Of a stretch of 64,000 nt of DNA, positions 1 through 64,000 are shown one piece after another. The position numbers and the translations under genes are program-made. Under the pieces are notes generated by a model that saw only the letters and a list, made by a program, of their open reading frames with translations, was not told where the DNA came from and searched no databases. Each line of letters starts with the position of its first letter. Within the stretch, counting starts at the first letter, position 1. This DNA comes from Cohaesibacter haloalkalitolerans (GTDB lineage Bacteria; Pseudomonadota; Alphaproteobacteria; Rhizobiales; Cohaesibacteraceae). Where the stretch lies: assembly GCF_003574655.1 (NCBI RefSeq), contig NZ_QNUM01000003.1, positions 248,001 to 312,000 on the forward strand, given 5' to 3'.

Positions 1-345
1 CATTTCCTGACGGCGCTCTTCGTTAAGCTCGGGAATCGGCAGACGCAGCAACTGACCGTCGGTCACCGGGTTGATGCCGATGTTGGATTCACGAATCGCC
101 TTTTCAACGGCACCAACCATGCCCTTGTCCCAAACCTGAATCGAAAGCATGCGCGGCTCCGGAACGGATACGGTGCCAACCTGGTTGATTGGCATGGTCT
201 GCCCATAGGCCGATACCGTGATCGGGTCCAGAAGTGCGATGGATGCACGCCCGGTTCTCAAACCGGACAGATCTGATTTGAGAACAGACAGAGCCCCCTT
301 CATTCGGCGTTCAAGGTCATCAAGATCCAGTTCTTCGGCAGACAT
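1..345 (-). CDS. frr: Ribosome recycling factor, 3' part cut off by the window edge
   Basis: The first 115 codons of RRF, which with EF-G splits post-termination ribosomes into subunits in the cytoplasm. The reading begins [15 protein letters not shown] and continues through the family-typical stretches LRTGRAS and [13 protein letters not shown] to [17 protein letters not shown] is usually about 185 residues, so roughly 70 C-terminal residues lie outside the window. It is the last gene of the classical rpsB-tsf-pyrH-frr order, all on the minus strand. The start is the ATG at 343-345. The identification is secure; only the end is missing. Confidence 0.96.
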
Positions 346-523
346 GGTAAAGCCTCTTGTTTTCTAAGTCGGTTTTCATTCCGGGTTTTTAGTTTGCTCA
401 TGCCCCTCGATGTGAGCTCCCCTGAGCAGTTTCCCCCTGACGTGACATGCGGAACGGCTAGCAGTGCCCTCTCGCAGATCCGGTTTGGAGACCGGGCATC
501 CAGCAGCAAAGCGCTGCAGAGCC

Positions 524-1240
524 CTAGCCCGAAACCACGGTTGCACGCCCCCTGCCCTGCAAAACGTCCAGCAGGCAGTTGGGTTCATGCAATGAATAAA
601 CAATTATCGGGATATTCGCCTCTTGAGCAAGCGCAATCGCAGCAGCGTCCATAACCTTGAGCCCTTGCTTGAGGACTTCGGTGTAAGTAATCGTATCATA
701 ACGCACAGCTGTTGGATCTTTACGCGGATCTGCGGAGTAGACGCCATCGACCTGCGTGCCTTTCAGCACGGCATCGCATTGCATCTCGGCCGCACGCAGG
801 GCTGCGCCCGAATCCGTTGTCACGAACGGATTGCCCGTTCCTGCGGCAAAAAGAACCACCTTGCCCTCGGCCAGATAAGCCTTGGCTGCGCGCTGTGTGA
901 ACTGCTCGCAGATTTCGTCCATGGCAATCGCCGACATGGCAACAACGGGAACATCAATATCCTCAAGCGCATTGGCCATGGCGAGAACATTCATCACGGT
1001 TGCCAGCATGCCCATGTGGTCGCCGCGCACCCGATCTCCGCCCTTGGCAGCAACCGAAACACCGCGGAAGATGTTGCCGCCGCCGATAACAACGCCAACC
1101 TCGACCCCGAGCGCCCGCACATCGGCTATTTCCCGGGCAACACGCGCCACCATCTTCTGGTCAATTCCGAACCCCTGCTCTCCCATCAAGGCTTCGCCAG
1201 ACACCTTCAGCAGAACCCGCTTGTATTTCAAATTACCCAT
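524..1240 (-). CDS. pyrH: UMP kinase (uridylate kinase)
   Basis: Phosphorylates UMP to UDP with ATP in de novo pyrimidine synthesis; a hexameric cytoplasmic enzyme of the amino-acid-kinase fold. The protein opens MGNLKYKRVLLKVSGEAL, with the phosphate-binding KVSGEAL segment, then VVIGGGNIFRG near residue 55, and the UMP/ATP part VLKGTQVDGVYSADP near residue 165. At 238 residues it has the normal family length. The frame is open further upstream, but the family N-terminus and the ATG at 1238-1240 fix the start. It lies between tsf and frr with gaps of about 180-215 bases, in line with one translation-linked cluster. Confidence 0.96.
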   Translation of the reverse strand: MGNLKYKRVLLKVSGEALMGEQGFGIDQKMVARVAREIADVRALGVEVGVVIGGGNIFRGVSVAAKGGDRVRGDHMGMLATVMNVLAMANALEDIDVPVVAMSAIAMDEICEQFTQRAAKAYLAEGKVVLFAAGTGNPFVTTDSGAALRAAEMQCDAVLKGTQVDGVYSADPRKDPTAVRYDTITYTEVLKQGLKVMDAAAIALAQEANIPIIVYSLHEPNCLLDVLQGRGRATVVSG

Positions 1241-1454
1241 ACTGTCAGCCACCTCGAGCATTGCGACCCGACCGCGCATCGGCCACAAAACGGTCCTGCA
1301 GATGGCGCGGGTCAGGAATTGTCCGGCGAACAGAAAGAGGGCCGGAAGAAAAGCTGTCTCTGCATACACGAAGGGCGCTGGTTCGTCATCCCCAACGCCC
1401 TTCGAATTTCGCTTTTTTCACGCCCGTTGCAGCACAATAGGCAAAGAAAGTCGA

Positions 1455-2375
1455 TTATTTGCCAGCAGCAGCAGCAACTTCAGCTGCAAAGTCTTCTTCT
1501 TTCTTCTCAATGCCTTCGCCAAGAGCGAAGCGAGCGAAAGAGACAAGCTTGATTGGTGCGCCAACTTCCTTCTCGGCATTCTTGATTGCCTGCTCAACGG
1601 TGTTTTCGCCGTCGATAACGAAGGTCTGTTTCAGCAGAACGACTTCTTCGAAGAACTTGCGCATACGGCCTTCAACCATCTTTTCGATGATGTTTTCAGG
1701 TTTGCCGGATTCGCGAGCCTGTTCGGAGAACACAGCCTTTTCGCGCTCGATCGCAGAAGGATCAACTTCCTCGGTGGTAGCAGCGAGCGGGTTGGTTGCA
1801 GCAATGTGCATGGCGATCTGTTTGCCCAGAGCGTCGAGCTTCTCTGCATCGCCTTCAGATTCCAGAGCAACCAGAACGCCCAGACGGCCGAGGCCAGGAG
1901 CAGTAGCGGAGTGCATGTAGGAAGCAACAACGCCCTTGTTCACGCTCAGCACCTTGCCGCGACGCAGGTTCATGTTTTCACCAATAGTTGCGACAGCATT
2001 GGTGATGGTTTCAGCAACCGTGCCACCAGTCGGGTAATCTGCAGCCAGAATGGCTTCCAGATCGTCACCGGCTTCAACAACAACAGAAGCGATGTTGCGA
2101 GCCAGTTCCTGGAACTGGTCGTTACGGGATACGAAGTCGGTTTCGGCGTTGACTTCTGCAAGAGCAGCCTTGTTGCCGGCACCTGAGATGGCGATAAGCC
2201 CTTCAGCAGCGATACGACCGGATTTCTTGGCAGCCTTCGCCAGACCTTTGGTGCGCAACCAGTCGATTGCGGCTTCCATGTCACCGTCGGTTTCGCCCAG
2301 AGCCTTTTTGCAGTCCATCATGCCCGCGCCAGAAATCTCACGGAGCTCTTTCACCATTGATGCTGTAATAGCCAT
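1455..2375 (-). CDS. tsf: Translation elongation factor Ts
   Basis: Guanine-nucleotide exchange factor that recycles EF-Tu-GDP to EF-Tu-GTP. The 306-residue protein starts [20 protein letters not shown], and the N-terminal UBA-like region carries the EF-Ts signature [16 protein letters not shown]; the second signature-like segment [13 protein letters not shown] (residues about 75-88) touches EF-Tu. The ATG at 2373-2375 is chosen because the family begins there, although the frame extends 22 codons further upstream. It follows rpsB after 177 bases and is probably cotranscribed with it, the arrangement found in nearly all bacteria. Confidence 0.97.
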
Positions 2376-2552
2376 TGCAGCCTCACGTCCTTTATCAAAC
2401 AAGCCAGAAGCCGCCCGAATGATCCCGGGCGGCCATTTCAATCAATTCAGGGCAAAGCCCTCAAATCTCACATTCGAAGCAGAGCATATTCCCTTGAAGC
2501 TGACAGAGTTCCAAGACAGGAATATGTAAGCACCGAAGCGCCAGACTTCCGC

Positions 2553-3353
2553 TTATTCAGCAGAAGCTTCGGCAGCTTCAACTTCTTCTGCGTCGTCTTC
2601 ATCATCGAGATCGCTCTCGAGGAGACCTTCTTCAGCAGCACCCAGATCAACACCAGCTTCGCCAGCCGAACGGGAAATACCGTCGATGGCAGCAGCTACG
2701 ATCAGGTCGCAGTAAAGAGAGATTGCGCGAGAAGCGTCGTCGTTGCCCGGAACCGGGAAGTCGATGCCATCCGGATCGCAGTTGGTATCAACCACTGCAG
2801 CAACCGGAATGCCCAGACGACGGGCTTCGTGAATGGCGATGTCTTCCTTGTTGGTGTCGATAACGAAGATCAGGTCAGGTACGCCGCCCATGTCCTTGAT
2901 ACCACCCAGAGCGCGTTCCAGCTTGTCGCGTTCGCGGGTCAGGGTCAGGCGTTCTTTCTTGGTGAAGCCTTTGCCTTCGCCTTCCAGCAGTTCGTCAAGC
3001 TTGCGCAGACGCTGGATGGACTGGGTGATGGTTTTCCAGTTGGTCAGCATGCCGCCGAGCCAGCGGGAGTTGACATAGTACTGTGCAGCAGCCTTGGCAG
3101 CATCAGCAACCGGACCAGCAGCCTGACGCTTGGTGCCAACGATGAGAACGCGGCCACCACGAGCGACGGTGTCGGACACAGCCTTCAGGGCGTCGTTCAG
3201 CAGAGGAACGGTCTGGGACAGGTCGATGATGTGGATGTTGTTGCGAGCGCCGAAAATGAACTTGCCCATTTTCGGGTTCCAGCGGTGGGTCTGGTGACCA
3301 AAATGCACGCCTGCTTCAAGCAGGGAGCGCATGGAAACTTCAGGAAGTGCCAT
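2553..3353 (-). CDS. rpsB: 30S ribosomal protein S2
   Basis: S2 binds the 30S neck and is needed for S1 attachment. The 266-residue product begins [21 protein letters not shown], a near-invariant S2 opening, and contains [22 protein letters not shown] and [22 protein letters not shown]. The C-terminus has an acidic tail rich in Asp, Glu and Ala (about 30 residues), as is common in alphaproteobacterial S2. It is the first gene of the rpsB-tsf-pyrH-frr cluster and sits directly behind a strong promoter at 3470-3498. Confidence 0.97.
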
Positions 3354-3469
3354 GTATATTTTCCTTTACCGGTTTAACCTCTGCGGGAAGTGGCCAAAAA
3401 GGGCACCGGATGGATGTCAGCACATTTCTCCATGCTGCCACCCTGCTCCCGCATGTGGATTCGAGGGGC

Positions 3470-3498
3470 CTTATAGGCGGTAAATTCATGGATTGCAA
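3470..3498 (-). promoter_or_regulatory. Sigma70-type promoter of rpsB-tsf
   Basis: Reading the minus strand there is a -35 TTGCAA (3493-3498), an exactly 17-base spacer, and a -10 TATAAG (3470-3475). Transcription would begin near 3463, giving rpsB a leader of about 110 bases. Position, spacing and the housekeeping target gene agree; the promoter itself is inferred from sequence only. Confidence 0.72.
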
Positions 3499-3605
3499 GG
3501 GACAGAGCGGCCTTTTTTGGGGAATTGCGGCTTGACGAGGCCAATCAAACGCCCAATTCTACGCAAACACCGCCTTCCAATCTGGCCACAGCTTCGACAA
3601 AACCG

Positions 3606-3929
3606 ATGATCAGTCTCCGGATCCAGCCTTCAGTCCTGCTTTCAGCCCTGCTACTCTCGACCTTAATCGCCTCACAGACTCGAGCAGATCCGGCCCCCTG
3701 CCGTCAGAAGTTCGAGGCCTCTGTCCTTGAGCAAACCATTGCCAGAGACAAACTCAGCCGCTTCATGGATCAGAACCCAACCTGCCTGCAGGTGTCAAAT
3801 GGCTGCGAACAGTGTCGCCGCAATGACAAGGGCGTCGTTTCCTGCCGCTCCATCGGCTTTGTCTGCAGTGAAGACGCAACGCGCTGCGACAGTCCCGTCA
3901 AGACAACGCCGCCCGCAGACAACCGCTAG
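3606..3929 (+). CDS. Small secreted cysteine-rich protein, unknown function
   Basis: I do not recognise a family. From the ATG at 3606 the product has 107 residues: a signal peptide (LRIQPSVLLSALLLSTLI, likely cleaved after SQTRA), then a polar mature part of about 80 residues with seven cysteines, one near the new N-terminus and six in the last 50 residues. An odd number of cysteines in an exported protein suggests disulphides plus one free or intermolecular thiol. The frame is open 27 codons upstream, but those codons are Thr/Pro/Asn-rich and would bury the signal peptide, so the internal start is preferred. It ends four bases inside the convergent AraC-type gene. Export is inferred; function is unknown. 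Confidence 0.6.
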   Translation: MISLRIQPSVLLSALLLSTLIASQTRADPAPCRQKFEASVLEQTIARDKLSRFMDQNPTCLQVSNGCEQCRRNDKGVVSCRSIGFVCSEDATRCDSPVKTTPPADNR

Positions 3930-4789
3930 GCAACTCCCTTGCGATAGGCCGCAGGGGTTGCCCCCGTGCCAGTCTTGAAGCTGCGAGTGAAATGGCTCTG
4001 GCTGGAGAAGCCACAGGCATCGGCCACTTGAGCCAGCGGCTCACCTGCCCGGATCAACCCCTTGGCCTGCTCCACCCGACGGTGGGCGATATAGAGATTG
4101 GGCGAAACGCCGCAGGTCTGTTTGAAGCTGCGCTGCAGATGAAACTCGCTGAGATTGGCAATCTGGCCAAGATCTCTCAGATGTATCACCCGATCCAGAT
4201 TGGCCTCGATATAATCGATCAGACGCCGCTTGACCGGAGCCGACAAGCCGCCACGCATGGGCACGACCACCTCGCCATGGAACCGCTTCTGGACCAGAAC
4301 ACCGGCGATCAGCTCAACCATCGCCTCTTCGGCCCCCAGCAGATTGCGCTCGTTGGTTGCCTGAAACAGATGGGCAAACGGCACGATCAGGTCGTCCGGC
4401 GAAACATAGGTGGCCTCAGCCAGTTCGATCTGCCGCCCGTCCCGGTCCATCATCTCGCTGTAGCAGCGCCGCAATTCCTCATCCGGCAGATAGAGATGCA
4501 TCATGGTCAGCGGGCCATTGACCAGCCATTCCGAGCTCTGCCCTTGCGGAAAGATGCACATCGCCCCCGGCCAACCATGCTTTGGCTCCTGATCAACACG
4601 CCAGACATCCTGTCCATCGCGCACATAGAAGCTCAGGGCGTGTCCCTCAAGATCATCATAGGTGAGATGGTCCTGACTGTTGCTCCAGATCGCACAGGAC
4701 CGTCCAAAACCGAGATCAAGGCTGCCATGCCGGATCGCGGATGAACTGTCGCGCAAAAAGTTGAAAACGGAATGATCCTTGGAGCGCAT
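3926..4789 (-). CDS. AraC-family transcriptional regulator
   Basis: A 287-residue activator-type regulator. The C-terminal 100 residues form the double helix-turn-helix of the AraC family (RRLIDYIEANLDRVIHL, then LAQVADACGFSSQSHFTRSFK and a G.TPAAYR end). The N-terminal 180 residues form a cupin-like effector-binding part without an assignable ligand. It is divergent from an EamA-type exporter with 164 bases between the two starts, a common layout in which the regulator controls the exporter; that link is inferred. The ATG at 4787-4789 is used. It overlaps the end of the convergent secreted-protein gene by four bases. Confidence 0.88.
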   Translation of the reverse strand: MRSKDHSVFNFLRDSSSAIRHGSLDLGFGRSCAIWSNSQDHLTYDDLEGHALSFYVRDGQDVWRVDQEPKHGWPGAMCIFPQGQSSEWLVNGPLTMMHLYLPDEELRRCYSEMMDRDGRQIELAEATYVSPDDLIVPFAHLFQATNERNLLGAEEAMVELIAGVLVQKRFHGEVVVPMRGGLSAPVKRRLIDYIEANLDRVIHLRDLGQIANLSEFHLQRSFKQTCGVSPNLYIAHRRVEQAKGLIRAGEPLAQVADACGFSSQSHFTRSFKTGTGATPAAYRKGVA

Positions 4790-4953
4790 GAAAAGCCCGG
4801 ATGAAAGAAAAGATGACGAGCCTCTTCATACCATCGGCACCCCCTTTCAACCAGCATCAAAATATCGGCCCACATGACTTCACCGCAAGATCATGCAAAA
4901 ACGCCGAGGCGAAAACGGCTAGATCGATAGCCTGACACTATGAGGTTTCTGTC
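4790..4953. promoter_or_regulatory. Divergent promoter region between AraC regulator and EamA transporter
   Basis: The 164 bases between the two divergent starts must contain the promoters and probably the regulator's operator. I could not pick out convincing -35/-10 pairs or a clear operator repeat by eye. Confidence 0.4.
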
Positions 4954-5868
4954 ATGATCCCGTTTCTTTTCGCATCCACTGTCCTGATCTGGGGCACCAC
5001 CTGGTTCGCCATCGCCCTTCAGAGCGGCCCCGTTCCGGCGCTCGTCTCCGTTTTCTATCGCTTTGCCACAGCTGGCATATTGTTTCTGATCCTGCTGGCA
5101 GCCACCGGCCGCCTGCGCCTGCCAAACAGGAAGCATCACGTCTGGATCATCGCTCAGGCCTGCTGCCTGTTCAGCCTGAACTTCATCTGCTTCTACAATG
5201 CCGTGCGCTACATTCCCTCCGGCCTTGAATCGGTGATCTTCTCGCTGGCGACGATCTTCAATGCCGTCAATGCGCGGCTCTTCTATGGCGACAGGATCAC
5301 CAGACAGGTGGTTCTGGCCAGCCTCTGCGGGGTTGGAGGCCTTGCCCTGATGTTCGGACGGGGCATTCTCTCCGCTGACGGCACGGATGTATTGTTAGGC
5401 GTAGGGCTCGCTACGCTGGGGACGGTGTTCTTCTCGCTCGGCAACATGGTATCCCGTCACAACAGCCAGATTGGCATATCACCGGTGATCGCCAACGCAT
5501 GGGGCATGGGATATGGTGCGCTCATCCTGCTAGCGCTCATCACCATCACCGGAACACCAATCGTCCTGCCGTCGGGCTCGGCCTATATCGGAGCCTTGCT
5601 CTATCTGGCCATATTCGGCTCGATTGTCGGCTTCACCACCTATCTGATGCTGGTCGCCAAGATCGGCTCGGCCAAGGCAGCCTATATGACGGTGCTGTTC
5701 CCCATCATCGCCCTGGCCGTCTCGACACTGTTCGAAGGCTATGTCTGGCACTGGACCGGCGTCCTCGGCCTGGCACTTGCCCTCACCGGCAATCTGATCA
5801 TCTTTGCCCCACGCAAGCGACTCCAGCCACAGGCTCCGGCCCAGCCAGCCCCCGTTGCAGACGCCTGA
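4954..5868 (+). CDS. EamA/DMT-family membrane transporter
   Basis: A 304-residue integral membrane protein of the drug/metabolite transporter superfamily. Two EamA repeats of about five helices each can be followed; the first begins with the typical FLFASTVLIWGTTWFAI, and the second starts near residue 150 (LGVGLATLGTVFFSLGNMVSR). Relatives export amino acids, nucleosides or other metabolites in the proton-coupled RhaT/EamA style; the substrate here cannot be read from the sequence. It is preceded by a divergent AraC-type gene and followed eight bases later by the end of a convergent epimerase-like gene. The C-terminal ten residues are Pro/Ala-rich and probably cytoplasmic. Confidence 0.87.
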   Translation: MIPFLFASTVLIWGTTWFAIALQSGPVPALVSVFYRFATAGILFLILLAATGRLRLPNRKHHVWIIAQACCLFSLNFICFYNAVRYIPSGLESVIFSLATIFNAVNARLFYGDRITRQVVLASLCGVGGLALMFGRGILSADGTDVLLGVGLATLGTVFFSLGNMVSRHNSQIGISPVIANAWGMGYGALILLALITITGTPIVLPSGSAYIGALLYLAIFGSIVGFTTYLMLVAKIGSAKAAYMTVLFPIIALAVSTLFEGYVWHWTGVLGLALALTGNLIIFAPRKRLQPQAPAQPAPVADA

Positions 5869-5875
5869 TGGCACC

Positions 5876-6835
5876 TCAGAGACAACCAAGAGAGTGAAGC
5901 GTCGCGCGTAAAGCCTCATCGAGCTCAGTGTGCGGCTCTTCTTTCAGAATGGCAACAAGACGGGCGTTATCCATCCGCATCGGATGCTGCCAGAAGGGCT
6001 CCACCTCTGACACCTCGCGCAAGAAACTGACAAAAGGCGCGCCCAGATGCATAAGCCACCATGGGAACATCCGCACCGGAAGCTGCTTCCCTACGACCCG
6101 CTGAATGCCTGAAACAAGCAGATCACCAGTCTCATCATAGACACCGCCAAAGACCAGATCTTCGAACATCGAAAGCGCGTCGCCTCGATTGGCCAGTTGG
6201 GCAATCGCTTCGGCCAGATCAGGCAGATAGGCCCAGCTATGCCCGCCCCCTCGGGCTACACGGACGATCTTGTCAAGCGGTCGCCCCGGCTTGATCATTC
6301 CCTGACAGAGCCAGCTTGACCGCGCATCCGGCCCGAAGAAGTCCCCCGCCCGCACGATCAGCACCGGCACGTCATGGCTTGCGTCCCGCAACCGTCGCTC
6401 AAGCTCGATCCGCACCTTGCCCTTGCGGGTCGTGCCAGTCTGGGCCGTTCCGCAGGCAACAACCGGGGTTGTCGCCGGATCGAAATTGTAGATCGTGCCG
6501 GGCAGGATGATCCTTGCGCCGACAGCCCGCGCCGCAGCGATGGAGTGATCAATCATCGGCAGCACCAGCTTGTCCCAGTTTTGATACCCCGATGGGTTCA
6601 CGCCATGGAACAGCACCGACGCTCCCTCAGCGGCCGCAACCACATCGTCCGCCCACATGGCATCCCCCGTCCTTGCCTCGACGCCGGGGCTCAGTCGGTC
6701 CCGGTGTCTGGAGCCTTCCCGCACAAGGGTCCGCACCCGCCATCCATGGGCAAGCAGCGCTCTGGCAACCGCCCCACCGACACCTCCCGTTGCACCCAAA
6801 ACCAGCGCGGTCCTCTGTTCACCGGACTTGCTCAT
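5876..6835 (-). CDS. NAD(P)-dependent epimerase/dehydratase-like protein
   Basis: A 319-residue Rossmann-fold protein of the extended/atypical short-chain dehydrogenase group. The dinucleotide-binding glycine motif is LVLGATGGVGGAVARALL near residue 10. The middle has NPSGYQNWDKLVLPMIDHSI and a Tyr-poor region, so the classical YxxxK catalytic pair is not evident; relatives are annotated only as NAD-binding epimerase-like proteins. The ATG at 6833-6835 is preferred to a TTG two codons upstream. It is divergent from a LysR-type gene with 142 bases between their chosen starts, suggesting LysR control (inferred). Substrate unknown. Confidence 0.8.
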   Translation of the reverse strand: MSKSGEQRTALVLGATGGVGGAVARALLAHGWRVRTLVREGSRHRDRLSPGVEARTGDAMWADDVVAAAEGASVLFHGVNPSGYQNWDKLVLPMIDHSIAAARAVGARIILPGTIYNFDPATTPVVACGTAQTGTTRKGKVRIELERRLRDASHDVPVLIVRAGDFFGPDARSSWLCQGMIKPGRPLDKIVRVARGGGHSWAYLPDLAEAIAQLANRGDALSMFEDLVFGGVYDETGDLLVSGIQRVVGKQLPVRMFPWWLMHLGAPFVSFLREVSEVEPFWQHPMRMDNARLVAILKEEPHTELDEALRATLHSLGCL

Positions 6836-6977
6836 CGCCAAACCTCACTCACTTTCATGTTTCCTCGATCCGTGGACGGAACGCCCCAAAGACGGACCAA
6901 CGAGACAATCTCCCAAACCAGCCTGAAAATAAATTGCGAAAAAACTTTCATCTGCTAGCATGTTTTTTATGAGTAAA

Positions 6978-7868
6978 ATGATTTCATGGGACGATCAACG
7001 CTTCTTCCTCGCCGTCCTTGAAGAGGGAAGCCTTTCCGGTGCTGCGCGGCGTCTGGGCGTGTCACAGCCCACTGTGCGCAGCCGCATCGAAGCGCTGGAA
7101 CAGACAACTGGCGTAACCCTTTTCACCCGCTCACTCAACGGCCTGACCCCGACCGACCACGCCAGACAGCTGCGCGCGAGCGCCAGAGCAATGGCATTGG
7201 CCTCAGAGGCTTTCCTGCGGCAGGCATCGGCCCCACCGGGAGAAATCGCTGGCACAGTGCGGCTGAGTGTTCCGGAAGTGATGGGGACGGAGATCATCCC
7301 CGAAATGCTGGCCCCATTGCGCAAAGCCTATCCCCAGCTTCAACTGGAGCTGGAACTGAGCAACAGTATTGCCGATATCCTGCATCAGGAGGTGGACCTG
7401 GCCGTCCGCACCTTCGCTCCGTCCCAGAGCGCCCTTGTTGCGCGCAAGGTGGCGAGCATCCCATTGGGATTCTTTGCCCGGAAAGACTATTTGCAGGAAC
7501 AGGGGGAGCCACGGACGCTGTCCGATCTCAAGAATCACACCACGATCGGCCCGGACCGCAACAAGAGCGACCTGCAACTGGTTCGCAGTCTCGGTCTTGA
7601 AGACTGGGCTCTGCCGAAAATCCGCACTGACAGTCACCCCGCGCAGCTGGCCGCAGCCCTCGCCGGTCTTGGCATCGCCTATCTTCAAGTCCCGATCGGC
7701 AGGCGGCACCCGTCTTTAAGACAGATTCTGTTGGACATCCCGCCCTTCGCCCTCGATACATGGATCGTCACCCACGAGGACCTGCGCCATGAGCCGCGCA
7801 TCCGCGCCGCCTTTGACTGCCTCGTCGATGGCTTTTCTTCCTATGTCAGCAAGAGCTCGACCGCATAG
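6978..7868 (+). CDS. LysR-family transcriptional regulator
   Basis: A regulator of about 296 residues with the N-terminal winged helix-turn-helix of the LysR family (WDDQRFFLAVLEEGSLSGAA, then SQPTVRSRIEALE) and a C-terminal periplasmic-binding-protein-like effector domain (from about residue 85). ATG codons at 6960, 6969 and 6978 are in frame. The last is chosen because family members typically start one or two residues before W-D-D, but the Shine-Dalgarno signal is weak at all three. It is divergent from the epimerase-like gene, its most likely target. It ends tail to tail with dnaE after 16 bases. Confidence 0.87.
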   Translation: MISWDDQRFFLAVLEEGSLSGAARRLGVSQPTVRSRIEALEQTTGVTLFTRSLNGLTPTDHARQLRASARAMALASEAFLRQASAPPGEIAGTVRLSVPEVMGTEIIPEMLAPLRKAYPQLQLELELSNSIADILHQEVDLAVRTFAPSQSALVARKVASIPLGFFARKDYLQEQGEPRTLSDLKNHTTIGPDRNKSDLQLVRSLGLEDWALPKIRTDSHPAQLAAALAGLGIAYLQVPIGRRHPSLRQILLDIPPFALDTWIVTHEDLRHEPRIRAAFDCLVDGFSSYVSKSSTA

Positions 7869-7884
7869 AGATAGCGCCGAGATC

Positions 7885-10800
7885 CTAGGCTGCCCCCACC
7901 TCGACATCGACAACACCCGGGATTGCCTTCAGCGCGCGCCCGACTTCCGGCGAGACATAATATTTGCCCTTGAGCCGCATCTCGACCTCGCACTGGCCCT
8001 CGTCCAGCATCACGATGACCGAAACCTCGCCATCGCCGCGATCGTCAAGCTGCTTTTGCAGCGAAGACAGCGGCTTGGGATCATTGACAAACACCCGCAT
8101 GACCTTTTGCATGCCATCGCTTTCAAGCGGCCGCACGTTGTTGATGCGCACAGAAATGCCCTCCGGCCTTTCATCTGCCCCAACCTCAAGAATGACCGTC
8201 TTACCTGGCTCAAGCATATCGCGGAACCGCGCCAGTGCCTCGGAGAATAGCACCGCCTCATACTGCCCGGTCGGATCGGATACTGTGATAATGCCCATCC
8301 TGTTGCCGGTCTTGGTCTTGCGTTCCTGACGCGCCGTAATGGTCCCGGCTAGACGGCCTGCGCTCGCGCCCTGCTTGACGGCCAGCTCGAACGGTTGCCA
8401 TAGCTGGATTCGCATCTTCTCAAGCTGCGGCACATATTCATCGAGAGGATGCGCGGAAAGATAAAAGCCGATGGCGCTATATTCCCGCTGCAGCTTCTGC
8501 TCGCTGGTCCATGGTCGAACATCAGGCAACGGCAGCGGCGCCGCTTCCTGCTCACCAAACAGACCGCCCTGCCCGGAAGACGCATCGCGGGTATGGCTGG
8601 TGGCCTCGCCCATGATCACGTCGATGGAGGCAACAACCTGCGCCCGGTTCGGATTGAGCACATCAAAGGTGCCAGCGGCGGCCAGATTCTCGATCGTCCG
8701 CTTGTTGATCACGCGCGGGCTGATGCGCTTGGCGAAATCGGCCAGATCCTTGAACGGCTTGTCGCCGCGCACGTCCATGATGTGTTCGGCGGCAGGCTGC
8801 CCGACACCCTTGATGGCGGCCATGGAATAGATGATCGATCCATCCTTGACCACAAACTCGACGCCGGATTCATTGATGGACGGCGGACGCACCTCGATAC
8901 CCAGGCGGATGGCGTCCCGGCGGAATTCCGAGAGTTTGTCCGTGTTGTTCATATCGAGCGTCATGATGGCGGCGAGAAATTCAACCGGATAATTGGCCTT
9001 CATATAGGCGGTCTGATAGGCCACCAGAGCATAAGCCGCCGCGTGTGACTTGTTAAAGCCATAGTCGGCGAACTTGGCAACGAGGTCATAGATCTCGGAA
9101 GCCTGCTCACGGGCAACGCCACGTTCCTCAGCACCATCGCAGAAGAACACCCGCTGCTTTTCCATCTCCTCGCGGATCTTCTTGCCCATCGCGCGGCGAA
9201 GCATGTCAGCCTGACCGAGGGTATAGCCGGAAAGGATCTGCGCGATCTGCATCACCTGTTCCTGGTAGATGATGATGCCGTAGGTTTCCTTGAGCACCGG
9301 CTCAAGCAGATCATGCATATAGTCCGGCTTTTCCTCGCCACGCTTTCGGGCGCAATAGACCGGAATGTTGGCCATTGGCCCCGGTCGATAGAGCGCCACG
9401 ATAGCGATGATGTCCTCGAACTGGTCAGGCTTCATGTCGAGCAGTGCCTTGCGCATGCCCATACTTTCAAGCTGGAACACACCGACGGTCTCGCCCTTGC
9501 AGAGAATCTCGTAGGATTTCGGATCGTCAATCGGGATCTCGGACAGATTGAGCTCAATCCCGCGCTGGGCCACGAACCGCACAGCGGTCTGCAGCACCGT
9601 AAGCGTCTTGAGGCCAAGGAAGTCAAACTTGACCAGACCTGTCTTTTCCACCCACTTCATGTTGAACTGGGTGACCGGCATGTCAGAGCGCGGGTCGCGG
9701 TACATCGGCACCAGCTTGTCGAGTGACCGGTCGCCGATCACCACACCAGCCGCGTGGGTCGAGGTATGACGATAAAGCCCCTCAAGCTTCAGCGAAATGG
9801 AAATGAGTCGATCAACGATTTCCTCTTCCTTGCGCGCCTCGACAAGACGGGGCTCCTGCTCCAGCGCCTCGGGTAGCGACACGGAAACCGCTCCCTTCAT
9901 TGGCACCAGCTTGCACAGCTTGTCGACCTGACCGAACGGCATCTGCAAGACGCGCCCCACGTCGCGCAGCACCATTCGGGCCTGCAGCGTACCATAGGTG
10001 ATGATCTGCCCCACATTGCTCCAGCCATATTTGCGCTGAACATAATGCACCACTTCTTCACGCCGGTCCTGACAGAAGTCGATATCGAAGTCGGGCATCG
10101 ACACGCGTTCCGGATTGAGGAAACGTTCGAACAGCAGGGCAAAGCGCAAGGGATCAAGGTCGGTAATGGTCAGCGACCAGGCCACCAGCGACCCCGCACC
10201 GGAGCCACGGCCCGGCCCGACAGGGATGCCATGTTCCTTGGCCCACTTGATGAAGTCGGCAACGATGAGGAAGTAGCCGGGAAACTTCATCGAAACGATG
10301 ATGCCGAGCTCAAACTCGAGTCGCTCCCAATAGGATTCCTCGGTCAACCCGGGAGCCAGCCCGTGCACATCAAGGCGCTTGCGCAGACCTTCCTCGGCCT
10401 GTTTACGCAGCTCGGCAGCCTCATGGCGCTCGGCTTCCTCCGGATCGGCGTCAGCACCGGCAAACCGCGGCAGGAGCGGTTTGACCGTGCGCACGCGCGT
10501 TGAACAACGGCGGGCAATCTCGATTGTATTTTCAAGCGCCTCAGGAAGATCCGAGAACAGCTCGACCATCTCTTCCTGCGATTTCAGATAATAGTCGCGG
10601 GTCAGCTGCCGCCGGTCACTTTGAATGAGAACCTTGCTCTCGGCGATGGCCAGCAGCGCATCATGGGCCTCGAAATCTTCCTTCTCACTGAAATAGACGT
10701 CATTCGTAGCGACCAGAGGAATGTCCATCTCATAAGCGAGATCTATGATCAGCGGCTCCACCGCAACCTCTGAAGCCATGCCCTGACGCATGATCTCGAC

Positions 10801-11331
10801 ATAGAGGCGGTCGCCAAAAATGGTCTTGAGTGCAGCCAGACGGTCCCTCGCCTTTGGCGCATGATTGCTCGCCAGCATTCGGTCAACAGGACCGTTGCTG
10901 CCGCCAGTCAGACAAATGATCCCTGCTCCCAACTCCTCAAGGTCTGAAATACTGACATGCGGCTCCCGATCGTCTTCCGGCGCGAGATAGGAGCGGGACA
11001 CCAGAAGCTTCATGTTTGCCCAACCCTCGTCGGTCGCCGCCAACAACACGAGCGACGGCAACTGCGTATGACCCGCCCCCTGAAAATCGCCGTCCTGGCA
11101 GTTGAGTTCTACCTGACAGGCCATGATCGGCTGAATGCCCTCAGAAACAGCCTTTTCCGAGAATTCGAGCGCCCCGAACATGTTGCGCGTATCGGTGATT
11201 GCCACCGCAGGCATATGGAGGCTTTTGGTCTTCTTGATGATCTTGGCAACGGGCATCGCTCCCTCCAGCAAGGAGTAAGCCGAGTGCACATGCAGATGAA
11301 TGAATTTCAGAGTGTCAGACAGTCCATCCAT
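7885..11331 (-). CDS. dnaE: DNA polymerase III alpha subunit (replicative polymerase)
   Basis: The chromosomal replicase catalytic subunit, 1148 residues, normal for DnaE1. Visible parts in order: PHP domain (FIHLHVHSAYSLLEGAM at residues about 9-25), palm/catalytic core (GPGRGSGAGSLVAWSL near 390; PDFDIDFCQDRREEV near 420 with the paired Asp of the metal site; PMFKY-equivalent YGFNKSHAAAYA near 770), the helix-hairpin-helix region, and an OB-fold nucleic-acid domain near 1000-1080 (AGTITARQERKTKTGNRMG). The ATG at 11329-11331 is used; a TTG three codons upstream also opens the frame. It lies at the end of a long minus-strand cluster starting at birA. Confidence 0.97.
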   Translation of the reverse strand: MDGLSDTLKFIHLHVHSAYSLLEGAMPVAKIIKKTKSLHMPAVAITDTRNMFGALEFSEKAVSEGIQPIMACQVELNCQDGDFQGAGHTQLPSLVLLAATDEGWANMKLLVSRSYLAPEDDREPHVSISDLEELGAGIICLTGGSNGPVDRMLASNHAPKARDRLAALKTIFGDRLYVEIMRQGMASEVAVEPLIIDLAYEMDIPLVATNDVYFSEKEDFEAHDALLAIAESKVLIQSDRRQLTRDYYLKSQEEMVELFSDLPEALENTIEIARRCSTRVRTVKPLLPRFAGADADPEEAERHEAAELRKQAEEGLRKRLDVHGLAPGLTEESYWERLEFELGIIVSMKFPGYFLIVADFIKWAKEHGIPVGPGRGSGAGSLVAWSLTITDLDPLRFALLFERFLNPERVSMPDFDIDFCQDRREEVVHYVQRKYGWSNVGQIITYGTLQARMVLRDVGRVLQMPFGQVDKLCKLVPMKGAVSVSLPEALEQEPRLVEARKEEEIVDRLISISLKLEGLYRHTSTHAAGVVIGDRSLDKLVPMYRDPRSDMPVTQFNMKWVEKTGLVKFDFLGLKTLTVLQTAVRFVAQRGIELNLSEIPIDDPKSYEILCKGETVGVFQLESMGMRKALLDMKPDQFEDIIAIVALYRPGPMANIPVYCARKRGEEKPDYMHDLLEPVLKETYGIIIYQEQVMQIAQILSGYTLGQADMLRRAMGKKIREEMEKQRVFFCDGAEERGVAREQASEIYDLVAKFADYGFNKSHAAAYALVAYQTAYMKANYPVEFLAAIMTLDMNNTDKLSEFRRDAIRLGIEVRPPSINESGVEFVVKDGSIIYSMAAIKGVGQPAAEHIMDVRGDKPFKDLADFAKRISPRVINKRTIENLAAAGTFDVLNPNRAQVVASIDVIMGEATSHTRDASSGQGGLFGEQEAAPLPLPDVRPWTSEQKLQREYSAIGFYLSAHPLDEYVPQLEKMRIQLWQPFELAVKQGASAGRLAGTITARQERKTKTGNRMGIITVSDPTGQYEAVLFSEALARFRDMLEPGKTVILEVGADERPEGISVRINNVRPLESDGMQKVMRVFVNDPKPLSSLQKQLDDRGDGEVSVIVMLDEGQCEVEMRLKGKYYVSPEVGRALKAIPGVVDVEVGAA

Positions 11332-11564
11332 GGAACACAAGCCTTCCCGTCAAATCTCGCAAGAACAGATACCAAAGCGCGAGAATCATATCGCACAGGA
11401 TCACGAGAATAGAAAAGGTCACCGAGAATGGCAAAGCCCGACCGGCCGCTTTTTGACATTTGACCCAACAGGCCGAAGACCGGCAGAAGCCGCCGCACAA
11501 AACCGGGAATATGTAAAACCCCCGATCTTATCTTTGTTCACAATAGTGGGATCACCTGGCCCGA

Positions 11565-11648
11565 TTACACCAGAACCTGCATCCACACACCAATCATGGA
11601 CATGAAGGTAATCAGGGAGCCAAGCGCAAGAACATCACGAATAATCAT
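11565..11648 (-). CDS. 27-residue single-helix membrane protein behind a LexA-like promoter (SidA-like candidate)
   Basis: A complete tiny ORF with strong signals. The ATG at 11646-11648 is preceded by a GAGG Shine-Dalgarno sequence (11656-11659) with a 7-base gap, and the ORF ends with TAA at 11565-11567. The product begins MIIRDVLALGSLITF and is one hydrophobic helix with charged residues only at positions 4-5. Its promoter (11683-11711) has a GAAC-N7-ATAC LexA-type site in the spacer. SidA of Caulobacter crescentus is a LexA-controlled inner-membrane peptide of 29 residues that blocks division through FtsW. Size, single helix and SOS-like control agree with that design, but I cannot check sequence homology here. 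The coding call is good; the SidA-type role is a hypothesis. Confidence 0.62.
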   Translation of the reverse strand: MIIRDVLALGSLITFMSMIGVWMQVLV

Positions 11649-11682
11649 AACCAGACCTCAAATTTGTTCGCGTTATAAACTC

Positions 11683-11711
11683 ATTATGTATTTGTTTTGT
11701 TCTCATTGCAA
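11683..11711 (-). promoter_or_regulatory. Promoter of the 27-residue membrane protein with embedded LexA-like operator
   Basis: On the minus strand: -35 TTGCAA (11706-11711), 17-base spacer, -10 CATAAT (11683-11688). The alphaproteobacterial LexA operator is a direct repeat GTTC-N7-GTTC (GAAC-N7-GAAC on the other strand). Bases 11688-11702 read GAAC-AAAACAA-ATAC on the coding strand, one perfect half and one degenerate half, lying inside the spacer where a repressor would block polymerase. Confidence 0.55.
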
Positions 11712-11774
11712 GCGAATTATCTTAAACCTGCAGAGTGCATTTTATTACAATTTTCCAAATAGTTAGGGGGATTT

Positions 11775-11789
11775 GTTCTCTTTTTATTC
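11775..11789 (+). promoter_or_regulatory. Second LexA-like site, GTTC-N7-ATTC
   Basis: Bases 11775-11778 are GTTC and 11786-11789 ATTC, separated by exactly seven T/C-rich bases: seven of eight conserved positions of the alphaproteobacterial SOS box. It lies about 65 bases upstream of the -35 of the 27-residue membrane protein gene, on the same stretch of intergenic DNA. Confidence 0.45.
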
Positions 11790-12121
11790 ACACTCCTTCA
11801 AACAGAGCGGCCAAGAAGAAGGAATGAGCCACAACGCGCCAGCTAAATTTGACAAGCTGTGCACAAGGCGCCTCCTGTCCTCAGGATGTGCACAGGCTAT
11901 CCCCAAAAAGGAGCGCCATTTCCCTCGCACTTTCCTGGATATCCAACATTGTCCACCAGCCATCAACAGCCGGGCAGCAAACAACCGGGAGGAAATCATG
12001 GGAGAACAGACGGAGGAAAGCAGGTCTGAGGCCTGCTTCATGGGCCACAGAAAAATAGTGCATCAGGAGCAGAGGAAAGGCCCGCCAGCTAATCTAGACG
12101 GCAGGCAGAGAAAAAGCCTTC
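11790..12121. other. Intergenic stretch between the SOS-like sites and lolD
   Basis: No convincing gene. Two copies of the palindrome TGTGCACA occur at 11858-11865 and 11887-11894, 29 bases apart, the second followed by GGCTATCCCC. A 7-bp inverted repeat AAGCAGG/CCTGCTT at 12018-12038 lies 84 bases beyond the lolD stop but lacks a clear T-run, so it is at best a weak terminator. Confidence 0.4.
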
Positions 12122-13117
12122 TCAAAGATCGACGATCTTGCCGTCAACCAGCGTGATCTGGCGATCCATGCGTTCTGCCAGAAACAGATTGTGAGTGGCA
12201 ACCAGCGCAGCGATTCCGGACTGCTTGACCAGAGCATTGAGCGCCTTGAAAACATATTCCGAGGTATTCGGATCAAGGTTGCCGGTCGGCTCGTCAGCCA
12301 ATAGCACACGGGGCGCATTGGCCATGGCGCGAGCTATTGCAACGCGCTGCTTCTCGCCACCGGAAAGCTCGCTTGGCCGATGGTCAGAACGGTGATCGAT
12401 CTTCATGTAAGCCAGCAGCTCCTTTGCCCGGACCTCGGCTTCCTTGCGATTCTCACCTCGAATGAGCTGTGGCAGCATGACATTTTCGAGTGCCGAGAAT
12501 TCCGCCAGCAGATGATGGAACTGATAGACAAAGCCGATCTCGTTGCGGCGCATCAGCGTGCGCGCCCGATCGACAGCCTGACTTTGCGCAACCTGCGCGA
12601 TATAGACCTCCCCCGAAGTCGGACGCTCCAGCAGGCCGGCAATATGCAGCAAGGTGGACTTGCCCGCGCCGGATGGCGCAACCAGCGCCACCATTTCACC
12701 GGCCCGAACCACCAGATTCGCACCATTCAGAACGACCAGATCTTCCTCGGCCTGTTCATAGGATCGGTGAATATTGTCGAGCACCAGCAGCGGCTCGTTA
12801 AGTTCAGTATCACCAAATCCTGAACCTTTGTCCGCAGCGCCGGAAACACTTCCCCCGGAGCCGAATGACGCCGGATACTCCGTCACAGCCGCATCAGCAG
12901 CAACTCCGGTACCGTCGTCGCTGGCCGGATAGGAAGTTGGCATGACGGGGATGCTCGAGGTCAACTCGACAAAATTGCCGGATGCTTCATAGGAGCTGGC
13001 AGACGATGCGCCACCGCTGGCAACTTGCGCCGGAGCGGCCTTCGGTTCCTTGGCCCTCGCTGCCTTGCGCTTTTCTTCATCGCTCAGGATCGGCCAGAAA
13101 AAGCTTTTCTTATTCAT
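12122..13117 (-). CDS. lolD: Lipoprotein-releasing ABC transporter ATPase LolD with long N-terminal extension
   Basis: ATPase of the LolCDE-type complex that extracts lipoproteins from the inner membrane for delivery to LolA. The ABC core starts near residue 108: Walker [10 protein letters not shown] (147-155, with Ala in place of the usual first Gly), Q-loop [12 protein letters not shown], signature [14 protein letters not shown], Walker [13 protein letters not shown] and the H-loop His in VATHN. The start at 13115-13117 ([16 protein letters not shown]) overlaps the end of lolC by eight bases, so translation is probably coupled. At 331 residues it is about 100 longer than usual LolD; the extra N-terminal part is Ser/Ala/Gly-rich and looks disordered. 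Confidence 0.9.
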
Positions 13118-14378
13118 ACCGAAGAGCCTCCACCGGATCGAGACGCGCTGCACGCCACGCAGGATAGAGCGTGGCAAGGAAAGACAGAACCAGCGAAATC
13201 GCCAGTACGGAGATTGTTTCTGAGGCATTCATGTCCGCAGGAAGCTTGGAGAGGAAATAGAGTTCAGGCGAAAACAGCTCGGTCCGCGTAATCCAGGAAA
13301 CAAACTGTCGGATTGACTCGATATTGAGACACACCACCAGCCCCAAAAAGAATCCGGCAAAGGTGCCGACAAACCCGATGGCCGCCCCGGTAATCATGAA
13401 AATCCGCATGATCGAAGCGCGGGTTGCGCCCATGGTCCGGAGAATGGCGATGTCGCTGCCCTTGTCCTTGACCAGCATGATGAGACCGGAAATGATGTTC
13501 AGCGCCGCCACCAGAATGATCAGTGTGAGGATGATGAACATCAGGTTGCGCTCGACCTCAAGCGCAGAGAAGAAGGTGACATTTCGATAGCGCCAGTCGG
13601 TCATGAAGATCTGCTGACCGATCGCCTCCTCGACAGCCGGGCGCAATTCACCCACCCTGTCCGGGTCATCGAGATAGACCTCGATGGCAGAAACCTTGCC
13701 ATCCTGATTGAAATAGGCCTGTGCGGCCGACAACGGCATGAAGATGAAGGTGCTGTCATATTCGCTCATGCCGATCTCGAAGATCGCCTTGACCGGATAG
13801 GACTTGATACGTGGCGCGACCCCCATCGGCGTCACCGCCCCTTTGGGCGAGATCAGCGTGACGCGATCCCCGGCGATCACACCGAGCGAACGGGCAAGGC
13901 GGGAACCAAGTGCTACCCCTTCGGATTCGTCAAAGCCTTCGAATGTGCCCTGAAGAACATTGCTGGAAACCAGCTTGAGCTTGTCGATGCTTTCCTTCGA
14001 CATGCCACGCACAAGCGCACCAACCGAACCGCCCGCTCCGGATGCAAGGATCTGTCCTTCGACAAAGGGAATGGCAAAGCTGACGCCATTGACACCGTCA
14101 ACGCGTTTGACGATGCCGTCATAGTCCGTCAGTTCCTTGTCCATCGGCTGGACGACCAGATGGCCGTTGATGCCGAGAATCTTGTCCAGCAGTTCGGAGC
14201 GGAAGCCATTCATCACGGCCATGACGATGATGAGCGTTGCAACGCCCAACATGATTCCGAAAAAGGAAAGCCAGGAAATGACGGAAACGAAGGCATCCCG
14301 TCTACGGGACCGCAAATAACGGAACGCCATCATCCATTCAAACAGAGCAAACGGCGATTGGACCTTTGGCGCGGACAT
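13110..14378 (-). CDS. lolC: Lipoprotein-releasing ABC transporter permease (LolC/LolE family)
   Basis: Inner-membrane permease of 422 residues. It has the family layout: an N-terminal [27 protein letters not shown] segment leading into the first transmembrane helix (about 25-50), a periplasmic domain of about 200 residues, then three helices near 275-420 ending in [28 protein letters not shown], the FtsX-type C-terminal signature. Only one permease gene is present next to lolD, as is usual in alphaproteobacteria, so the complex is probably a homodimer (inference). It lies 70 bases after proS on the same strand. Confidence 0.93.
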
Positions 14379-14448
14379 TCAATTCTCCAGACGGAACGGT
14401 CGCCCGCCCGGAACTCCGCAGCAGGCGACACATTCTTGATTTATCGAA

Positions 14449-15771
14449 TCATTTACCGGCGATGATACGATCTACAACCCCGTCGAGGGAAACCATTTCA
14501 CGTGCCCCTGTGGCGCGATCCTTGATTTCCACCTCATTCGACGCAAGGCCACGCGGCCCGACGATAATCTGCGTCGGCAACCCGATAAGATCCATCGTGG
14601 CAAATTTCGCGCCAGCCTGACCGGCGCGGTCATCATAGAGGACGTCAAATCCGGCATTTCCAAGGCGCTCGTAAAGAGCGTCACTGGCTGCCGTGGTTTC
14701 GGCGTTGTCGGCCTTCATGTTGATGAGGCCGATATCGAACGGTGCAACCGACTTCGGCCAGATGATGCCGTTTTCGTCATGGCTGGCTTCAATGATACCG
14801 CCCAGAAGACGGGATACACCAACACCGTAGGAGCCCATGTGAACCGGATATTCCTTGCCGTCGGCAGCCATCACGTTGGCGTTCATCTTGCCGGAATACT
14901 TGGTGCCGAAATAGAAGATGTGACCAACTTCGATGCCGCGCGCTGCGATCCGGTCTTCTTCAGGAACAGCGTTGAAGGCAGCCTCGTCGTGCATATCCTC
15001 TGTTGCCGCATATTCACGGGTCCAGTCCTCGACAATGCCGGAAAGATCGCCGCCGAAGTCCACGTCATCGCCGGGCACGGTCTTGGTGAGATAGTTCTTG
15101 TGACAGAACACCTCACTCTCACCGGTATCCGCCAGAATGATGAATTCATGGCTGAGGTTGCCCCCGATCGGGCCGGTATCGGCCTTCATCGGAATGGCGG
15201 TCATGCCGAGACGCTTGAAGGTGCGCAGATAGGCAACGAACATGCGGTAGTAGGCTTCGCGAGCCCGGGCTTCATCCATGTCGAAGCTGTAAGCGTCCTT
15301 CATCAGGAACTCGCGACCGCGCATCACACCGAAGCGAGGACGAATCTCGTCACGAAACTTCCACTGAATGTGATAGAGGTTGAGCGGCAGATCCTTGTAG
15401 GACTTCACATAGGTACGGAAGATGTCCGTGATCATTTCTTCGTTGGTCGGGCCAAACAGCATGTCGCGTTCGTGGCGATCGACGATTCGCAGCATTTCCT
15501 TGCCATAATCGTCATAGCGGCCGCTCTCTTTCCAGAGTTCGGCGGGCTGCAAGGTCGGCATGAGCAGTTCGATGGCGCCCGAGCGGTCCTGTTCTTCCCG
15601 AACAATCTGCTCGACCTTGCGCAACACTTTGAGCCCCAGCGGCAACCAGCTGTAGATACCGGCCTGTTGCTGGCGGATCATGCCAGCGCGAAGCATATAG
15701 CGATGGGATACGATTTCTGCTTCTTTCGGGGTTTCCTTGAGAATTGGCAGAAAATAACGGGAAAGACGCAT
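14449..15771 (-). CDS. proS: Prolyl-tRNA synthetase, short alphaproteobacterial form
   Basis: Class II synthetase charging tRNA-Pro, 440 residues. Class II motifs are visible: motif 1 around [21 protein letters not shown] (residues about 40-60, proline at its end), motif 2 [23 protein letters not shown] (about 135-158) and motif 3 [16 protein letters not shown] (about 320-335). The typical bacterial ProRS is about 570 residues because of an inserted editing domain; this protein lacks it, like the ProRS of most alphaproteobacteria, where mischarged Ala-tRNA is cleared in trans. It lies upstream of lolC on the same strand. Confidence 0.96.
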
Positions 15772-16087
15772 GGATCTGGCTCTTTCATTAAAACAAAACG
15801 GATTTCGCGCGGATCAATTGAACGGCAGCCACAAAAGCCCCAAAAACTGACCGCATATCACTCGACGTCTTTATAGACCGAGATCGATTCTGAGACAGCA
15901 AATATCGAACAAGAAGCCTGGAGTTCGACTTTTTACACAGGCAGAGCGGTCAGAGAAGGTAAATATTACCATTCACTTATTCTAAAGACGAATAACAAAG
16001 TCGATTTCGCTTTGCTGATGATTTTCGATCTCAAAAAACGCGAAAAAATACGCAATTGCTTAAAAATAGTGATGACAAAATGGGCGT

Positions 16088-16292
16088 TTGGGATTAATGT
16101 CCCTGCATAATGATAAGAGATACGCTCACCACCGTTATCTCACTTCGCGCAGTAATGTCTTGGGAGGATACATATCTCGGGCGCGCTTTTTAGCCGCAGC
16201 CGTTCAGCATCAGCAAAACCACAAATGCAAGCTGAATTATGAGATCACGACGCGATCACTTAAAAAACAAGGCTTCGGCCTTGTTTTTTTTT
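16088..16292 (+). ncRNA. Candidate small RNA of about 200 bases
   Basis: The plus strand shows two short stem-loops, GGGA-TTAATG-TCCC (16090-16103) and GAGATA...TATCTC (16117-16141), and ends in a textbook intrinsic terminator at 16266-16292. No plus-strand protein gene lies upstream (proS is on the other strand), so the terminator implies a short transcript. An open frame crosses the terminator and is therefore unlikely to be translated. I found no good promoter: a TTGCTT at about 16053 lacks a clear -10. No known RNA family recognised. Confidence 0.35.
16266..16292 (+). terminator. Intrinsic terminator with cUUCGg loop
   Basis: Stem AACAAGGC (16266-16273), loop TTCG, stem GCCTTGTT (16278-16285), followed by T's to 16292. 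The C(UUCG)G tetraloop is exceptionally stable. The A-run on the 5' side means the opposite strand also carries six T's after the stem, so it could additionally stop minus-strand transcripts. Confidence 0.82.
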
Positions 16293-16613
16293 GCCTTTTC
16301 CCTCGGACACCCTTCATGTCGTGACGACGGATAGCGATTTCAAGTGACAGCGACATGACATTTTATCCAAAGCCAGCAAAAATGCATCGATCAGGTCTCT
16401 GTGTTGCAGCAACGCAACAGGTCCAGACACACTGACCCACACTCCCCCTCAAAGACCAAAAAGGGCTTGCAACGCCATCTGCCCGTGCCAGCCACAGGCA
16501 TTCACCATCCTGTAAACAACAGGAAGGTGATGACAGGATCGTCAAACAGGGTCGGGCTTCAAGGGAAAGGGGCTGCCTGCAGAGCACGTCCGCCAGACAA
16601 ACAACGGAGAACC

Positions 16614-16889
16614 TTACTTCAGGCTATCCGGCATGGGCAGAAGGGACAGAAGATCAGGACCAAGGCCCTGAACTTCTATTGCCCAATAGAAGAGACCAAA
16701 CAGCACGCTCGCCAGAATGGTCGTGGCAACGGCCTTGCGCAGCATCATCGCCTTTGCCGGAGCACTGGCCGTGGTTCCGAGCCGCCGATCATTCACCTCA
16801 GCCTGGGTGCGAACACCGAAAGGCAGGACAATGAACAGCGAGAGCCACCAGATGATGAAATAGACGGCAAGGCCGCTAACCAAACTCAT
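16614..16889 (-). CDS. DUF1467 family small membrane protein
   Basis: A 91-residue protein with two transmembrane helices (about residues 5-23 and 54-72). It opens with SGLAVYFIIWWLSLFIVLPFGVRTQ and has the VRTQAE...PG/GTTASAPA pattern that I associate with DUF1467, a family typically found next to methylmalonyl-CoA epimerase and proS in alphaproteobacteria. Function unknown. It starts 27 bases after the epimerase gene and is surely cotranscribed with it. The ATG at 16887-16889 is used. Confidence 0.85.
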   Translation of the reverse strand: MSLVSGLAVYFIIWWLSLFIVLPFGVRTQAEVNDRRLGTTASAPAKAMMLRKAVATTILASVLFGLFYWAIEVQGLGPDLLSLLPMPDSLK

Positions 16890-16915
16890 GAAGTCTTCCT
16901 TGTTGAAGGAAAGGC

Positions 16916-17320
16916 TTATACCTGTTCCAGCTCGGTCAAAGTACCGCAGAAGTCTTTCGGATGCAGGAAGATAACCGGTTTGCCGTGTGCGCCAATCTTC
17001 GGTTCGCCGTCGCCAAGAACGCGAGCGCCTTCAGCTTTCAGCTTGTCGCGGGCAGCGATGATATCTTCAACTTCGTAGCAAACATGGTGGATACCGCCAA
17101 CGGTGTTCTTTTCAACGAACTTTGCAAGCGGGCTATTTTCCCCGAGAGGCTCCAGCAGCTCGATTTTGGTGTTTGGCAGTATAACAAAGACCACCTTCAC
17201 GCCATGTTCAGGAATTTCCTGTGGCTCAGAGCATTCTGCACCCAGTACGCCGCCATAGGTGGCAACGGCTTTTTCAAGACTCGGTACGGCAATAGCCACA
17301 TGGTTCAAACGACCAATCAT
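16916..17320 (-). CDS. mce: Methylmalonyl-CoA epimerase
   Basis: Interconverts (2S)- and (2R)-methylmalonyl-CoA in propionyl-CoA breakdown; a dimeric vicinal-oxygen-chelate protein. From MIGRLNHVAIAVPSLE it is 134 residues, the usual length. The metal ligands are visible as NHVAIAV (His7), Glu in KIELLEPL and the GGIHHVCYEV histidines. In-frame starts at 17326 (ATG) and 17341 (GTG) exist; the family N-terminus favours the ATG at 17318-17320. It lies between RNase J and DUF1467, a conserved alphaproteobacterial neighbourhood with no metabolic link to the flanking genes. Confidence 0.93.
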   Translation of the reverse strand: MIGRLNHVAIAVPSLEKAVATYGGVLGAECSEPQEIPEHGVKVVFVILPNTKIELLEPLGENSPLAKFVEKNTVGGIHHVCYEVEDIIAARDKLKAEGARVLGDGEPKIGAHGKPVIFLHPKDFCGTLTELEQV

Positions 17321-17412
17321 TTCCATGCATCCTTTTTTCACTGTGTTGTTTACCGGTCAGGGCTTGCCGACGCGACAAGTCTTTAGTCTTACCGGAAACG
17401 CATTCCTCACTG

Positions 17413-19077
17413 TCATACAAGGTTGATCATGACTGCGACAACTGGCTTTTTGGACCACTTTTGGTTCACTTCAGAGCGGACAGACCGCCTGACAGCCTCG
17501 CGCAGCACCTCGACATCCTTGCGTTTCTTGGCTGGCATCCCTTTCAGGGCACCAAAAATCCCGGCTTCCACGATTTCAACAAACAACTGATCATTTGCAT
17601 CTCTCTCTGGAATCCCGGCGAGAGCCATCTGTGGATGGCCCAGGATTTCCCCCTTGCGGCTGATCGTGATCGCCACGGAAATATGCCCCACGTAGGAAAG
17701 CTTGCGCCGTTCCTGTATCCCCATTTCCTCGAAGGTGCCAACGAGCGATCCGTCCTTGTAGAGGCGACCGCCGAAATATTCGTCCCAGGCTTTGACAGTA
17801 CCACCGGCCAGGCGAGCCATCCAGCCGTTGCGTACGTGCAAAATTTCCTTTACGCCCATCTCCCGCGCCAGACGGGCATGTGCCCGCAGATGCATTTCCT
17901 CGCCATGAACGGGAATCGCGATTCTGGGCCGGAGCCATTCATAGAGCTTGCGCATGTCACCACGCCGCGGATGACCGGAAACATGCACGGCGGCATCCCG
18001 GTCGGTGATGATCTCGATATCCTGCGCTGCAAGATTGTTGATCACCTCGTTGATGGCGCGTTCGTTGCCCGGAATGGCCTTGGAAGAAAAGATCACCTGA
18101 TCGCCCTTGGAAAGTTGCACGGTGGGGTGTTCCTTGGCCGCGACGCGGGCAAGCGCCGCCCGTTTTTCACCCTGTGAGCCGGTGAGAATGGCGACAACCT
18201 TGTCGCGCGGCAGATAGCCATAGTCATCATCGGAGATGAAGGGCGGCAGATCCTGCAGATAGCCCTGCTCCTGCGCCACTTCGATGAAGCGCCACAGCGC
18301 CCGCCCGACAACCACACACTGGCGATCATTGGCCCGGGCCGCTCTGGCAATTGCCTGAACGCGGGACACGTTGGAAGCAAAGGTCGAAACAGCCACCCGA
18401 TGCGGAGCCTTGGCAATGAGATGGGTCAGTTCTGCTTCCACTTCCGTTTCCGAAATCGATGATCCTTCGGAAAGGGCATTGGTCGAATCGCACATCAGCG
18501 CCAGCACACCCTCGTCACCAAGCTCGATCAGCCGGGCAATGTCTGTTCCCTTGCCGACGCCGGGAGTGGCATCCAGCTTCCAGTCACCGGAGTGGACCAC
18601 CAGCCCGTGCTCTGTGCGGATGGCCAACGCATTGGCTTCCGGAATCGAATGGGAGACCGGCACAAACTCGACATTGAACGGCCCGATCTGAACCCGGCTG
18701 CCCTGCGCGACCCGGTTGACCGGAATATCGCCGCAATCCGGCTCGGATTCAGCCTTGGCCTCGACCAGATCGGCCAGAAAGCCCGTTGCATAGATGGGGG
18801 CAGCAAGGCGCGGCCAGAGCGAAAACAGCGCGCCGAAATGATCCTCATGACCATGGGTGATCACGATCCCGTCGATGCGGTCCCTCTCCTGCTCAAGAAA
18901 GCGGATATCCGCAAAGATAAGATCGGCGCCGGGATGCGCTTCATTGGCAAATGCCACACCAAAATCGACCACAAGCCAGCGCTTGTCGCCCTCTGGCCCT
19001 ATTCCGTAAAGGGCCATGTTCATTCCGATTTCCCCTACGCCGCCGAGCGGCATAAAGACCAGTTCAGAAGATATCAT
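17413..19077 (-). CDS. rnj: Ribonuclease J
   Basis: A 554-residue metallo-beta-lactamase/beta-CASP RNase with 5'-3' exonuclease and endonuclease activity in mRNA decay and rRNA processing. The zinc motif ITHGHEDHFGAL is near residue 75; further ligands lie in VPVSHSIPEA and HSGDWKLD; the beta-CASP part has CDSTNALSEGSSISE and VSTFASNVSRVQAIARAA; the late motif is HVSGHPRRGDMRKLYEWLRP with PVHGE. The C-terminal domain after residue 450 has the usual length. Alphaproteobacteria use RNase J besides RNase E. It lies 30 bases downstream of birA on the same strand. Confidence 0.96.
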   Translation of the reverse strand: MISSELVFMPLGGVGEIGMNMALYGIGPEGDKRWLVVDFGVAFANEAHPGADLIFADIRFLEQERDRIDGIVITHGHEDHFGALFSLWPRLAAPIYATGFLADLVEAKAESEPDCGDIPVNRVAQGSRVQIGPFNVEFVPVSHSIPEANALAIRTEHGLVVHSGDWKLDATPGVGKGTDIARLIELGDEGVLALMCDSTNALSEGSSISETEVEAELTHLIAKAPHRVAVSTFASNVSRVQAIARAARANDRQCVVVGRALWRFIEVAQEQGYLQDLPPFISDDDYGYLPRDKVVAILTGSQGEKRAALARVAAKEHPTVQLSKGDQVIFSSKAIPGNERAINEVINNLAAQDIEIITDRDAAVHVSGHPRRGDMRKLYEWLRPRIAIPVHGEEMHLRAHARLAREMGVKEILHVRNGWMARLAGGTVKAWDEYFGGRLYKDGSLVGTFEEMGIQERRKLSYVGHISVAITISRKGEILGHPQMALAGIPERDANDQLFVEIVEAGIFGALKGMPAKKRKDVEVLREAVRRSVRSEVNQKWSKKPVVAVMINLV

Positions 19078-19107
19078 ACTCTCTCTCAGTGGCGCTTGTT
19101 CGCGCCA

Positions 19108-19884
19108 TCATTTTTGCATTTCACCATGCATTCCGGGCAAGAAGACATCGCCCGCATAGATAATCCGTGTCTGACCGTCCGCCAGACGTAAAATCAGGGC
19201 GCCGCTCTCGTCCAGCATTTCGAAAGTGCCTTCGACCACCTCATTTGGCAGTCGGGCGACCACATGCTGGCCAAGTCCCTTGGCGCAAGCGAGCCAGTCG
19301 GCCCGTATCGAGGCGAAATCCGCCCCGTTGCTCCAGACCGAAAGCCGGTCGTCCATATGAAAGGCCAGCCGTTCCAACAGGGCATCCGGCGCCACCTCAT
19401 AGCCGCTCTGGGCAATGTCGGCAGCCGCAAGGCCATCTGTCTCAGCCGGATGGGTCTGACAGTTCACGCCGATACCGATGGCAACCGCCATGCGTCCATC
19501 CACCAGAAAGGCGCTCTCCAGCAGAATGCCGCAGACTTTCTGGTCGCCCCACAACAGGTCGTTGGGCCATTTGATCCGCACCGAACCGTGCAGATGGGCC
19601 GGAATGAGATCGCAGATCGCCCGATGCACCGCCGTTGCGGTCACCAAAGGCAGCTGACCGACCAGACTGGGCGGAGCCGGATTGATCAGCAGCAGGGTAG
19701 CTGCCAGATTGCCCGGCTCGGAACTCCAATGGCGTCCGCGCCGTCCTCGTCCCTGGGTTTGCTGACCGGCCTTGATCCAGAGCCCACCCTCTTCGCCACC
19801 CTTTGCGGCATCCAGAGCAAACTTGTTGGTGGAGTCGATCGTATCAAAAGAAATGAGGCGATATTTATCGGGTAAACTGATCAA
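19108..19884 (-). CDS. birA: Biotin--[acetyl-CoA-carboxylase] ligase (monofunctional)
   Basis: Attaches biotin to the BCCP subunit of acetyl-CoA carboxylase and to other biotin enzymes through biotinyl-AMP. The 258-residue product has STNKFALDAA near residue 18, the biotinyl-AMP loop GRGRRGRHWSS near 48, IKWPNDLLW near 108, and a C-terminal SH3-like cap. There is no N-terminal helix-turn-helix, so it is not a repressor like E. coli BirA. The frame's only reasonable start is a TTG at 19882-19884, worth noting; no ATG precedes FDTIDSTN. It follows the nuo operon after a terminator. Confidence 0.92.
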   Translation of the reverse strand: MISLPDKYRLISFDTIDSTNKFALDAAKGGEEGGLWIKAGQQTQGRGRRGRHWSSEPGNLAATLLLINPAPPSLVGQLPLVTATAVHRAICDLIPAHLHGSVRIKWPNDLLWGDQKVCGILLESAFLVDGRMAVAIGIGVNCQTHPAETDGLAAADIAQSGYEVAPDALLERLAFHMDDRLSVWSNGADFASIRADWLACAKGLGQHVVARLPNEVVEGTFEMLDESGALILRLADGQTRIIYAGDVFLPGMHGEMQK

Positions 19885-19948
19885 TGCGGTTGCTCGATTT
19901 GCAAAACCGAATGCTTCGGTATGGTGCGCCTGACAGCAATATTTGGCC

Positions 19949-19978
19949 AGACAAAAACAGCCCGGACATTGTCCGGGC
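19949..19978 (-). terminator. Terminator after nuoN, before birA
   Basis: Perfect stem GCCCGGAC (19960-19967) / GTCCGGGC (19971-19978) with a three-base loop. Read on the minus strand it is followed by GTTTTTGTCT. It lies between the end of the nuo operon and the birA start, so it should separate the two transcription units. Confidence 0.78.
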
Positions 19979-20059
19979 AGCCACTACATACCACAACAGT
20001 CTGTCACTGTCTTGCAAAAGAACCACATTTCTTTGCGCCGAAACGAAAAGAAATGCGCC

Positions 20060-21505
20060 TCAAAAGAAGCTGTTTGCCGCCGCTTCCGCGACCGCACGGA
20101 TGGGGCCGACATAGAACACCATGGTCGCCATGAACAGGCCGCTGACCACCAGCACGAAGCGCAACTCGCTTGACGGACGCTCGAACGCTGGCGCTGGCTC
20201 ATCGAAAAACATGATCTTGACGATGCGCAGATAGTAATAGGCCCCGACCACCGACGCCAGTACACCGATGATGGCCAGCGGATAAAGCCCGGCCTCGATT
20301 GCAGCCGAGAAGACAAACCACTTGCCAATGAAGCCCCCCATCCATGGCACGCCAGCCAGCGAGAACATCAGGATGCCGAGCAGAACCGCCATCGGCAGAT
20401 CGCTGCGTGACAGCCCGGCCAGATCATCAATCCGCTCGACCGCTCCGTCCCGCCGACGCATCGACATGATGGCGGCAAAGGTGCCAAGCGTCATGGCCAG
20501 ATAGGTGATGAGATAGATGATCACCCCGACGACCCCGGCCGAGTTGCCAGCGGCCAGACCAACAAGCGCATAGCCCATGTGGCTGATGGAGGAATAGGCC
20601 ATCAGTCGCTTGATATTGCGCTGACCGATGGCGGCAAAGGCGCCGAGCACCATCGACAGGATGGAAACAAAGGTGATCACCTGCTGCCATTGCAGGTCCA
20701 TCGGGTCAAATGCCGTCATCACGGCACGCACGATGAGCCCCATCGCCGCGACCTTGGGAGCCGCCGCAAGGAAAGCCGTCACCGGCGTCGGCGCACCCTC
20801 ATAGACATCCGGCGTCCACATGTGGAACGGCACAGCGGAAATCTTGAAGGTGAGACCGGCGAGAATGAACACCAGACCGAAGGTGATGCCGATCCCGACC
20901 CCTTCCATATGCACGGTATCCGCGATGCCAACAAAGGAGGTCTGACCGGTAAAGCCGTAGACGAGGCTCATGCCATAAAGCAGCATGCCCGAGGACAACG
21001 CACCGAGCACGAAATATTTCAGCCCTGCCTCCGTCGCCTTGACGCTGTCGCGCTTGAAGGACGACAGCACATAAAGCGTCAGCGACTGCAGCTCCAGCCC
21101 CAGATAGACCGCGATCAGATCATTGGCGGACAGCATCAGCATCATGCCGATGGTCGCCAGCAGCACCAACACCGGATATTCGAAGCGATCAAACTTCTCG
21201 ACCTGCGCATAGCCCACAGACATGGCGAGAGAAAAGCCGGACCCGATGATCACCAGCACCTTCATCAACCGGGCGAACGGATCCTGAATGAAAGCATCGT
21301 TGAAGGTCGTGACCGTGCTGCTCGTCCCCAAAAGGATGATTGCACCGGCGATGATCAGCAGCGCCACAGCAAAGCCATTGACCGCTTGCGAGGTTTTTGA
21401 TCCGCCAAAAGCGCCAAGCATCAACAATCCCATCGCACCAATCGCCAGAAGGATCTCGGGCAATGCGGGCATCAGATTCGGAAGCGTAGCCAACTCAGTG
21501 GTCAT
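20060..21505 (-). CDS. nuoN: NADH:quinone oxidoreductase subunit N
   Basis: Antiporter-like membrane subunit of complex I, 481 residues with about 14 helices, forming one of the proton channels next to NuoK. Typical stretches are [23 protein letters not shown] near residue 125, [22 protein letters not shown] near 160, [26 protein letters not shown] near 230 (with the channel Lys) and [22 protein letters not shown] near 300. It is the last gene of the operon, separated from nuoM by 35 bases. Confidence 0.97.
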
Positions 21506-21540
21506 CTTTCACTCACTTCATGTTTCGCCTGCACCCTGCT

Positions 21541-23052
21541 CTATTGAGCAAGAAGCGCAAGCTTGTCCGCAGCGCTCAGGGCTGCCTGATAATTGTTGAT
21601 CAGATTCTCGACAGCAACGGCCGTGATCGACTGGATTGGCGCCGGATAGAAACCGAACAGGATGGTCAACGCGGCAAGAGGCACGAGAATGAGCTTCTCG
21701 CGCGCATCCATATCGAGGATACCCTTGAGGCTTTCCTTCTCCAGCTTGCCGAAAATGATGCGGCGATAGAGCCAGAGCGCGTAGGAGGCCGACAGGATGA
21801 CACCCGTGGCAGCGAATAGCGCCACCCATGTATTGACCTGGAACACCCCGATGATGGTAAGGAATTCACCGACAAACCCCGAGGTACCGGGCAACCCGAT
21901 GTTGGCCATGGTGAAAATCATGAACAGCGTTGCAAACACCGGCATCCGGTTGACCAGCCCGCCATAGGCGGAAATCTCGCGCGTATGCATCCGGTCATAG
22001 ACCACGCCAACGCAGAGGAACAGTGCCCCGGAGACAATACCGTGCGAGATCATCTGGAAAATGCCGCCCTGCACGCCCTGTTGGGTCATCGAAAAGATGC
22101 CCATGGTCACATAGCCCATATGGGCAACCGACGAATAGGCGATCAGCTTCTTGATGTCCTGCTGGGCCAGAGCCACCAGCGAGGTATAGATGATGGCAAT
22201 CACCGACAGGGTGTAGACCAGCGGTGCAAACATCTCGGACGCCACCGGGAACATCGGCAGCGAGAAGCGCAGAAAGCCATAGCCACCCATTTTCAGCAGA
22301 ATAGCGGCCAGAATGACCGATCCTGCCGTCGGCGCCTGCACATGGGCATCCGGCAACCAGGTATGCACCGGCCACATCGGCATCTTGACCGCGAAGGAGG
22401 CAAAGAACGCCAGCCACAGCCAGATCTGCATCTGTTGCGAGAACGGATGCGCAAGCAGGGTCACGATGTCCGTCGTTCCGGCGTCCCAATACATCGCCAT
22501 CACCGCCAGCAACATCAGCACTGAACCGGCAAGCGTGTAAAGGAAGAACTTGAAACTGGCATAGACCCTGTTCTGTCCGCCCCAGATGCCGATGATCAGG
22601 AACATCGGAATGAGACCGGCCTCGAAGAACAGATAGAACAGCACCAGATCGAGCGCGCAGAACACGCCGATCATCATCGTTTCCAGCACAAGGAAGGCAA
22701 TCATGTATTCCTTCACCCGCTTGGTGATGGAATTGCGGCTGGCGTAGATGGCGGCGGGCATCAGGGCCGTCGTCAGGATGACGAACAGGATGGAGATGCC
22801 ATCGACCCCCATGCGATAGGAAATCGAAGCGCCGAGCCAGTCAGCCTTCTCCTGCATCTGGAAGCCGGGGTTGTCAGCATCAAACTGGCTGAGGACCAAC
22901 AGCGAGATCAGGAAGGTGACGACCGTCGTCCAGAGCGCGACATTGGTGATGTTGCGTCTGGCAATCGCGGTATCGCCCTTGACCAGAAGGATCATCAGCG
23001 CGCCAACCAGGGGCAGGAAGACGACCGTGGATAGGAGTGGCCAATCGCTCAT
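21541..23052 (-). CDS. nuoM: NADH:quinone oxidoreductase subunit M
   Basis: Antiporter-like membrane subunit, 503 residues, about 14 helices. Diagnostic segments are [18 protein letters not shown] near residue 80, [23 protein letters not shown] near 130 (channel Glu), [23 protein letters not shown] near 225 and [20 protein letters not shown] near 295. The C-terminal 20 residues are soluble and mildly variable. Its ATG overlaps the stop of nuoL by one base (TGATG), so translation is probably coupled. Confidence 0.97.
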
Positions 23053-25007
23053 CAGTGCGTTCCCCCGCTCAGCATCGAATAGGTAATCAGGATCGCCACA
23101 CCGATCATCATGGCAAAGGCATAGTGATAGACATAGCCGGTTTGCAGCTTGTTGATCCGGTTGGTCAGGGCAACGACCCGCGCCGCAATCCCGTTGGGCC
23201 CGAAGCGATCGATGATCCCCTCATCGCCTCTCTTCCAGAGAAGAGAGCCCAGCCCCTTGGCGCCGCGGATGAAGATGAAGCTGTAGAGCTCATCAAAATA
23301 CCACTTGTTGAGCAGAAAGCGATAAAGCCAGTTGTGCCGCTCTGCCAGCCGCTTGGGTATGACGGGCGAGAGAAGGTAGAACACCACCGCAACGAGGAAG
23401 CCGATAGCCATCATTCCGAACGGCGCCAGTTTGACCATCACCGGCACGCCGTGCGACTCATGCATCACTTCATTTTCAGCTCCGGTGAACAGCGCCCCTT
23501 TCCAGAACTCGTCATAGGCATGGCCGTAGAAGTAGGATGAGAAGACCATGCCAGCAGCAATGGCTCCAAGCGCCAGAACCATCAGTGGCACCATCATTAC
23601 CGCCGGGCTTTCATGAATATGAGCCTTGGCGTCCGGGCTCATGCGCTCGCGGCCATGGAAGGTCATGAAGATCAGGCGCCAGCTGTAGAAGCTGGTGAAC
23701 AGCGCAGCAATCACCGTCATGGCAAAGGCGTAATTGGCCATGCTGTTTGTCGCGGCAAAGGCGGATTCGATGATTGCGTCTTTGGAATTGAACCCGGCAA
23801 AGCCCAGAATGGTCCCCGGAATACCAACGCCGGTCAGAGCGAAGGTGCCGATCAGCATCATTGCATAGGTCAGCTTGATATGCTTGCGCAGACCACCCAT
23901 CCGGCGCATGTCCTGTTCATCGGAAACCGCGTGGATGACCGACCCGGCCCCAAGGAACAACAGCGCCTTGAAGAAGGCATGGGTGAAGAGGTGGAACACT
24001 GCAGCCCCATAGGCTCCGATACCCAGCGCCACGAACATGTAGCCCAGCTGCGAACAGGTCGAATAGGCGATCACCCGCTTGATATCGTTCTGAACCAGCC
24101 CGACGGTCGCGGCGAAGAAGGCCGTTGTCGCACCAATGAAGGTCACCACTTCCAGCGCGGTTGGAGACAGCTCGAACAACGGCGAGAGGCGCGCCACCAT
24201 GAAGACACCGGCCGTGACCATGGTTGCGGCATGAATGAGCGCTGAAACCGGCGTTGGCCCTTCCATGGCATCCGGCAACCAGGTGTGCAACAGGAACTGC
24301 GCCGACTTGCCCATGGCACCCATGAACAGCAGCAGGCAGATGGTCGTCATCGCATTGAGATCTTGCCCGAGGAAATGGATCGTCGTGTCCTTCATCGCGT
24401 CGGCATTGGCGAAAATGTTGCCAAAGCTCACGCTATCAAACAGCACATAGATGCCGCAAAGGCCAAGCAGGAAGCCGAAGTCGCCGACGCGGTTGACGAT
24501 GAACGCCTTCATGGCAGCGGCATTGGCCGAGGGTTTCTGATACCAGAAGCCGATCAGCAGATAGGACGCCAGACCAACGCCTTCCCATCCGAAGAACATC
24601 TGCAACAGATTGTCGGCCGTGACCAACGACAGCATCGCAAAGGTAAACAGCGACAGATAGGCAAAGAACCGGGCGCGATTGGGGTCGGCATGCATGTAGC
24701 CGATCGAATAGATATGCACCAGCGCCGAGATCGTGTTGACCACGACCAGCATCACCACCGTCAGCGTGTCGACACGGATGGCCCAGTCGATCTGCAGATC
24801 GCCAGAGCTGATCCACGTCAGGATATTGACCGTCTGCGGCGAGCCATGCCCGATGCCAACCGACAGGAAGGCGATCCACGACAGGAGGGCTGCAATGACC
24901 AGCAGCGTGCTGGTGATGATTTCCGATGCCTTATGCCCCAACGTGCGGCCAAAGAAACCGGCGATCAGAAAGCCGATGAGCGGCAGAAAGAGAATGGCCG
25001 AATACAT
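23052..25007 (-). CDS. nuoL: NADH:quinone oxidoreductase subunit L
   Basis: The distal antiporter-like subunit of complex I, 651 residues. It shows [29 protein letters not shown] near 80, [20 protein letters not shown] near 140 (channel Glu), [27 protein letters not shown] near 240 and [23 protein letters not shown] near 305. The C-terminal third carries the long lateral amphipathic helix and a last transmembrane anchor ([20 protein letters not shown]). It lies eight bases after nuoK and overlaps the start of nuoM by one base. Confidence 0.97.
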
Positions 25008-25015
25008 GTGATCTC

Positions 25016-25324
25016 TCAGCCTTTCATCATATTGACATCTTCAACCGCGATGGAGCCGCGATTGCGATAGAACACGACAAGAATGGCCAGCCCAATTGCC
25101 GCCTCGGCGGCAGCAACCGTCAGCACGAGCAGACCGAATATCTGCCCGCCCAGATCCCCCAAAAAGGAAGAAAAGGCCACAAAATTGATATTCACCGCCA
25201 AGAGGATCAATTCGACCGACATCAGAATGACGATGACATTCTTGCGGTTGATGAAAATGCCGAACATGCCGATCACGAACAGGATCGCTGCAACGGTCAG
25301 ATAATGGCTAAGCCCGATTTCCAT
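25016..25324 (-). CDS. nuoK: NADH:quinone oxidoreductase subunit K
   Basis: A 102-residue, three-helix membrane subunit of the MrpC type, part of the fourth proton pathway. The functional glutamates are visible in [17 protein letters not shown] (near residue 36) and [20 protein letters not shown] (near 72). Length and helix spacing are standard. It precedes nuoL by eight bases. Confidence 0.96.
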
Positions 25325-25399
25325 CTCTCTGTCTGTCCCTTCTTGGTGCGCCCGCTTCTCTGCGGGCCCTACTGGAAACTGCTGGCGGAAGCGCGGCGG

Positions 25400-26014
25400 C
25401 TAAATGCCGGAGCCCGTTTCCACCTCAACAATCTCGATTGAATTCTCAACGGTGCGCGCGACCTGACGCTCGATCTTCTGCCGTTTGACATCGGTACGGT
25501 GATGCAGCGTCAAAACGATCGCCCCGACCATCGCCACGAACAGGATCAGCGCGGCGGTCTGGAAGTAGAAAATATATTTGGTGTAGAGCAGCGAGCCTAT
25601 GGCCTCGATGTTGGAGACCTGCGCGATATCCGGCATGGGTTCACCAAGGTTCGCGGCAAGATCCGGACTGACAGCCCAGCCACCAAAAGCCACCAGAAGC
25701 TCGGCCAGCAGCACAACACCCACCACCAGTCCGATCGGCATATACTGAAGGAAGCCGGCGCGCATCTCGACAAAGTCGACATCCAGCATCATCACGATGA
25801 ACAGGAACAGCACTGCAACTGCCCCGACATAGACAACCACCAGCAACATGGCCAGAAACTCGGCCCCGAGCAGCACGAACAGGGCTGCGGCATTAAAGAA
25901 GGCCAGGATGAGGAACAGCACCGAATGAACAGGATTGCGCGCACCGATGACCATCAGTGCCGAGATCAGCAGCACCGCCGAGAACAAATAGAAGAAGACG
26001 CTCTGAAGGATCAT
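25400..26014 (-). CDS. nuoJ: NADH:quinone oxidoreductase subunit J
   Basis: A 204-residue membrane subunit with five helices. The highly conserved third helix reads MLLVVVYVGAVAVLFLFIVMML (pi-bulge region, near 55-78). The C-terminal 40 residues after the last helix (IVLTLHHRTDVKRQKIERQVAR) are cytoplasmic and charged, as in other alphaproteobacteria. A 75-base gap separates it from nuoK, larger than elsewhere in the operon; nothing distinctive was seen in it. Confidence 0.95.
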   Translation of the reverse strand: MILQSVFFYLFSAVLLISALMVIGARNPVHSVLFLILAFFNAAALFVLLGAEFLAMLLVVVYVGAVAVLFLFIVMMLDVDFVEMRAGFLQYMPIGLVVGVVLLAELLVAFGGWAVSPDLAANLGEPMPDIAQVSNIEAIGSLLYTKYIFYFQTAALILFVAMVGAIVLTLHHRTDVKRQKIERQVARTVENSIEIVEVETGSGI

Positions 26015-26077
26015 GTCTTTTGCTTTCCTGCGTCCCTTGCGGGAGGCAATTCTCCTTGAAATCTCTTTGTGGCGGCC

Positions 26078-26566
26078 TTAGCGATAAGGCGCGTCCAGTG
26101 CGATATTCCGTGCCAGTTCCTGTTCCCACCGTTCCCCGTTCTCAAGCAGCTTCTGCTTGTCGTAGAACAGCTCTTCGCGGGTTTCCGTCGCAAATTCGAA
26201 ATTCGGACCCTCGACAATCGCTTCCACCGGGCAGGCCTCCTGGCAATAGCCGCAATAGATGCATTTGGTCATGTCGATGTCATAGCGCGTCGTGCGGCGG
26301 CTGCCGTCATTGCCGCGCGGACCGGCCTCGATGGTGATCGCCTGCGCCGGGCAAATGGCCTCGCACAGCTTGCAGGCAATGCAGCGCTCTTCCCCGTTGG
26401 GATAGCGGCGCAACGCATGCTCGCCCCGGAATCGCGGCGACTGTGGCCCCTTTTCGAACGGATAGTTGACCGTCGACTTGGGCGAGAAGAAATAGCGCAT
26501 CGACAGCGTGAAGGCCGAAACGAACTCCTTCAGCATCAGCGATTTTGCAGCCTGAGCCAGTGCCAT
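26078..26566 (-). CDS. nuoI: NADH:quinone oxidoreductase subunit I
   Basis: The peripheral-arm subunit carrying two [4Fe-4S] clusters (N6a, N6b) that lead electrons toward NuoB. Both ferredoxin motifs are complete: [15 protein letters not shown] near residue 60 and [15 protein letters not shown] near 99. It has 162 residues, standard for alphaproteobacteria. The ATG at 26564-26566 (MALAQAAKS) is preferred to a TTG one codon upstream. Immediately upstream, three bases away, lies a small membrane-protein gene not normally part of the operon. Confidence 0.96.
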
Positions 26567-26569
26567 CAA

Positions 26570-26827
26570 TTACCCTCCAAATGCCGTCAAACCGGCAAAC
26601 CAACCAACAAACGCGAACAGGACCGGCATCGGAACGCGATAGAAAAACCGCGTCAACCGGGCCATGGTCTCCTTGCTCATCGAGCCGGGAGCAGTTTCCC
26701 GTCCGAGCAAAAACCCGTTCTCCTGCGCCCGCAAAACCGCAGGCAACACCACGATGTTGGCAAATACCGCTATAAGGAGCCCGAGAAGGGCGCCAAGACT
26801 GCCTGCCATCCAGGGTGTATCAATCAT
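26570..26827 (-). CDS. Small two-helix membrane protein inside the nuo operon (first of a pair)
   Basis: An 85-residue protein of unknown function between nuoH and nuoI. Helix 1 is at about residues 8-32 (LGALLGLLIAVFANIVVLPAV), followed by a basic middle segment, and helix 2 is at 67-84, ending PVLFAFVGWFAGLTAFGG. It starts with the ATG at 26825-26827 and stops three bases before nuoI, so it is translated from the nuo mRNA. The next gene upstream has the same two-helix plan and a similar C-terminal helix (FPFIGYWAG), suggesting a tandem duplication. A complex I accessory or assembly role is inferred only from position. Confidence 0.72.
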   Translation of the reverse strand: MIDTPWMAGSLGALLGLLIAVFANIVVLPAVLRAQENGFLLGRETAPGSMSKETMARLTRFFYRVPMPVLFAFVGWFAGLTAFGG

Positions 26828-26846
26828 TCAACTCTCCAGCGCGAGC

Positions 26847-27092
26847 CTAGCCCGCAAGCGAGGCACCAGCCCAATAGCCGATGAACGGAAACAGAAGCTG
26901 GGTACCACACCAGATTCCGAACTGTATCCAGTCACCGAATTTCTTCGTATCCGGATGCCGCGCCAACCCCTTGTCCGAGCGAGCCTTCATCCATTTGGCC
27001 CCGACAAGGCCGCCAATCATCTTGTAGTCAGCCCAGCCGACCACCCCGCCAATCAGGGCCCCGACCATGCCGGGAAGCGAAAGATCAAACAT
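26847..27092 (-). CDS. Small two-helix membrane protein inside the nuo operon (second of a pair)
   Basis: An 81-residue protein of unknown function between nuoH (9 bases upstream) and the preceding entry's gene (19 bases downstream). Helix 1 is rich in Gly (MVGALIGGVVGWADYKMIGG), the middle is basic (MKARSDKGLARHPDTKKF), and helix 2 ends LLFPFIGYWAGASLAG. The GALxG opening and the F-x-F-[VI]-G-[WY]-x-A-G ending are shared with the 85-residue neighbour. The ATG at 27090-27092 is used; a GTG one codon upstream is also in frame. Confidence 0.7.
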   Translation of the reverse strand: MFDLSLPGMVGALIGGVVGWADYKMIGGLVGAKWMKARSDKGLARHPDTKKFGDWIQFGIWCGTQLLFPFIGYWAGASLAG

Positions 27093-27101
27093 CACGGTCC
27101 C

Positions 27102-28151
27102 TCACGGTGCCCAACCGGCAAATTGCAGAACCCCGGCCACCAGCACCACATAAAACAGCGACAACGGCAGGAACACCTTCCAGCCAAGACGCATCAGCTG
27201 ATCGTAGCGATAGCGGGGAACGAAGGCCTTCACCATGGCGAACATGAAGAACACCAGACCGGCCTTGAGAATGAACCAGACAACGCCCGGCAGCCATGTG
27301 AACGGCACCACATCCAGCGGCGGCAGCCAGCCGCCCATGAACAGGATGGTGGTCATCGAACACATCAGAGCGATCGAGACATATTCGCCCAGCATATACA
27401 TCATGTAAGGCGTCGAGCCATATTCGACCATGAAACCGGCCACCAGCTCGGACTCCGCCTCGGCCAGATCGAATGGTGGGCGGTTGGTCTCGGCCAGCGC
27501 CGAAATGAAAAAGACGACGAACATCGGGAACAACGGCAGCCAGTACCAGTTGAGGAAGCTCATCGACGGCATGCCGAGCTTGGTTGCAAGGCCGGTTTCC
27601 TGAGCGTGCACGATATCGCTGAGATTGAGCGAGCCGACGCACAACAGCACCGTCACGATGACAAAGCCGATGGAAACCTCGTAGGACACCATCTGCGCCG
27701 CAGAACGCAGCGCTGAAAGCAGCGGATATTTCGAGTTGGAGGCCCAGCCCCCCATGATGATGCCATAGACGCCGAGCGACGACACCGCCAGCAGATAGAG
27801 AATGCCGACGTTGATATTGGAAATCACCCAGCCGTCAGCCACCGGCACCACGGCCCAGGCGGCCAGCGCCACGGTCACAGTAACCAGCGGCCCCAAAAGG
27901 AAGATCACCTTGTTGGAGCTCGAAGGAATGACCGGTTCCTTGAGAATGAACTTCAGAAGATCGGCAAAGGACTGGAACAACCCGAATGGCCCGACCACGT
28001 TTGGCCCGCGCCGCATCTGCACCGCAGCCCAGATCTTGCGGTCGGCAAGCAGCACATAGGCGATCACCACCAGAAGAACGACCAGCAGCAAGAGGGATTG
28101 CCCCACCATGATGGCGCCGGGAATCAGCCAGTTTGTGACAAACTCATTCAT
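27102..28151 (-). CDS. nuoH: NADH:quinone oxidoreductase subunit H
   Basis: A 349-residue, eight-helix membrane subunit forming much of the quinone-access chamber. Characteristic segments are [32 protein letters not shown] near residue 40, [24 protein letters not shown] near 210 (the signature loop facing quinone) and [22 protein letters not shown] near 305. Length and motifs are standard. It lies 12 bases after nuoG. Confidence 0.97.
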
Positions 28152-28163
28152 CTAGCAGTCCTC

Positions 28164-30248
28164 TCACTCCGCAGCTTCCGCCTTGTGGCCCTTGGCCAAA
28201 GCGCTGCATTCGGCCATGACAGCCGAAGCCCGCGCAATGGGGTTGGTCAGGTAATAGTCCGAAACCGGCGACACCAGCGCCTGCCCCTTGACCGGTTTGG
28301 CCTCCTTGGCGAGCGCCTCAATGGTAGCTCCGTCGCCTCTCAGGCACTCATCCAGCGCCCCAAGGGCTGGATAGTCGGCATAAAGCCGTGCCCGCAGCTC
28401 AGCGAGGCTGTCAAACGGCAACGTCTTGCCAAGAACGGCTGACAGTGCCCTGAGGATCGCCCAGTCTTCCTTGGCGTCGCCCGGAGCAAAATTGGCCCGG
28501 ACCGACAACTGAACGCGCCCTTCGGTGTTGATATAGAGCCCGGATTTTTCGGTATAGGTCGCAGCAGGCAGAATCACATCCGCCGCATGGGCGCCGGCAT
28601 CCCCATGCGAACCGATATAGATCTTGAAGGTCGACCCGAAGCTGTCAAAGGCCAGCTCGTCTGCCCCCAGCAGGAACAGCGCATCGACGCCCCCGGCCTG
28701 CATCGCGGCAATGTCCTTGCCACCGGCCTGCGGTTCGAAACCGATCTCCAGAGCACCCACGGCGCTTGCATCGGTGTGCAACACGGAAAAGCCGTTCCAG
28801 TCGCTGGAAACAGCACCGCAGGCCATGGCCAGTTTCGCTGCCTGCGCAAGAACCGCGGCACCGTCCTCATGGTTGATCGCGCCCTGCCCGACAAGGATCA
28901 GCGGACGTTCGGCCTTGCTGAGCACATCAGAGAATGCACTCTCGCCCTCGGCAAGTCTGGCCAGCACATCGGCACCAGCGCCCAGATAGTCATAGCCATA
29001 TTTGAGATCAGCCTGTTCGCCGATGACGGCAATCCTGGTGCCGCCAGCCAGCCACGTCTTGCGGATGCGGGCATTGAGCACAGCCGCTTCCATGCGAGGA
29101 TTGGAGCCGACGATCAGAATGGCGTCCGCCTCTTCAATGCCCTCGATGGTGGCGTTGAACAGATAGGCGGCCCGCCCCATGGCCGATGTCAGCACCGAGC
29201 CATCCTGACGGGCATCCATGTTACCCGAACCGAGCGAAGTCATCAGACCCTTGAGCGCATAGAGTTCTTCAACACTCGCCATGGACCCGGCAATGGCTCC
29301 GATCCGGTCGCCATCAAGCCCTCTGAGCTTTTCGGCAATGGCACGGAACGCAACGTCCCAGCTGGCAGGTGTCAACTTGCCGTCCTTGCGGACATAGGGC
29401 TTGTCCAGCCGCTGCGCTCTCAGACCATCCCAGATGAAACGGGTCTTGTCGGAAATCCATTCCTCATTGACCGCATCATTGACACGCGGCTGAATGCGCA
29501 TCACTTCCCGACCACGGGTATCAACGCGAATGCTGCTGCCAACCGCATCCATCACGTCAATGGTCTCGGTCTTGGTCAGCTCCCATGGCCGCGCCGTGAA
29601 CGCATAGGGCTTGGAAGTCAGGGCACCAACCGGGCACAGGTCAATCACGTTGCCCTGCAGCTCGGATGTCAGCGCCGCCTCCAGATAAGTGGTGATTTCA
29701 GCGTCTTCGCCGCGCCCCACAAGGCCCAGCTCCTGAATGCCGCACACCTCGGTGGTGAAGCGCACACAGCGGGTGCAATGGATGCAGCGGGTCATGGTGG
29801 TTTTCACCAGCGGCCCGATATACTTGTTCTCGACCGCCCGCTTGTTCTCGTGGAAGCGCGAACCGCCCTTGCCGAAGGCCATCGCCTGATCCTGCAGGTC
29901 GCATTCACCGCCCTGATCGCAGATCGGACAGTCAAGTGGATGGTTGATGAGCAGAAACTCCATCACTCCTTCCCGCGCCTTCTTGACCATCGGCGACTTG
30001 GTAAAGATCTCCGGCGGTTCACCGTCGCGACCGGGGCGCAGATCGCCCACACGCATCGCGCAGGATGCCGTTGGCTTGGGTGGTCCGCCCTTCACCTCGA
30101 CAAGACACATGCGGCAGTTGCCCGCAATCGACAGACGCTCGTGATAGCAAAAACGCGGAATCTCGGCCCCGGCCTCTTCTGCGGCTTGCAGCAGGCTATA
30201 TTCCTTCGGGACATCCACTTCTATTCCGTCAACGACCAGCTTTGCCAT
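28164..30248 (-). CDS. nuoG: NADH:quinone oxidoreductase subunit G
   Basis: The 694-residue Fe-S subunit of the peripheral arm. The N-terminal 2Fe-2S domain has FCYHERLSIAGNCRMCLVEV (cluster N1b), then HPLDCPICDQGGECDLQDQA (N5 with its His ligand and N4 region) and CIHCTRCVRF...C. The rest is a molybdopterin-oxidoreductase-like domain without cofactor, as in all complex I. The length matches Paracoccus/Rhizobium NuoG, which are shorter than the E. coli form. It starts at 30246-30248, about 30 bases after nuoF. Confidence 0.96.
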   Translation of the reverse strand: MAKLVVDGIEVDVPKEYSLLQAAEEAGAEIPRFCYHERLSIAGNCRMCLVEVKGGPPKPTASCAMRVGDLRPGRDGEPPEIFTKSPMVKKAREGVMEFLLINHPLDCPICDQGGECDLQDQAMAFGKGGSRFHENKRAVENKYIGPLVKTTMTRCIHCTRCVRFTTEVCGIQELGLVGRGEDAEITTYLEAALTSELQGNVIDLCPVGALTSKPYAFTARPWELTKTETIDVMDAVGSSIRVDTRGREVMRIQPRVNDAVNEEWISDKTRFIWDGLRAQRLDKPYVRKDGKLTPASWDVAFRAIAEKLRGLDGDRIGAIAGSMASVEELYALKGLMTSLGSGNMDARQDGSVLTSAMGRAAYLFNATIEGIEEADAILIVGSNPRMEAAVLNARIRKTWLAGGTRIAVIGEQADLKYGYDYLGAGADVLARLAEGESAFSDVLSKAERPLILVGQGAINHEDGAAVLAQAAKLAMACGAVSSDWNGFSVLHTDASAVGALEIGFEPQAGGKDIAAMQAGGVDALFLLGADELAFDSFGSTFKIYIGSHGDAGAHAADVILPAATYTEKSGLYINTEGRVQLSVRANFAPGDAKEDWAILRALSAVLGKTLPFDSLAELRARLYADYPALGALDECLRGDGATIEALAKEAKPVKGQALVSPVSDYYLTNPIARASAVMAECSALAKGHKAEAAE

Positions 30249-30281
30249 CGAACGTGTCTCCGTTGCGTTAAAGTCCTTGGC

Positions 30282-31595
30282 CTATTCGGCCGCTGCCAGC
30301 GGGGCCGCATCCTCTTTCGGATTGGCCGTATACTGATCAATTCTCTGTTCAATCACCGGGCGGAAATGCCGGATAAGCCCCTGCACCGGCCAGGCTGCGG
30401 CATCACCAAGGGCGCAGATCGTATGACCTTCCACCTGCTTGGAGACCTCGAACAGCATGTCGATTTCCTTCTTCTGCGCCTCGCCCCGCGCCATCCGCTC
30501 CATCACGCGCCACATCCAGCCCGTACCCTCGCGGCATGGCGTGCACTGGCCACAGCTTTCGTGCTTGTAGAAATAGGAAAGCCGGGCAATCGCGGCGATG
30601 ATATCGGTCGACTTGTCCATGACGATCACCGCAGCCGTGCCAAGCCCCGACCCAAGCCCCCTGAGGCTGTCGAAATCCATCGGACAGTCCAAAATCTGGT
30701 CTGCCGGGACGCACGGTACGGACGAACCGCCCGGAATGACCGCCAGAAGATTATCCCAGCCGCCACGAATACCGCCGCAATGCTTGTCGATCAGCTCCTT
30801 GAAGGGGATCGACATGGCTTCCTCGAAGGTCGCTGGCTGGTTGACATGACCGGACACGCAGAACAGTTTGGTGCCGTGGTTATTCTCGGCGCCGAAGCCC
30901 TTAAACCAGTTGGCCCCGCGCCGCAGGATTGTCGGTGCAACAGCAATGGATTCGACATTGTTGACCGTTGTCGGGCAACCATAAAGGCCACAGTTGGCCG
31001 GAAATGGCGGCTTGAGGCGCGGCTGGCCCTTCTTGCCTTCGAGCGATTCCAGCAGCGCCGTTTCCTCGCCGCAGATATAGGCCCCGGCACCATGATGCAC
31101 GATAATGTCGAAGTCGTAGCCGTGAATGTTGTTCTTGCCGATGAGACGCTTCTCATAGGCCTGATCGACAGCGGCCTGCAACCGCTCGCGCTCGCGCATG
31201 AACTCGCCGCGCACATAGATGAACGCCGCTTCCGCATTCATCGCAAAACCTGCGATCAGACAGCCCTCGACCAGATGGTGCGGATCATTGCGCAGGATCT
31301 CGCGGTCCTTGCAGGTGCCCGGCTCGGATTCATCGGCGTTGACGACCAGATAATGCGGCCGCCCTTCCTGCTTGGGTGGCATGAAGGACCATTTGAGCCC
31401 GGTCGGAAAGCCTGCTCCGCCGCGTCCACGCAGACCGGACGCTTTCATCTCGTTGATGATCCAGTCGCGACCCTTCAATAACAACCCGCGGGTGCCATCC
31501 CATGAGCCGCGCTTCAGCGCCCCTTCAAGGCCCCAGTCATGGATGCCATAGATGTTGGTAAAAATCCGGTCTTCGTCCTCGAGCATCACGGCCAT
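30282..31595 (-). CDS. nuoF: NADH:quinone oxidoreductase subunit F
   Basis: The NADH-oxidising subunit with FMN and the [4Fe-4S] cluster N3, 437 residues. The nucleotide-binding parts [20 protein letters not shown] (near 55) and [20 protein letters not shown] (near 170) and the cluster motif [15 protein letters not shown] (near 350) are intact. Its ATG overlaps the stop of nuoE by one base (TAATG), so the NuoE-NuoF pair is translationally coupled. Confidence 0.97.
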
Positions 31596-32722
31596 TATGC
31601 ATCACCTCCGCTCTTGCTGGATGAGACCGCACCGGCCTGTACCCGCTTGGAAAACTCTGTCTCTTGGCCGGACGCCAGCACTCTGGCCTGCTCGATCCAC
31701 TGCTCACGGGCAATCCGCCCACGGAAAGCGAGCTGGCCATCGACAAAGGCGGCGTTGTCATCGGACCAGCTGGCAATCTGGGCAAAATGGAACACGCCGA
31801 GTGCATTCAGCTTCTGCTCGATCTTGGGGCCGATACCGCTGATTTCCTTGAGATTGTCCGCCTTGCCATCAAGTGGCTCGGACAACAGGGTCGGAGCCTC
31901 ACCTTCGCCAGCAGGCTTTACTGCCGGTGCAGGCTCTGCCTTGACCGCAGAAGATTTGGCAGCCTTACCTTTTGCTGGTTTTTTCTCGGCAGCTTTCGCT
32001 GGGGTGGCGCCTTCAGGCTTAGACTTGGTCTCCGGAGCCAGTTCTGCCGCTGGAGCTGTCTCGACTTCTGTCTCGCCCATGTCTGCCCCAAGTCCCCATT
32101 TCACACGGGAGCCATCATAGAGCGACGGATCGGTGAGCGTAACCGGGCCACTTGCCGGTGCCGACCCCTGACGGCCTGTCTGACTGCCCGGCGCGACCGG
32201 TTCATCCTTGCCGATCTTCTCGATTAGCTCTTCAAGGATTTCCGGCGTCAGATCCTCATAGGTGTCCTTGGAAATCTGGACCATCGGTGCATTGACGCAA
32301 GCCCCGGCGCATTCGACCTCTTCCCACGAAAAATTGCCGTCCTCGGACAGGGCAAACTGCTTTTCGGCGATCTTGTTCTTGCAGACGCGGATCAGGTCCC
32401 CCGCGCCCCGCAGGCGACAGGGTGTCGTACCGCAAACCTGGATATGAGCTTTTCTGCCCACTGGCTGCAGCTGGAACTGGGTGTAGAATGTCGCCACTTC
32501 GAGAACGCGGATATATGCCATGGACAGCATGTCCGCCACATATTCGATGGCGCGCTGGGTGACCCAGCCTTCCTGCTCCTGAGCCCTCATCAGAAGCGGA
32601 ATCACGGCAGAGGCCTGACGCCCCTCGGGATATCGACCAATCACGCTATGGGCCCATTCGAGATTCTCCTTGGAGAATTCGAAACTGGCTGGCTGTTCGC
32701 TATGCAGGCGACGGACACTCAT
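31595..32722 (-). CDS. nuoE: NADH:quinone oxidoreductase subunit E with C-terminal helix-hairpin-helix extension
   Basis: NuoE carries the [2Fe-2S] cluster N1a. Its four Cys are C97 and C102 ([11 protein letters not shown]) and C138 and C142 ([10 protein letters not shown]). The core ends near residue 170, where E. coli NuoE ends. Here a further 200 residues follow: a Pro/Ala/Lys/Glu-rich linker (175-280) and a compact domain with [20 protein letters not shown] (291-310), a helix-hairpin-helix-like motif, ending in VQAG. Similar tails occur in other Rhizobiales. The ATG at 32720-32722 matches the family start, though the frame opens 26 codons earlier. Total 375 residues. Confidence 0.94.
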
Positions 32723-32820
32723 GTCTGCCGTTCCTCGTTTCTGTTTCGATCCAACCGCGATGCGATCGGCAACCGAAGTTAAAATCATGAGGCCGAACAA
32801 GCGGCCCGAATTGCATGGGC

Positions 32821-34011
32821 CTAGCGGTCCACCTCGCCAAATACCAGATCAAGCGACCCGAGAATGGCAGACACGTCGGCCAGCTGATAGCCGCGAGACA
32901 GGAAGTCCATCGCGGACAAATGCGCAAAGCCCGGCGCCCTGATCTTGCATTTGTACGGCTTGTTTGAGCCATCCGAGACCAGATAGACACCAAACTCACC
33001 CTTGGGGGCCTCCACCGCGGCGTAAACCTCGCCAGCAGGCACATGGAAGCCTTCCGTATGCAGCTTGAAGTGATTGATCAGCGCTTCCATCGAGCGCTTC
33101 ATCTCGCCGCGCGTCGGCGGCACAATCTTGTCATTATCAGCACAGACCGGCCCCTGCCCCTGAGGCTGGCGTAGTTTGGTGATGCACTGGCGCATGATCC
33201 GCACGGACTGGCGCATTTCTTCCATGCGCAACAGATAGCGGTCGTAATTGTCGCCATTCTTGCCGATCGGAATATCGAAGTCCATTTCAGCATAGCATTC
33301 ATAGGGCTGGCTCTTGCGCAGATCCCACGGCACACCGCAGGAGCGCACCATCGGCCCGGAAAAGCCCCAGGCCCAGGCATCATCCAGATCAACGATACCG
33401 ATGTCGGCGTTGCGCTGCTTGAAGATGCGGTTGTCTGTCAACATCGTGCCGATGTCGTCGACCACCTTGAGGAATGGATCGCAGAAGGCCTCGATATCAT
33501 CGATCAGCGTTTCCGGCAGGTCCTGCCGCACGCCACCGGCGCGGAAATAGTTGGCATGCATGCGCGACCCGCTGGCCCGCTCATAGAACACCATCAACTT
33601 CTCGCGCTCTTCAAAGCCCCATAGAATCGGCGTGAGCGCGCCGACGTCCATCGCCTGCGTGGTGATGTTGAGGATATGGTTGAGAATCCGTCCGATCTCG
33701 CAATAGAGCACGCGGATCAACTGCCCACGCCGCGGCACCTCCAGCCCGAGCAGCCGCTCGACCGCCAGACAGAAGGCATGTTCCTGATTCATCGGGGCAA
33801 CATAGTCGAGCCGGTCGAAATAGGGCGTTGCCTGAGCATAGATCTTGTGCTCGATCAACTTCTCGGTGCCACGATGCAACAGGCCGATATGCGGGTCGAC
33901 GCGCTCGACGATCTCGCCATCCAGCTCCAGCACCATACGCAACACCCCGTGGGCAGCGGGATGCTGTGGGCCAAAGTTGATATTGAAGTTTCTGACCTGT
34001 TTTTCAGCCAT
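32821..34011 (-). CDS. nuoD: NADH:quinone oxidoreductase subunit D
   Basis: The 49-kDa-type subunit that lines the quinone-binding site with NuoB, 396 residues. It begins [25 protein letters not shown], with the GPQHPAAHG hairpin whose His contacts quinone, then LLHRGTEKL near 58 and ends with the family's [16 protein letters not shown]. It is derived from the large subunit of NiFe hydrogenases but lacks the metal-site cysteines. A gap of 98 bases before nuoE is the largest in the front half of the operon. Confidence 0.97.
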
Positions 34012-34040
34012 GTCGCGCCTGTCCCCTCCCGGTCCCTTTA

Positions 34041-34643
34041 TCAGCCTTCGGCCTTTTCATCGCCGGGAAGGACATAGTCAACGCCCTCCCAGGGACTGAG
34101 AAAATCAAAATTGCGAAACTCTTGTGCCAGCTTTACTGGCTCATAGACGACGCGCTTCTTCTCATCGTCATAATGCACTTCATAATAGCCCGTCAGCGGG
34201 AAATCCTTGCGCAGCGGATGCCCATCAAAGCCATAGTCGGTCAACAGCCGCCGCAGATCAGGGTGCCCGAGAAACAGGATGCCGTACATGTCATAGGCTT
34301 CCCGCTCGAACCAGTTGGCACCAGGAAAGACACCGCAGATCGAGTCGACCGGCATGTCCTCACCCGTCGAGATCTTGACACGCACACGGGCGTTCTGTTT
34401 TGGGCTGAGCAGATGATAGACCACCTCGAACCGCTGGCCTCGCTCGGGATAATCAACTGCCGTCACGTCGATGAAGGAAACGAACTTCAGGCGCGGATCA
34501 TCACGCAGCACCCGGATGACCTCGACAATATCGGTACGATTGGCAAGCACCGTCAGCTCACCGAAAGACACACGCCACTCAATGATCTTGTCGTCCAGAA
34601 CAGCCTCGATATAGTCACCGAGATCTCTCAGCGTCTCATCCAT
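34041..34643 (-). CDS. nuoC: NADH:quinone oxidoreductase subunit C
   Basis: A 200-residue 30-kDa-type structural subunit of the peripheral arm. The complex I 30-kDa signature is ERQAYDMYGI-like: here [42 protein letters not shown] (residues about 115-155). The ATG at 34641-34643 ([15 protein letters not shown]) is chosen because the upstream extension in frame is Arg-rich and not family-like. NuoC and NuoD are separate genes here, unlike the fused E. coli NuoCD. Confidence 0.96.
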
Positions 34644-34728
34644 CGCTTGTCGTCCTCTTGCAAGCCTTGACAGCCCTCGCCGCGGATGGCCTTCAGCCAC
34701 GGGCGGAGCTGGAAATCAGTTCGTCATC

Positions 34729-35310
34729 TCAGCGCTCGATTGAGCCGGTCCGCCGGATCTTCTTCTGCAGAAGCATCACGCCATACAGCAGCGCTTCGGC
34801 CGTCGGAGGACAGCCGGGTACATAAATGTCGACCGGGACCACGCGGTCACAGCCTCTTACAACACTATAGGAATAATGATAATAGCCACCGCCATTGGCG
34901 CATGACCCCATGGAAATCACATAGCGCGGCTCGGGCATCTGGTCATAGACCTTGCGCAGCGCCGGAGCCATCTTGTTGGTCAAGGTGCCAGCAACGATCA
35001 TCACGTCAGACTGGCGCGGCGAACCACGCGGCGCAAAACCGAAGCGTTCGCAGTCATAGCGCGGCATCGACATCTGCATCATTTCGACTGCACAGCAGGC
35101 AAGCCCGAAGGTCATCCACATCAGCGACCCGGTCCGCGCCCAGTTGATCAGATCATCGGTCGCAGTTACCAGAAATCCCTTGTCCGAAAGGTCCTCGCGC
35201 ATCTGCGCAACAAACGGATCGTCATGACCGATCGGCTTTCCCGTGCGGGGATCGATGATCCCCTTGGGTGCCTGGGCGATCATTGTCTGATTGCCATCGC
35301 TCAATCCCAT
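34729..35310 (-). CDS. nuoB: NADH:quinone oxidoreductase subunit B
   Basis: Carries cluster N2, the last Fe-S centre before quinone. The tandem cysteines are in [12 protein letters not shown], with further ligands in [10 protein letters not shown] and [14 protein letters not shown]. From the ATG at 35308-35310 ([10 protein letters not shown]) it is 193 residues, with an AGGGGG-type ribosome site (GAAGGGGG) about seven bases upstream; an ATG at 35331 is also in frame. This start lies ten bases inside the end of nuoA, giving coupled translation. Confidence 0.96.
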
Positions 35311-35666
35311 TCCAGCGCCCCCTTCTTCCATTCATAGACGAATCCCACTGTCAGGATTGCCAGAAAGATCATCATGGACACGAACCCGAACATCCCGAGA
35401 TCGCCGAATGAGACCGCCCACGGGAACAGGAACGCCACCTCGAGATCGAAAATGATGAACAGAATCGCCACCAGATAGAAACGAACATCGAACGGCATGC
35501 GCGCATCGTCAAAGGCGTTGAACCCGCATTCGTAGGCAGACAGTTTTTCAGGATCGGGATTTTTGAACGCCACAATGAAGGGCGAGACAAGCAGGGCAAG
35601 ACCAATAATCAGAGAGATGCCGATGAATATGAGAATGGGAAGATATTCTTTTAAAAGCTCTTCCAT
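35301..35666 (-). CDS. nuoA: NADH:quinone oxidoreductase subunit A
   Basis: First gene of the operon: a 121-residue three-helix membrane subunit. The conserved loop [41 protein letters not shown] (about residues 45-85), containing the loop Cys near the quinone site, is intact. The ATG is at 35664-35666; its upstream region contains an inverted repeat (35695-35747). Confidence 0.96.
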
Positions 35667-36259
35667 GACAGTCGGTCCTCTCGACTAGGGTCCCTCGCTT
35701 GACAAGACTCCTAGGTTTCGGTCTTGCGGTGTCATTCTGTCAAGCGAAATCTAAGACAGGATAAAGGCTGTGGTCCTTGGCAACCTCGACGTCAGCACGA
35801 TTACCTTAGCAGAAACACTTAAGCAAGAGCCGTTGTCCAATTTTGTCGCAGATAGCGACTAACAGCGGAGACAACGCCAATACTGATGCACAGGCAGAAA
35901 TGCAATCCTCGCGACAACACGTACGCCAAAAGTTGTTCGTTCCTCCCGGTCTGTCCTTCATCATTGTCCATCCCGGTCCTTTCCCTCAAACCCAGACCGT
36001 AGACGCTCCTCGAAAGCTCCGATCGAAATGGATGCAACAGGGCTTCGGCGGGCATGAAATTTATACTATAGTCGGAGTTTGACCAAAATAACTCTGTGAA
36101 ATTCACGGATTCTATTGTAAGCCAAGCGGCAAGTTTGATTTTTTTTGAGGCGAGAACAAAAAAACCAAATTAACAATTGCAGACGCAGAATTCCATTTGA
36201 GCGACGGGACGCTCGCTCTTCAGTCTTCATGACCATCAACCCAAAATGAGGCAAGTCTG
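35667..36259. promoter_or_regulatory. Divergent intergenic region nuo operon / PfkB kinase
   Basis: 593 bases between two divergent starts. It must contain the nuo promoter; a perfect TTGACA (minus strand, 35738-35743) has no good -10 at standard spacing. A 10-bp perfect inverted repeat occurs at 35695-35704 / 35738-35747 with a nested 6-bp repeat. On the right side an AT-rich tract (36130-36180) and a GAGGCAAG ribosome site at about 36247 precede the kinase gene. No small gene is supported. Confidence 0.5.
35695..35747 (-). repeat. Nested inverted repeat in the nuo leader
   Basis: TCGCTTGACA (35695-35704) and its exact reverse complement TGTCAAGCGA (35738-35747), 33 bases apart; inside lie CAAGAC (35703-35708) and GTCTTG (35721-35726). 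It could be a protein-binding site or an RNA structure in the nuoA 5' leader. No T-run follows, so it is not a terminator. Confidence 0.6.
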
Positions 36260-37363
36260 ATGAAAACAGCAACAATCGGCTCCGCAATGATCGACATCAT
36301 TACCATTGTTGCCGACAATGACATTGAGCGCATTTCCATGACGAACGCGCACAATTCTTTTTTGATGCTCGAGCAAGGTCGCAAAGTTGATGCCCTCAAC
36401 ATCTCCACCCATGTCGGCGGTGGCGCAATCAACGCTGCGGTCGCCCTGTCACGCCTTGGCAACGAAGTGACCCCCAACGTCAAGATTGGCGAGGACATTG
36501 AAGCCGAAATGGTTCGCCAGCTTCTGGCACGCGAAGGCCTGTCTGACAAGGGGCTGATGACAACGGACAAGGCAATCACCGGCTGTTCCGTCATGATCGC
36601 ATCCCATGACCGCAATGCCTCCATCTTCACCGCCCGTGGTGCAAACTGCCGCGTGACCGACAAAGACATCTATGAAGGCATCTTCGATGGCGCAGAACTC
36701 CTGCATATTGCGCCGATGTCCAATGAGTCGGCCGAAGCCTTCCCGATCATCTGCCAGCGCGGCAAGGAAGCCGGTGCATTTGTCGTGGCCAACCCGGGCG
36801 AACGCCAGATTGATCGCCGCGGCAAGGAATTCCTCGATACCGCCAAGAATATCGACCTCATCAACATCAACCGCGCTGAAGCCGAACTGATGATGCCGGC
36901 CCTTCTCGACTACACCCAGCATTCCAACATGCGCACGGTGAAGATGGACCAAAATGCCAGCAAGAGCCTGATGACTCGCGGTCTGATCATGGATCACGTC
37001 CACTGCTCCCTGTCCGGCTTCATGTCTCTGCTGATGTCGATTGGCCCGAAATATGTACTGATCACCGACGGCACCGGCGGCGCCTATCTGAGCAGCGAAA
37101 AGGGTATCTACCATTGCCCGATCAAGAAAACCAACGTCCGCGGCACGGCGGGTGCAGGCGATTCCTTCACCTCGACCTTCGGTGCTATTCTGGGCAATGG
37201 CGCTTCGCCGGAGAAAGCCTTGCAGCTGGCAACGATCAACTCGTCCTCTGTCTGTGAGTATGTCGATACCCAGAGCGGCCTGTTGACCCTCGAGGAGATC
37301 GAGAAACGCTACGAAGTCGACAAGGCAAGCCTGCCGGTCGATTTCTGGCCATGGCAGGACTAA
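36260..37363 (+). CDS. PfkB-family carbohydrate/nucleoside kinase
   Basis: A 367-residue ribokinase-like kinase, substrate not determinable by eye. Signature 1 is HVGGGAINAAVALSRLGNEV (near residue 51-70). Signature 2 is VRGTAGAGDSFTSTFGAIL near 290, with the catalytic Asp and anion-hole GAGD intact, although the usual Asp-Thr opening is Gly-Thr. It is slightly longer than most PfkB sugar kinases (300-340). The middle segment NMRTVKMDQNASKSLMTRG.. (about 220-250) is unusual. A strong terminator follows at 37399-37430, and the gene appears to be transcribed alone, divergently from nuo. Confidence 0.88.
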   Translation: MKTATIGSAMIDIITIVADNDIERISMTNAHNSFLMLEQGRKVDALNISTHVGGGAINAAVALSRLGNEVTPNVKIGEDIEAEMVRQLLAREGLSDKGLMTTDKAITGCSVMIASHDRNASIFTARGANCRVTDKDIYEGIFDGAELLHIAPMSNESAEAFPIICQRGKEAGAFVVANPGERQIDRRGKEFLDTAKNIDLININRAEAELMMPALLDYTQHSNMRTVKMDQNASKSLMTRGLIMDHVHCSLSGFMSLLMSIGPKYVLITDGTGGAYLSSEKGIYHCPIKKTNVRGTAGAGDSFTSTFGAILGNGASPEKALQLATINSSSVCEYVDTQSGLLTLEEIEKRYEVDKASLPVDFWPWQD

Positions 37364-37398
37364 GGGATCATCGATCCAGTCCACAACAGATCCAAGAA

Positions 37399-37432
37399 GG
37401 GCTACAGCTTACGCTGTGGCCCTTTTCTTTTT
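37399..37432 (+). terminator. Terminator of the PfkB kinase gene
   Basis: Ten-base stem GGGCTACAGC (37399-37408) / GCTGTGGCCC (37413-37422, one G-T pair), loop TTAC, followed by TTTTCTTTTT. Confidence 0.88.
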
Positions 37433-37830
37433 CCGGGCAGGTGTCTCACGGCAATCAGGCACAAACCGCCACACAGCGCCATCAGGGCCGCCAGAGCCAC
37501 AGGAGAGCAGAAGGGAAAGGAAGAGAGAGGGATCAGAGCCGTTGACGGCCAGATGGCTCGAATGCCGCGTTGTTCATGATGCGTCTCTCAGAGCACGTTA
37601 GTCCTATCACCCTGTCCAGCACGGGTAGAGCCAACAGAACCAATCACAAGACGGTCAAGAACAGACAGAGCGCATCACTCCCGAACCATTCCAGACAGTT
37701 GTGCCAAATTGTTCTAGGCCAAATAGTCCAGAGCCAAATTGTTTCGGGAAACCAACAAACGGCAAAAACGAGCGTAAGTTCAACGCCCGAAATCGTCACA
37801 TCAATGTCAAAGGAGAGTGCCATAAGAAAA
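37433..37830. other. Intergenic stretch before tRNA-Asp, with a 15-base triple repeat
   Basis: No credible gene. Three adjacent imperfect copies of a 15-base unit starting GCCAAAT occupy 37703-37747 (see repeat). The remainder shows nothing recognisable; open frames here run into the tRNA genes. Confidence 0.5.
37703..37747 (+). repeat. Three tandem 15-base repeats
   Basis: Units GCCAAATTGTTCTAG, GCCAAATAGTCCAGA and GCCAAATTGTTTCGG directly abut one another. The first eight bases are shared apart from one position. It lies about 85 bases from the 3' end of tRNA-Asp. Confidence 0.8.
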
Positions 37831-37907
<77 letters not shown>

Positions 37908-37950
37908 GCATTTTGATCCAGACACGAAATGTCCAGGAGCGGTTTCGGGA

Positions 37951-38027
<77 letters not shown>

Positions 38028-38472
38028 ATTACCCGAACCACACTGTTCACCGCCGAAGCTTGATGTTCCGTGTGGAGTGGCGCTGAAATACGACGGGGAC
38101 GTGACTAAGTCAAGCACTGAAAAAAGTCTTTTTGAAAAAACTTCACAGCCCATTTTCAGAACCGGCAAATTCCTGCGGTTTCGCTTGTTGGAAACATATG
38201 GTTATCCAAAGGCACGTTCAAAATCCCCGCCTTTATCCTCAAGGATGGAGGGGAAATCAACTGGTGGTCGACTAAGGAGGAGATGACAAAAACTCCTCGC
38301 CAGACCATCAACCGGCATCCGACGCGAAGCCAGGTCAGCCCCGCGCCAGCAGAAAAAACACAGCCCCTCCCCGTCACGCGCGATTTCCCCAGAGAATGAA
38401 TTTCCGTGTCATTTTTTTGTTGCATGCCCGGCACTCAGCCTCTAAAAGCAGCTCACGCACACGTTGGCGCAA
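38028..38472. other. Intergenic stretch between tRNA-Asp and tRNA-Val genes
   Basis: 445 bases between divergent tRNA units, so promoters for both should lie here. A purine-rich AAGGAGG (38274-38280) sits two bases before an ATG that opens a 38-codon frame; the spacing is too short to trust. No other gene was seen. Confidence 0.45.
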
Positions 38473-38549
38473 GGGTGTTTAGCTCAGCTGGTTAGAGCAT
38501 CTCGTTTACACCGAGAGGGTCGGGAGTTCGAATCTCTCAACACCCACCA
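38473..38549 (+). tRNA. tRNA-Val (anticodon TAC), copy 1
   Basis: 77 bases with encoded CCA. Acceptor GGGTGTT pairs fully with AACACCC; the anticodon stem TCTCG/CGAGA encloses TTTACAC, giving anticodon TAC; the T-arm is GGAGTTCGAATCTC. It is identical to copy 2, 77 bases downstream. Confidence 0.97.
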
Positions 38550-38626
38550 TTCTTCTGCAAGTCATTGCAAGAGACATACCGACAGCATTCAATGCAATCG
38601 GTTGAGCCCAACGTTAAGACAAGGAT

Positions 38627-38703
38627 GGGTGTTTAGCTCAGCTGGTTAGAGCATCTCGTTTACACCGAGAGGGTCGGGAGTTCGAATCTCTCAACACCCA
38701 CCA
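38627..38703 (+). tRNA. tRNA-Val (anticodon TAC), copy 2
   Basis: Identical to the copy at 38473-38549, on the same strand, after a 77-base spacer. No T-rich terminator is obvious behind it. Confidence 0.97.
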
Positions 38704-39203
38704 TCCTTCCCCAAACCTTGCCTCGTTTTGAGCCCACCTCACCTCTTGGCTGCTCAGTTGCATAATACGCGTGTGCTTTAAACCCAGGGCACGCGATCCT
38801 TTGGCGAATCCAATGGCATTGCCGCTTCTGAAAGTGTGTCAGCAGAATCAGAGTGAAGGGGAGACGTCGTCTTGTAGCTGATGAGAACCGGGCGCCAACT
38901 ATATATTGGCACCCTGATGGCACCCTGATATTCACGAACCCGTTCATCGCGATATTTCTGAGCGATATGGCCATCAGGCACTGACCGCTCCCATCAACGG
39001 ATTCGGGCTTCGTTCTTGCTCTTGGGCCCCTCTTGTTCCAAGCGCTTTAGCCGATCTCGTGATGCGCTCCGTCACTGCGGAAACGGAAAATCTCACCAGC
39101 GAATTGAAGGGGGCAATCGTCCTCCGAGGAACCCTGCTGGTCCCGCTGGCCGCCGCCTTCATCTTTTGGGTCCGGATGATGCTGCCGTAACGCTCTCCTT
39201 CAA
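38704..39203. other. Intergenic stretch after tRNA-Val
   Basis: About 500 bases. It contains a tandem 11-base direct repeat GGCACCCTGAT (38908-38918 and 38919-38929) and a possible 42-codon membrane ORF at 39062-39190 (listed separately). tRNA-flanking DNA is a usual integration site, but I see no integrase, no att-type repeat of the tRNA 3' end and no mobile-gene remnant. Confidence 0.45.
39062..39190 (+). CDS. Possible 42-residue single-helix membrane protein
   Basis: ATG at 39062 to TAA at 39188. The N-terminal half is acidic/polar (VTAETENLTSELKG) and is followed by a hydrophobic helix (LLVPLAAAFIFWVRMMLP) with positively charged flanks, the look of a small membrane protein. There is no good Shine-Dalgarno sequence and the frame upstream has no stop for several codons, so it may be chance. 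Confidence 0.25.
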   Translation: MRSVTAETENLTSELKGAIVLRGTLLVPLAAAFIFWVRMMLP

Positions 39204-39713
39204 TTACGCCACATGATGCCTGAGCGATTGCAGGAAGGCGTGCACACGCTTTTCCGTGCCCGTCCCTTCAAATTCCTCAAGAAGCTCCTCAGTCCAGCCG
39301 TCAGCCGGATTCAGATCGGTCAGAAGCCCATCATAGCGGTCGATTTCCTCATCGGTCAGCGGCAAACGGGAAGCAGCCTGTAGCAGACTGAGCAATTCGT
39401 GAACCTTCAGCATGATGACAAAGGCTCGGGTCATCGGATCGAGCAGCTTGGGATTGTCGCGCCAATTGCGCCCGCCGAACACTTCCTGTGTCACGCGCTG
39501 GCCAGCCCCCTGACAATCAAAATGCATGCAGCCGCGATAGCCCTGCCGCTCCCGCTCCTCGTAGATCTTGCAAGTCTGCCCCTCAGACAACTGCGGGCAC
39601 ACTTCACCATTTGGTTTGTCGATCGGAAAGTCATCCGATTTGTCAAACGCCAGACACACGCAGCACAGCGCCGCACAACTCTTGCAATCGGGGCTCAGAA
39701 TTGAATCAGCCAT
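39204..39713 (-). CDS. Conserved cysteine-rich protein, unknown function
   Basis: A 169-residue protein. The N-terminal half has a Cys pattern suggesting a metal or Fe-S site: CKSCAALCCVCLAF (residues about 10-23), then VCPQL, TCKIY and GCMHFDCQGAGQRVTQ near 60-72. The C-terminal half is helical and acidic (TDEEIDRYDGLLTDL) without cysteines. Similar N-terminal patterns occur in proteins from rhizobia and actinobacteria, sometimes joined to pentapeptide repeats; function is not established. There is no signal peptide, so it should be cytoplasmic. It is transcribed alone. Confidence 0.75.
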   Translation of the reverse strand: MADSILSPDCKSCAALCCVCLAFDKSDDFPIDKPNGEVCPQLSEGQTCKIYEERERQGYRGCMHFDCQGAGQRVTQEVFGGRNWRDNPKLLDPMTRAFVIMLKVHELLSLLQAASRLPLTDEEIDRYDGLLTDLNPADGWTEELLEEFEGTGTEKRVHAFLQSLRHHVA

Positions 39714-39774
39714 CCACCAGCCTCTCCGGTCTTTATAAGGTCGCAGTTAGATCGGGCGCATCCCACCCGGAAAC

Positions 39775-39804
39775 AAAAACCCCCGATTCAGCAGGAACCG
39801 GGGG
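39775..39804 (-). terminator. Terminator of hup
   Basis: On the minus strand CCCCCGGTTC (from 39804) pairs with GAATCGGGGG (ending 39780, one G-U pair) around a five-base loop, followed by TTTTTG. It lies 35 bases after the hup stop codon. Confidence 0.85.
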
Positions 39805-39838
39805 TCAAATTCTCGAAACGGTATGAAACATGCCGTCC

Positions 39839-40117
39839 TTATTTGCTGTTAACAGCGTCCTTGAGACCTTTACCAGCCTTGAATTTCGGCGTTTTGGAAG
39901 CCGGAATCTGAATGGTGTCGCCAGTGCGAGGGTTACGGCCTTCAGTCGCAGCACGTTCGGTGACAGAGAAATTGCCAAAGCCGATGATACGGACTTCATC
40001 ACCGCTTTTCAGAGTGTCGGAAATGATGTCAAACAATGCATCAACCGCTTCGCCAGCCTGAGCTTTGGTGAGATCTGCCTTTTCCGCAACCGCAGAGATC
40101 AGTTCGTTCTTGTTCAT
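39839..40117 (-). CDS. hup: DNA-binding protein HU
   Basis: A 92-residue nucleoid protein that bends DNA as a dimer. It starts MNKNELISAVAEKADLTKAQAGEAVDAL and contains the beta-arm signature GFGNFSVTERAATEGRNPRTGDTI (residues about 46-69), with the proline-tipped arms. Length and motifs are standard for the HU-beta type. It lies downstream of lon, a common neighbour in proteobacteria, but lon has its own terminator, so it is a separate unit. Confidence 0.97.
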   Translation of the reverse strand: MNKNELISAVAEKADLTKAQAGEAVDALFDIISDTLKSGDEVRIIGFGNFSVTERAATEGRNPRTGDTIQIPASKTPKFKAGKGLKDAVNSK

Positions 40118-40312
40118 TTTAATTTCCTTTTCGGTTCAATCGCAAAAGCTCGAAGTCTTTCACAACGCTTCACCACTAAGAATCAACACACCTTGGGAAA
40201 TACCAGACGCGGAATGCGACCATCTGGCGAATTGGGTCAGAAATCAAGAGGGAATTTCGCAGAAATCAGCCATTTCTGACGGTTTAAACAGGAATTCACA
40301 GCTGCAAAACGA

Positions 40313-40343
40313 AAAAAGGCTCTTCCAGTACAGGAAGAGCCTT
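40313..40343 (-). terminator. Terminator of lon
   Basis: Perfect 11-base stem AAGGCTCTTCC (40316-40326) / GGAAGAGCCTT (40333-40343) with a six-base loop; on the minus strand the stem is followed by TTTT. It lies 70 bases after lon. Confidence 0.9.
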
Positions 40344-40412
40344 ATTTTTTGTTCCTGGCCTTATCTACGAGGACCAGAATCGACCAAAATCAGCCAGTTG
40401 ATTCTCTTTCAA

Positions 40413-42839
40413 TCAGTGAGCAACCGAAGCGTTTTCCTCGTTTTCCTGTTGCAGACTGGCCTCAGGCATCTTGCTTTCATCCCACTCGATCGGCACCAGT
40501 TTCTCAACAAGAGCATGCTCAAGCACCTGGCCAACATTGTTGACCGGAATGATTTCCATGCCGTTCTTCACATTGTCCGGAATGTCCACCAGATCCTTGG
40601 CATTCTCTTCCGGAATCAGAACAGTCTTGATACCACCGCGCAGGGCTGCGAGCAGTTTTTCCTTGAGACCGCCAATCGGCAGAACGCGACCACGCAGGGT
40701 GATCTCGCCAGTCATGGCGATGTCCTTGCGCACCGGAATGCCGGTCATGATGGACACGATAGCGGTTGCCATGGCGATACCAGCAGACGGCCCATCCTTC
40801 GGGGTTGCCCCTTCGGGAACGTGGACGTGGATGTCGCGCTTGTCGAACATTGGAGGTTCGACACCGAAATCCACCGCCCGCGAGCGGACATAGGATGCCG
40901 CAGCCTGAATGGACTCCTTCATCACGTCGCGCAGGTTGCCTGTGACCGTCATCTTGCCCTTGCCCGGCATCATGACGCCTTCAATGGTCAGCAGTTCGCC
41001 GCCCACTTCCGTCCATGCCAGACCGGTAACGACTCCCACCTGATCAACGGCATCGATTTCACCGAAGCGGAACCGTGGCACGCCAAGATAGTCCTCGATA
41101 TTGTCGACGGTGACGTCAACCTTGTCGAGTTTCTTCATGATCAGATCCTTGGTCACCTTGCGGGCCAGCTTCATCAGCTCACGCTCGAGGTTACGCACAC
41201 CGGCTTCGCGGGTGTAACGCTGAACCATCATCCGGAGAGCATCATCAGACAGGCTGAATTCGCCCTCTTTCAGACCATGATCGGACAAGGCCTTCGGCAG
41301 CAGATGGCGCCGCGCGATTTCCACCTTCTCGTCTTCGGTGTAACCGGCGATGCGGATCACTTCCATACGGTCCATCAGAGGAGCCGGAATATTGAGCGTG
41401 TTCGCCGTGGTGATGAACATCACGTTCGAAAGGTCATATTCCACTTCCAGATAATGGTCCATGAAGGTGCTGTTCTGTTCCGGATCCAGCACTTCCAGAA
41501 GCGCCGAAGATGGGTCGCCACGGAAGTCCATGCCCATCTTGTCGATCTCGTCGAGCAGGAACAGCGGGTTGGCCTTCTTGGCCTTCTTCATCGACTGGAT
41601 CACCTTGCCCGGCATGGAGCCGATATAGGTCCGGCGATGACCACGGATCTCGGCCTCGTCGCGCACGCCACCAAGGGCCATACGAACGAATTCACGGCCG
41701 GTTGCCTTGGCAATGCTCTTGCCCAGCGAGGTCTTACCGACGCCCGGAGGACCAACCAGACACAGGATGGGACCCTTGAGCTTGTTGGTGCGGGACTGCA
41801 CGGCCAGATACTCGACAATGCGCTCCTTGACCTTCTCAAGCCCATAGTGATCCACATCGAGAATCTCCTCGGCCTTCTCGAGGTCGACCTTGACGCGGGA
41901 TTTCTTGCTCCACGGAATACCGAGCAGCCAATCCAGATAGTTGCGCACGACGGTCGCTTCGGCGGACATCGGGCTCATCTGTTTCAGCTTCTTCAGCTCA
42001 GCCTCGGCCTTTTCCTTGGCTTCCTTGGACAGCTTGGTCTTTTCGATCGCCTGTTCCAGTTCGCGAATCTCGTCCGCGCCTTCTTCGGAATCCCCAAGCT
42101 CCTTCTGAATGGCCTTCATTTGCTCATTCAGATAGTATTCGCGCTGGGTCTTCTCCATCTGGCGCTTGACGCGACTGCGGATGCGCTTTTCGACCTGAAG
42201 AACAGAGATTTCACTCTCCATCAGGCCAAGCACCTGCTCCAGACGCTCAATCACGCTGACGATACCAAGAATTTCCTGCTTCTCCTGGATCTTGATCGCC
42301 AGATGGGAAGCCACGGTATCGGCTAGTTTGGAATAGTCGTCGATCTGGGACACGGCCCCGATCACTTCAGGTGAAACCTTCTTGTTCAGTTTCACATAAT
42401 TCTCGAATTCGGTCGCAACCGAACGGGCCAGGGCCTCGACCTCGACGCGCTCGCCATCTTCGTCATGCAACACGGTTGCGGTTGCCTCATAGAGGTCGTC
42501 GCGTTTGGTGAAGTCACCGAGCTTGGCGCGGTTTACACCTTCCACCAGCACCTTCACAGTGCCGTCAGGCAGCTTGAGCAGCTGCAATACGCTGGCCAGA
42601 GTGCCGATCTTGAAGATGTCCTCGGGAGCGGGATCATCATCACCGGCGTTCATCTGCGTGGCCAACAAAATCATCTTGTCGGACTGCATCACCTCTTCGA
42701 GGGCACGGATCGATTTCTCGCGGCCGACAAAAAGCGGAACAATCATATGTGGAAAGACAACGATGTCTCTCAGTGGCAAGACCGGATAAGTATCCGAAGC
42801 CATCGGGTTGGCTGCGCCAATCACAGGTCCTTCGGTCAT
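40413..42839 (-). CDS. lon: ATP-dependent protease Lon
   Basis: An 808-residue cytoplasmic AAA+ serine protease that degrades misfolded and regulatory proteins. The N-terminal substrate domain ([23 protein letters not shown]) is followed by a coiled coil near 190-250, Walker [10 protein letters not shown] near 360, Walker [13 protein letters not shown] near 420, and the C-terminal protease domain with the catalytic Ser in [13 protein letters not shown] near 690 and Lys in [10 protein letters not shown] about 43 residues later. The last 20 residues are acidic/polar. A sigma32-type promoter lies about 190 bases upstream. Confidence 0.98.
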
Positions 42840-43174
42840 GCTTTCCTACCTTTCTTGGATCATTGACCCTTCCCGTCAGAGACAGGGTACATCTGCGGCC
42901 CTTGGCCCGCAATAAAGCCGATACAGTGTCCTACGCTCTGAAGGAGCCGTTGGACCAGAAATGTCACCGGCGGATGAACAGGGTGAGACTCACACACAAA
43001 CAAAAACGTCTCACGGTACCATTTAGTTGGGGCTTCGCGATATGCTTTTCAAGTCACTCCACAAGCCCTTGTCAACTTTGTGAAAAAAGACTTGAGGCCA
43101 GATGGCCAGATGCGCAACCGAAGCTCCGGTTTACCCTTGCAAGAACAGCGCCAGACAGGTGCCAGTCCATTGAC
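42840..43174. promoter_or_regulatory. lon upstream region
   Basis: The region between lon and the clpX terminator. It holds a strong RpoH-type promoter (43027-43053) and, just upstream, a TTGACA without a clear -10. No gene was seen. Confidence 0.5.
43027..43053 (-). promoter_or_regulatory. RpoH (sigma32)-type heat-shock promoter of lon
   Basis: On the minus strand CTTGAAA (43047-43053), a 14-base spacer and CCCCAA (43027-43032), followed by CTAAAT. This matches the heat-shock consensus CTTGAAA-N11-16-CCCCATNT closely. Lon is a classical RpoH target, which supports the call. Confidence 0.75.
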
Positions 43175-43198
43175 AAAAAAGGCGACCCAAGGCCGCCC
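43175..43198 (-). terminator. Terminator of clpX
   Basis: Minus strand: GGCGGCC (43191-43197) and GGTCGCC (43181-43187) pair with one G-U around a three-base loop, followed by six T's. It lies about 30 bases after the clpX stop. Confidence 0.87.
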
Positions 43199-43229
43199 TT
43201 TTGAATTCATTGAGAAAACGACCGGTCGA

Positions 43230-44498
43230 TCAGGCGGATGTCGGCTCGGCTTCGCTCTTGATGTCGCCATAGATATAGAGCGGACGCGCCTCTCCAATGA
43301 CCACATCGCCGGAAATGACCACTTCTTCAACACCCTCAAGGCTCGGCAGCTCATACATTGTATCAAGCAGAATGCCTTCGAGAATGGATCTGAGGCCACG
43401 GGCACCGGTCTTGCGTTCAATCGCCTTCTTTGCAACACCGCGCAGGGCATCGTCGTGGAATGTCAGGCGAACGCCTTCCATCTCGAACAGTGCCTGATAC
43501 TGCTTCACGATGGCGTTCTTGGGCTGGGTAAGAATGGAAACCAGGGCTTCCTCATCCAGATCCTCAAGGGTGGCCAGAACAGGCAGACGACCGACGAACT
43601 CGGGGATAAGACCGAATTTCAGAAGATCTTCCGGCTCCAGTTCCTTGAACAGCTCGCCAACGCCGCGTTCCTCAGGGTCTTCGACGCGTGCGCCAAAGCC
43701 GATCGAACTGTCCTTGCCGCGCGCGGCAATGATCTTGTCGAGGCCAGCAAAGGCACCGCCACAGATGAACAGGATGTTGGAGGTATCCACCTGCAGGAAT
43801 TCCTGCTGCGGATGCTTGCGCCCACCCTGTGGAGGAACGGAGGCAACCGTGCCTTCCATGATCTTCAGCAGGGCCTGCTGAACGCCTTCACCGGACACGT
43901 CGCGGGTGATGGAAGGATTGTCGGACTTGCGCGAAATCTTGTCGATCTCGTCGATGTAGACAATACCGCGCTGAGCCTGTTCGACATTGTAGTCGGCAGC
44001 CTGCAGGAGCTTGAGAATGATGTTCTCGACGTCTTCACCGACATAGCCGGCTTCGGTCAGGGTCGTGGCATCAGCCATTGTAAACGGGACATCCAGGATG
44101 CGCGCCATGGTCTGGGCAAGAAAGGTCTTGCCGCAACCGGTCGGGCCGATCAGCATGATGTTGGACTTGGCAAGCTCAATGTCAGAACTTTTCTTGCCAT
44201 GTGCGAGACGCTTGTAGTGGTTGTGCACGGCGACCGAAAGAACCTTCTTCGCCCTGCCCTGACCAATGACATAATCGTCCAGCACGTCGCAAATTTCCTG
44301 CGGCGTCGGGATACCATCCTTGGACTTCACCATCGAAGACTTGTTTTCTTCGCGAATGATATCCATGCACAGCTCAACGCATTCATCACAGATGAACACC
44401 GTCGGGCCCGCGATCAGCTTGCGCACTTCATGCTGGCTTTTGCCACAGAAGGAGCAGTAGAGCGTGTTTTTGCTATCACCGCCACTGGCCTTACTCAT
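43230..44498 (-). CDS. clpX: ATP-dependent Clp protease ATP-binding subunit ClpX
   Basis: A 422-residue AAA+ unfoldase feeding ClpP. The N-terminal C4 zinc domain has [11 protein letters not shown] and [10 protein letters not shown] (residues about 13-45); Walker A is [12 protein letters not shown] near 120, followed by the pore-loop region [14 protein letters not shown] (near 150) and Walker [12 protein letters not shown] near 185; the IGF loop that docks on ClpP is visible as IGFGARV near 268. In alphaproteobacteria ClpXP also degrades cell-cycle regulators such as CtrA. It lies 264 bases after clpP. Confidence 0.98.
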
Positions 44499-44762
44499 GT
44501 ATGTGCCTCTTCCTTCGTTGTCGTCGGCATACTCGTTTGCCTACCGACTTACTAGTTTAAGATGCTCAGCAGTGGCTGCAAGCAAAATAAACCCGATCTC
44601 CCTGACGCCTGATGCATAAATTTGCCAAATTCAGCAGGCAACCGCCAGATTCATGAAAGCATGTACCCGAAAAGATCAATATAGGTTTAACGTGGTCTTT
44701 TCCGAATACATGAACGGCCAATCTCCTTGGGAGCCAGATTGGCAATTTCAACTTGAAGGGCC

Positions 44763-45410
44763 TTAGCCCTTGTCTTTGTCCTTCTTGTCCTCAGGGGCGA
44801 GAGACGACCGGTTTTCAACCACCTTGTCAACCAGACCCCAGTCCTTCGCCTCAGTGGCGGTCATGAAGTGGTCGCGATCAAGGGTGCGATCGACCGTCTC
44901 GTAGTCCTGTCCGCAATGCTTGACATAGACTTCGTTCAGACGACGCTTCATCTTGAGGATATCCTCGGCATGGCGCTGGATGTCCGATGCCTGACCCTGG
45001 AAGCCGCCGGAGGGCTGATGCACCATGATGCGGGCGTTCGGCAGCGCAAAGCGCATGCCTTTTTCACCAGCGCACAACAGCAGCGAGCCCATCGAGGCAG
45101 CCTGCCCCAGACACAGGGTGGCTACAGGAGGCTTGATGAACTGCATGGTGTCGTAAATCGACATGCCTGCGGTCACCACGCCACCTGGCGAATTGATATA
45201 GAGCGAAATCTCTTTCTTGGGATTGTCAGCTTCCAGAAACAGCAGCTGGGCGCAGACAAGGGCAGCCATGTGATCTTCAATCGGCCCAGTGATGAAGATA
45301 ATGCGTTCTTTCAACAGGCGGGAGTAGATGTCATACGCGCGTTCGCCGCGGTTGGACTGCTCCACCACCATTGGAACCAGATTCATAGTGAGATCGAGTG
45401 GATCCTTCAT
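44763..45410 (-). CDS. clpP: ATP-dependent Clp protease proteolytic subunit ClpP
   Basis: A 215-residue serine peptidase forming the 14-mer chamber. The catalytic triad is visible: Ser in [14 protein letters not shown] (near 100-113), His in [16 protein letters not shown] (near 127) and Asp about 50 residues later in [20 protein letters not shown]. The ATG at 45408-45410 ([18 protein letters not shown]) is chosen; the frame opens 21 codons upstream with a non-family sequence. Its Lys/Asp-rich tail DKKDKDKG is short. Order tig-clpP-clpX-lon-hup is classical. Confidence 0.97.
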
Positions 45411-45831
45411 TCGTCTTTCCTTATCAACACCAATTGGGCACAGGCATCGTCTACCCACTGCACCGCACGTCAAACCTTAAACACTAACGCTGAATAAGGC
45501 CATCTGGTGGCACAGGCCACCATTTTCGAACTCGCCCCGCCTAATGCTTTAGACAGGACAACGCCAGGCACATCGTCATTCATGCCGCGACTGGCAGCCC
45601 ACCTCAGTGATACAGAACCCCGCCGGATTCTGAAGAATCATGAGGGTGGACCTTTTCTTCCCTTAACACCCTGACCGTGAATATTTTACTGACAAATACT
45701 CAAAGAGTCGGGAATCAGCCGACATTATGCCGCAGCCGAAATCCTATCCGCAAAAAGCGCACACTGGCCAGTCCATTCACTTTCTAAAATGAATAGATAT
45801 GGTTAAGCGGCCAGAATTCAACATGTTGTAA
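45411..45831. other. Intergenic region tig / clpP
   Basis: Nearly 490 bases separate tig from clpP if the tig terminator is included. It should hold the clpP promoter. I noticed a GATTC-TGAA-GAATC inverted repeat near 45627-45640 (two GANTC methylation-type sites) but no clear -35/-10 pair and no small gene. Confidence 0.45.
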
Positions 45832-45868
45832 ACAGAAAGGCGCCCACCGTTGAAAAACGGCAGGCGCC
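45832..45868 (-). terminator. Terminator of tig
   Basis: Minus strand: GGCGCCTGCCG (45858-45868) pairs with CGGTGGGCGCC (45839-45849, two wobble pairs) around a T-rich eight-base loop, followed by TTTCTGTTT. It lies about 30 bases after the tig stop. Confidence 0.8.
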
Positions 45869-45895
45869 CGGTCTGTCAGTCATGAAGAAAGGATC

Positions 45896-47245
45896 TTATT
45901 CCTCGTCTTCGGTGACCATCTTTTCCAGCTCTTCCTTGGAGACGGTCTTGTCTTCGACCTTCACCAGTTCGAGCAGATAGTCGACAACCTTCTCTTCGAA
46001 GATCGGGGCGCGGATGGAAGCAAGCGCTTCAGGGTTCTTCGTGTAGTATTCGAAGACCTGACGTTCCTGACCCGGGAACTGCTGGGCGCGCATCATGATG
46101 CCGCGCTGCACTTCTTCGTCGGTTACCTTGATTTCGTTCTTCTCACCGATTTCGGAGAGAACCAGACCCAGACGAACGCGACGTTCGGCAATGGCCTTGT
46201 ATTCTTCCTTGGCTTTCTCTTCGGTGGTATCTTCGTCTTCGAAGGACTTGCTGGCTTCATTCATTTCAGCCATGACCTGACGCCAGATATTCTCGAATTC
46301 CTGCTCAAGCAGGGTCGGTGGAACGTCGAACTTGTGCAGCTCGTCCATCTTGTCGAGCAGCTGACGCTTCACGCGCTGGCGGGTCATCTGACCATACTGG
46401 GAAACGATCTGATCCTTGATCAGGCCCTTGAGGGTTTCAAGGGATTCAATGCCCAGCTTGGTTGCGAAGTCATCGTCGAGTTCCAGAGCGCCTGGGGCCT
46501 GAACTTCCTTGACAACGATTTCGAACTCGGCGTCCTTGCCAGCCAGATGCTCTGCGCCATATTCCTCAGGGAACTTGACCTTGACGACGGTTTCGTCACC
46601 GGCAGAAACACCGATCAGCTGATCTTCAAAGCCCGGAATGAACTGGCCGGAGCCAAGAACCAGCTGGCCATTTTCGTCAGCGCCACCTTCAAAGGCTTCG
46701 CCATCGATCTTACCCAGATAGGACATGACCACACGGTCGCCTTTTTCGGCCTTGCCTTCCTTGGTTTCAAACGGACGGGAGCTTTCGGCGATCTGGTTGA
46801 GACGCTCTTCAACTTCGCTGTCTTCAACTTCAACGACCGGACGCTCGATCTCGACGCCGGAAACATCGGCAACTTCGATGCTCGGCAGAACTTCGTAGAT
46901 GATGCTGAAGTCAAGGTCGGCCTGGCCATCCATGATCTTGGCAGCTTCGAGTTCATCCTCGGTCAGCTTGTACTGGGGCTGCATCGCAGCTTTCTCAGCA
47001 CGTTCTTCAAGCGTGGTGCGTGTGGTCTCGTTGATCAGCTCCTGGATGATTTCACCCATCAGAGCCTTGCCATGCAGCTTGCGGACATGAGATGCCGGTA
47101 CCTTGCCTGGCCGGAAGCCGTTAATTCGGATCTGACCCTTGATTTCATCAATTTTGGCGACCAGCTTGGCTTCGAGATCAGAAGCAGGAACCACGACTTT
47201 CAGTTCGCGTTTCAGACCTTCGGACAGGGTTTCAGTGACCTGCAT
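45896..47245 (-). CDS. tig: Trigger factor
   Basis: Ribosome-associated chaperone with peptidyl-prolyl isomerase activity, 449 residues. The ribosome-binding tail carries NGFRPGKVPASHVRKLHG near residue 35-52; the FKBP domain is at about 160-240 (GDRVVMSYLGKIDGEAFEGG); the rest is the helical C-terminal cradle. The ATG at 47243-47245 (MQVTETLSEGLKREL) is the family start; the longer open frame upstream is Arg-rich and not family-like. The C-terminus is acidic. tRNA-Leu lies upstream on the same strand. Confidence 0.97.
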   Translation of the reverse strand: MQVTETLSEGLKRELKVVVPASDLEAKLVAKIDEIKGQIRINGFRPGKVPASHVRKLHGKALMGEIIQELINETTRTTLEERAEKAAMQPQYKLTEDELEAAKIMDGQADLDFSIIYEVLPSIEVADVSGVEIERPVVEVEDSEVEERLNQIAESSRPFETKEGKAEKGDRVVMSYLGKIDGEAFEGGADENGQLVLGSGQFIPGFEDQLIGVSAGDETVVKVKFPEEYGAEHLAGKDAEFEIVVKEVQAPGALELDDDFATKLGIESLETLKGLIKDQIVSQYGQMTRQRVKRQLLDKMDELHKFDVPPTLLEQEFENIWRQVMAEMNEASKSFEDEDTTEEKAKEEYKAIAERRVRLGLVLSEIGEKNEIKVTDEEVQRGIMMRAQQFPGQERQVFEYYTKNPEALASIRAPIFEEKVVDYLLELVKVEDKTVSKEELEKMVTEDEE

Positions 47246-47507
47246 ATCAATCTGCTTTCGTTCTTTGTCAAATTCAGTTTGGTTCGGGGCGCTCCATCGA
47301 GGCAAAACCCCGACCTTCCGGAACGTCCAATTTCTTTTCGATTTGCTGTCGTCAAACAGCCAACGCCGTCTCAAACGGCAAGGAATGGCAATAAACCAAC
47401 CGGCGATCGAGCCAACAAAGACAGGCCGCAGCAGAGGCAATCCCTCTTTCTTGCGACCAGACCATGTCTCCCCCCTCTTTTCCGAATAGACCTGAAAAGA
47501 GAAGTTC

Positions 47508-47592
<85 letters not shown>

Positions 47593-47885
47593 ACAGCGCG
47601 GCACCTGTTGCGCCAGCAAATCGAGCGGAGCCTCTATAACACCCGATATGGAAAGCGCAAAGGGAAATTCACAAAAAGTGCAAAATTCCCCATGAGCCTT
47701 GGGGGTATTAAGGGAAATTGGCCCCAAAATCCCAAATCAGGGCAGCATCAGAGCTGCATTTCCATGCCCTCGCGTGCGGATGAATGTCGCATTATCCACC
47801 ATTCCCGACCGATGATAACCCCGCAAAAAACGGGGCACAAGAAGCGGGAAAACGAACGGGTGCGAGACCCGCCGGAATCCCCTCC

Positions 47886-49544
47886 TCAATCGTCGTCATC
47901 TTCGTCATCATCACCGTTATAGGCATCGAGATCGGGACCGTCTCCGCCATCGGCATCATAATCCTCGAACAGGGCTTCATAGACCTTGGGCAGAGCCTCG
48001 ATGATATCCTCGGAAATGAGCCCCGGCCCGAGCATCATCCCTGCCTGACTGTGCAGCCAGACCCCGGCACAGGCGGAATCGAGCGTCGGCATTCCCTGCG
48101 CCATCAGGCCACCAACAATCCCCGCCAGCACGTCGCCGCTGCCAGCGGTTGCCAGATAAGGAATGCCCTGAGAATGGATGACGCCATAGCCGTCGGGGCT
48201 TGCAACCACCGTATCGGCGCCCTTGAGAATGATGACCGCGCCGCACATCTGCGCCGCAGCAAGGGCACAATCGAGCTTGGACAGTCTCTTCTCTTCCCGC
48301 ATGCGATAGGACAGGTCCGGGAACAGACGGGCAAACTCGCCCTCATGTGGAGTCAGCACAAGACGACCAGAGCGGGCCGACGGACTGTCCTTCATCATCT
48401 CGAAGCCGAAGTCACCGCTGGCAACGCCGTCGGCAAAACAGGTGATCGCATCAGCATCCAGCACCACGCCCATATCAAGGCCCAGCACATTCCGGATCAG
48501 CACATGCTGCGCCTCAGCCACACCAAGCGCGGGCCCCGCCACCAGAACATCGCAATCCCGGCGGGCAAAAACATCATTGAGAGACTCCGGACCCTTCAGC
48601 GGCTCCACCATGATGGAGGTCACTTGTGCCGCAACAGCCAGCGCCGAATCCGCAGGAGGCGCCAGCGTCACCAGCCCCGCCCCTGCCCTGAGCGCCGCGC
48701 GCGCCGCCAGCCGGGCGGCTCCGCTGTGCAAGGCATCTCCTGACAGGACAACACAATGGCCGCGATGAAACTTGTGATCGGCCAGACGCTCGGCCTGAAT
48801 GACTTCAAGCGGCTTCAGCGCCTCCGGCCAGTTGCCCAGCCACAGAGTCGGTGCATTTTCAAACGCACAGCAGCCGGTTTCTTCAAGAACCGCATCCTCT
48901 ATACCAATATCGGCAACGAGCAGACGGCCACACAGCGCCTTGCCCGGATACAGCACATGAGCCGGTTTCTTGCGGAAGAAGGTCACGGTCTGATCTGCCC
49001 GGACAGCAGCTCCCCCGATCTGTCCACTTGCCCCCTCGACACCACTGGGCAGATCGACCGACAACACCGGCAGCCCGCTTTCATTGATGGCATCGATCAG
49101 ATCGGCCAGTTCGCCCGTGATCGGCCGATCCAGCCCGGCACCAAACAGGGCATCGATGATGATGTCCGAATCATCCCAGAGACTGGCAGAAAGACCATAA
49201 ACCTCATCGCCCCATTCTTCTGCCGCCTGCTGCGCGTCGCCCTTGAGGTCCTCGACATCCACGGCACAGCCGATAATGACGCTCCAGCCCTCCTCTTCCA
49301 GCAACTGTGCCGCAACGAAGCCATCACCACCATTGTTCCCCGGCCCGCAAAGAATACAGACCATGCCGGAAGCCCCCGACCCGGTCTTTCTTTCCAGAAG
49401 GTCGATCGCCGCCGTCGCCACCGCCTGGCCCGCAGATTCCATCAATTGATACCCTTCCACCCCACCTTCAATGGTCAGGCGATCCGCTTGACCCATCTGC
49501 GCGGGAGTTAGGATTTCAACGGCACTTTCTTTCATTTCAGCCAT
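47886..49544 (-). CDS. nnr: Bifunctional NAD(P)HX epimerase / ADP-dependent NAD(P)HX dehydratase
   Basis: Repairs hydrated NADH and NADPH. The N-terminal YjeF-N domain (residues about 10-215) epimerises R/S-NAD(P)HX: CGPGNNGGDGFVAAQLL near 68 is the signature. The C-terminal ribokinase-like domain (about 230-525) dehydrates S-NAD(P)HX: GHCVVLSGD, LTPHEGEFARLFPD near 405, and ATAGSGDVLAGIVGGLMAQG near 460. The ATG at 49542-49544 is used; a TTG three codons upstream is in frame. The last 20 residues are almost all Asp/Glu/Gly/Tyr, an unusual acidic tail. It is transcribed alone. Confidence 0.94.
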   Translation of the reverse strand: MAEMKESAVEILTPAQMGQADRLTIEGGVEGYQLMESAGQAVATAAIDLLERKTGSGASGMVCILCGPGNNGGDGFVAAQLLEEEGWSVIIGCAVDVEDLKGDAQQAAEEWGDEVYGLSASLWDDSDIIIDALFGAGLDRPITGELADLIDAINESGLPVLSVDLPSGVEGASGQIGGAAVRADQTVTFFRKKPAHVLYPGKALCGRLLVADIGIEDAVLEETGCCAFENAPTLWLGNWPEALKPLEVIQAERLADHKFHRGHCVVLSGDALHSGAARLAARAALRAGAGLVTLAPPADSALAVAAQVTSIMVEPLKGPESLNDVFARRDCDVLVAGPALGVAEAQHVLIRNVLGLDMGVVLDADAITCFADGVASGDFGFEMMKDSPSARSGRLVLTPHEGEFARLFPDLSYRMREEKRLSKLDCALAAAQMCGAVIILKGADTVVASPDGYGVIHSQGIPYLATAGSGDVLAGIVGGLMAQGMPTLDSACAGVWLHSQAGMMLGPGLISEDIIEALPKVYEALFEDYDADGGDGPDLDAYNGDDDEDDDD

Positions 49545-50107
49545 GACGGGCAATTCCTTTAAAAAGACGAACCGGCTTTCTGCTCACGATCTCGAAAAGA
49601 TTCCCGAACAGCAGCAACCAAGGCGCAGCAAAAACCTGATAACGACACAGCAGCCAAAGCAGCTGGCAATCAAAAGAATCTATAACCTCAACCGCAAAAC
49701 GACAATCGCCCAACGCACAATTGTCCGCCATTTGCTGCCCGCAAGCCACGATACCCCCAAGTGTCTTGGGTCAGTCAACTGGCAGCCATTCGTCAACAGG
49801 AAAACGCAGAGCCCGAAAGAAGGTCCCGGCAGCCAGAAACACCGGGTTAACGATAAGTAAATGCACGTAACAAGCCACAACAGTTTATGCCTCGATATTA
49901 TGCAAAAGTAGCGAGATTTCAGCGAAAATGATTTAAAAGTGACCATAGCCCCAAAGAGGGACGACATTCAGATAGACACACAAATGCACAAAATTAGGTC
50001 AACTGCCTATTTTTACATCAATTCATTTCCCCAAAATGCCTCAAAATTCGACCCTTGGGGACTGGCGAATTCGCAGATTTCCTGCTTTTATTTCCACCAA
50101 CAGATTT
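49545..50107. other. Region upstream of the glnB promoter
   Basis: About 560 bases. It should carry the promoter of the divergent nnr gene and upstream activator sites for glnB. TGCAC half-sites of the NtrC type occur at 49861 and 49984 (the latter TGCACA-N5-AGGTCA is only a weak full site). A frame of about 105 codons exists at its left end but looks accidental. Confidence 0.35.
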
Positions 50108-50122
50108 GGCACATAGAATGCA
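50107..50122 (+). promoter_or_regulatory. Sigma54-type promoter of glnB-glnA
   Basis: TTTGGCACATAGAATGCAT carries GG at 50108-50109 and GC at 50120-50121 with exactly ten bases between, the invariant -24/-12 spacing. TGGCAC is a perfect -24 half; the -12 half is ATGC instead of TTGC. Transcription would start near 50133. NtrC/sigma54 control of glnBA is standard in this group. Confidence 0.75.
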
Positions 50123-50152
50123 TAAAAATTCACTGACCGGAAAGCGGCAGAC

Positions 50153-50171
50153 GACCTCCCTCAAGGAGGTC
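50153..50171 (+). promoter_or_regulatory. Hairpin in the glnB leader
   Basis: Perfect stem GACCTCC (50153-50159) / GGAGGTC (50165-50171), loop CTCAA, about 20 bases downstream of the predicted sigma54 start. No T-run follows, so it is not a terminator; it may protect the mRNA end or be bound by a regulator. Confidence 0.5.
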
Positions 50172-50253
50172 TGACGCGGCAGGCAATCCGGTTCAAGATT
50201 TGATCTGGGAGAGAGCGGTGAGGAAACTGGCGAAGTCCCGGGTTCGGATTTAG

Positions 50254-50631
<378 letters not shown>

Positions 50632-50646
50632 TTCAGAGACAAGGAA

Positions 50647-50674
50647 GCTGCCGGCCTTCCCTGCCGGGGCTTTT
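50647..50674 (+). promoter_or_regulatory. Weak attenuator-like hairpin between glnB and glnA
   Basis: CCGGC (50651-50655) pairs with GCCGG (50663-50667), extended by flanking GC/GC, and is followed by TTTT. The T-run is short, so partial rather than full termination between glnB and glnA is conceivable. Confidence 0.4.
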
Positions 50675-50781
50675 ACAATCACCTTCCAGGGAAACAGTTG
50701 AGACAAAAAGTCGGAAAATGGAAAGAACGGAGTGCAAGACGTCTTCCTTTTTCCAATTCACAGACAGTAAAGGATACTGGA

Positions 50782-52191
50782 ATGACCACAGCAGCTGAAA
50801 TCGTTAAATTGATCTCAGAGCAGGAAGTCAAATATGTTGACATCCGTTTTACCGACCCTCGCGGTAAATTGCAGCACGTAACCGTAATCGAAGACCAGGT
50901 CGATGAAGACTTCCTCGAAGAAGGCTTCATGTTTGACGGTTCCTCTATCGCCGGCTGGAAATCTATCGAAGCTTCCGACATGAAGCTGATGCCAGACTGC
51001 GACAGCGCTTACATCGATCCGTTCTATGCAGAAAAGACCCTCTGCATTCACTGCTCTGTTGTTGAGCCTGACACGGGCGCTCCATACGAACGCGATCCGC
51101 GCGGCACCGCTCTGAAAGCTGAAGCTTACCTGAAAGCGACCGGTATCGGCGACGTTGCATACTTCGGCCCAGAAGCTGAATTCTTCATCTTCGACGACGT
51201 CCGTTATTCCAACACCATGAACAAGGTTTCCTACGAAGTTGATGCAGCTGACGCTGCATGGAACACCGACACCGAATACGAATCCGGCAACACCGGTCAT
51301 CGTCCGGGCGTCAAGGGTGGCTACTTCCCGGTAAACCCGACCGATTATGCTCAGGACATGCGTTCCGAGATGCTTTCCACCATGAAATCTCTCGGCATGA
51401 AAGTTGACAAGCATCACCACGAAGTGGCTTCTTGCCAGCACGAACTGGGCCTGATTTTCGGCAGCCTGACCAAACAGGGCGACGAGCTGCAGAAATACAA
51501 ATATGTGATCCACAACGTTGCACAGGCATATGGCAAGTCCGCTACCTTCATGCCAAAGCCGATCTACGGCGACAACGGCACCGGCATGCACTGCAACATG
51601 TCCATCTGGAAAGACGGCAAGCCACTCTTCGCTGGCGACAAATATGCCGACCTGTCCGACGAAGCCCTATACTTCATCGGTGGTATCCTGAAGCATGCGA
51701 AAGCCCTGAACGCTTTCACCAACCCGTCCACCAACTCCTACAAGCGCCTGATCCCGGGCTTTGAAGCTCCGGTTCTGCGTGCATATTCCGCACGCAACCG
51801 TTCTGGCTGCATCCGTATTCCTTGGACCGATTCTCCGAAGGCAAAACGCGTTGAAGCCCGCTTCCCGGATCCGTCCGCCAACCCATATCTCTGCTTCGCA
51901 GCTCTGCTGATGGCTGGCCTTGATGGCATCAAGAACAAGACCCATCCGGGCGATGCCATGGACAAGAACCTCTACGATCTGCCACCAGAAGAACTCGAAG
52001 GTATCCCAACCGTTTGTGGTTCCCTGCGTGAAGCTCTTGAAGAACTCAAAGCCGACAGCGACTTCCTGCTCGCTGGCGACGTGTTCACCAAAGACCAGAT
52101 CGCTGGCTACATCGAACTGAAGGAAGAAGAAATCCAGCTGTTCGAGCACACCCCGCATCCGGTTGAATTCCTGATGTACTACAGCTGCTAA
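50782..52191 (+). CDS. glnA: Glutamine synthetase type I
   Basis: ATP-dependent synthesis of glutamine from glutamate and ammonium; a dodecameric GSI-beta enzyme of 469 residues. Visible are [17 protein letters not shown] near 50-65, the metal-site segment [16 protein letters not shown] near 130, [17 protein letters not shown] near 210 and [17 protein letters not shown] near 315. The adenylylation site Tyr is in [10 protein letters not shown] near residue 397, so GlnE control is expected. The ATG at 50782 follows an AAAGGAT ribosome site. A terminator closes the unit at 52219-52250. Confidence 0.98.
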
Positions 52192-52218
52192 TCCCAGTCT
52201 GTTAAAGCATTACACGAA

Positions 52219-52250
52219 GGGCCGGCGTTTCCACCGGCCCTTTTCTTTTG
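52219..52250 (+). terminator. Terminator of glnB-glnA
   Basis: GGGCCGG (52219-52225) / CCGGCCC (52234-52240) with an eight-base loop, followed by TTTTCTTTT. It lies about 28 bases after the glnA stop. Confidence 0.88.
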
Positions 52251-52354
52251 CCTAGACTTTGCCTAGTCTTGGGGCTCTCCTTTACCCAGCCTTAAGCCGT
52301 GACTGGGATCATAAGGAACACCATCCACACCTGCACCACAGCCAACTGCTCAAT

Positions 52355-52786
52355 ATGCGAAACCTGAAGCAAAGCCTGACACATGTCAGTCACCAAGAAG
52401 CTCTGTCCAAACTCAAGGAATACCGTGAGGTCAAGATCTCTCCGGTGGATAGTCTGGCAGCATTCGCTGAACTGTTCATTCAAGAAGCCGGTCTGAGCCT
52501 GACTGCCTTGCCAAAGCTCAACCAGTCATTGCAAGGCTTTCAACACAACTCCAAGGCCCCTCTTGGTGCAGCTTGCTCATTTGCCCTTAAACACACCGAA
52601 GGCATAGCTAGGTTGTCATTGATTTTTCAGACGAACCGGGACTATCTATTGCTCGAAACAATCGACCCGGCCACGGGCTCCATATCCCACCAACATCTCA
52701 ACTTGAGGATACATCTCGACGATCCCGAGCGAATGAAAAGCCTGGGCCGAAAAATTTACAAAGCCTTTCGTCAATTTGACACCTAA
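52355..52786 (+). CDS. Hypothetical protein
   Basis: Unrecognised 143-residue protein. From the ATG at 52355 it begins MRNLKQSLTHVSHQEALSKL, with no signal peptide or membrane helix. It contains a possible mixed alpha/beta core (ARLSLIFQTNRDYLLLETIDPATG near 95-118) and a basic C-terminus ending KAFRQFDT. The frame is open 32 codons upstream, but that part is His/Pro-rich and runs into the glnA terminator region, so the inner start is preferred. Its base composition is lower in GC than its neighbours, which may mean a later arrival. No partner is evident; it is convergent with the phosphatase-like gene. Confidence 0.55.
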   Translation: MRNLKQSLTHVSHQEALSKLKEYREVKISPVDSLAAFAELFIQEAGLSLTALPKLNQSLQGFQHNSKAPLGAACSFALKHTEGIARLSLIFQTNRDYLLLETIDPATGSISHQHLNLRIHLDDPERMKSLGRKIYKAFRQFDT

Positions 52787-52836
52787 CGCTCTGGGTCAAG
52801 ATTACGCACTTTTCTAAGCAAGATTTGGACTGGAAA

Positions 52837-53454
52837 CTAGCCATCATTAGGCATTGCAAACATAGCGGTCGTTAGTTCATGCATCGGACGCCACCCATGC
52901 AGCATCTTGCGCGCACCCCAGTCATAGGCGAAATGGTGCCCCGGTAGAGGTGCGTCTGCCTGCGAGCCGATTGACTGCCCTGTCAAGTGGCACTGGAGCA
53001 GGGCACCAATCCGGCCATGACCGACAAACAGCACGTCACCACGCATCCCGCGGGCAATCACCTGTTCCATGGCCAAATGATAGGCTGCGGCGATCCTGTC
53101 CTGCGCATCCTGTGCCGTCTCGCGGCCTTCCAACTGACCGGACAAAGGTTTGGCAAAAACCTGACCTATGCGGTCAAGCACCCCTCTCTTTGGCAGCGGG
53201 GCGATGACCATGGTTTCGCATTCGTTCATGTCGGGGTCGGCTACGGGGCGGACGGTCAAATGCTCTGCAAGAACGCTCCCGGCCTGTCGTGCCCCATGCC
53301 ACTCACTGGTGAAGATATAGCTTATCCCGGTGAGCACATCGCTACGGGCGAAAATCTCAAGCTGCTCGATCGCCACATCGCTAAGCATCTGTTCTGATGC
53401 AGCACGTTCGACGTCGGCAACGACCTCAGGGCAAATGAGATATCGAACCAGCAT
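52837..53454 (-). CDS. Histidine-phosphatase-like protein lacking the RHG histidine
   Basis: A 205-residue protein of the phosphoglycerate-mutase/histidine-phosphatase fold. The usual N-terminal catalytic RHG is replaced: LVRYLICPEVVAD (residues 2-14) aligns with variants of the type xTHPEVxxD but has Cys where the phospho-accepting His should be. The second half-site is intact (VLFVGHGRIGALL, His146), as is TSEWHGARQAG near 50. It may be a pseudo-phosphatase, or use another nucleophile. No signal peptide. The 57-residue membrane protein lies 62 bases upstream on the same strand. Confidence 0.75.
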   Translation of the reverse strand: MLVRYLICPEVVADVERAASEQMLSDVAIEQLEIFARSDVLTGISYIFTSEWHGARQAGSVLAEHLTVRPVADPDMNECETMVIAPLPKRGVLDRIGQVFAKPLSGQLEGRETAQDAQDRIAAAYHLAMEQVIARGMRGDVLFVGHGRIGALLQCHLTGQSIGSQADAPLPGHHFAYDWGARKMLHGWRPMHELTTAMFAMPNDG

Positions 53455-53516
53455 AGGGGAATCAGACCCTGTTCTGTTTGCAGGACGTCAGGAGTGACAA
53501 AAGAAGCACAGGCCTC

Positions 53517-53690
53517 CTACAGCAGCAGGAAAAACATTGCAAGGAAGCAGGTCGCGGTCGCATTGAGCCACGGAGACATGCCGGAAACATGCTGATAACG
53601 CGCACGCGCCCGGTCAGCCCGGTAAAGGCTCGACTTCAGCTCAAACACCGACGCTCGCAGATTGTCTATTTCGGCTTCAACCTGTTTCAT
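53517..53690 (-). CDS. 57-residue coiled-coil/membrane protein
   Basis: A complete small ORF from ATG (53688-53690) to TAG (53517-53519). Residues 1-34 are a charged helix with heptad-like spacing (MKQVEAEIDNLRASVFELKS), residues 35-41 are a turn (VSGMSPW), and residues 42-57 are a hydrophobic C-terminal helix ending FLAMFFLLL. The shape is that of a tail-anchored coiled coil, like many small division- or envelope-associated proteins. A weak ribosome site (CGGA) lies seven bases upstream, and a palindrome with two TTAACCAT motifs of the CtrA type lies 48 bases upstream. No family recognised. Confidence 0.62.
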   Translation of the reverse strand: MKQVEAEIDNLRASVFELKSSLYRADRARARYQHVSGMSPWLNATATCFLAMFFLLL

Positions 53691-54126
53691 GAATATTCCG
53701 TTTGATCTGTCCCCGTTGCCTCAAATCTACCGCCTCAATGGTTAACAAAGATTAACCATAACACGAAACTTCGACCTCCATTTGCCCTCCATTTGACATC
53801 TATGGGCAAATGATCCTGAAGGAATGAAGCAGCCCGACCAGACACGGCTTGTGCCAGCGCACTCCGTGCAGGTCTGCGCGCGAAACGTCCCTGTTCTGCG
53901 GCGGATTTCCGCTGCGCTCCACATTTCCTTGTTACGACCTCTTGACCGGAAAGGCTTTGCTGAAGACATTGTGGAAACGAATATGAGCCTGATTCGCGCG
54001 GTTTAAAGCGCATCATTTGGCTTGCGAACAGCCCGGAAACTGTTAAGACCGAACTGAAGGGATTGGCGACATCCAACACATTCGTTGCCAAACCGGAATT
54101 GTCCTGTCGGAACCCAAGAGTAGTCC
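53691..54126. promoter_or_regulatory. Divergent intergenic region before parE
   Basis: 436 bases between the small membrane protein gene and parE. It contains the ATGGTTAA-N6-TTAACCAT palindrome (53738-53759). The parE promoter must be here but no good -35/-10 pair stood out. Open frames in this stretch look accidental. Confidence 0.45.
53738..53759. promoter_or_regulatory. CtrA-like palindrome (two TTAACCAT motifs)
   Basis: ATGGTTAA (53738-53745) and TTAACCAT (53752-53759), exact reverse complements, separated by six bases. TTAACCAT is a known CtrA recognition motif in Caulobacter, and TTAA-N6/7-TTAA spacing is the classical full site (here N6). It sits upstream of the 57-residue protein. 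Confidence 0.5.
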
Positions 54127-56190
54127 ATGTCTGCGTCTGACGATCTTTTTGCCTCTGTGCCAACACCAAAAGGCGGCGCCTCTGCCCCAAGGCAACCCAA
54201 AGCGGAAACGCCAAAGCCTCAGGCCCAGAGCAATCCGGCACCGTCCGTTCCCGGCGTCAAGGCTGATTATACGGCAGCCGACATCGAGGTTCTGGAAGGT
54301 CTCGAGCCCGTGCGTCGCCGTCCCGGCATGTATATTGGCGGCACCGACGAAAAGGCGCTGCACCATCTGTTTGCCGAAATCATCGACAACTCCATGGACG
54401 AGGCCGTTGCGGGCTATGCGTCATGGATCGAGGTGGAACTGCTGCCGGACAATGTGATCACCGTCACCGACAACGGGCGCGGCATTCCGGTTGATCCGCA
54501 TCCGAAATTCCCCAACAAGTCGGCGCTCGAAGTCATCTTCACCACCCTGCACGCCGGCGGCAAATTCGATTCTGCGGTCTATGAAACCTCCGGCGGTCTG
54601 CATGGCGTGGGCGCATCGGTTGTCAACGCCCTGTCCGAAACCATGTCCGTCGAAGTTGCCACCAACAAGAAGCTCTATCGCCAGAGCTTTTCCCGCGGCA
54701 TCCCGACCGGTTCGCTGGAATTTCTGGGCGACATCCACAACCGCCGCGGCACCAAGGTCACCTTCAAGCCCGACCATGAAATCTTCGGCAAGAAGATTCG
54801 CTTCAAGCCGGAGCAGTTGCTCAACATGGCTCGCTCCAAGGCCTATCTGTTTGGCGGTGTCGAGATTCGCTGGAGCTGCGCGCCCGAACTGCTGGAACAC
54901 AATCCCGAGGTTCCTGCCAAGGCGACCTTCCACTTCCCGAGCGGCCTCAAGGACTATCTGGCCGCAACGCTGGGCAAGCAGAATCTGGTGACGCCGGAAA
55001 TCTTCGCTGGCCGCACTGAGAAGACCTCCGGCCATGGTGCCGTCGAGTGGGCCGTATGCTGGTTTGGTGGCGACGGATTCTTCAATTCCTATTGCAACAC
55101 CGTGCCTACACCGGAAGGCGGCACCCATGAGGCTGGCCTGCGCACCGCACTGTTGCGTGGCCTCAAGAATTACGCTGAGCTGACCAACAACAAGAAGGGG
55201 GCGGTGATCACTGCCGATGACGTGATGACCAGCGCCGGGGCCCTGCTCTCGGTCTTCATCCGCGAGCCGGAATTTGTTGGCCAGACCAAGGATCGTCTGG
55301 CAACCATGGCCGCCACCCGCATCGTCGAGCAGGCCTTGCGCGACCAGTTCGACCACTGGCTGACCAACGCACCGCAACAGGCAAACCGCCTGCTCGAATG
55401 GGTCATCGACCGTGCCGACGAGCGCCTGCGCCGCCGCAAGGAAAAGGACGTCAGCCGCAAGTCTGCCGTGCGCAAGCTGCGCCTGCCGGGCAAGCTGGCC
55501 GACTGTTCGCAGAATGCCAAGGGCGATACCGAACTGTTCATCGTGGAAGGGGATTCCGCTGGTGGCTCCGCCAAGCAGGCCCGCAACCGGACCACACAGG
55601 CCGTTTTGCCCCTGCGCGGCAAGATCCTCAACGTCGCCAGCGCCTCCAGCGACAAGCTGCACGCCAACCAGTTGCTGGCTGATCTGGTTCAGGCTCTGGG
55701 CTGCGGCACGCGCAAGAATTACAATGATGACGATCTGCGCTATGACCGCGTCATCATCATGACCGATGCTGACGTCGACGGAGCTCATATCGCCTCGCTG
55801 CTGCTGACCTATTTCCAGCGGGAAATGCCGCAGTTGATCCATAACGGCCACCTGTTCCTCGCCGTGCCGCCGCTCTACCGCATCAGTCAGGGCGGCAAGA
55901 CGCTCTACGCGCGCGACGACCTGCACAAGGAAGAGCTGCTCAACAAGGAATTCAAGGGCAAAGGCAAAATCGAGATCGGCCGCTTTAAAGGCCTTGGCGA
56001 AATGCGCTCGGATCAGCTCAAGGATACGACCATGGACCCCAAGAACCGGACATTGCTGAAAGTGCAGATCGTTGATATGGTTCCAGGTCAAACCAAGGAA
56101 GTCGTAACGCGCCTGATGGGAAACAAGCCGGAAGCACGCTTCGAATTCATTCAGGAGAATGCTGAATTTGCGACCGATCTTGACATTTGA
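54127..56190 (+). CDS. parE: DNA topoisomerase IV subunit B
   Basis: ATPase subunit of the decatenating type IIA topoisomerase, 687 residues. After a Pro/Ala/Lys-rich leader of about 45 residues come the GHKL ATPase motifs (EIIDNSMDEAVAGYA, VTDNGRGIPVD, TSGGLHGVGASVVNALS) near 80-165, the transducer, and the TOPRIM domain with ELFIVEGDSAGGSAKQARNR near 465 and IIMTDADVDGAHIASLLLTYF near 540. The C-terminus has FKGLGEMRSDQLKDTTMDP. I call ParE rather than GyrB because of the length (GyrB is about 800) and the TTxDP pattern. Confidence 0.95.
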   Translation: MSASDDLFASVPTPKGGASAPRQPKAETPKPQAQSNPAPSVPGVKADYTAADIEVLEGLEPVRRRPGMYIGGTDEKALHHLFAEIIDNSMDEAVAGYASWIEVELLPDNVITVTDNGRGIPVDPHPKFPNKSALEVIFTTLHAGGKFDSAVYETSGGLHGVGASVVNALSETMSVEVATNKKLYRQSFSRGIPTGSLEFLGDIHNRRGTKVTFKPDHEIFGKKIRFKPEQLLNMARSKAYLFGGVEIRWSCAPELLEHNPEVPAKATFHFPSGLKDYLAATLGKQNLVTPEIFAGRTEKTSGHGAVEWAVCWFGGDGFFNSYCNTVPTPEGGTHEAGLRTALLRGLKNYAELTNNKKGAVITADDVMTSAGALLSVFIREPEFVGQTKDRLATMAATRIVEQALRDQFDHWLTNAPQQANRLLEWVIDRADERLRRRKEKDVSRKSAVRKLRLPGKLADCSQNAKGDTELFIVEGDSAGGSAKQARNRTTQAVLPLRGKILNVASASSDKLHANQLLADLVQALGCGTRKNYNDDDLRYDRVIIMTDADVDGAHIASLLLTYFQREMPQLIHNGHLFLAVPPLYRISQGGKTLYARDDLHKEELLNKEFKGKGKIEIGRFKGLGEMRSDQLKDTTMDPKNRTLLKVQIVDMVPGQTKEVVTRLMGNKPEARFEFIQENAEFATDLDI

Positions 56191-56575
56191 TGCTAAGGCT
56201 CGCCCCTTCATCCTGATGTTGATGCTGACATTCAGCCAAGGTTCAATGCCAGCCCGGGCGGCGGACAACAACCTGCCGCCTTATGAGCAGAATTTGCGGC
56301 GCCTCAGCTCCGTGGTCGGTGCGCTCATGTATCTGGACCCATTGTGTAACCAGAGCGACCCAAAAGACTGGTACTTCCACATGGCGGCGCTGCTTGAGGC
56401 AGAGAATGCCGACGACTCGCGAACCCGGCAATTGAAGGACCGTTTCAACAAAAGCTACCAGACTTTTTCCCACACCTACCGGAGCTGCAACGAGCAGGCC
56501 CGCAAGATCACTGAGCTTTATCACGCTGAGGGTCAGGCCCTTCTCACCACGCTGAAACTCAAACACGCCCGTTAA
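56159..56575 (+). CDS. TIGR02301 family exported protein
   Basis: A 138-residue protein of a family found in Rhizobiales, function unknown. The N-terminus is a signal peptide (FILMLMLTFSQGSMPARAA, cleavage after ARA). The mature part has the family pattern LSSVVGALMYLDPLC near 50-65, LLEAENADDSRTRQLKDRFNKSYQTF near 77-102, YRSCNEQA and YHAEGQALL. Two cysteines (65 and 109) may pair. It overlaps the 3' end of parE by 32 bases, suggesting coupling; an inner ATG at 56219 would give a shorter signal peptide. Confidence 0.78.
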   Translation: MLNLRPILTFDAKARPFILMLMLTFSQGSMPARAADNNLPPYEQNLRRLSSVVGALMYLDPLCNQSDPKDWYFHMAALLEAENADDSRTRQLKDRFNKSYQTFSHTYRSCNEQARKITELYHAEGQALLTTLKLKHAR

Positions 56576-56792
56576 CCATGCAGGTTAATTTCTACGGAAA
56601 ACCTTAACCTTTTGGTAACGAATTCCTCCGCACCTGATCAGAATCTGATATCTCTAGGTCATCGATTGAAGAATCAAGGCCTTGAGAATCGGCAGCCTGC
56701 GACATTGCCCGTTGAAACAGTTCAACAGACACCGCAGCATTCCTCCGCTTTCTCATACAGTTAAGACAAGTGTTCCGAGGAGACGCGTAACC
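56576..56792 (+). promoter_or_regulatory. Intergenic region rich in TTAACC and GANTC motifs
   Basis: Holds TTAACCATGCAGGTTAA (56572-56588, an inverted pair of TTAACC), another TTAACC at 56604-56609 and three GAATC sites at 56641-56645, 56671-56675 and 56686-56690. TTAACC is CtrA-like and GANTC is the CcrM methylation site; their combination is typical of cell-cycle promoters in alphaproteobacteria. Confidence 0.5.
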
Positions 56793-57071
56793 ATGACTGA
56801 TCGCACCTGTTTGAACCAAGGTTCAGCCCCGGAACTCGAAATCGTTGATCTCGACAAACAGAAGCAGCGTGCGCTCTGCATTCTGGGCGATCTGTGGGAT
56901 CAGGCTTCCGATGATGGCATCAACATCGACTGCCTCGCCCATGCAGCGCTGTTTCAGGCCCTCAGCAGTCTTGTTCTGGCCTATGGCGAAGAGACGGTTT
57001 CCAAATTCTGCTCTGACCTGCCAAACCGCATTCTCTGCGGCGACTATACCCTCGACAGGAATCTGCAATAA
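56793..57071 (+). CDS. Conserved hypothetical protein behind a cell-cycle-like promoter
   Basis: An unrecognised 92-residue soluble protein. The ATG at 56793 is preceded by a good ribosome site (CGAGGAGA, 56776-56783). The N-terminal 20 residues are polar, followed by helical segments (QKQRALCILGDLWDQASDDG near 23-42; LAHAALFQALSSLVLAYGEETVSKF near 48-72) and a short end NRILCGDYTLDRNLQ. The leucine/alanine-rich helical pair suggests a small protein-protein interaction module. The frame extends 37 codons upstream through the promoter-like region, which is Arg-rich and not used. Function unknown. Confidence 0.6.
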   Translation: MTDRTCLNQGSAPELEIVDLDKQKQRALCILGDLWDQASDDGINIDCLAHAALFQALSSLVLAYGEETVSKFCSDLPNRILCGDYTLDRNLQ

Positions 57072-57239
57072 CCCTCTGTTGACGAGATCGTGAACAGAGC
57101 ACCTGCGCGCCACCTTTTCTCCTTGCAATGGGGCGCGTCTGCAGGAACACTCGTGGCCAGAGAATAAGGCCCTGAAGCGCGGCACGCCTTCAACGTCAGG
57201 CGCAGCGCGGGGCTTCATACCATCGAGGTCGCCTGCACG

Positions 57240-57980
57240 ATGTTCGGACACATGCTGAAGATGCCGTCCCGTTCCATATCCGCCATACTGCTTTCGATGG
57301 CCCTGAACCTGCCACTGCTCGCCGCATCCATGGCGGCAAGCGGTGTCACCATTGATGGTGTCGTTCCGGAACCGGACTTTTCTGCCGCCAGTCAGGGTGC
57401 GCCCTACACCACCGAGGACGGCCCAATCACCTCGATGGGCACCGTTGATGGCTACCCGGTCGGCAGTCAGAACGGACTGACCATTTCGACCACCACCCCG
57501 CAGGGACCAGAGATATATCGCGATCTGAACCTGCTCCCCGAGCCGGTCTGGCGCATGGTCAATGCCCTGCAGACGGGTTGTCAGGCAGGCAATCTCGAAG
57601 CCCTGCGTGGCGCAATCGAGATGAACGAAATGCCGCCTAGCTTCGGTCCGGACGCTTCAGATCTGCCAGACCCGATCGCGCGCCTGCGAAGTCTTTCCGA
57701 TCACGAAGACAACAAGGATCAGGACATCTGCGACGCGCTGGAGAAGATTCTGGCCAGCGGCTTCGTTCTTGCTGACTTTGAGGGTCCCTATGAAATGTTC
57801 GTCTGGCCCTATTTTGCCCACTATCCGCTGGCCGCTCTCAACGACCAGCAAAGGGTGGAGCTGACGCAAATCGTCCCCGAAAAAGGCTATGCCGATCTGC
57901 TGCGCACCGGCTACTACACCTATTTTCAGCTAGGTATTAGCCCGAATGGCGTCTGGCAATATTTCTTCAAAGAGCAGTAA
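57240..57980 (+). CDS. Conserved hypothetical exported protein
   Basis: A 246-residue protein with a signal peptide (ISAILLSMALNLPLLAASMAAS, cleavage probably after the AAS) and a mature domain seen in other Rhizobiales but without known function. The conserved part is the C-terminal half: LPDPIARLRSLSDH near 140, ILASGFVLADFEGPYEMFVWPYFAHYPL near 175-202, and YYTYFQLGISPNGVWQYF at the end. Two Cys in the mature part (CQAGN and DICDAL). Methionines at residues 5 and 8 are alternative starts. Confidence 0.7.
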   Translation: MFGHMLKMPSRSISAILLSMALNLPLLAASMAASGVTIDGVVPEPDFSAASQGAPYTTEDGPITSMGTVDGYPVGSQNGLTISTTTPQGPEIYRDLNLLPEPVWRMVNALQTGCQAGNLEALRGAIEMNEMPPSFGPDASDLPDPIARLRSLSDHEDNKDQDICDALEKILASGFVLADFEGPYEMFVWPYFAHYPLAALNDQQRVELTQIVPEKGYADLLRTGYYTYFQLGISPNGVWQYFFKEQ

Positions 57981-58121
57981 ATTGCCCCAGCAGCCGGGTT
58001 TTTGCCTTTTCATTCCTTGAAACAACGTCCATCCTTTCCATATGCAATCTTAACGACCGGAGAGGAAACAAGGTCGGCCCCAAAAGCATCATCTTGGGAC
58101 CTGCAGGGAGACAGGGAACAC

Positions 58122-58592
58122 ATGGGACGCTCCAGACAGCCACGGCAACGGCGCATTTTTGCCCCCTTGCAAAACCACCATGAAGACTACCGCCGGGAAT
58201 TCAGCCTCAGAACGCGAAAACCCCAAAGCTACGGGAACGTGATCCGACGCACCTTGTTCTTCCAACTGCGTCTCGCCGCAGACAATCTGCGCGACCTCCT
58301 GCTTAGCCCCATCGCGATTTTCGCAGCCCTATTGGGTCTGCTCCGCCCCAGTGACCCCTCATGGGCACTCGACCGGCTGATGATCTTCGGCAGGGCAACC
58401 GATCGCTGGATCAACCTGTTTGAGGAAGAACCCCACGTGCCAGCAGAACGCGGCGCCTGCACCATCGACGATCTGTTCGATCATGTCGAAACCAAAATAA
58501 AGTCGACGCTCGACCCGGAAACCCCGACAGAAGAATCTACATGGGCAAGCAGCTTTGCCGCTTTTCAGGCCACGCACCAGTCGAGAAAATGA
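58122..58592 (+). CDS. Hypothetical protein with a basic N-terminus
   Basis: An unrecognised protein of about 156 residues. It starts MGRSRQPRQRRIFAPLQN and the first 60 residues are strongly basic; a hydrophobic stretch LLLSPIAIFAALLGLL (about residues 59-74) could be one membrane helix or a buried helix; the C-terminal half is acidic (TIDDLFDHVETKIKSTLDPETPTEES). A purine-rich CAGGGAGACAGGGAAC lies just before the ATG at 58122. The frame opens 40 codons earlier without a convincing ribosome site. Confidence 0.5.
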   Translation: MGRSRQPRQRRIFAPLQNHHEDYRREFSLRTRKPQSYGNVIRRTLFFQLRLAADNLRDLLLSPIAIFAALLGLLRPSDPSWALDRLMIFGRATDRWINLFEEEPHVPAERGACTIDDLFDHVETKIKSTLDPETPTEESTWASSFAAFQATHQSRK

Positions 58593-58701
58593 TAAGCGCG
58601 GTTTTACACCGAATGGTTTTGCCCAAGACGGTTCAAGTTTGGGGAAAATCGTCTAAATGCGTCTTTTGACGTCGCAAATAAACCGTATTTACTGCATTGC
58701 A

Positions 58702-58729
58702 TTGACAAATTCGCTCAGAATCGTATGGT
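58702..58729 (+). promoter_or_regulatory. Sigma70-type promoter of the RhlE-like helicase
   Basis: A perfect -35 TTGACA (58702-58707), a 16-base spacer and -10 TATGGT (58724-58729). It implies a leader of about 85 bases before the helicase ATG. Confidence 0.62.
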
Positions 58730-58820
58730 TCCGCCAATTCTAAAACCTATGCACGTTTTCAGGCTTGCTCAATCTTGAGAAACACCAAAAACGCAGCACA
58801 ACAATTGGTTCCATCATCTG

Positions 58821-60359
58821 ATGAATTTTTCGGATCTAGGTCTGAGCGAAAAGGTGCTCGCAGCAGTGAGATCTGCTGGGTATGAAAAACCGACTCCAAT
58901 TCAGGAGCAGGCCATTCCCCATGTTTTGGCCAGACGTGACGTTTTGGGCGTAGCCCAGACCGGCACCGGCAAAACCGCCTCCTTCACTCTGCCGATGCTT
59001 TCTTTGCTCGAGACCGGACGCGCCAGAGCGCGCATGCCTCGTACTCTTATTCTGGAACCGACAAGAGAACTGGCTGCCCAGGTTGAACAGAGTTTTGTAG
59101 TTTACGGCCAGAACCACCGACTGACGGTATCCCTGCTGATTGGCGGCGTTTCCTTTGCGGACCAGCTCAAGAAGCTTGATCGCGGGGCCGACGTGCTGAT
59201 TGCCACGCCGGGTCGCCTGCTCGACCATTTCGAACGCGGCAAACTGCTGCTGACCGGCGTTGACACCTTTGTTGTCGACGAAGCCGACCGCATGCTGGAC
59301 ATGGGCTTCATTCCGGATATCGAACGCATTTGCAAACTGCTGCCCCCCACACGCCAGACGGTCTTCTTCTCGGCAACCATGCCCAAGGAGATCCAGCATC
59401 TCGCGGACCAGTTCCTGCGCAATCCCGTCAAGGTCGAGGTGGCACCGGCCGCTTCTACCGCCAAGACGATCACCCAGCGCCTGATCTCGTCCGGCTCCAA
59501 GCCATGGGACAAGCGCGCTGTTCTGCGCTCGCTCATCGACAATGCCAAGGACCTGAAGAACGCCATCATTTTCTGCAACCGCAAGCGCGATGTTGCTACG
59601 GTCTGCCGATCTCTGACCAAACACGGCTACAGCGCTGGTGCCCTGCATGGCGACATGGACCAGACGTCCCGCATGGCAACGCTTGACGGATTCAAGAAAA
59701 ACGAAGTCACACTGCTCGTCGCCTCCGACGTAGCAGCCCGCGGCCTTGACATTCCAACCGTCAGCCACGTCTTCAACTTCGATCTGCCAACCCATGCGGA
59801 AGACTATGTCCATCGCATCGGTCGTACGGGCCGCGCCGGTCGCGAGGGAACAGCCATTTCCATCGCCACCAAAGCCGACCGCAAATATATTGACGCCATC
59901 GAAGCGTTGACCGGTGACACGATCGAATGGATTGGCGCTATCGATTTCTCGTCAAGCTCATCCGAGGGCGATGATGAAGAGCGCGGCAATTCGCGCAAGC
60001 CATCCCGTCGCGGTCGCGGCAAACAGCGCTCGGACGCACCGAAAAACACCGAAGCAAGGAAGCAGGATACTCCCAAGCAGGAAGAGCGGCGTCAGGAAAA
60101 GGCTCCCGCTCCGCGCAGGAAGGAACAGCCAGCACCGACGCCGGCGCCGGTTTCGGCTCCCGTCAGCGCTGCGGACTATGGCGACCCTTCGCCGAGGCCC
60201 GTTCCTTCCCGCAACGAAGCCTCGCGCAACAACAGGGGACGCTCCAAGGATCGCGGTGAACGGCAAGTGATTGGCATGGGCGATCATGTCCCTGCATTTC
60301 TTTTGTTGCCCATTCGCCCGACCAAGGAAAAGGAACAGAAGAACGGCACTTCCGATTGA
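58821..60359 (+). CDS. rhlE: DEAD-box RNA helicase, RhlE type
   Basis: A 512-residue ATP-dependent RNA helicase. All motifs are intact: Q-motif GYEKPTPIQEQAIP near 21, Walker A AQTGTGKTAS near 45, PTRELA near 80, TPGRLLD near 130, DEAD as VVDEADRMLDMGF near 150, SAT near 185, and ARGLDIPTVSHVFNFD / HRIGRTGRAGREG near 310-340. After residue 370 a disordered, basic, Pro/Arg/Glu-rich tail of about 140 residues follows, as usual for RhlE, ending in a conserved-looking hydrophobic GDHVPAFLLLPI. Role in ribosome assembly and mRNA decay is inferred from the family. Confidence 0.92.
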   Translation: MNFSDLGLSEKVLAAVRSAGYEKPTPIQEQAIPHVLARRDVLGVAQTGTGKTASFTLPMLSLLETGRARARMPRTLILEPTRELAAQVEQSFVVYGQNHRLTVSLLIGGVSFADQLKKLDRGADVLIATPGRLLDHFERGKLLLTGVDTFVVDEADRMLDMGFIPDIERICKLLPPTRQTVFFSATMPKEIQHLADQFLRNPVKVEVAPAASTAKTITQRLISSGSKPWDKRAVLRSLIDNAKDLKNAIIFCNRKRDVATVCRSLTKHGYSAGALHGDMDQTSRMATLDGFKKNEVTLLVASDVAARGLDIPTVSHVFNFDLPTHAEDYVHRIGRTGRAGREGTAISIATKADRKYIDAIEALTGDTIEWIGAIDFSSSSSEGDDEERGNSRKPSRRGRGKQRSDAPKNTEARKQDTPKQEERRQEKAPAPRRKEQPAPTPAPVSAPVSAADYGDPSPRPVPSRNEASRNNRGRSKDRGERQVIGMGDHVPAFLLLPIRPTKEKEQKNGTSD

Positions 60360-60415
60360 ACCATCGGTGCACGCTTTCTGCTTTTCGCACGAACAATGCC
60401 GTATGATCCGGCTTG

Positions 60416-60446
60416 AAACACCCCTTTTGAAAAGGGGTGTTTTTTT
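60416..60446 (+). terminator. Terminator of rhlE
   Basis: AAACACCCCTTTT pairs with AAAAGGGGTGTTT around a two-base turn (stem about 60416-60443), followed by a run of T's. Long and stable; transcription would end near 60446. Confidence 0.9.
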
Positions 60447-60626
60447 ATGTCCGCAGACACAAACCCGGTACGAAAGCCTCCCCAAAACACATCAAACGCA
60501 GCATTTTTCATTCAGTTTGGTACAGAATTTTTCCTTCCGGAAACATGAACTCTGCCATATTTAACGTCGCTTTAAGCCTTGATCCAATAAGATTACCCAA
60601 AATTTGGGGCGAACCGAGGGGATTGC

Positions 60627-61715
60627 GTGACTAGTCACGTAGAAAACGCAATGGACAATAGCGATTTCAAACGCACATATATCTATGGTGAGTCAGCGCT
60701 GGGGAATCTGAAGAAAAATCAGATGCCGGCTTACCCGCGCAACTATGAAATCTGGTACACATATGCAGCCGGGTTCAATCGCGGATTGAACAAGGCAATC
60801 AACGATATCCTCCGCACGAGCGGGTCAATCACGCTCTCTCAGCTGGATGCAATCTACAATGAGCATCTGGCTCCGAGTCGGCTTGGCGACCGCGTCGATG
60901 AAGTCGGGGGCAAGATTTCGAATGAAATCCGGTCCATTGTCCGCGAGGTCGAAGGATATATTTCCGCAACGGCCCACTATGGCGACACCCTTATGGGTGC
61001 TTCGCGCAATCTTTCCCAAACGGAAGACCGGCACGTCATTCGCGAAATCGTCAAGGAACTCATTCAGGAAACCAAGGAAGCCGAAGAGCAGAACCGGACC
61101 CTGAGTGAACAGCTGGCTGCGTCGCAAGCGCAGGTTCAGCAGCTTCGCGAGTCTCTGGACACCATCCGTTACGAATCCCTGACCGACGATCTGACCACCC
61201 TTGCCAACCGCAAACATTTTGACCGGTCGCTGGCACAGGCGATGGAAGAAGCGCAGGAAAGCGACGAACCATTGTCGCTGCTGATGACGGACATCGACCA
61301 CTTCAAGAAATTCAACGACACCTATGGCCATCAGACGGGGGATCAGGTGCTCCGCCTCGTGGCTGTGGCGGTCAAGCAGAATGTCAAGGGACGCGATGTC
61401 CCCTGCCGTTATGGCGGCGAGGAATTTGCCGTTGTCCTGCCAAACACCAATTTGCGCCAGGCCGTTGCCGTTGCCGAGAGCATCCGCAAGGCCGTGATGG
61501 CCAAGGAACTGATCAAGCGCTCGACCGGCGAAAATCTTGGCCGCATCACCATTTCCATCGGCTGCTCAACCCTTTCCAAGGGCGACACCATTCAGGATCT
61601 GATCGAGCGCGCCGACCAGTCGCTCTATGCTGCCAAACGCGGTGGCCGCAATCTGGTCAAGTGCGAGACCGACCCGGACGTCAATCTGCTGGCCGATGCC
61701 TCCGGCGCGGCCTGA
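60627..61715 (+). CDS. Diguanylate cyclase (GGEEF) with helical N-terminal domain
   Basis: Makes cyclic di-GMP from two GTP. The C-terminal GGDEF domain (about 185-345) has LTDDLTTLANRKHFDRSL, DIDHFKKFNDTYGHQTGDQVL and the active loop RYGGEEFAVVLP (GGEEF 263-267). The inhibitory I-site, normally RxxD five residues before, reads KGRD (254-257), so product inhibition may be weakened. Residues 1-180 have no transmembrane helix: a helical region (SALGNLKKNQMPAYPRNYEI) and a coiled coil near 140-178. The GTG at 60627 is six bases after GAGGGG and is preferred to the ATG at 60651. Length 362. Confidence 0.9.
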   Translation: MTSHVENAMDNSDFKRTYIYGESALGNLKKNQMPAYPRNYEIWYTYAAGFNRGLNKAINDILRTSGSITLSQLDAIYNEHLAPSRLGDRVDEVGGKISNEIRSIVREVEGYISATAHYGDTLMGASRNLSQTEDRHVIREIVKELIQETKEAEEQNRTLSEQLAASQAQVQQLRESLDTIRYESLTDDLTTLANRKHFDRSLAQAMEEAQESDEPLSLLMTDIDHFKKFNDTYGHQTGDQVLRLVAVAVKQNVKGRDVPCRYGGEEFAVVLPNTNLRQAVAVAESIRKAVMAKELIKRSTGENLGRITISIGCSTLSKGDTIQDLIERADQSLYAAKRGGRNLVKCETDPDVNLLADASGAA

Positions 61716-61740
61716 GAGCACAAGCCAGTCTTGCGATAAC

Positions 61741-61770
61741 AAAAAAGCGGCCTGAAGGGCCGCTTTTTTG
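61741..61770. terminator. Bidirectional terminator between the diguanylate cyclase and sufA
   Basis: AAAAAAGCGGCC, a five-base loop and GGCCGCTTTTTT form a symmetrical hairpin with A's before and T's after, so it can end both the plus-strand cyclase transcript and the minus-strand SUF transcript. Confidence 0.9.
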
Positions 61771-61797
61771 TATCCGGATATTCGCTCGGAGCCAGTC

Positions 61798-62184
61798 TCA
61801 GGCGTTGTTACGCATTGCGTCCAGTGCAGAAGGATCGACAGGCGTCAATTCAACCGACTCGCCGCAACCACAAGCGGATGTCTGGTTAGGGTTATTAAAA
61901 GTCAGCCCCGACCTGAACTTGGTCTGTTCATAGCCAAGCTCTGTCCCCAACAGGAAGAGCACCGCCTTCGGATCGACATAGACGGACACGCCCTTGTCCT
62001 CGACCAGATCATCCGCCGGATTGACCTCGGTGACCTTGTCCAGCACATATTCCATACCGGCACAGCCGCCGTTCTTGACGCCAATCCGGATGCCCTTGAT
62101 CGGCTCGTCGGAGCCGTCAACGATCGACCGGATGAAATCGGCGGCCTCATCCGAGATCGACAGAACCTGAAATCTGCCTGCCAT
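61798..62184 (-). CDS. sufA: HesB/IscA-type Fe-S assembly protein SufA
   Basis: A 128-residue A-type carrier that passes Fe-S clusters from the SUF scaffold to target proteins. The three conserved cysteines are present: C40 in KNGGCAGMEYVL, and the C-terminal pair in SACGCGESVEL (about 105-107). The length is slightly above the family mean because of an eleven-residue N-terminal and a 17-residue C-terminal addition. It is the third gene of the sufS-sufT-sufA run, 117 bases after sufT. Confidence 0.94.
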   Translation of the reverse strand: MAGRFQVLSISDEAADFIRSIVDGSDEPIKGIRIGVKNGGCAGMEYVLDKVTEVNPADDLVEDKGVSVYVDPKAVLFLLGTELGYEQTKFRSGLTFNNPNQTSACGCGESVELTPVDPSALDAMRNNA

Positions 62185-62300
62185 ATCCGTACCTTCCTAA
62201 AAGCAAGTCCGAGCGAGCAAAAGCCCAGGCAAGGACAACAACAATTCCCAGCGCGCCACAAACAGCCAGAGAGCCAGCCGATGCTATTCGCACGCAGATC

Positions 62301-62693
62301 CTAGTACCAGTTGATGGCGATCTTGGCTTCTTCGCTCATCCGGTCCGGCGTCCAGGGCGGATCAAACACCATGTTGACCTTGACGATACCGACACCGGCC
62401 ACAGACCCGACGGCATTTTCCACCCATGCGGGCATTTCCCCGGCAACCGGACAACCGGGAGCCGTCAGCGTCATGTCGATTTCGACATTGCGGTCATCAT
62501 CGATATCGACCCGGTAGATCAAACCGATCTCGTAGATATCGGCCGGAATCTCGGGGTCATAGACGGTTTTGAGCGCTTCGATGATATCGCCGGTCAGCCG
62601 TTCAAGCTCAGCTTCGGGAATACCGGAGCCCTGCTTCATGTTCGGCACATTTGGCTCTGCGGCCTCACCATTGCTAACTGTTTCACTCATCAT
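62301..62693 (-). CDS. sufT: SufT / MIP18-family Fe-S maturation protein
   Basis: A 130-residue DUF59/MIP18-like protein linked to Fe-S cluster maturation in SUF operons. The conserved core is VYDPEIPADIYEIGLIYRVDI (about 44-64), MTLTAPGCPVAGEMPAWVENAV (with the family Cys) and VFDPPWTPDRMSEEAK near the end. The N-terminal 25 residues are poorly conserved. Two adjacent ATGs (62693 and 62690) could be used; AGG six bases upstream favours the first. It lies between sufS and sufA. Confidence 0.93.
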   Translation of the reverse strand: MMSETVSNGEAAEPNVPNMKQGSGIPEAELERLTGDIIEALKTVYDPEIPADIYEIGLIYRVDIDDDRNVEIDMTLTAPGCPVAGEMPAWVENAVGSVAGVGIVKVNMVFDPPWTPDRMSEEAKIAINWY

Positions 62694-62757
62694 TTCGAAC
62701 CTATCTTTCTGTCCCTTGTTCTCTGGTCACCGGAAACCGGCCACACAAGACAGCTCC

Positions 62758-64000
62758 TCATGAGAAAAAGGACCGAGCCTTCACCAACGCGTCGGCGAGA
62801 ATATCAATTTCCGCCTTGGTGTTGTAAAGGCCGAACGAGGCCCGGCAGGTAGATGTCACCCCATACCGGGTCAATAGCGGCTGTGCACAATGCGTGCCAG
62901 CTCGAACAGCAACACCGGACCGATCGATCACCATCGATACGTCGTGCGCGTGAATTCCATCCAGAGCAAAGGAAATGATGGCGCCCTTTTCCCTTGCATG
63001 GCCGAGAATGCGGAGCGAATTGATCGAGCCCAGCTTGTCGTGCGCATAGGCGCGCAAGCTCTCCTCGTGGGCCGCAATCCGTTCACGCCCGATACTATCC
63101 ATATAGTCAAGCGCCACGCCCAATCCAATGGCCTGCACAATCGGCGGCGTGCCTGCCTCGAATTTATGCGGCGCCACGCCATAGGTCACGCCCTCAAGGG
63201 TCACGTCCTTGATCATCTCGCCACCTCCCATGAAGGGCGGCATGGCATCGAGCAGTTCACCCTTGGCATAGAGCGCCCCGATACCAGACGGACCGTAGAG
63301 CTTGTGCCCGGTGATCGCGAGAAAGTCCACGTCGAGATCCTGCACGTCAATCGGCATGTGTACCGCGCTCTGGCTGGCATCAACCAGAACCTTGGCCCCG
63401 GCTGCGTGCGCCTTGCGGATCACCTCCTTGACCGGAACGATCGTGCCGATGGCATTGGACATCTGCGTGATGGCGACAACCTTTGTCTTTTCCGTCAGAA
63501 GCTTCTCAAACTCTTCCATCAGGAAATTGCCGTCGTCATCGACCGGTGCCCACTTGATGACCACACCGAGCCGCTCGCGCAGGAAGTTCCATGGCACGAT
63601 GTTGGAATGATGTTCCAGAATGGAGATGATGACCTCATCCCCCTCACCAAGCACCATGCCGCCATAGGAGCTGGCCACAAGATTGATCGCTTCCGTCGAT
63701 GACCGGGTGAAAATGATGTTGTCAACCGACGGCGCATTGAGAAAGCGGCGCACCGTTTCGCGCGCAGCCTCGAACTTGTCAGTCGCCAGATTGGACAGGA
63801 AGTGCAATCCCCGGTGCACGTTGGCATAATCGTTGGAGTAGGCATCACTGATGGCATCGATCACCACCTTGGGCTTCTGCGCCGAAGCACCATTGTCGAG
63901 ATATACCAATGGCTTGCCATAGACTTCCCGCGACAGGATGGGGAAATCCGCTCTGATGGCCTCAACATCATAATGCTGATCCGCGGCCTGCGGGAGAGAT
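62758..64000 (-). CDS. sufS: Cysteine desulfurase SufS, 5' end beyond the window
   Basis: PLP enzyme taking sulfur from cysteine for Fe-S assembly; partner of SufE/SufBCD. The reading frame stays open from 62758 to the right edge without a proper start: upstream of VYLDNGASAQKPK it continues through DVEAIRADFPILSREVYGKPL, which is the family N-terminus, so a first few codons are missing. The PLP-lysine segment is FLAITGHKLYGPSGIGALYA; the catalytic Cys lies in VRAGTHCAQPLLTRYG, with CRASFGLYNTKAEID following. At least 413 residues. Group II type. Confidence 0.95.
   Translation of the reverse strand, partial: SLPQAADQHYDVEAIRADFPILSREVYGKPLVYLDNGASAQKPKVVIDAISDAYSNDYANVHRGLHFLSNLATDKFEAARETVRRFLNAPSVDNIIFTRSSTEAINLVASSYGGMVLGEGDEVIISILEHHSNIVPWNFLRERLGVVIKWAPVDDDGNFLMEEFEKLLTEKTKVVAITQMSNAIGTIVPVKEVIRKAHAAGAKVLVDASQSAVHMPIDVQDLDVDFLAITGHKLYGPSGIGALYAKGELLDAMPPFMGGGEMIKDVTLEGVTYGVAPHKFEAGTPPIVQAIGLGVALDYMDSIGRERIAAHEESLRAYAHDKLGSINSLRILGHAREKGAIISFALDGIHAHDVSMVIDRSGVAVRAGTHCAQPLLTRYGVTSTCRASFGLYNTKAEIDILADALVKARSFFS

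What the first reader, a model, noticed from the sequence alone, without database searches (positions are those of the whole stretch)
11565..11711. A 27-residue membrane protein behind a LexA-like promoter: candidate SidA-type SOS division inhibitor
Seen: in the gap between dnaE and lolD the minus strand holds ATG..TAA of 28 codons with a GAGG ribosome site at ideal spacing, a promoter TTGCAA-N17-CATAAT, and in the promoter spacer GAAC-N7-ATAC, one perfect half of the alphaproteobacterial LexA box. A second box GTTC-N7-ATTC (7/8) lies at 11775-11789. The product is essentially one hydrophobic helix. Known: Caulobacter SidA is a LexA-controlled 29-residue inner-membrane peptide that stops division via FtsW. 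Inference: this may be its counterpart in Rhizobiales, invisible to standard gene callers because of its size. Functional equivalence is not shown.
Basis: partly seen in the sequence, partly recalled or inferred. Interest (0 to 1): 0.78.

Follow-up and report, generated by a model that had tools for sequence, protein, structure and literature searches.

The report
SidA-like SOS division-inhibitor peptide gene
A tiny unannotated gene just before the main DNA-polymerase gene makes a 27-residue membrane peptide that resembles, in place, control region and faint sequence pattern, the peptide with which Caulobacter stops dividing when its DNA is damaged, and relatives sit in the same spot in many other genomes.

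Summary
The ORF is real: all 17 other genus members searched have it, under purifying selection (pN/pS 0.15). It belongs to an unnamed family of short single-helix peptides. Of 100 distinct fetched loci, 89 have dnaE just downstream on the same strand and 69 a perfect LexA box (GAAC-N7-GAAC) upstream. A dnaE-anchored survey found a box in 31 of 72 dnaE upstreams of the order; eleven permuted motifs gave at most 3. In Caulobacter and Phenylobacterium the same spot before dnaE holds a 29-30-residue ORF (25 of 27); the three submitted to NCBIfam are named SidA. Profile comparison links the families (0 of 300 column shuffles reach the score). NCBI's SidA model does not detect the window peptide.

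Division arrest through FtsW is untested.

Best reading: a SidA-like SOS division inhibitor at a conserved place before dnaE, missed by the annotation models I tried. Prophage-like loci of the genus carry LexA-free copies.

The parts
11565..11648 (-). 27-codon ORF plus TAA: single-helix peptide MIIRDVLALGSLITFMSMIGVWMQVLV (SidA-like)
   Evidence: 17 of 17 other genus members; pN/pS 0.147; alignment of 40: F15 and W22 in 40 of 40, D or E at position 5 in 40 of 40
11656..11659 (-). GAGG ribosome-binding site, 7 nt before the ATG
   Evidence: read
11683..11711 (-). sigma-70-like promoter TTGCAA-N17-CATAAT
   Evidence: TTG...ATACATAAT kept in 18 of 18 genus members and in L030
11688..11702 (-). 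LexA-like site GAACAAAACAAATAC between -35 and -10; 6 of 8 positions of GAAC-N7-GAAC
   Evidence: the corresponding place holds a perfect box in sister genus g2 (L027) and in many other families
11775..11789 (-). second LexA-like site GAATAAAAAGAGAAC, 7 of 8 positions, 141 nt before the ATG
   Evidence: GAAT-N7-GAAC at -141 or -142 in 10 of 18 genus members and a perfect box at -153 in 2 more; 16 of 18 upstreams have a site with at most one mismatch against 0-6 for eleven permuted motifs (the 18 are related, not independent)
7885..11340 (-). dnaE, DNA polymerase III alpha subunit, downstream on the same strand (ATG at 11331; TTG at 11340)
   Evidence: NF004226, 1480 bits; downstream on the same strand in 89 of 100 distinct fetched family loci, 5-422 nt after the peptide's stop, median 166
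12122..13228 (-). lolD, upstream neighbour on the same strand here; not a constant neighbour elsewhere
   Evidence: TIGR02211, 256 bits, residues 148-366, below its cut-off; found upstream in 48 of 100 distinct fetched loci (38 plus 10 genus loci listed); in at least 11 loci without it the fetched upstream flank is about 1.5 kb

Best explanation
The ORF is the local form of a SidA-like gene that sits just before dnaE. DNA damage activates RecA, LexA is cleaved, and the small promoter (TTGCAA-N17-CATAAT, LexA-like site in its spacer) is freed. A 27-residue peptide enters the inner membrane as one helix. It most likely binds the septal peptidoglycan polymerase FtsW with the conserved face D5-A8-S11-L12-F15-W22, keeps FtsW/FtsI/FtsN inactive, and delays septation until repair. 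Shown here: coding nature, family, place before dnaE, LexA boxes in relatives, similarity to SidA at profile level, presence of FtsW with the two residues probed by SidA suppressors. Inferred: LexA control in this genus (box degenerate), membrane insertion, FtsW binding, division arrest.
For: Conservation and pN/pS. Of 100 distinct fetched loci with profile score 24 or more, 89 have dnaE downstream on the same strand and 69 a perfect LexA box upstream. dnaE-anchored survey: box in 31 of 72 upstreams of the order, 28 followed by a hydrophobic microORF; 14 of 85 in other orders of the class, 11 with microORF; 16 of 27 in the Caulobacter-Phenylobacterium set, all 16 with microORF; eleven permuted motifs at most 3, 1 and 2. 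25 of 27 of that set hold a 29-30-residue ORF before dnaE; three submitted hit NF033228 div_inhib_SidA at 67-73 bits, cut-off 35, and a whole-genome search puts SidA just before dnaE in C. vibrioides OR37 and C. segnis FS. hhalign of the order family against SidA: P 2.7e-5, score 21.9, against 300 column shuffles of mean 8.6 and maximum 18.2. SidA model on the window peptide: 9.3 bits, 0 of 200 shuffles reach it; peptide L211 of another class family scores with both models (13.1 and 18.5 bits, 0 of 200 each). SidA is a 29-residue inner-membrane SOS-induced inhibitor acting on FtsW (PMC4211646, passages); sidA = CCNA_02004 (PMC10769358, passage), dnaE = CC1926 (PMC1839093, passage). A novel sORF lies in the 5'-UTR of S. 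meliloti dnaE1 (PMC10117765, passage). FtsW of this genome has F and A at the places of F145 and A246.
Against: The promoter box in this genus lacks two of the four bases of one half-site in all 18 species, although a perfect box precedes the genome's lexA (GAACACAGCAAGAAC), so control may be weak, altered or lost. The curated SidA model does not reach the peptide. W22, present in 40 of 40 aligned order peptides, has no counterpart in SidA, and the profile alignment covers 23 columns. With the SidA model 17 of 28 order peptides and 9 of 11 other-class peptides from the survey have more than 10 of 200 shuffles scoring as high. 41 of 72 order upstreams have no perfect box within the stretch examined. 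lolD is not a constant neighbour. FtsW residue A246 is S in 3 of 9 genomes compared and F145 is L in one. No functional data.
Confidence: 0.72

Rival explanations
1. A leader or upstream ORF that tunes translation or transcription of dnaE, as suggested for the S. meliloti sORF in the dnaE1 5'-UTR.
For: It ends 5-422 nt before dnaE on the same strand in 89 of 100 distinct fetched loci; PMC10117765 (passage) offers the uORF reading for such sORFs.
Against: The amino-acid sequence, not just an ORF, is conserved. Homologues exist without dnaE beside them: prophage-like copies L039-L043; L156, with two perfect boxes, whose genome has dnaE on another contig; L152, likewise with a perfect box and dnaE on another contig. 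The Caulobacter member is SidA.
Confidence: 0.1
2. An SOS-induced single-helix peptide with another target, for example a DinQ- or TisB-like membrane-active peptide or a modulator of another membrane protein.
For: LexA control plus one hydrophobic helix fits such peptides too (DinQ: PMC3567139, search listing only; TisB recalled).
Against: Place and profile similarity shared with SidA; the one-sided conserved face (D5, A8, S11, L12, F15 and W22 lie within 20-140 degrees of the helix) suggests a specific protein partner.
Confidence: 0.12
3. In this genus the gene has left the SOS regulon: the degenerate box serves another regulator or is only promoter core, and the peptide answers another stress.
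For: ATAC replaces GAAC in 18 of 18 species and in g3, with ATACATAAT strictly kept; lexA itself has a perfect box before it.
Against: The other half-site and the AAAA of the spacer are kept while the NN varies; 16 of 18 upstreams keep a site with at most one mismatch; nine Caulobacter-set promoters of the SidA ORF also have only 7-of-8 boxes.
Confidence: 0.25

Closest known systems
Caulobacter SidA (NCBIfam NF033228, 29 aa)
   Same: Same place just before dnaE; one hydrophobic helix of 27-30 residues; LexA box upstream (perfect in 16 of 27 genomes of the Caulobacter-Phenylobacterium set, 7 of 8 positions in 9 more); shared pattern R-D/E-x-L-A-L-x-S-x-x-x-F; 30-37% identity in alignment A4
   Different: Not detected by the SidA model; W22 has no counterpart in SidA; window LexA box degenerate; lolD, the window's upstream neighbour, was found in only 14 of 27 of the Caulobacter set and mostly farther off; function not shown
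S. meliloti sORF25 in the dnaE1 5'-UTR (PMC10117765, passages read)
   Same: Small ORF from ribosome profiling, just before dnaE, in an alphaproteobacterium
   Different: Sequence not seen by me, so identity with this family is inferred from place; its authors suggest a possible uORF; the main text has no occurrence of LexA or SOS (SidA was not among the terms searched there)
YneA, SosA, ChiZ: SOS-induced small membrane division inhibitors (PMC13396833 passages; PMC6851548 search listing)
   Same: SOS-induced, membrane helix; YneA binds FtsW; ChiZ, SosA and SidA are predicted to in the same paper, models not of high confidence
   Different: YneA and ChiZ carry a LysM domain; no sequence relation tested

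Membership tests
SidA (NF033228 equivalog) | Score over the curated cut-off of 35 bits | tested here: not met
   window peptide: 0 families at E up to 10; no match in G000 at E up to 10, and 0 of the 38 genomes other than the two named Caulobacter over the cut-off, against 2 of 2 Caulobacter
SidA | About 29 residues, one hydrophobic helix | tested here: met
   27 residues; hydrophobic by composition; insertion into the membrane not tested
SidA | Genomic place just before dnaE | tested here: met
SidA | LexA box in its promoter | tested here: inconclusive
   window 6-of-8 and 7-of-8 sites, chance level alone; perfect in 69 of 100 distinct fetched family loci, none of them in this genus
SidA | Similarity beyond composition | tested here: met
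   hhalign P 2.7e-5, 0 of 300 column shuffles; SidA model on the window peptide 9.3 bits, 0 of 200 shuffles
SidA | Induced by DNA damage through RecA and LexA | not testable with these tools
   needs expression data
SidA | Blocks division through FtsW | not testable with these tools
   only indirect: FtsW present, residues at the places of F145 and A246 are F and A

The most novel reading that the evidence does not exclude
SidA is not a Caulobacter oddity but the best-known branch of an old alphaproteobacterial SOS checkpoint gene fixed just before dnaE. It evolves so fast and is so short that annotation misses it elsewhere, and prophages have captured LexA-free copies to arrest host division.
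Probability: 0.6. Interest if true: 0.85.

Novelty: new variant of a known kind. Interest (0 to 1): 0.76.

Why it matters
My searches of the held library showed no paper that names an SOS division inhibitor for this group (listings). This locus gives a concrete candidate in at least 27 of the 52 families of the order met here (hand tally over), a deletion target, and a natural series of helices for mapping how a peptide of about 30 residues could inhibit FtsW. It also offers a function for sORFs before dnaE that have been read as uORFs.

Tried and rejected
LexA box by itself as evidence: rejected, chance level in the window and not enriched genome-wide. Family libraries for the window peptide: none in Pfam, NCBIfam and PADLOC; PHROGs was asked only with two prophage-type copies, none. 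Phage records (with a prophage-type copy) and plasmid records (with the window peptide) by tblastn: no match, a weak test for 27 residues. L035, L037, L038 and L052 look like false tblastn hits. I first wrote of a fixed lolD-peptide-dnaE order; a recount shows that only dnaE is the constant neighbour. I considered SidA an unrelated analogue and moved away from that. Rfam hits in the window do not overlap the ORF.

Sampling limits. The survey is not random. Order, 72: the window's own locus and four from the class search, 27 of the best dnaE matches, and 40 chosen by hand from genomes whose family locus had not been fetched, which biases against the peptide. Class, 85: 29 of the best matches plus 60 picked by hand from the listed rows (fuller genomes preferred), less four members of the order, out of 338 of 385 genomes with a match. 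The stretch examined is at most about 450 nt before dnaE, cut at lolD where that lies nearer; the window's own locus and another genus member count as without a box. Loci are 60 of the places listed, which itself lists only the best. The Caulobacter-Phenylobacterium set is 28 genomes chosen from 80 PopZ loci, one of them labelled only Proteobacteria; 27 gave dnaE.

Full report
What is there. The minus strand between lolD and dnaE encodes MIIRDVLALGSLITFMSMIGVWMQVLV behind GAGG and TTGCAA-N17-CATAAT. Neighbours are DnaE (1480 bits, NF004226), LolD and LolCE. The window lies in a 5.0-Mb genome whose organism is not told.

It is a gene. tblastn in 101 genomes (own included) finds it in 17 of 17 other members of the genus at E 1.9e-8 or better, and in the two other genera of the family at weaker E-values, 9.8e-5 and 0.047. 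Over all pairs of 18 species pS is 0.53 and pN 0.079, ratio 0.147. The promoter motif GAACAAAA[C/T]NNATACATAAT is kept in 18 of 18 and in L030.

It belongs to a family. Relatives in other families have perfect GAAC-N7-GAAC boxes close upstream. A profile of 17 sequences finds matches at E up to 1 in 291 of 397 genomes of the order; the weaker ones include chance hits. Of 100 distinct fetched loci scoring 24 or more, 89 have dnaE downstream on the same strand in the fetched flank and 69 have a perfect box 15-110 nt before the match. dnaE follows 5-422 nt after the stop, median 166. The 11 without dnaE are five prophage-like copies (L039-L043); L122, L139 and L151, whose dnaE lies on the same contig beyond the fetched flank, 0.6-1.6 kb away; L152 and L156, whose genomes have dnaE on another contig; and L141, not resolved. 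The 31 without a perfect box are 17 genus loci, L030, the five prophage-like copies and eight others (L128, L132, L137, L139, L150, L153, L154, L159). lolD was found upstream in 48 of the 100 (38 plus 10 genus loci) and is missing from at least 11 upstream flanks of about 1.5 kb, so dnaE, not lolD, is the constant neighbour. In a 40-sequence alignment F15 and W22 are present in 40 of 40, position 5 is D or E in 40 of 40 and position 8 is A or S in 39 of 40; some peptides of the later survey lack W22 (for example L398, L411). D5, A8, S11, L12, F15 and W22 fall on one face of a helix (20-140 degrees).

Survey that does not use the peptide. I located dnaE by its N-terminus and examined at most about 450 nt before it. 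Order: 31 of 72 have a perfect box, 28 with a hydrophobic microORF behind it; eleven permuted motifs occur in 0-3. Other orders of the class: 14 of 85 and 11; controls 0-1. Caulobacter-Phenylobacterium set: 16 of 27 and 16; controls 0-2. Sampling limits are stated under Tried and rejected.

It is related to SidA. Named Caulobacter and Phenylobacterium genomes were reached through PopZ, and 27 of 28 gave dnaE. 25 of 27 have a 29-30-residue ORF just before dnaE: 16 with a perfect box, 9 with two 7-of-8 boxes, and in 2 I found none. Three of these peptides, the ones I submitted, hit NCBIfam div_inhib_SidA at 67-73 bits. In print, SidA is a 29-residue inner-membrane SOS-induced protein that acts on FtsW (PMC4211646, passages), sidA is CCNA_02004 (PMC10769358, passage) and dnaE is CC1926 (PMC1839093, passage). 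hhalign of the order family against SidA gives P 2.7e-5, probability 74.5% and score 21.9 over 23 columns; 300 column shuffles reach at most 18.2. The SidA model scores the window peptide 9.3 bits, 0 of 200 shuffles as high. The order model scores the 16 SidA-type peptides at 7.5-15.6 bits with 0-8 of 200 shuffles as high, and 8 of 11 other-class peptides have 10 or fewer of 200 as high. Peptide L211 from another class family scores 13.1 and 18.5 with the two models. Against this, with the SidA model 17 of 28 order peptides and 9 of 11 other-class peptides have more than 10 of 200 shuffles as high, and the SidA family model finds nothing over its cut-off in 38 other genomes.

Mechanism. By analogy with SidA, the peptide would hold FtsW/FtsI/FtsN inactive. 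FtsW of this genome has F and A at the positions of the SidA-suppressing F145L and A246T substitutions; over nine genomes compared, F145 is F in 8 and A246 is A in 6. A 2026 paper predicts that the SidA helix packs on FtsW TM7, in models it calls not of high confidence (PMC13396833, passages). None of this is shown for the window peptide.

Weak point. The LexA site here matches 6 of 8 positions; a 7-of-8 site lies 141 nt before the ATG. Single sites are chance level. Sister genus g2 has a perfect box (L027), g3 the same degenerate one (L030). The genome has LexA, with a perfect box before lexA. LexA control in this genus is therefore likely but not established.

Prior evidence of translation. 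A ribosome-profiling study of S. meliloti lists a novel sORF25 in the 5'-UTR of dnaE1 and considers a uORF role (PMC10117765, passages).

Novelty. My searches of the held library showed no paper that extends SidA beyond Caulobacter (listings, and the passages cited). Subscription papers, among them the original 2011 SidA paper, were not read.

Noticed in passing
L039, L040, L041, L042, L043, L044; weaker L047 (own genome C24:64620) and L048: Paralogues of the peptide (38-81% identity to it) with no perfect LexA box upstream. Of their neighbours I submitted seven to PHROGs, from L039, L041, L042, L043 and L047: ssDNA-binding protein, repressor-like regulator, Erf-like annealing protein, RusA-like and excisionase- or HTH-like proteins came back, one of unknown function and one with no hit. 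The contig of L042 has the length, 41,685 bases, of an IMG/VR viral contig that carries the pattern. Possible phage-borne division inhibitors.
   Followed up: partly
L156 (genome G087): Family member with two overlapping perfect LexA boxes (GAAC-N7-GAAC-N7-GAAC); dnaE of this genome is on another contig and has no box before it (L409).
   Followed up: partly
L458 (genome G099 FtsW): FtsW has L at the position of Caulobacter F145, the SidA-resistance substitution, although this genome has the peptide with a perfect LexA box.
   Followed up: no
window 16107-16292 +: Rfam ar9 alphaproteobacterial sRNA, 56.5 bits.
   Followed up: no
window 12122-13228 -: The lolD ORF has about 143 residues before the LolD domain (residues 148-366): an N-terminal extension or a later true start.
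   Followed up: no
loci of family f36: L036, L092-L096, L100, L101, L104-L107: Two perfect LexA boxes in opposite orientation, 18 nt apart, before the peptide, suggesting tighter repression.
   Followed up: no
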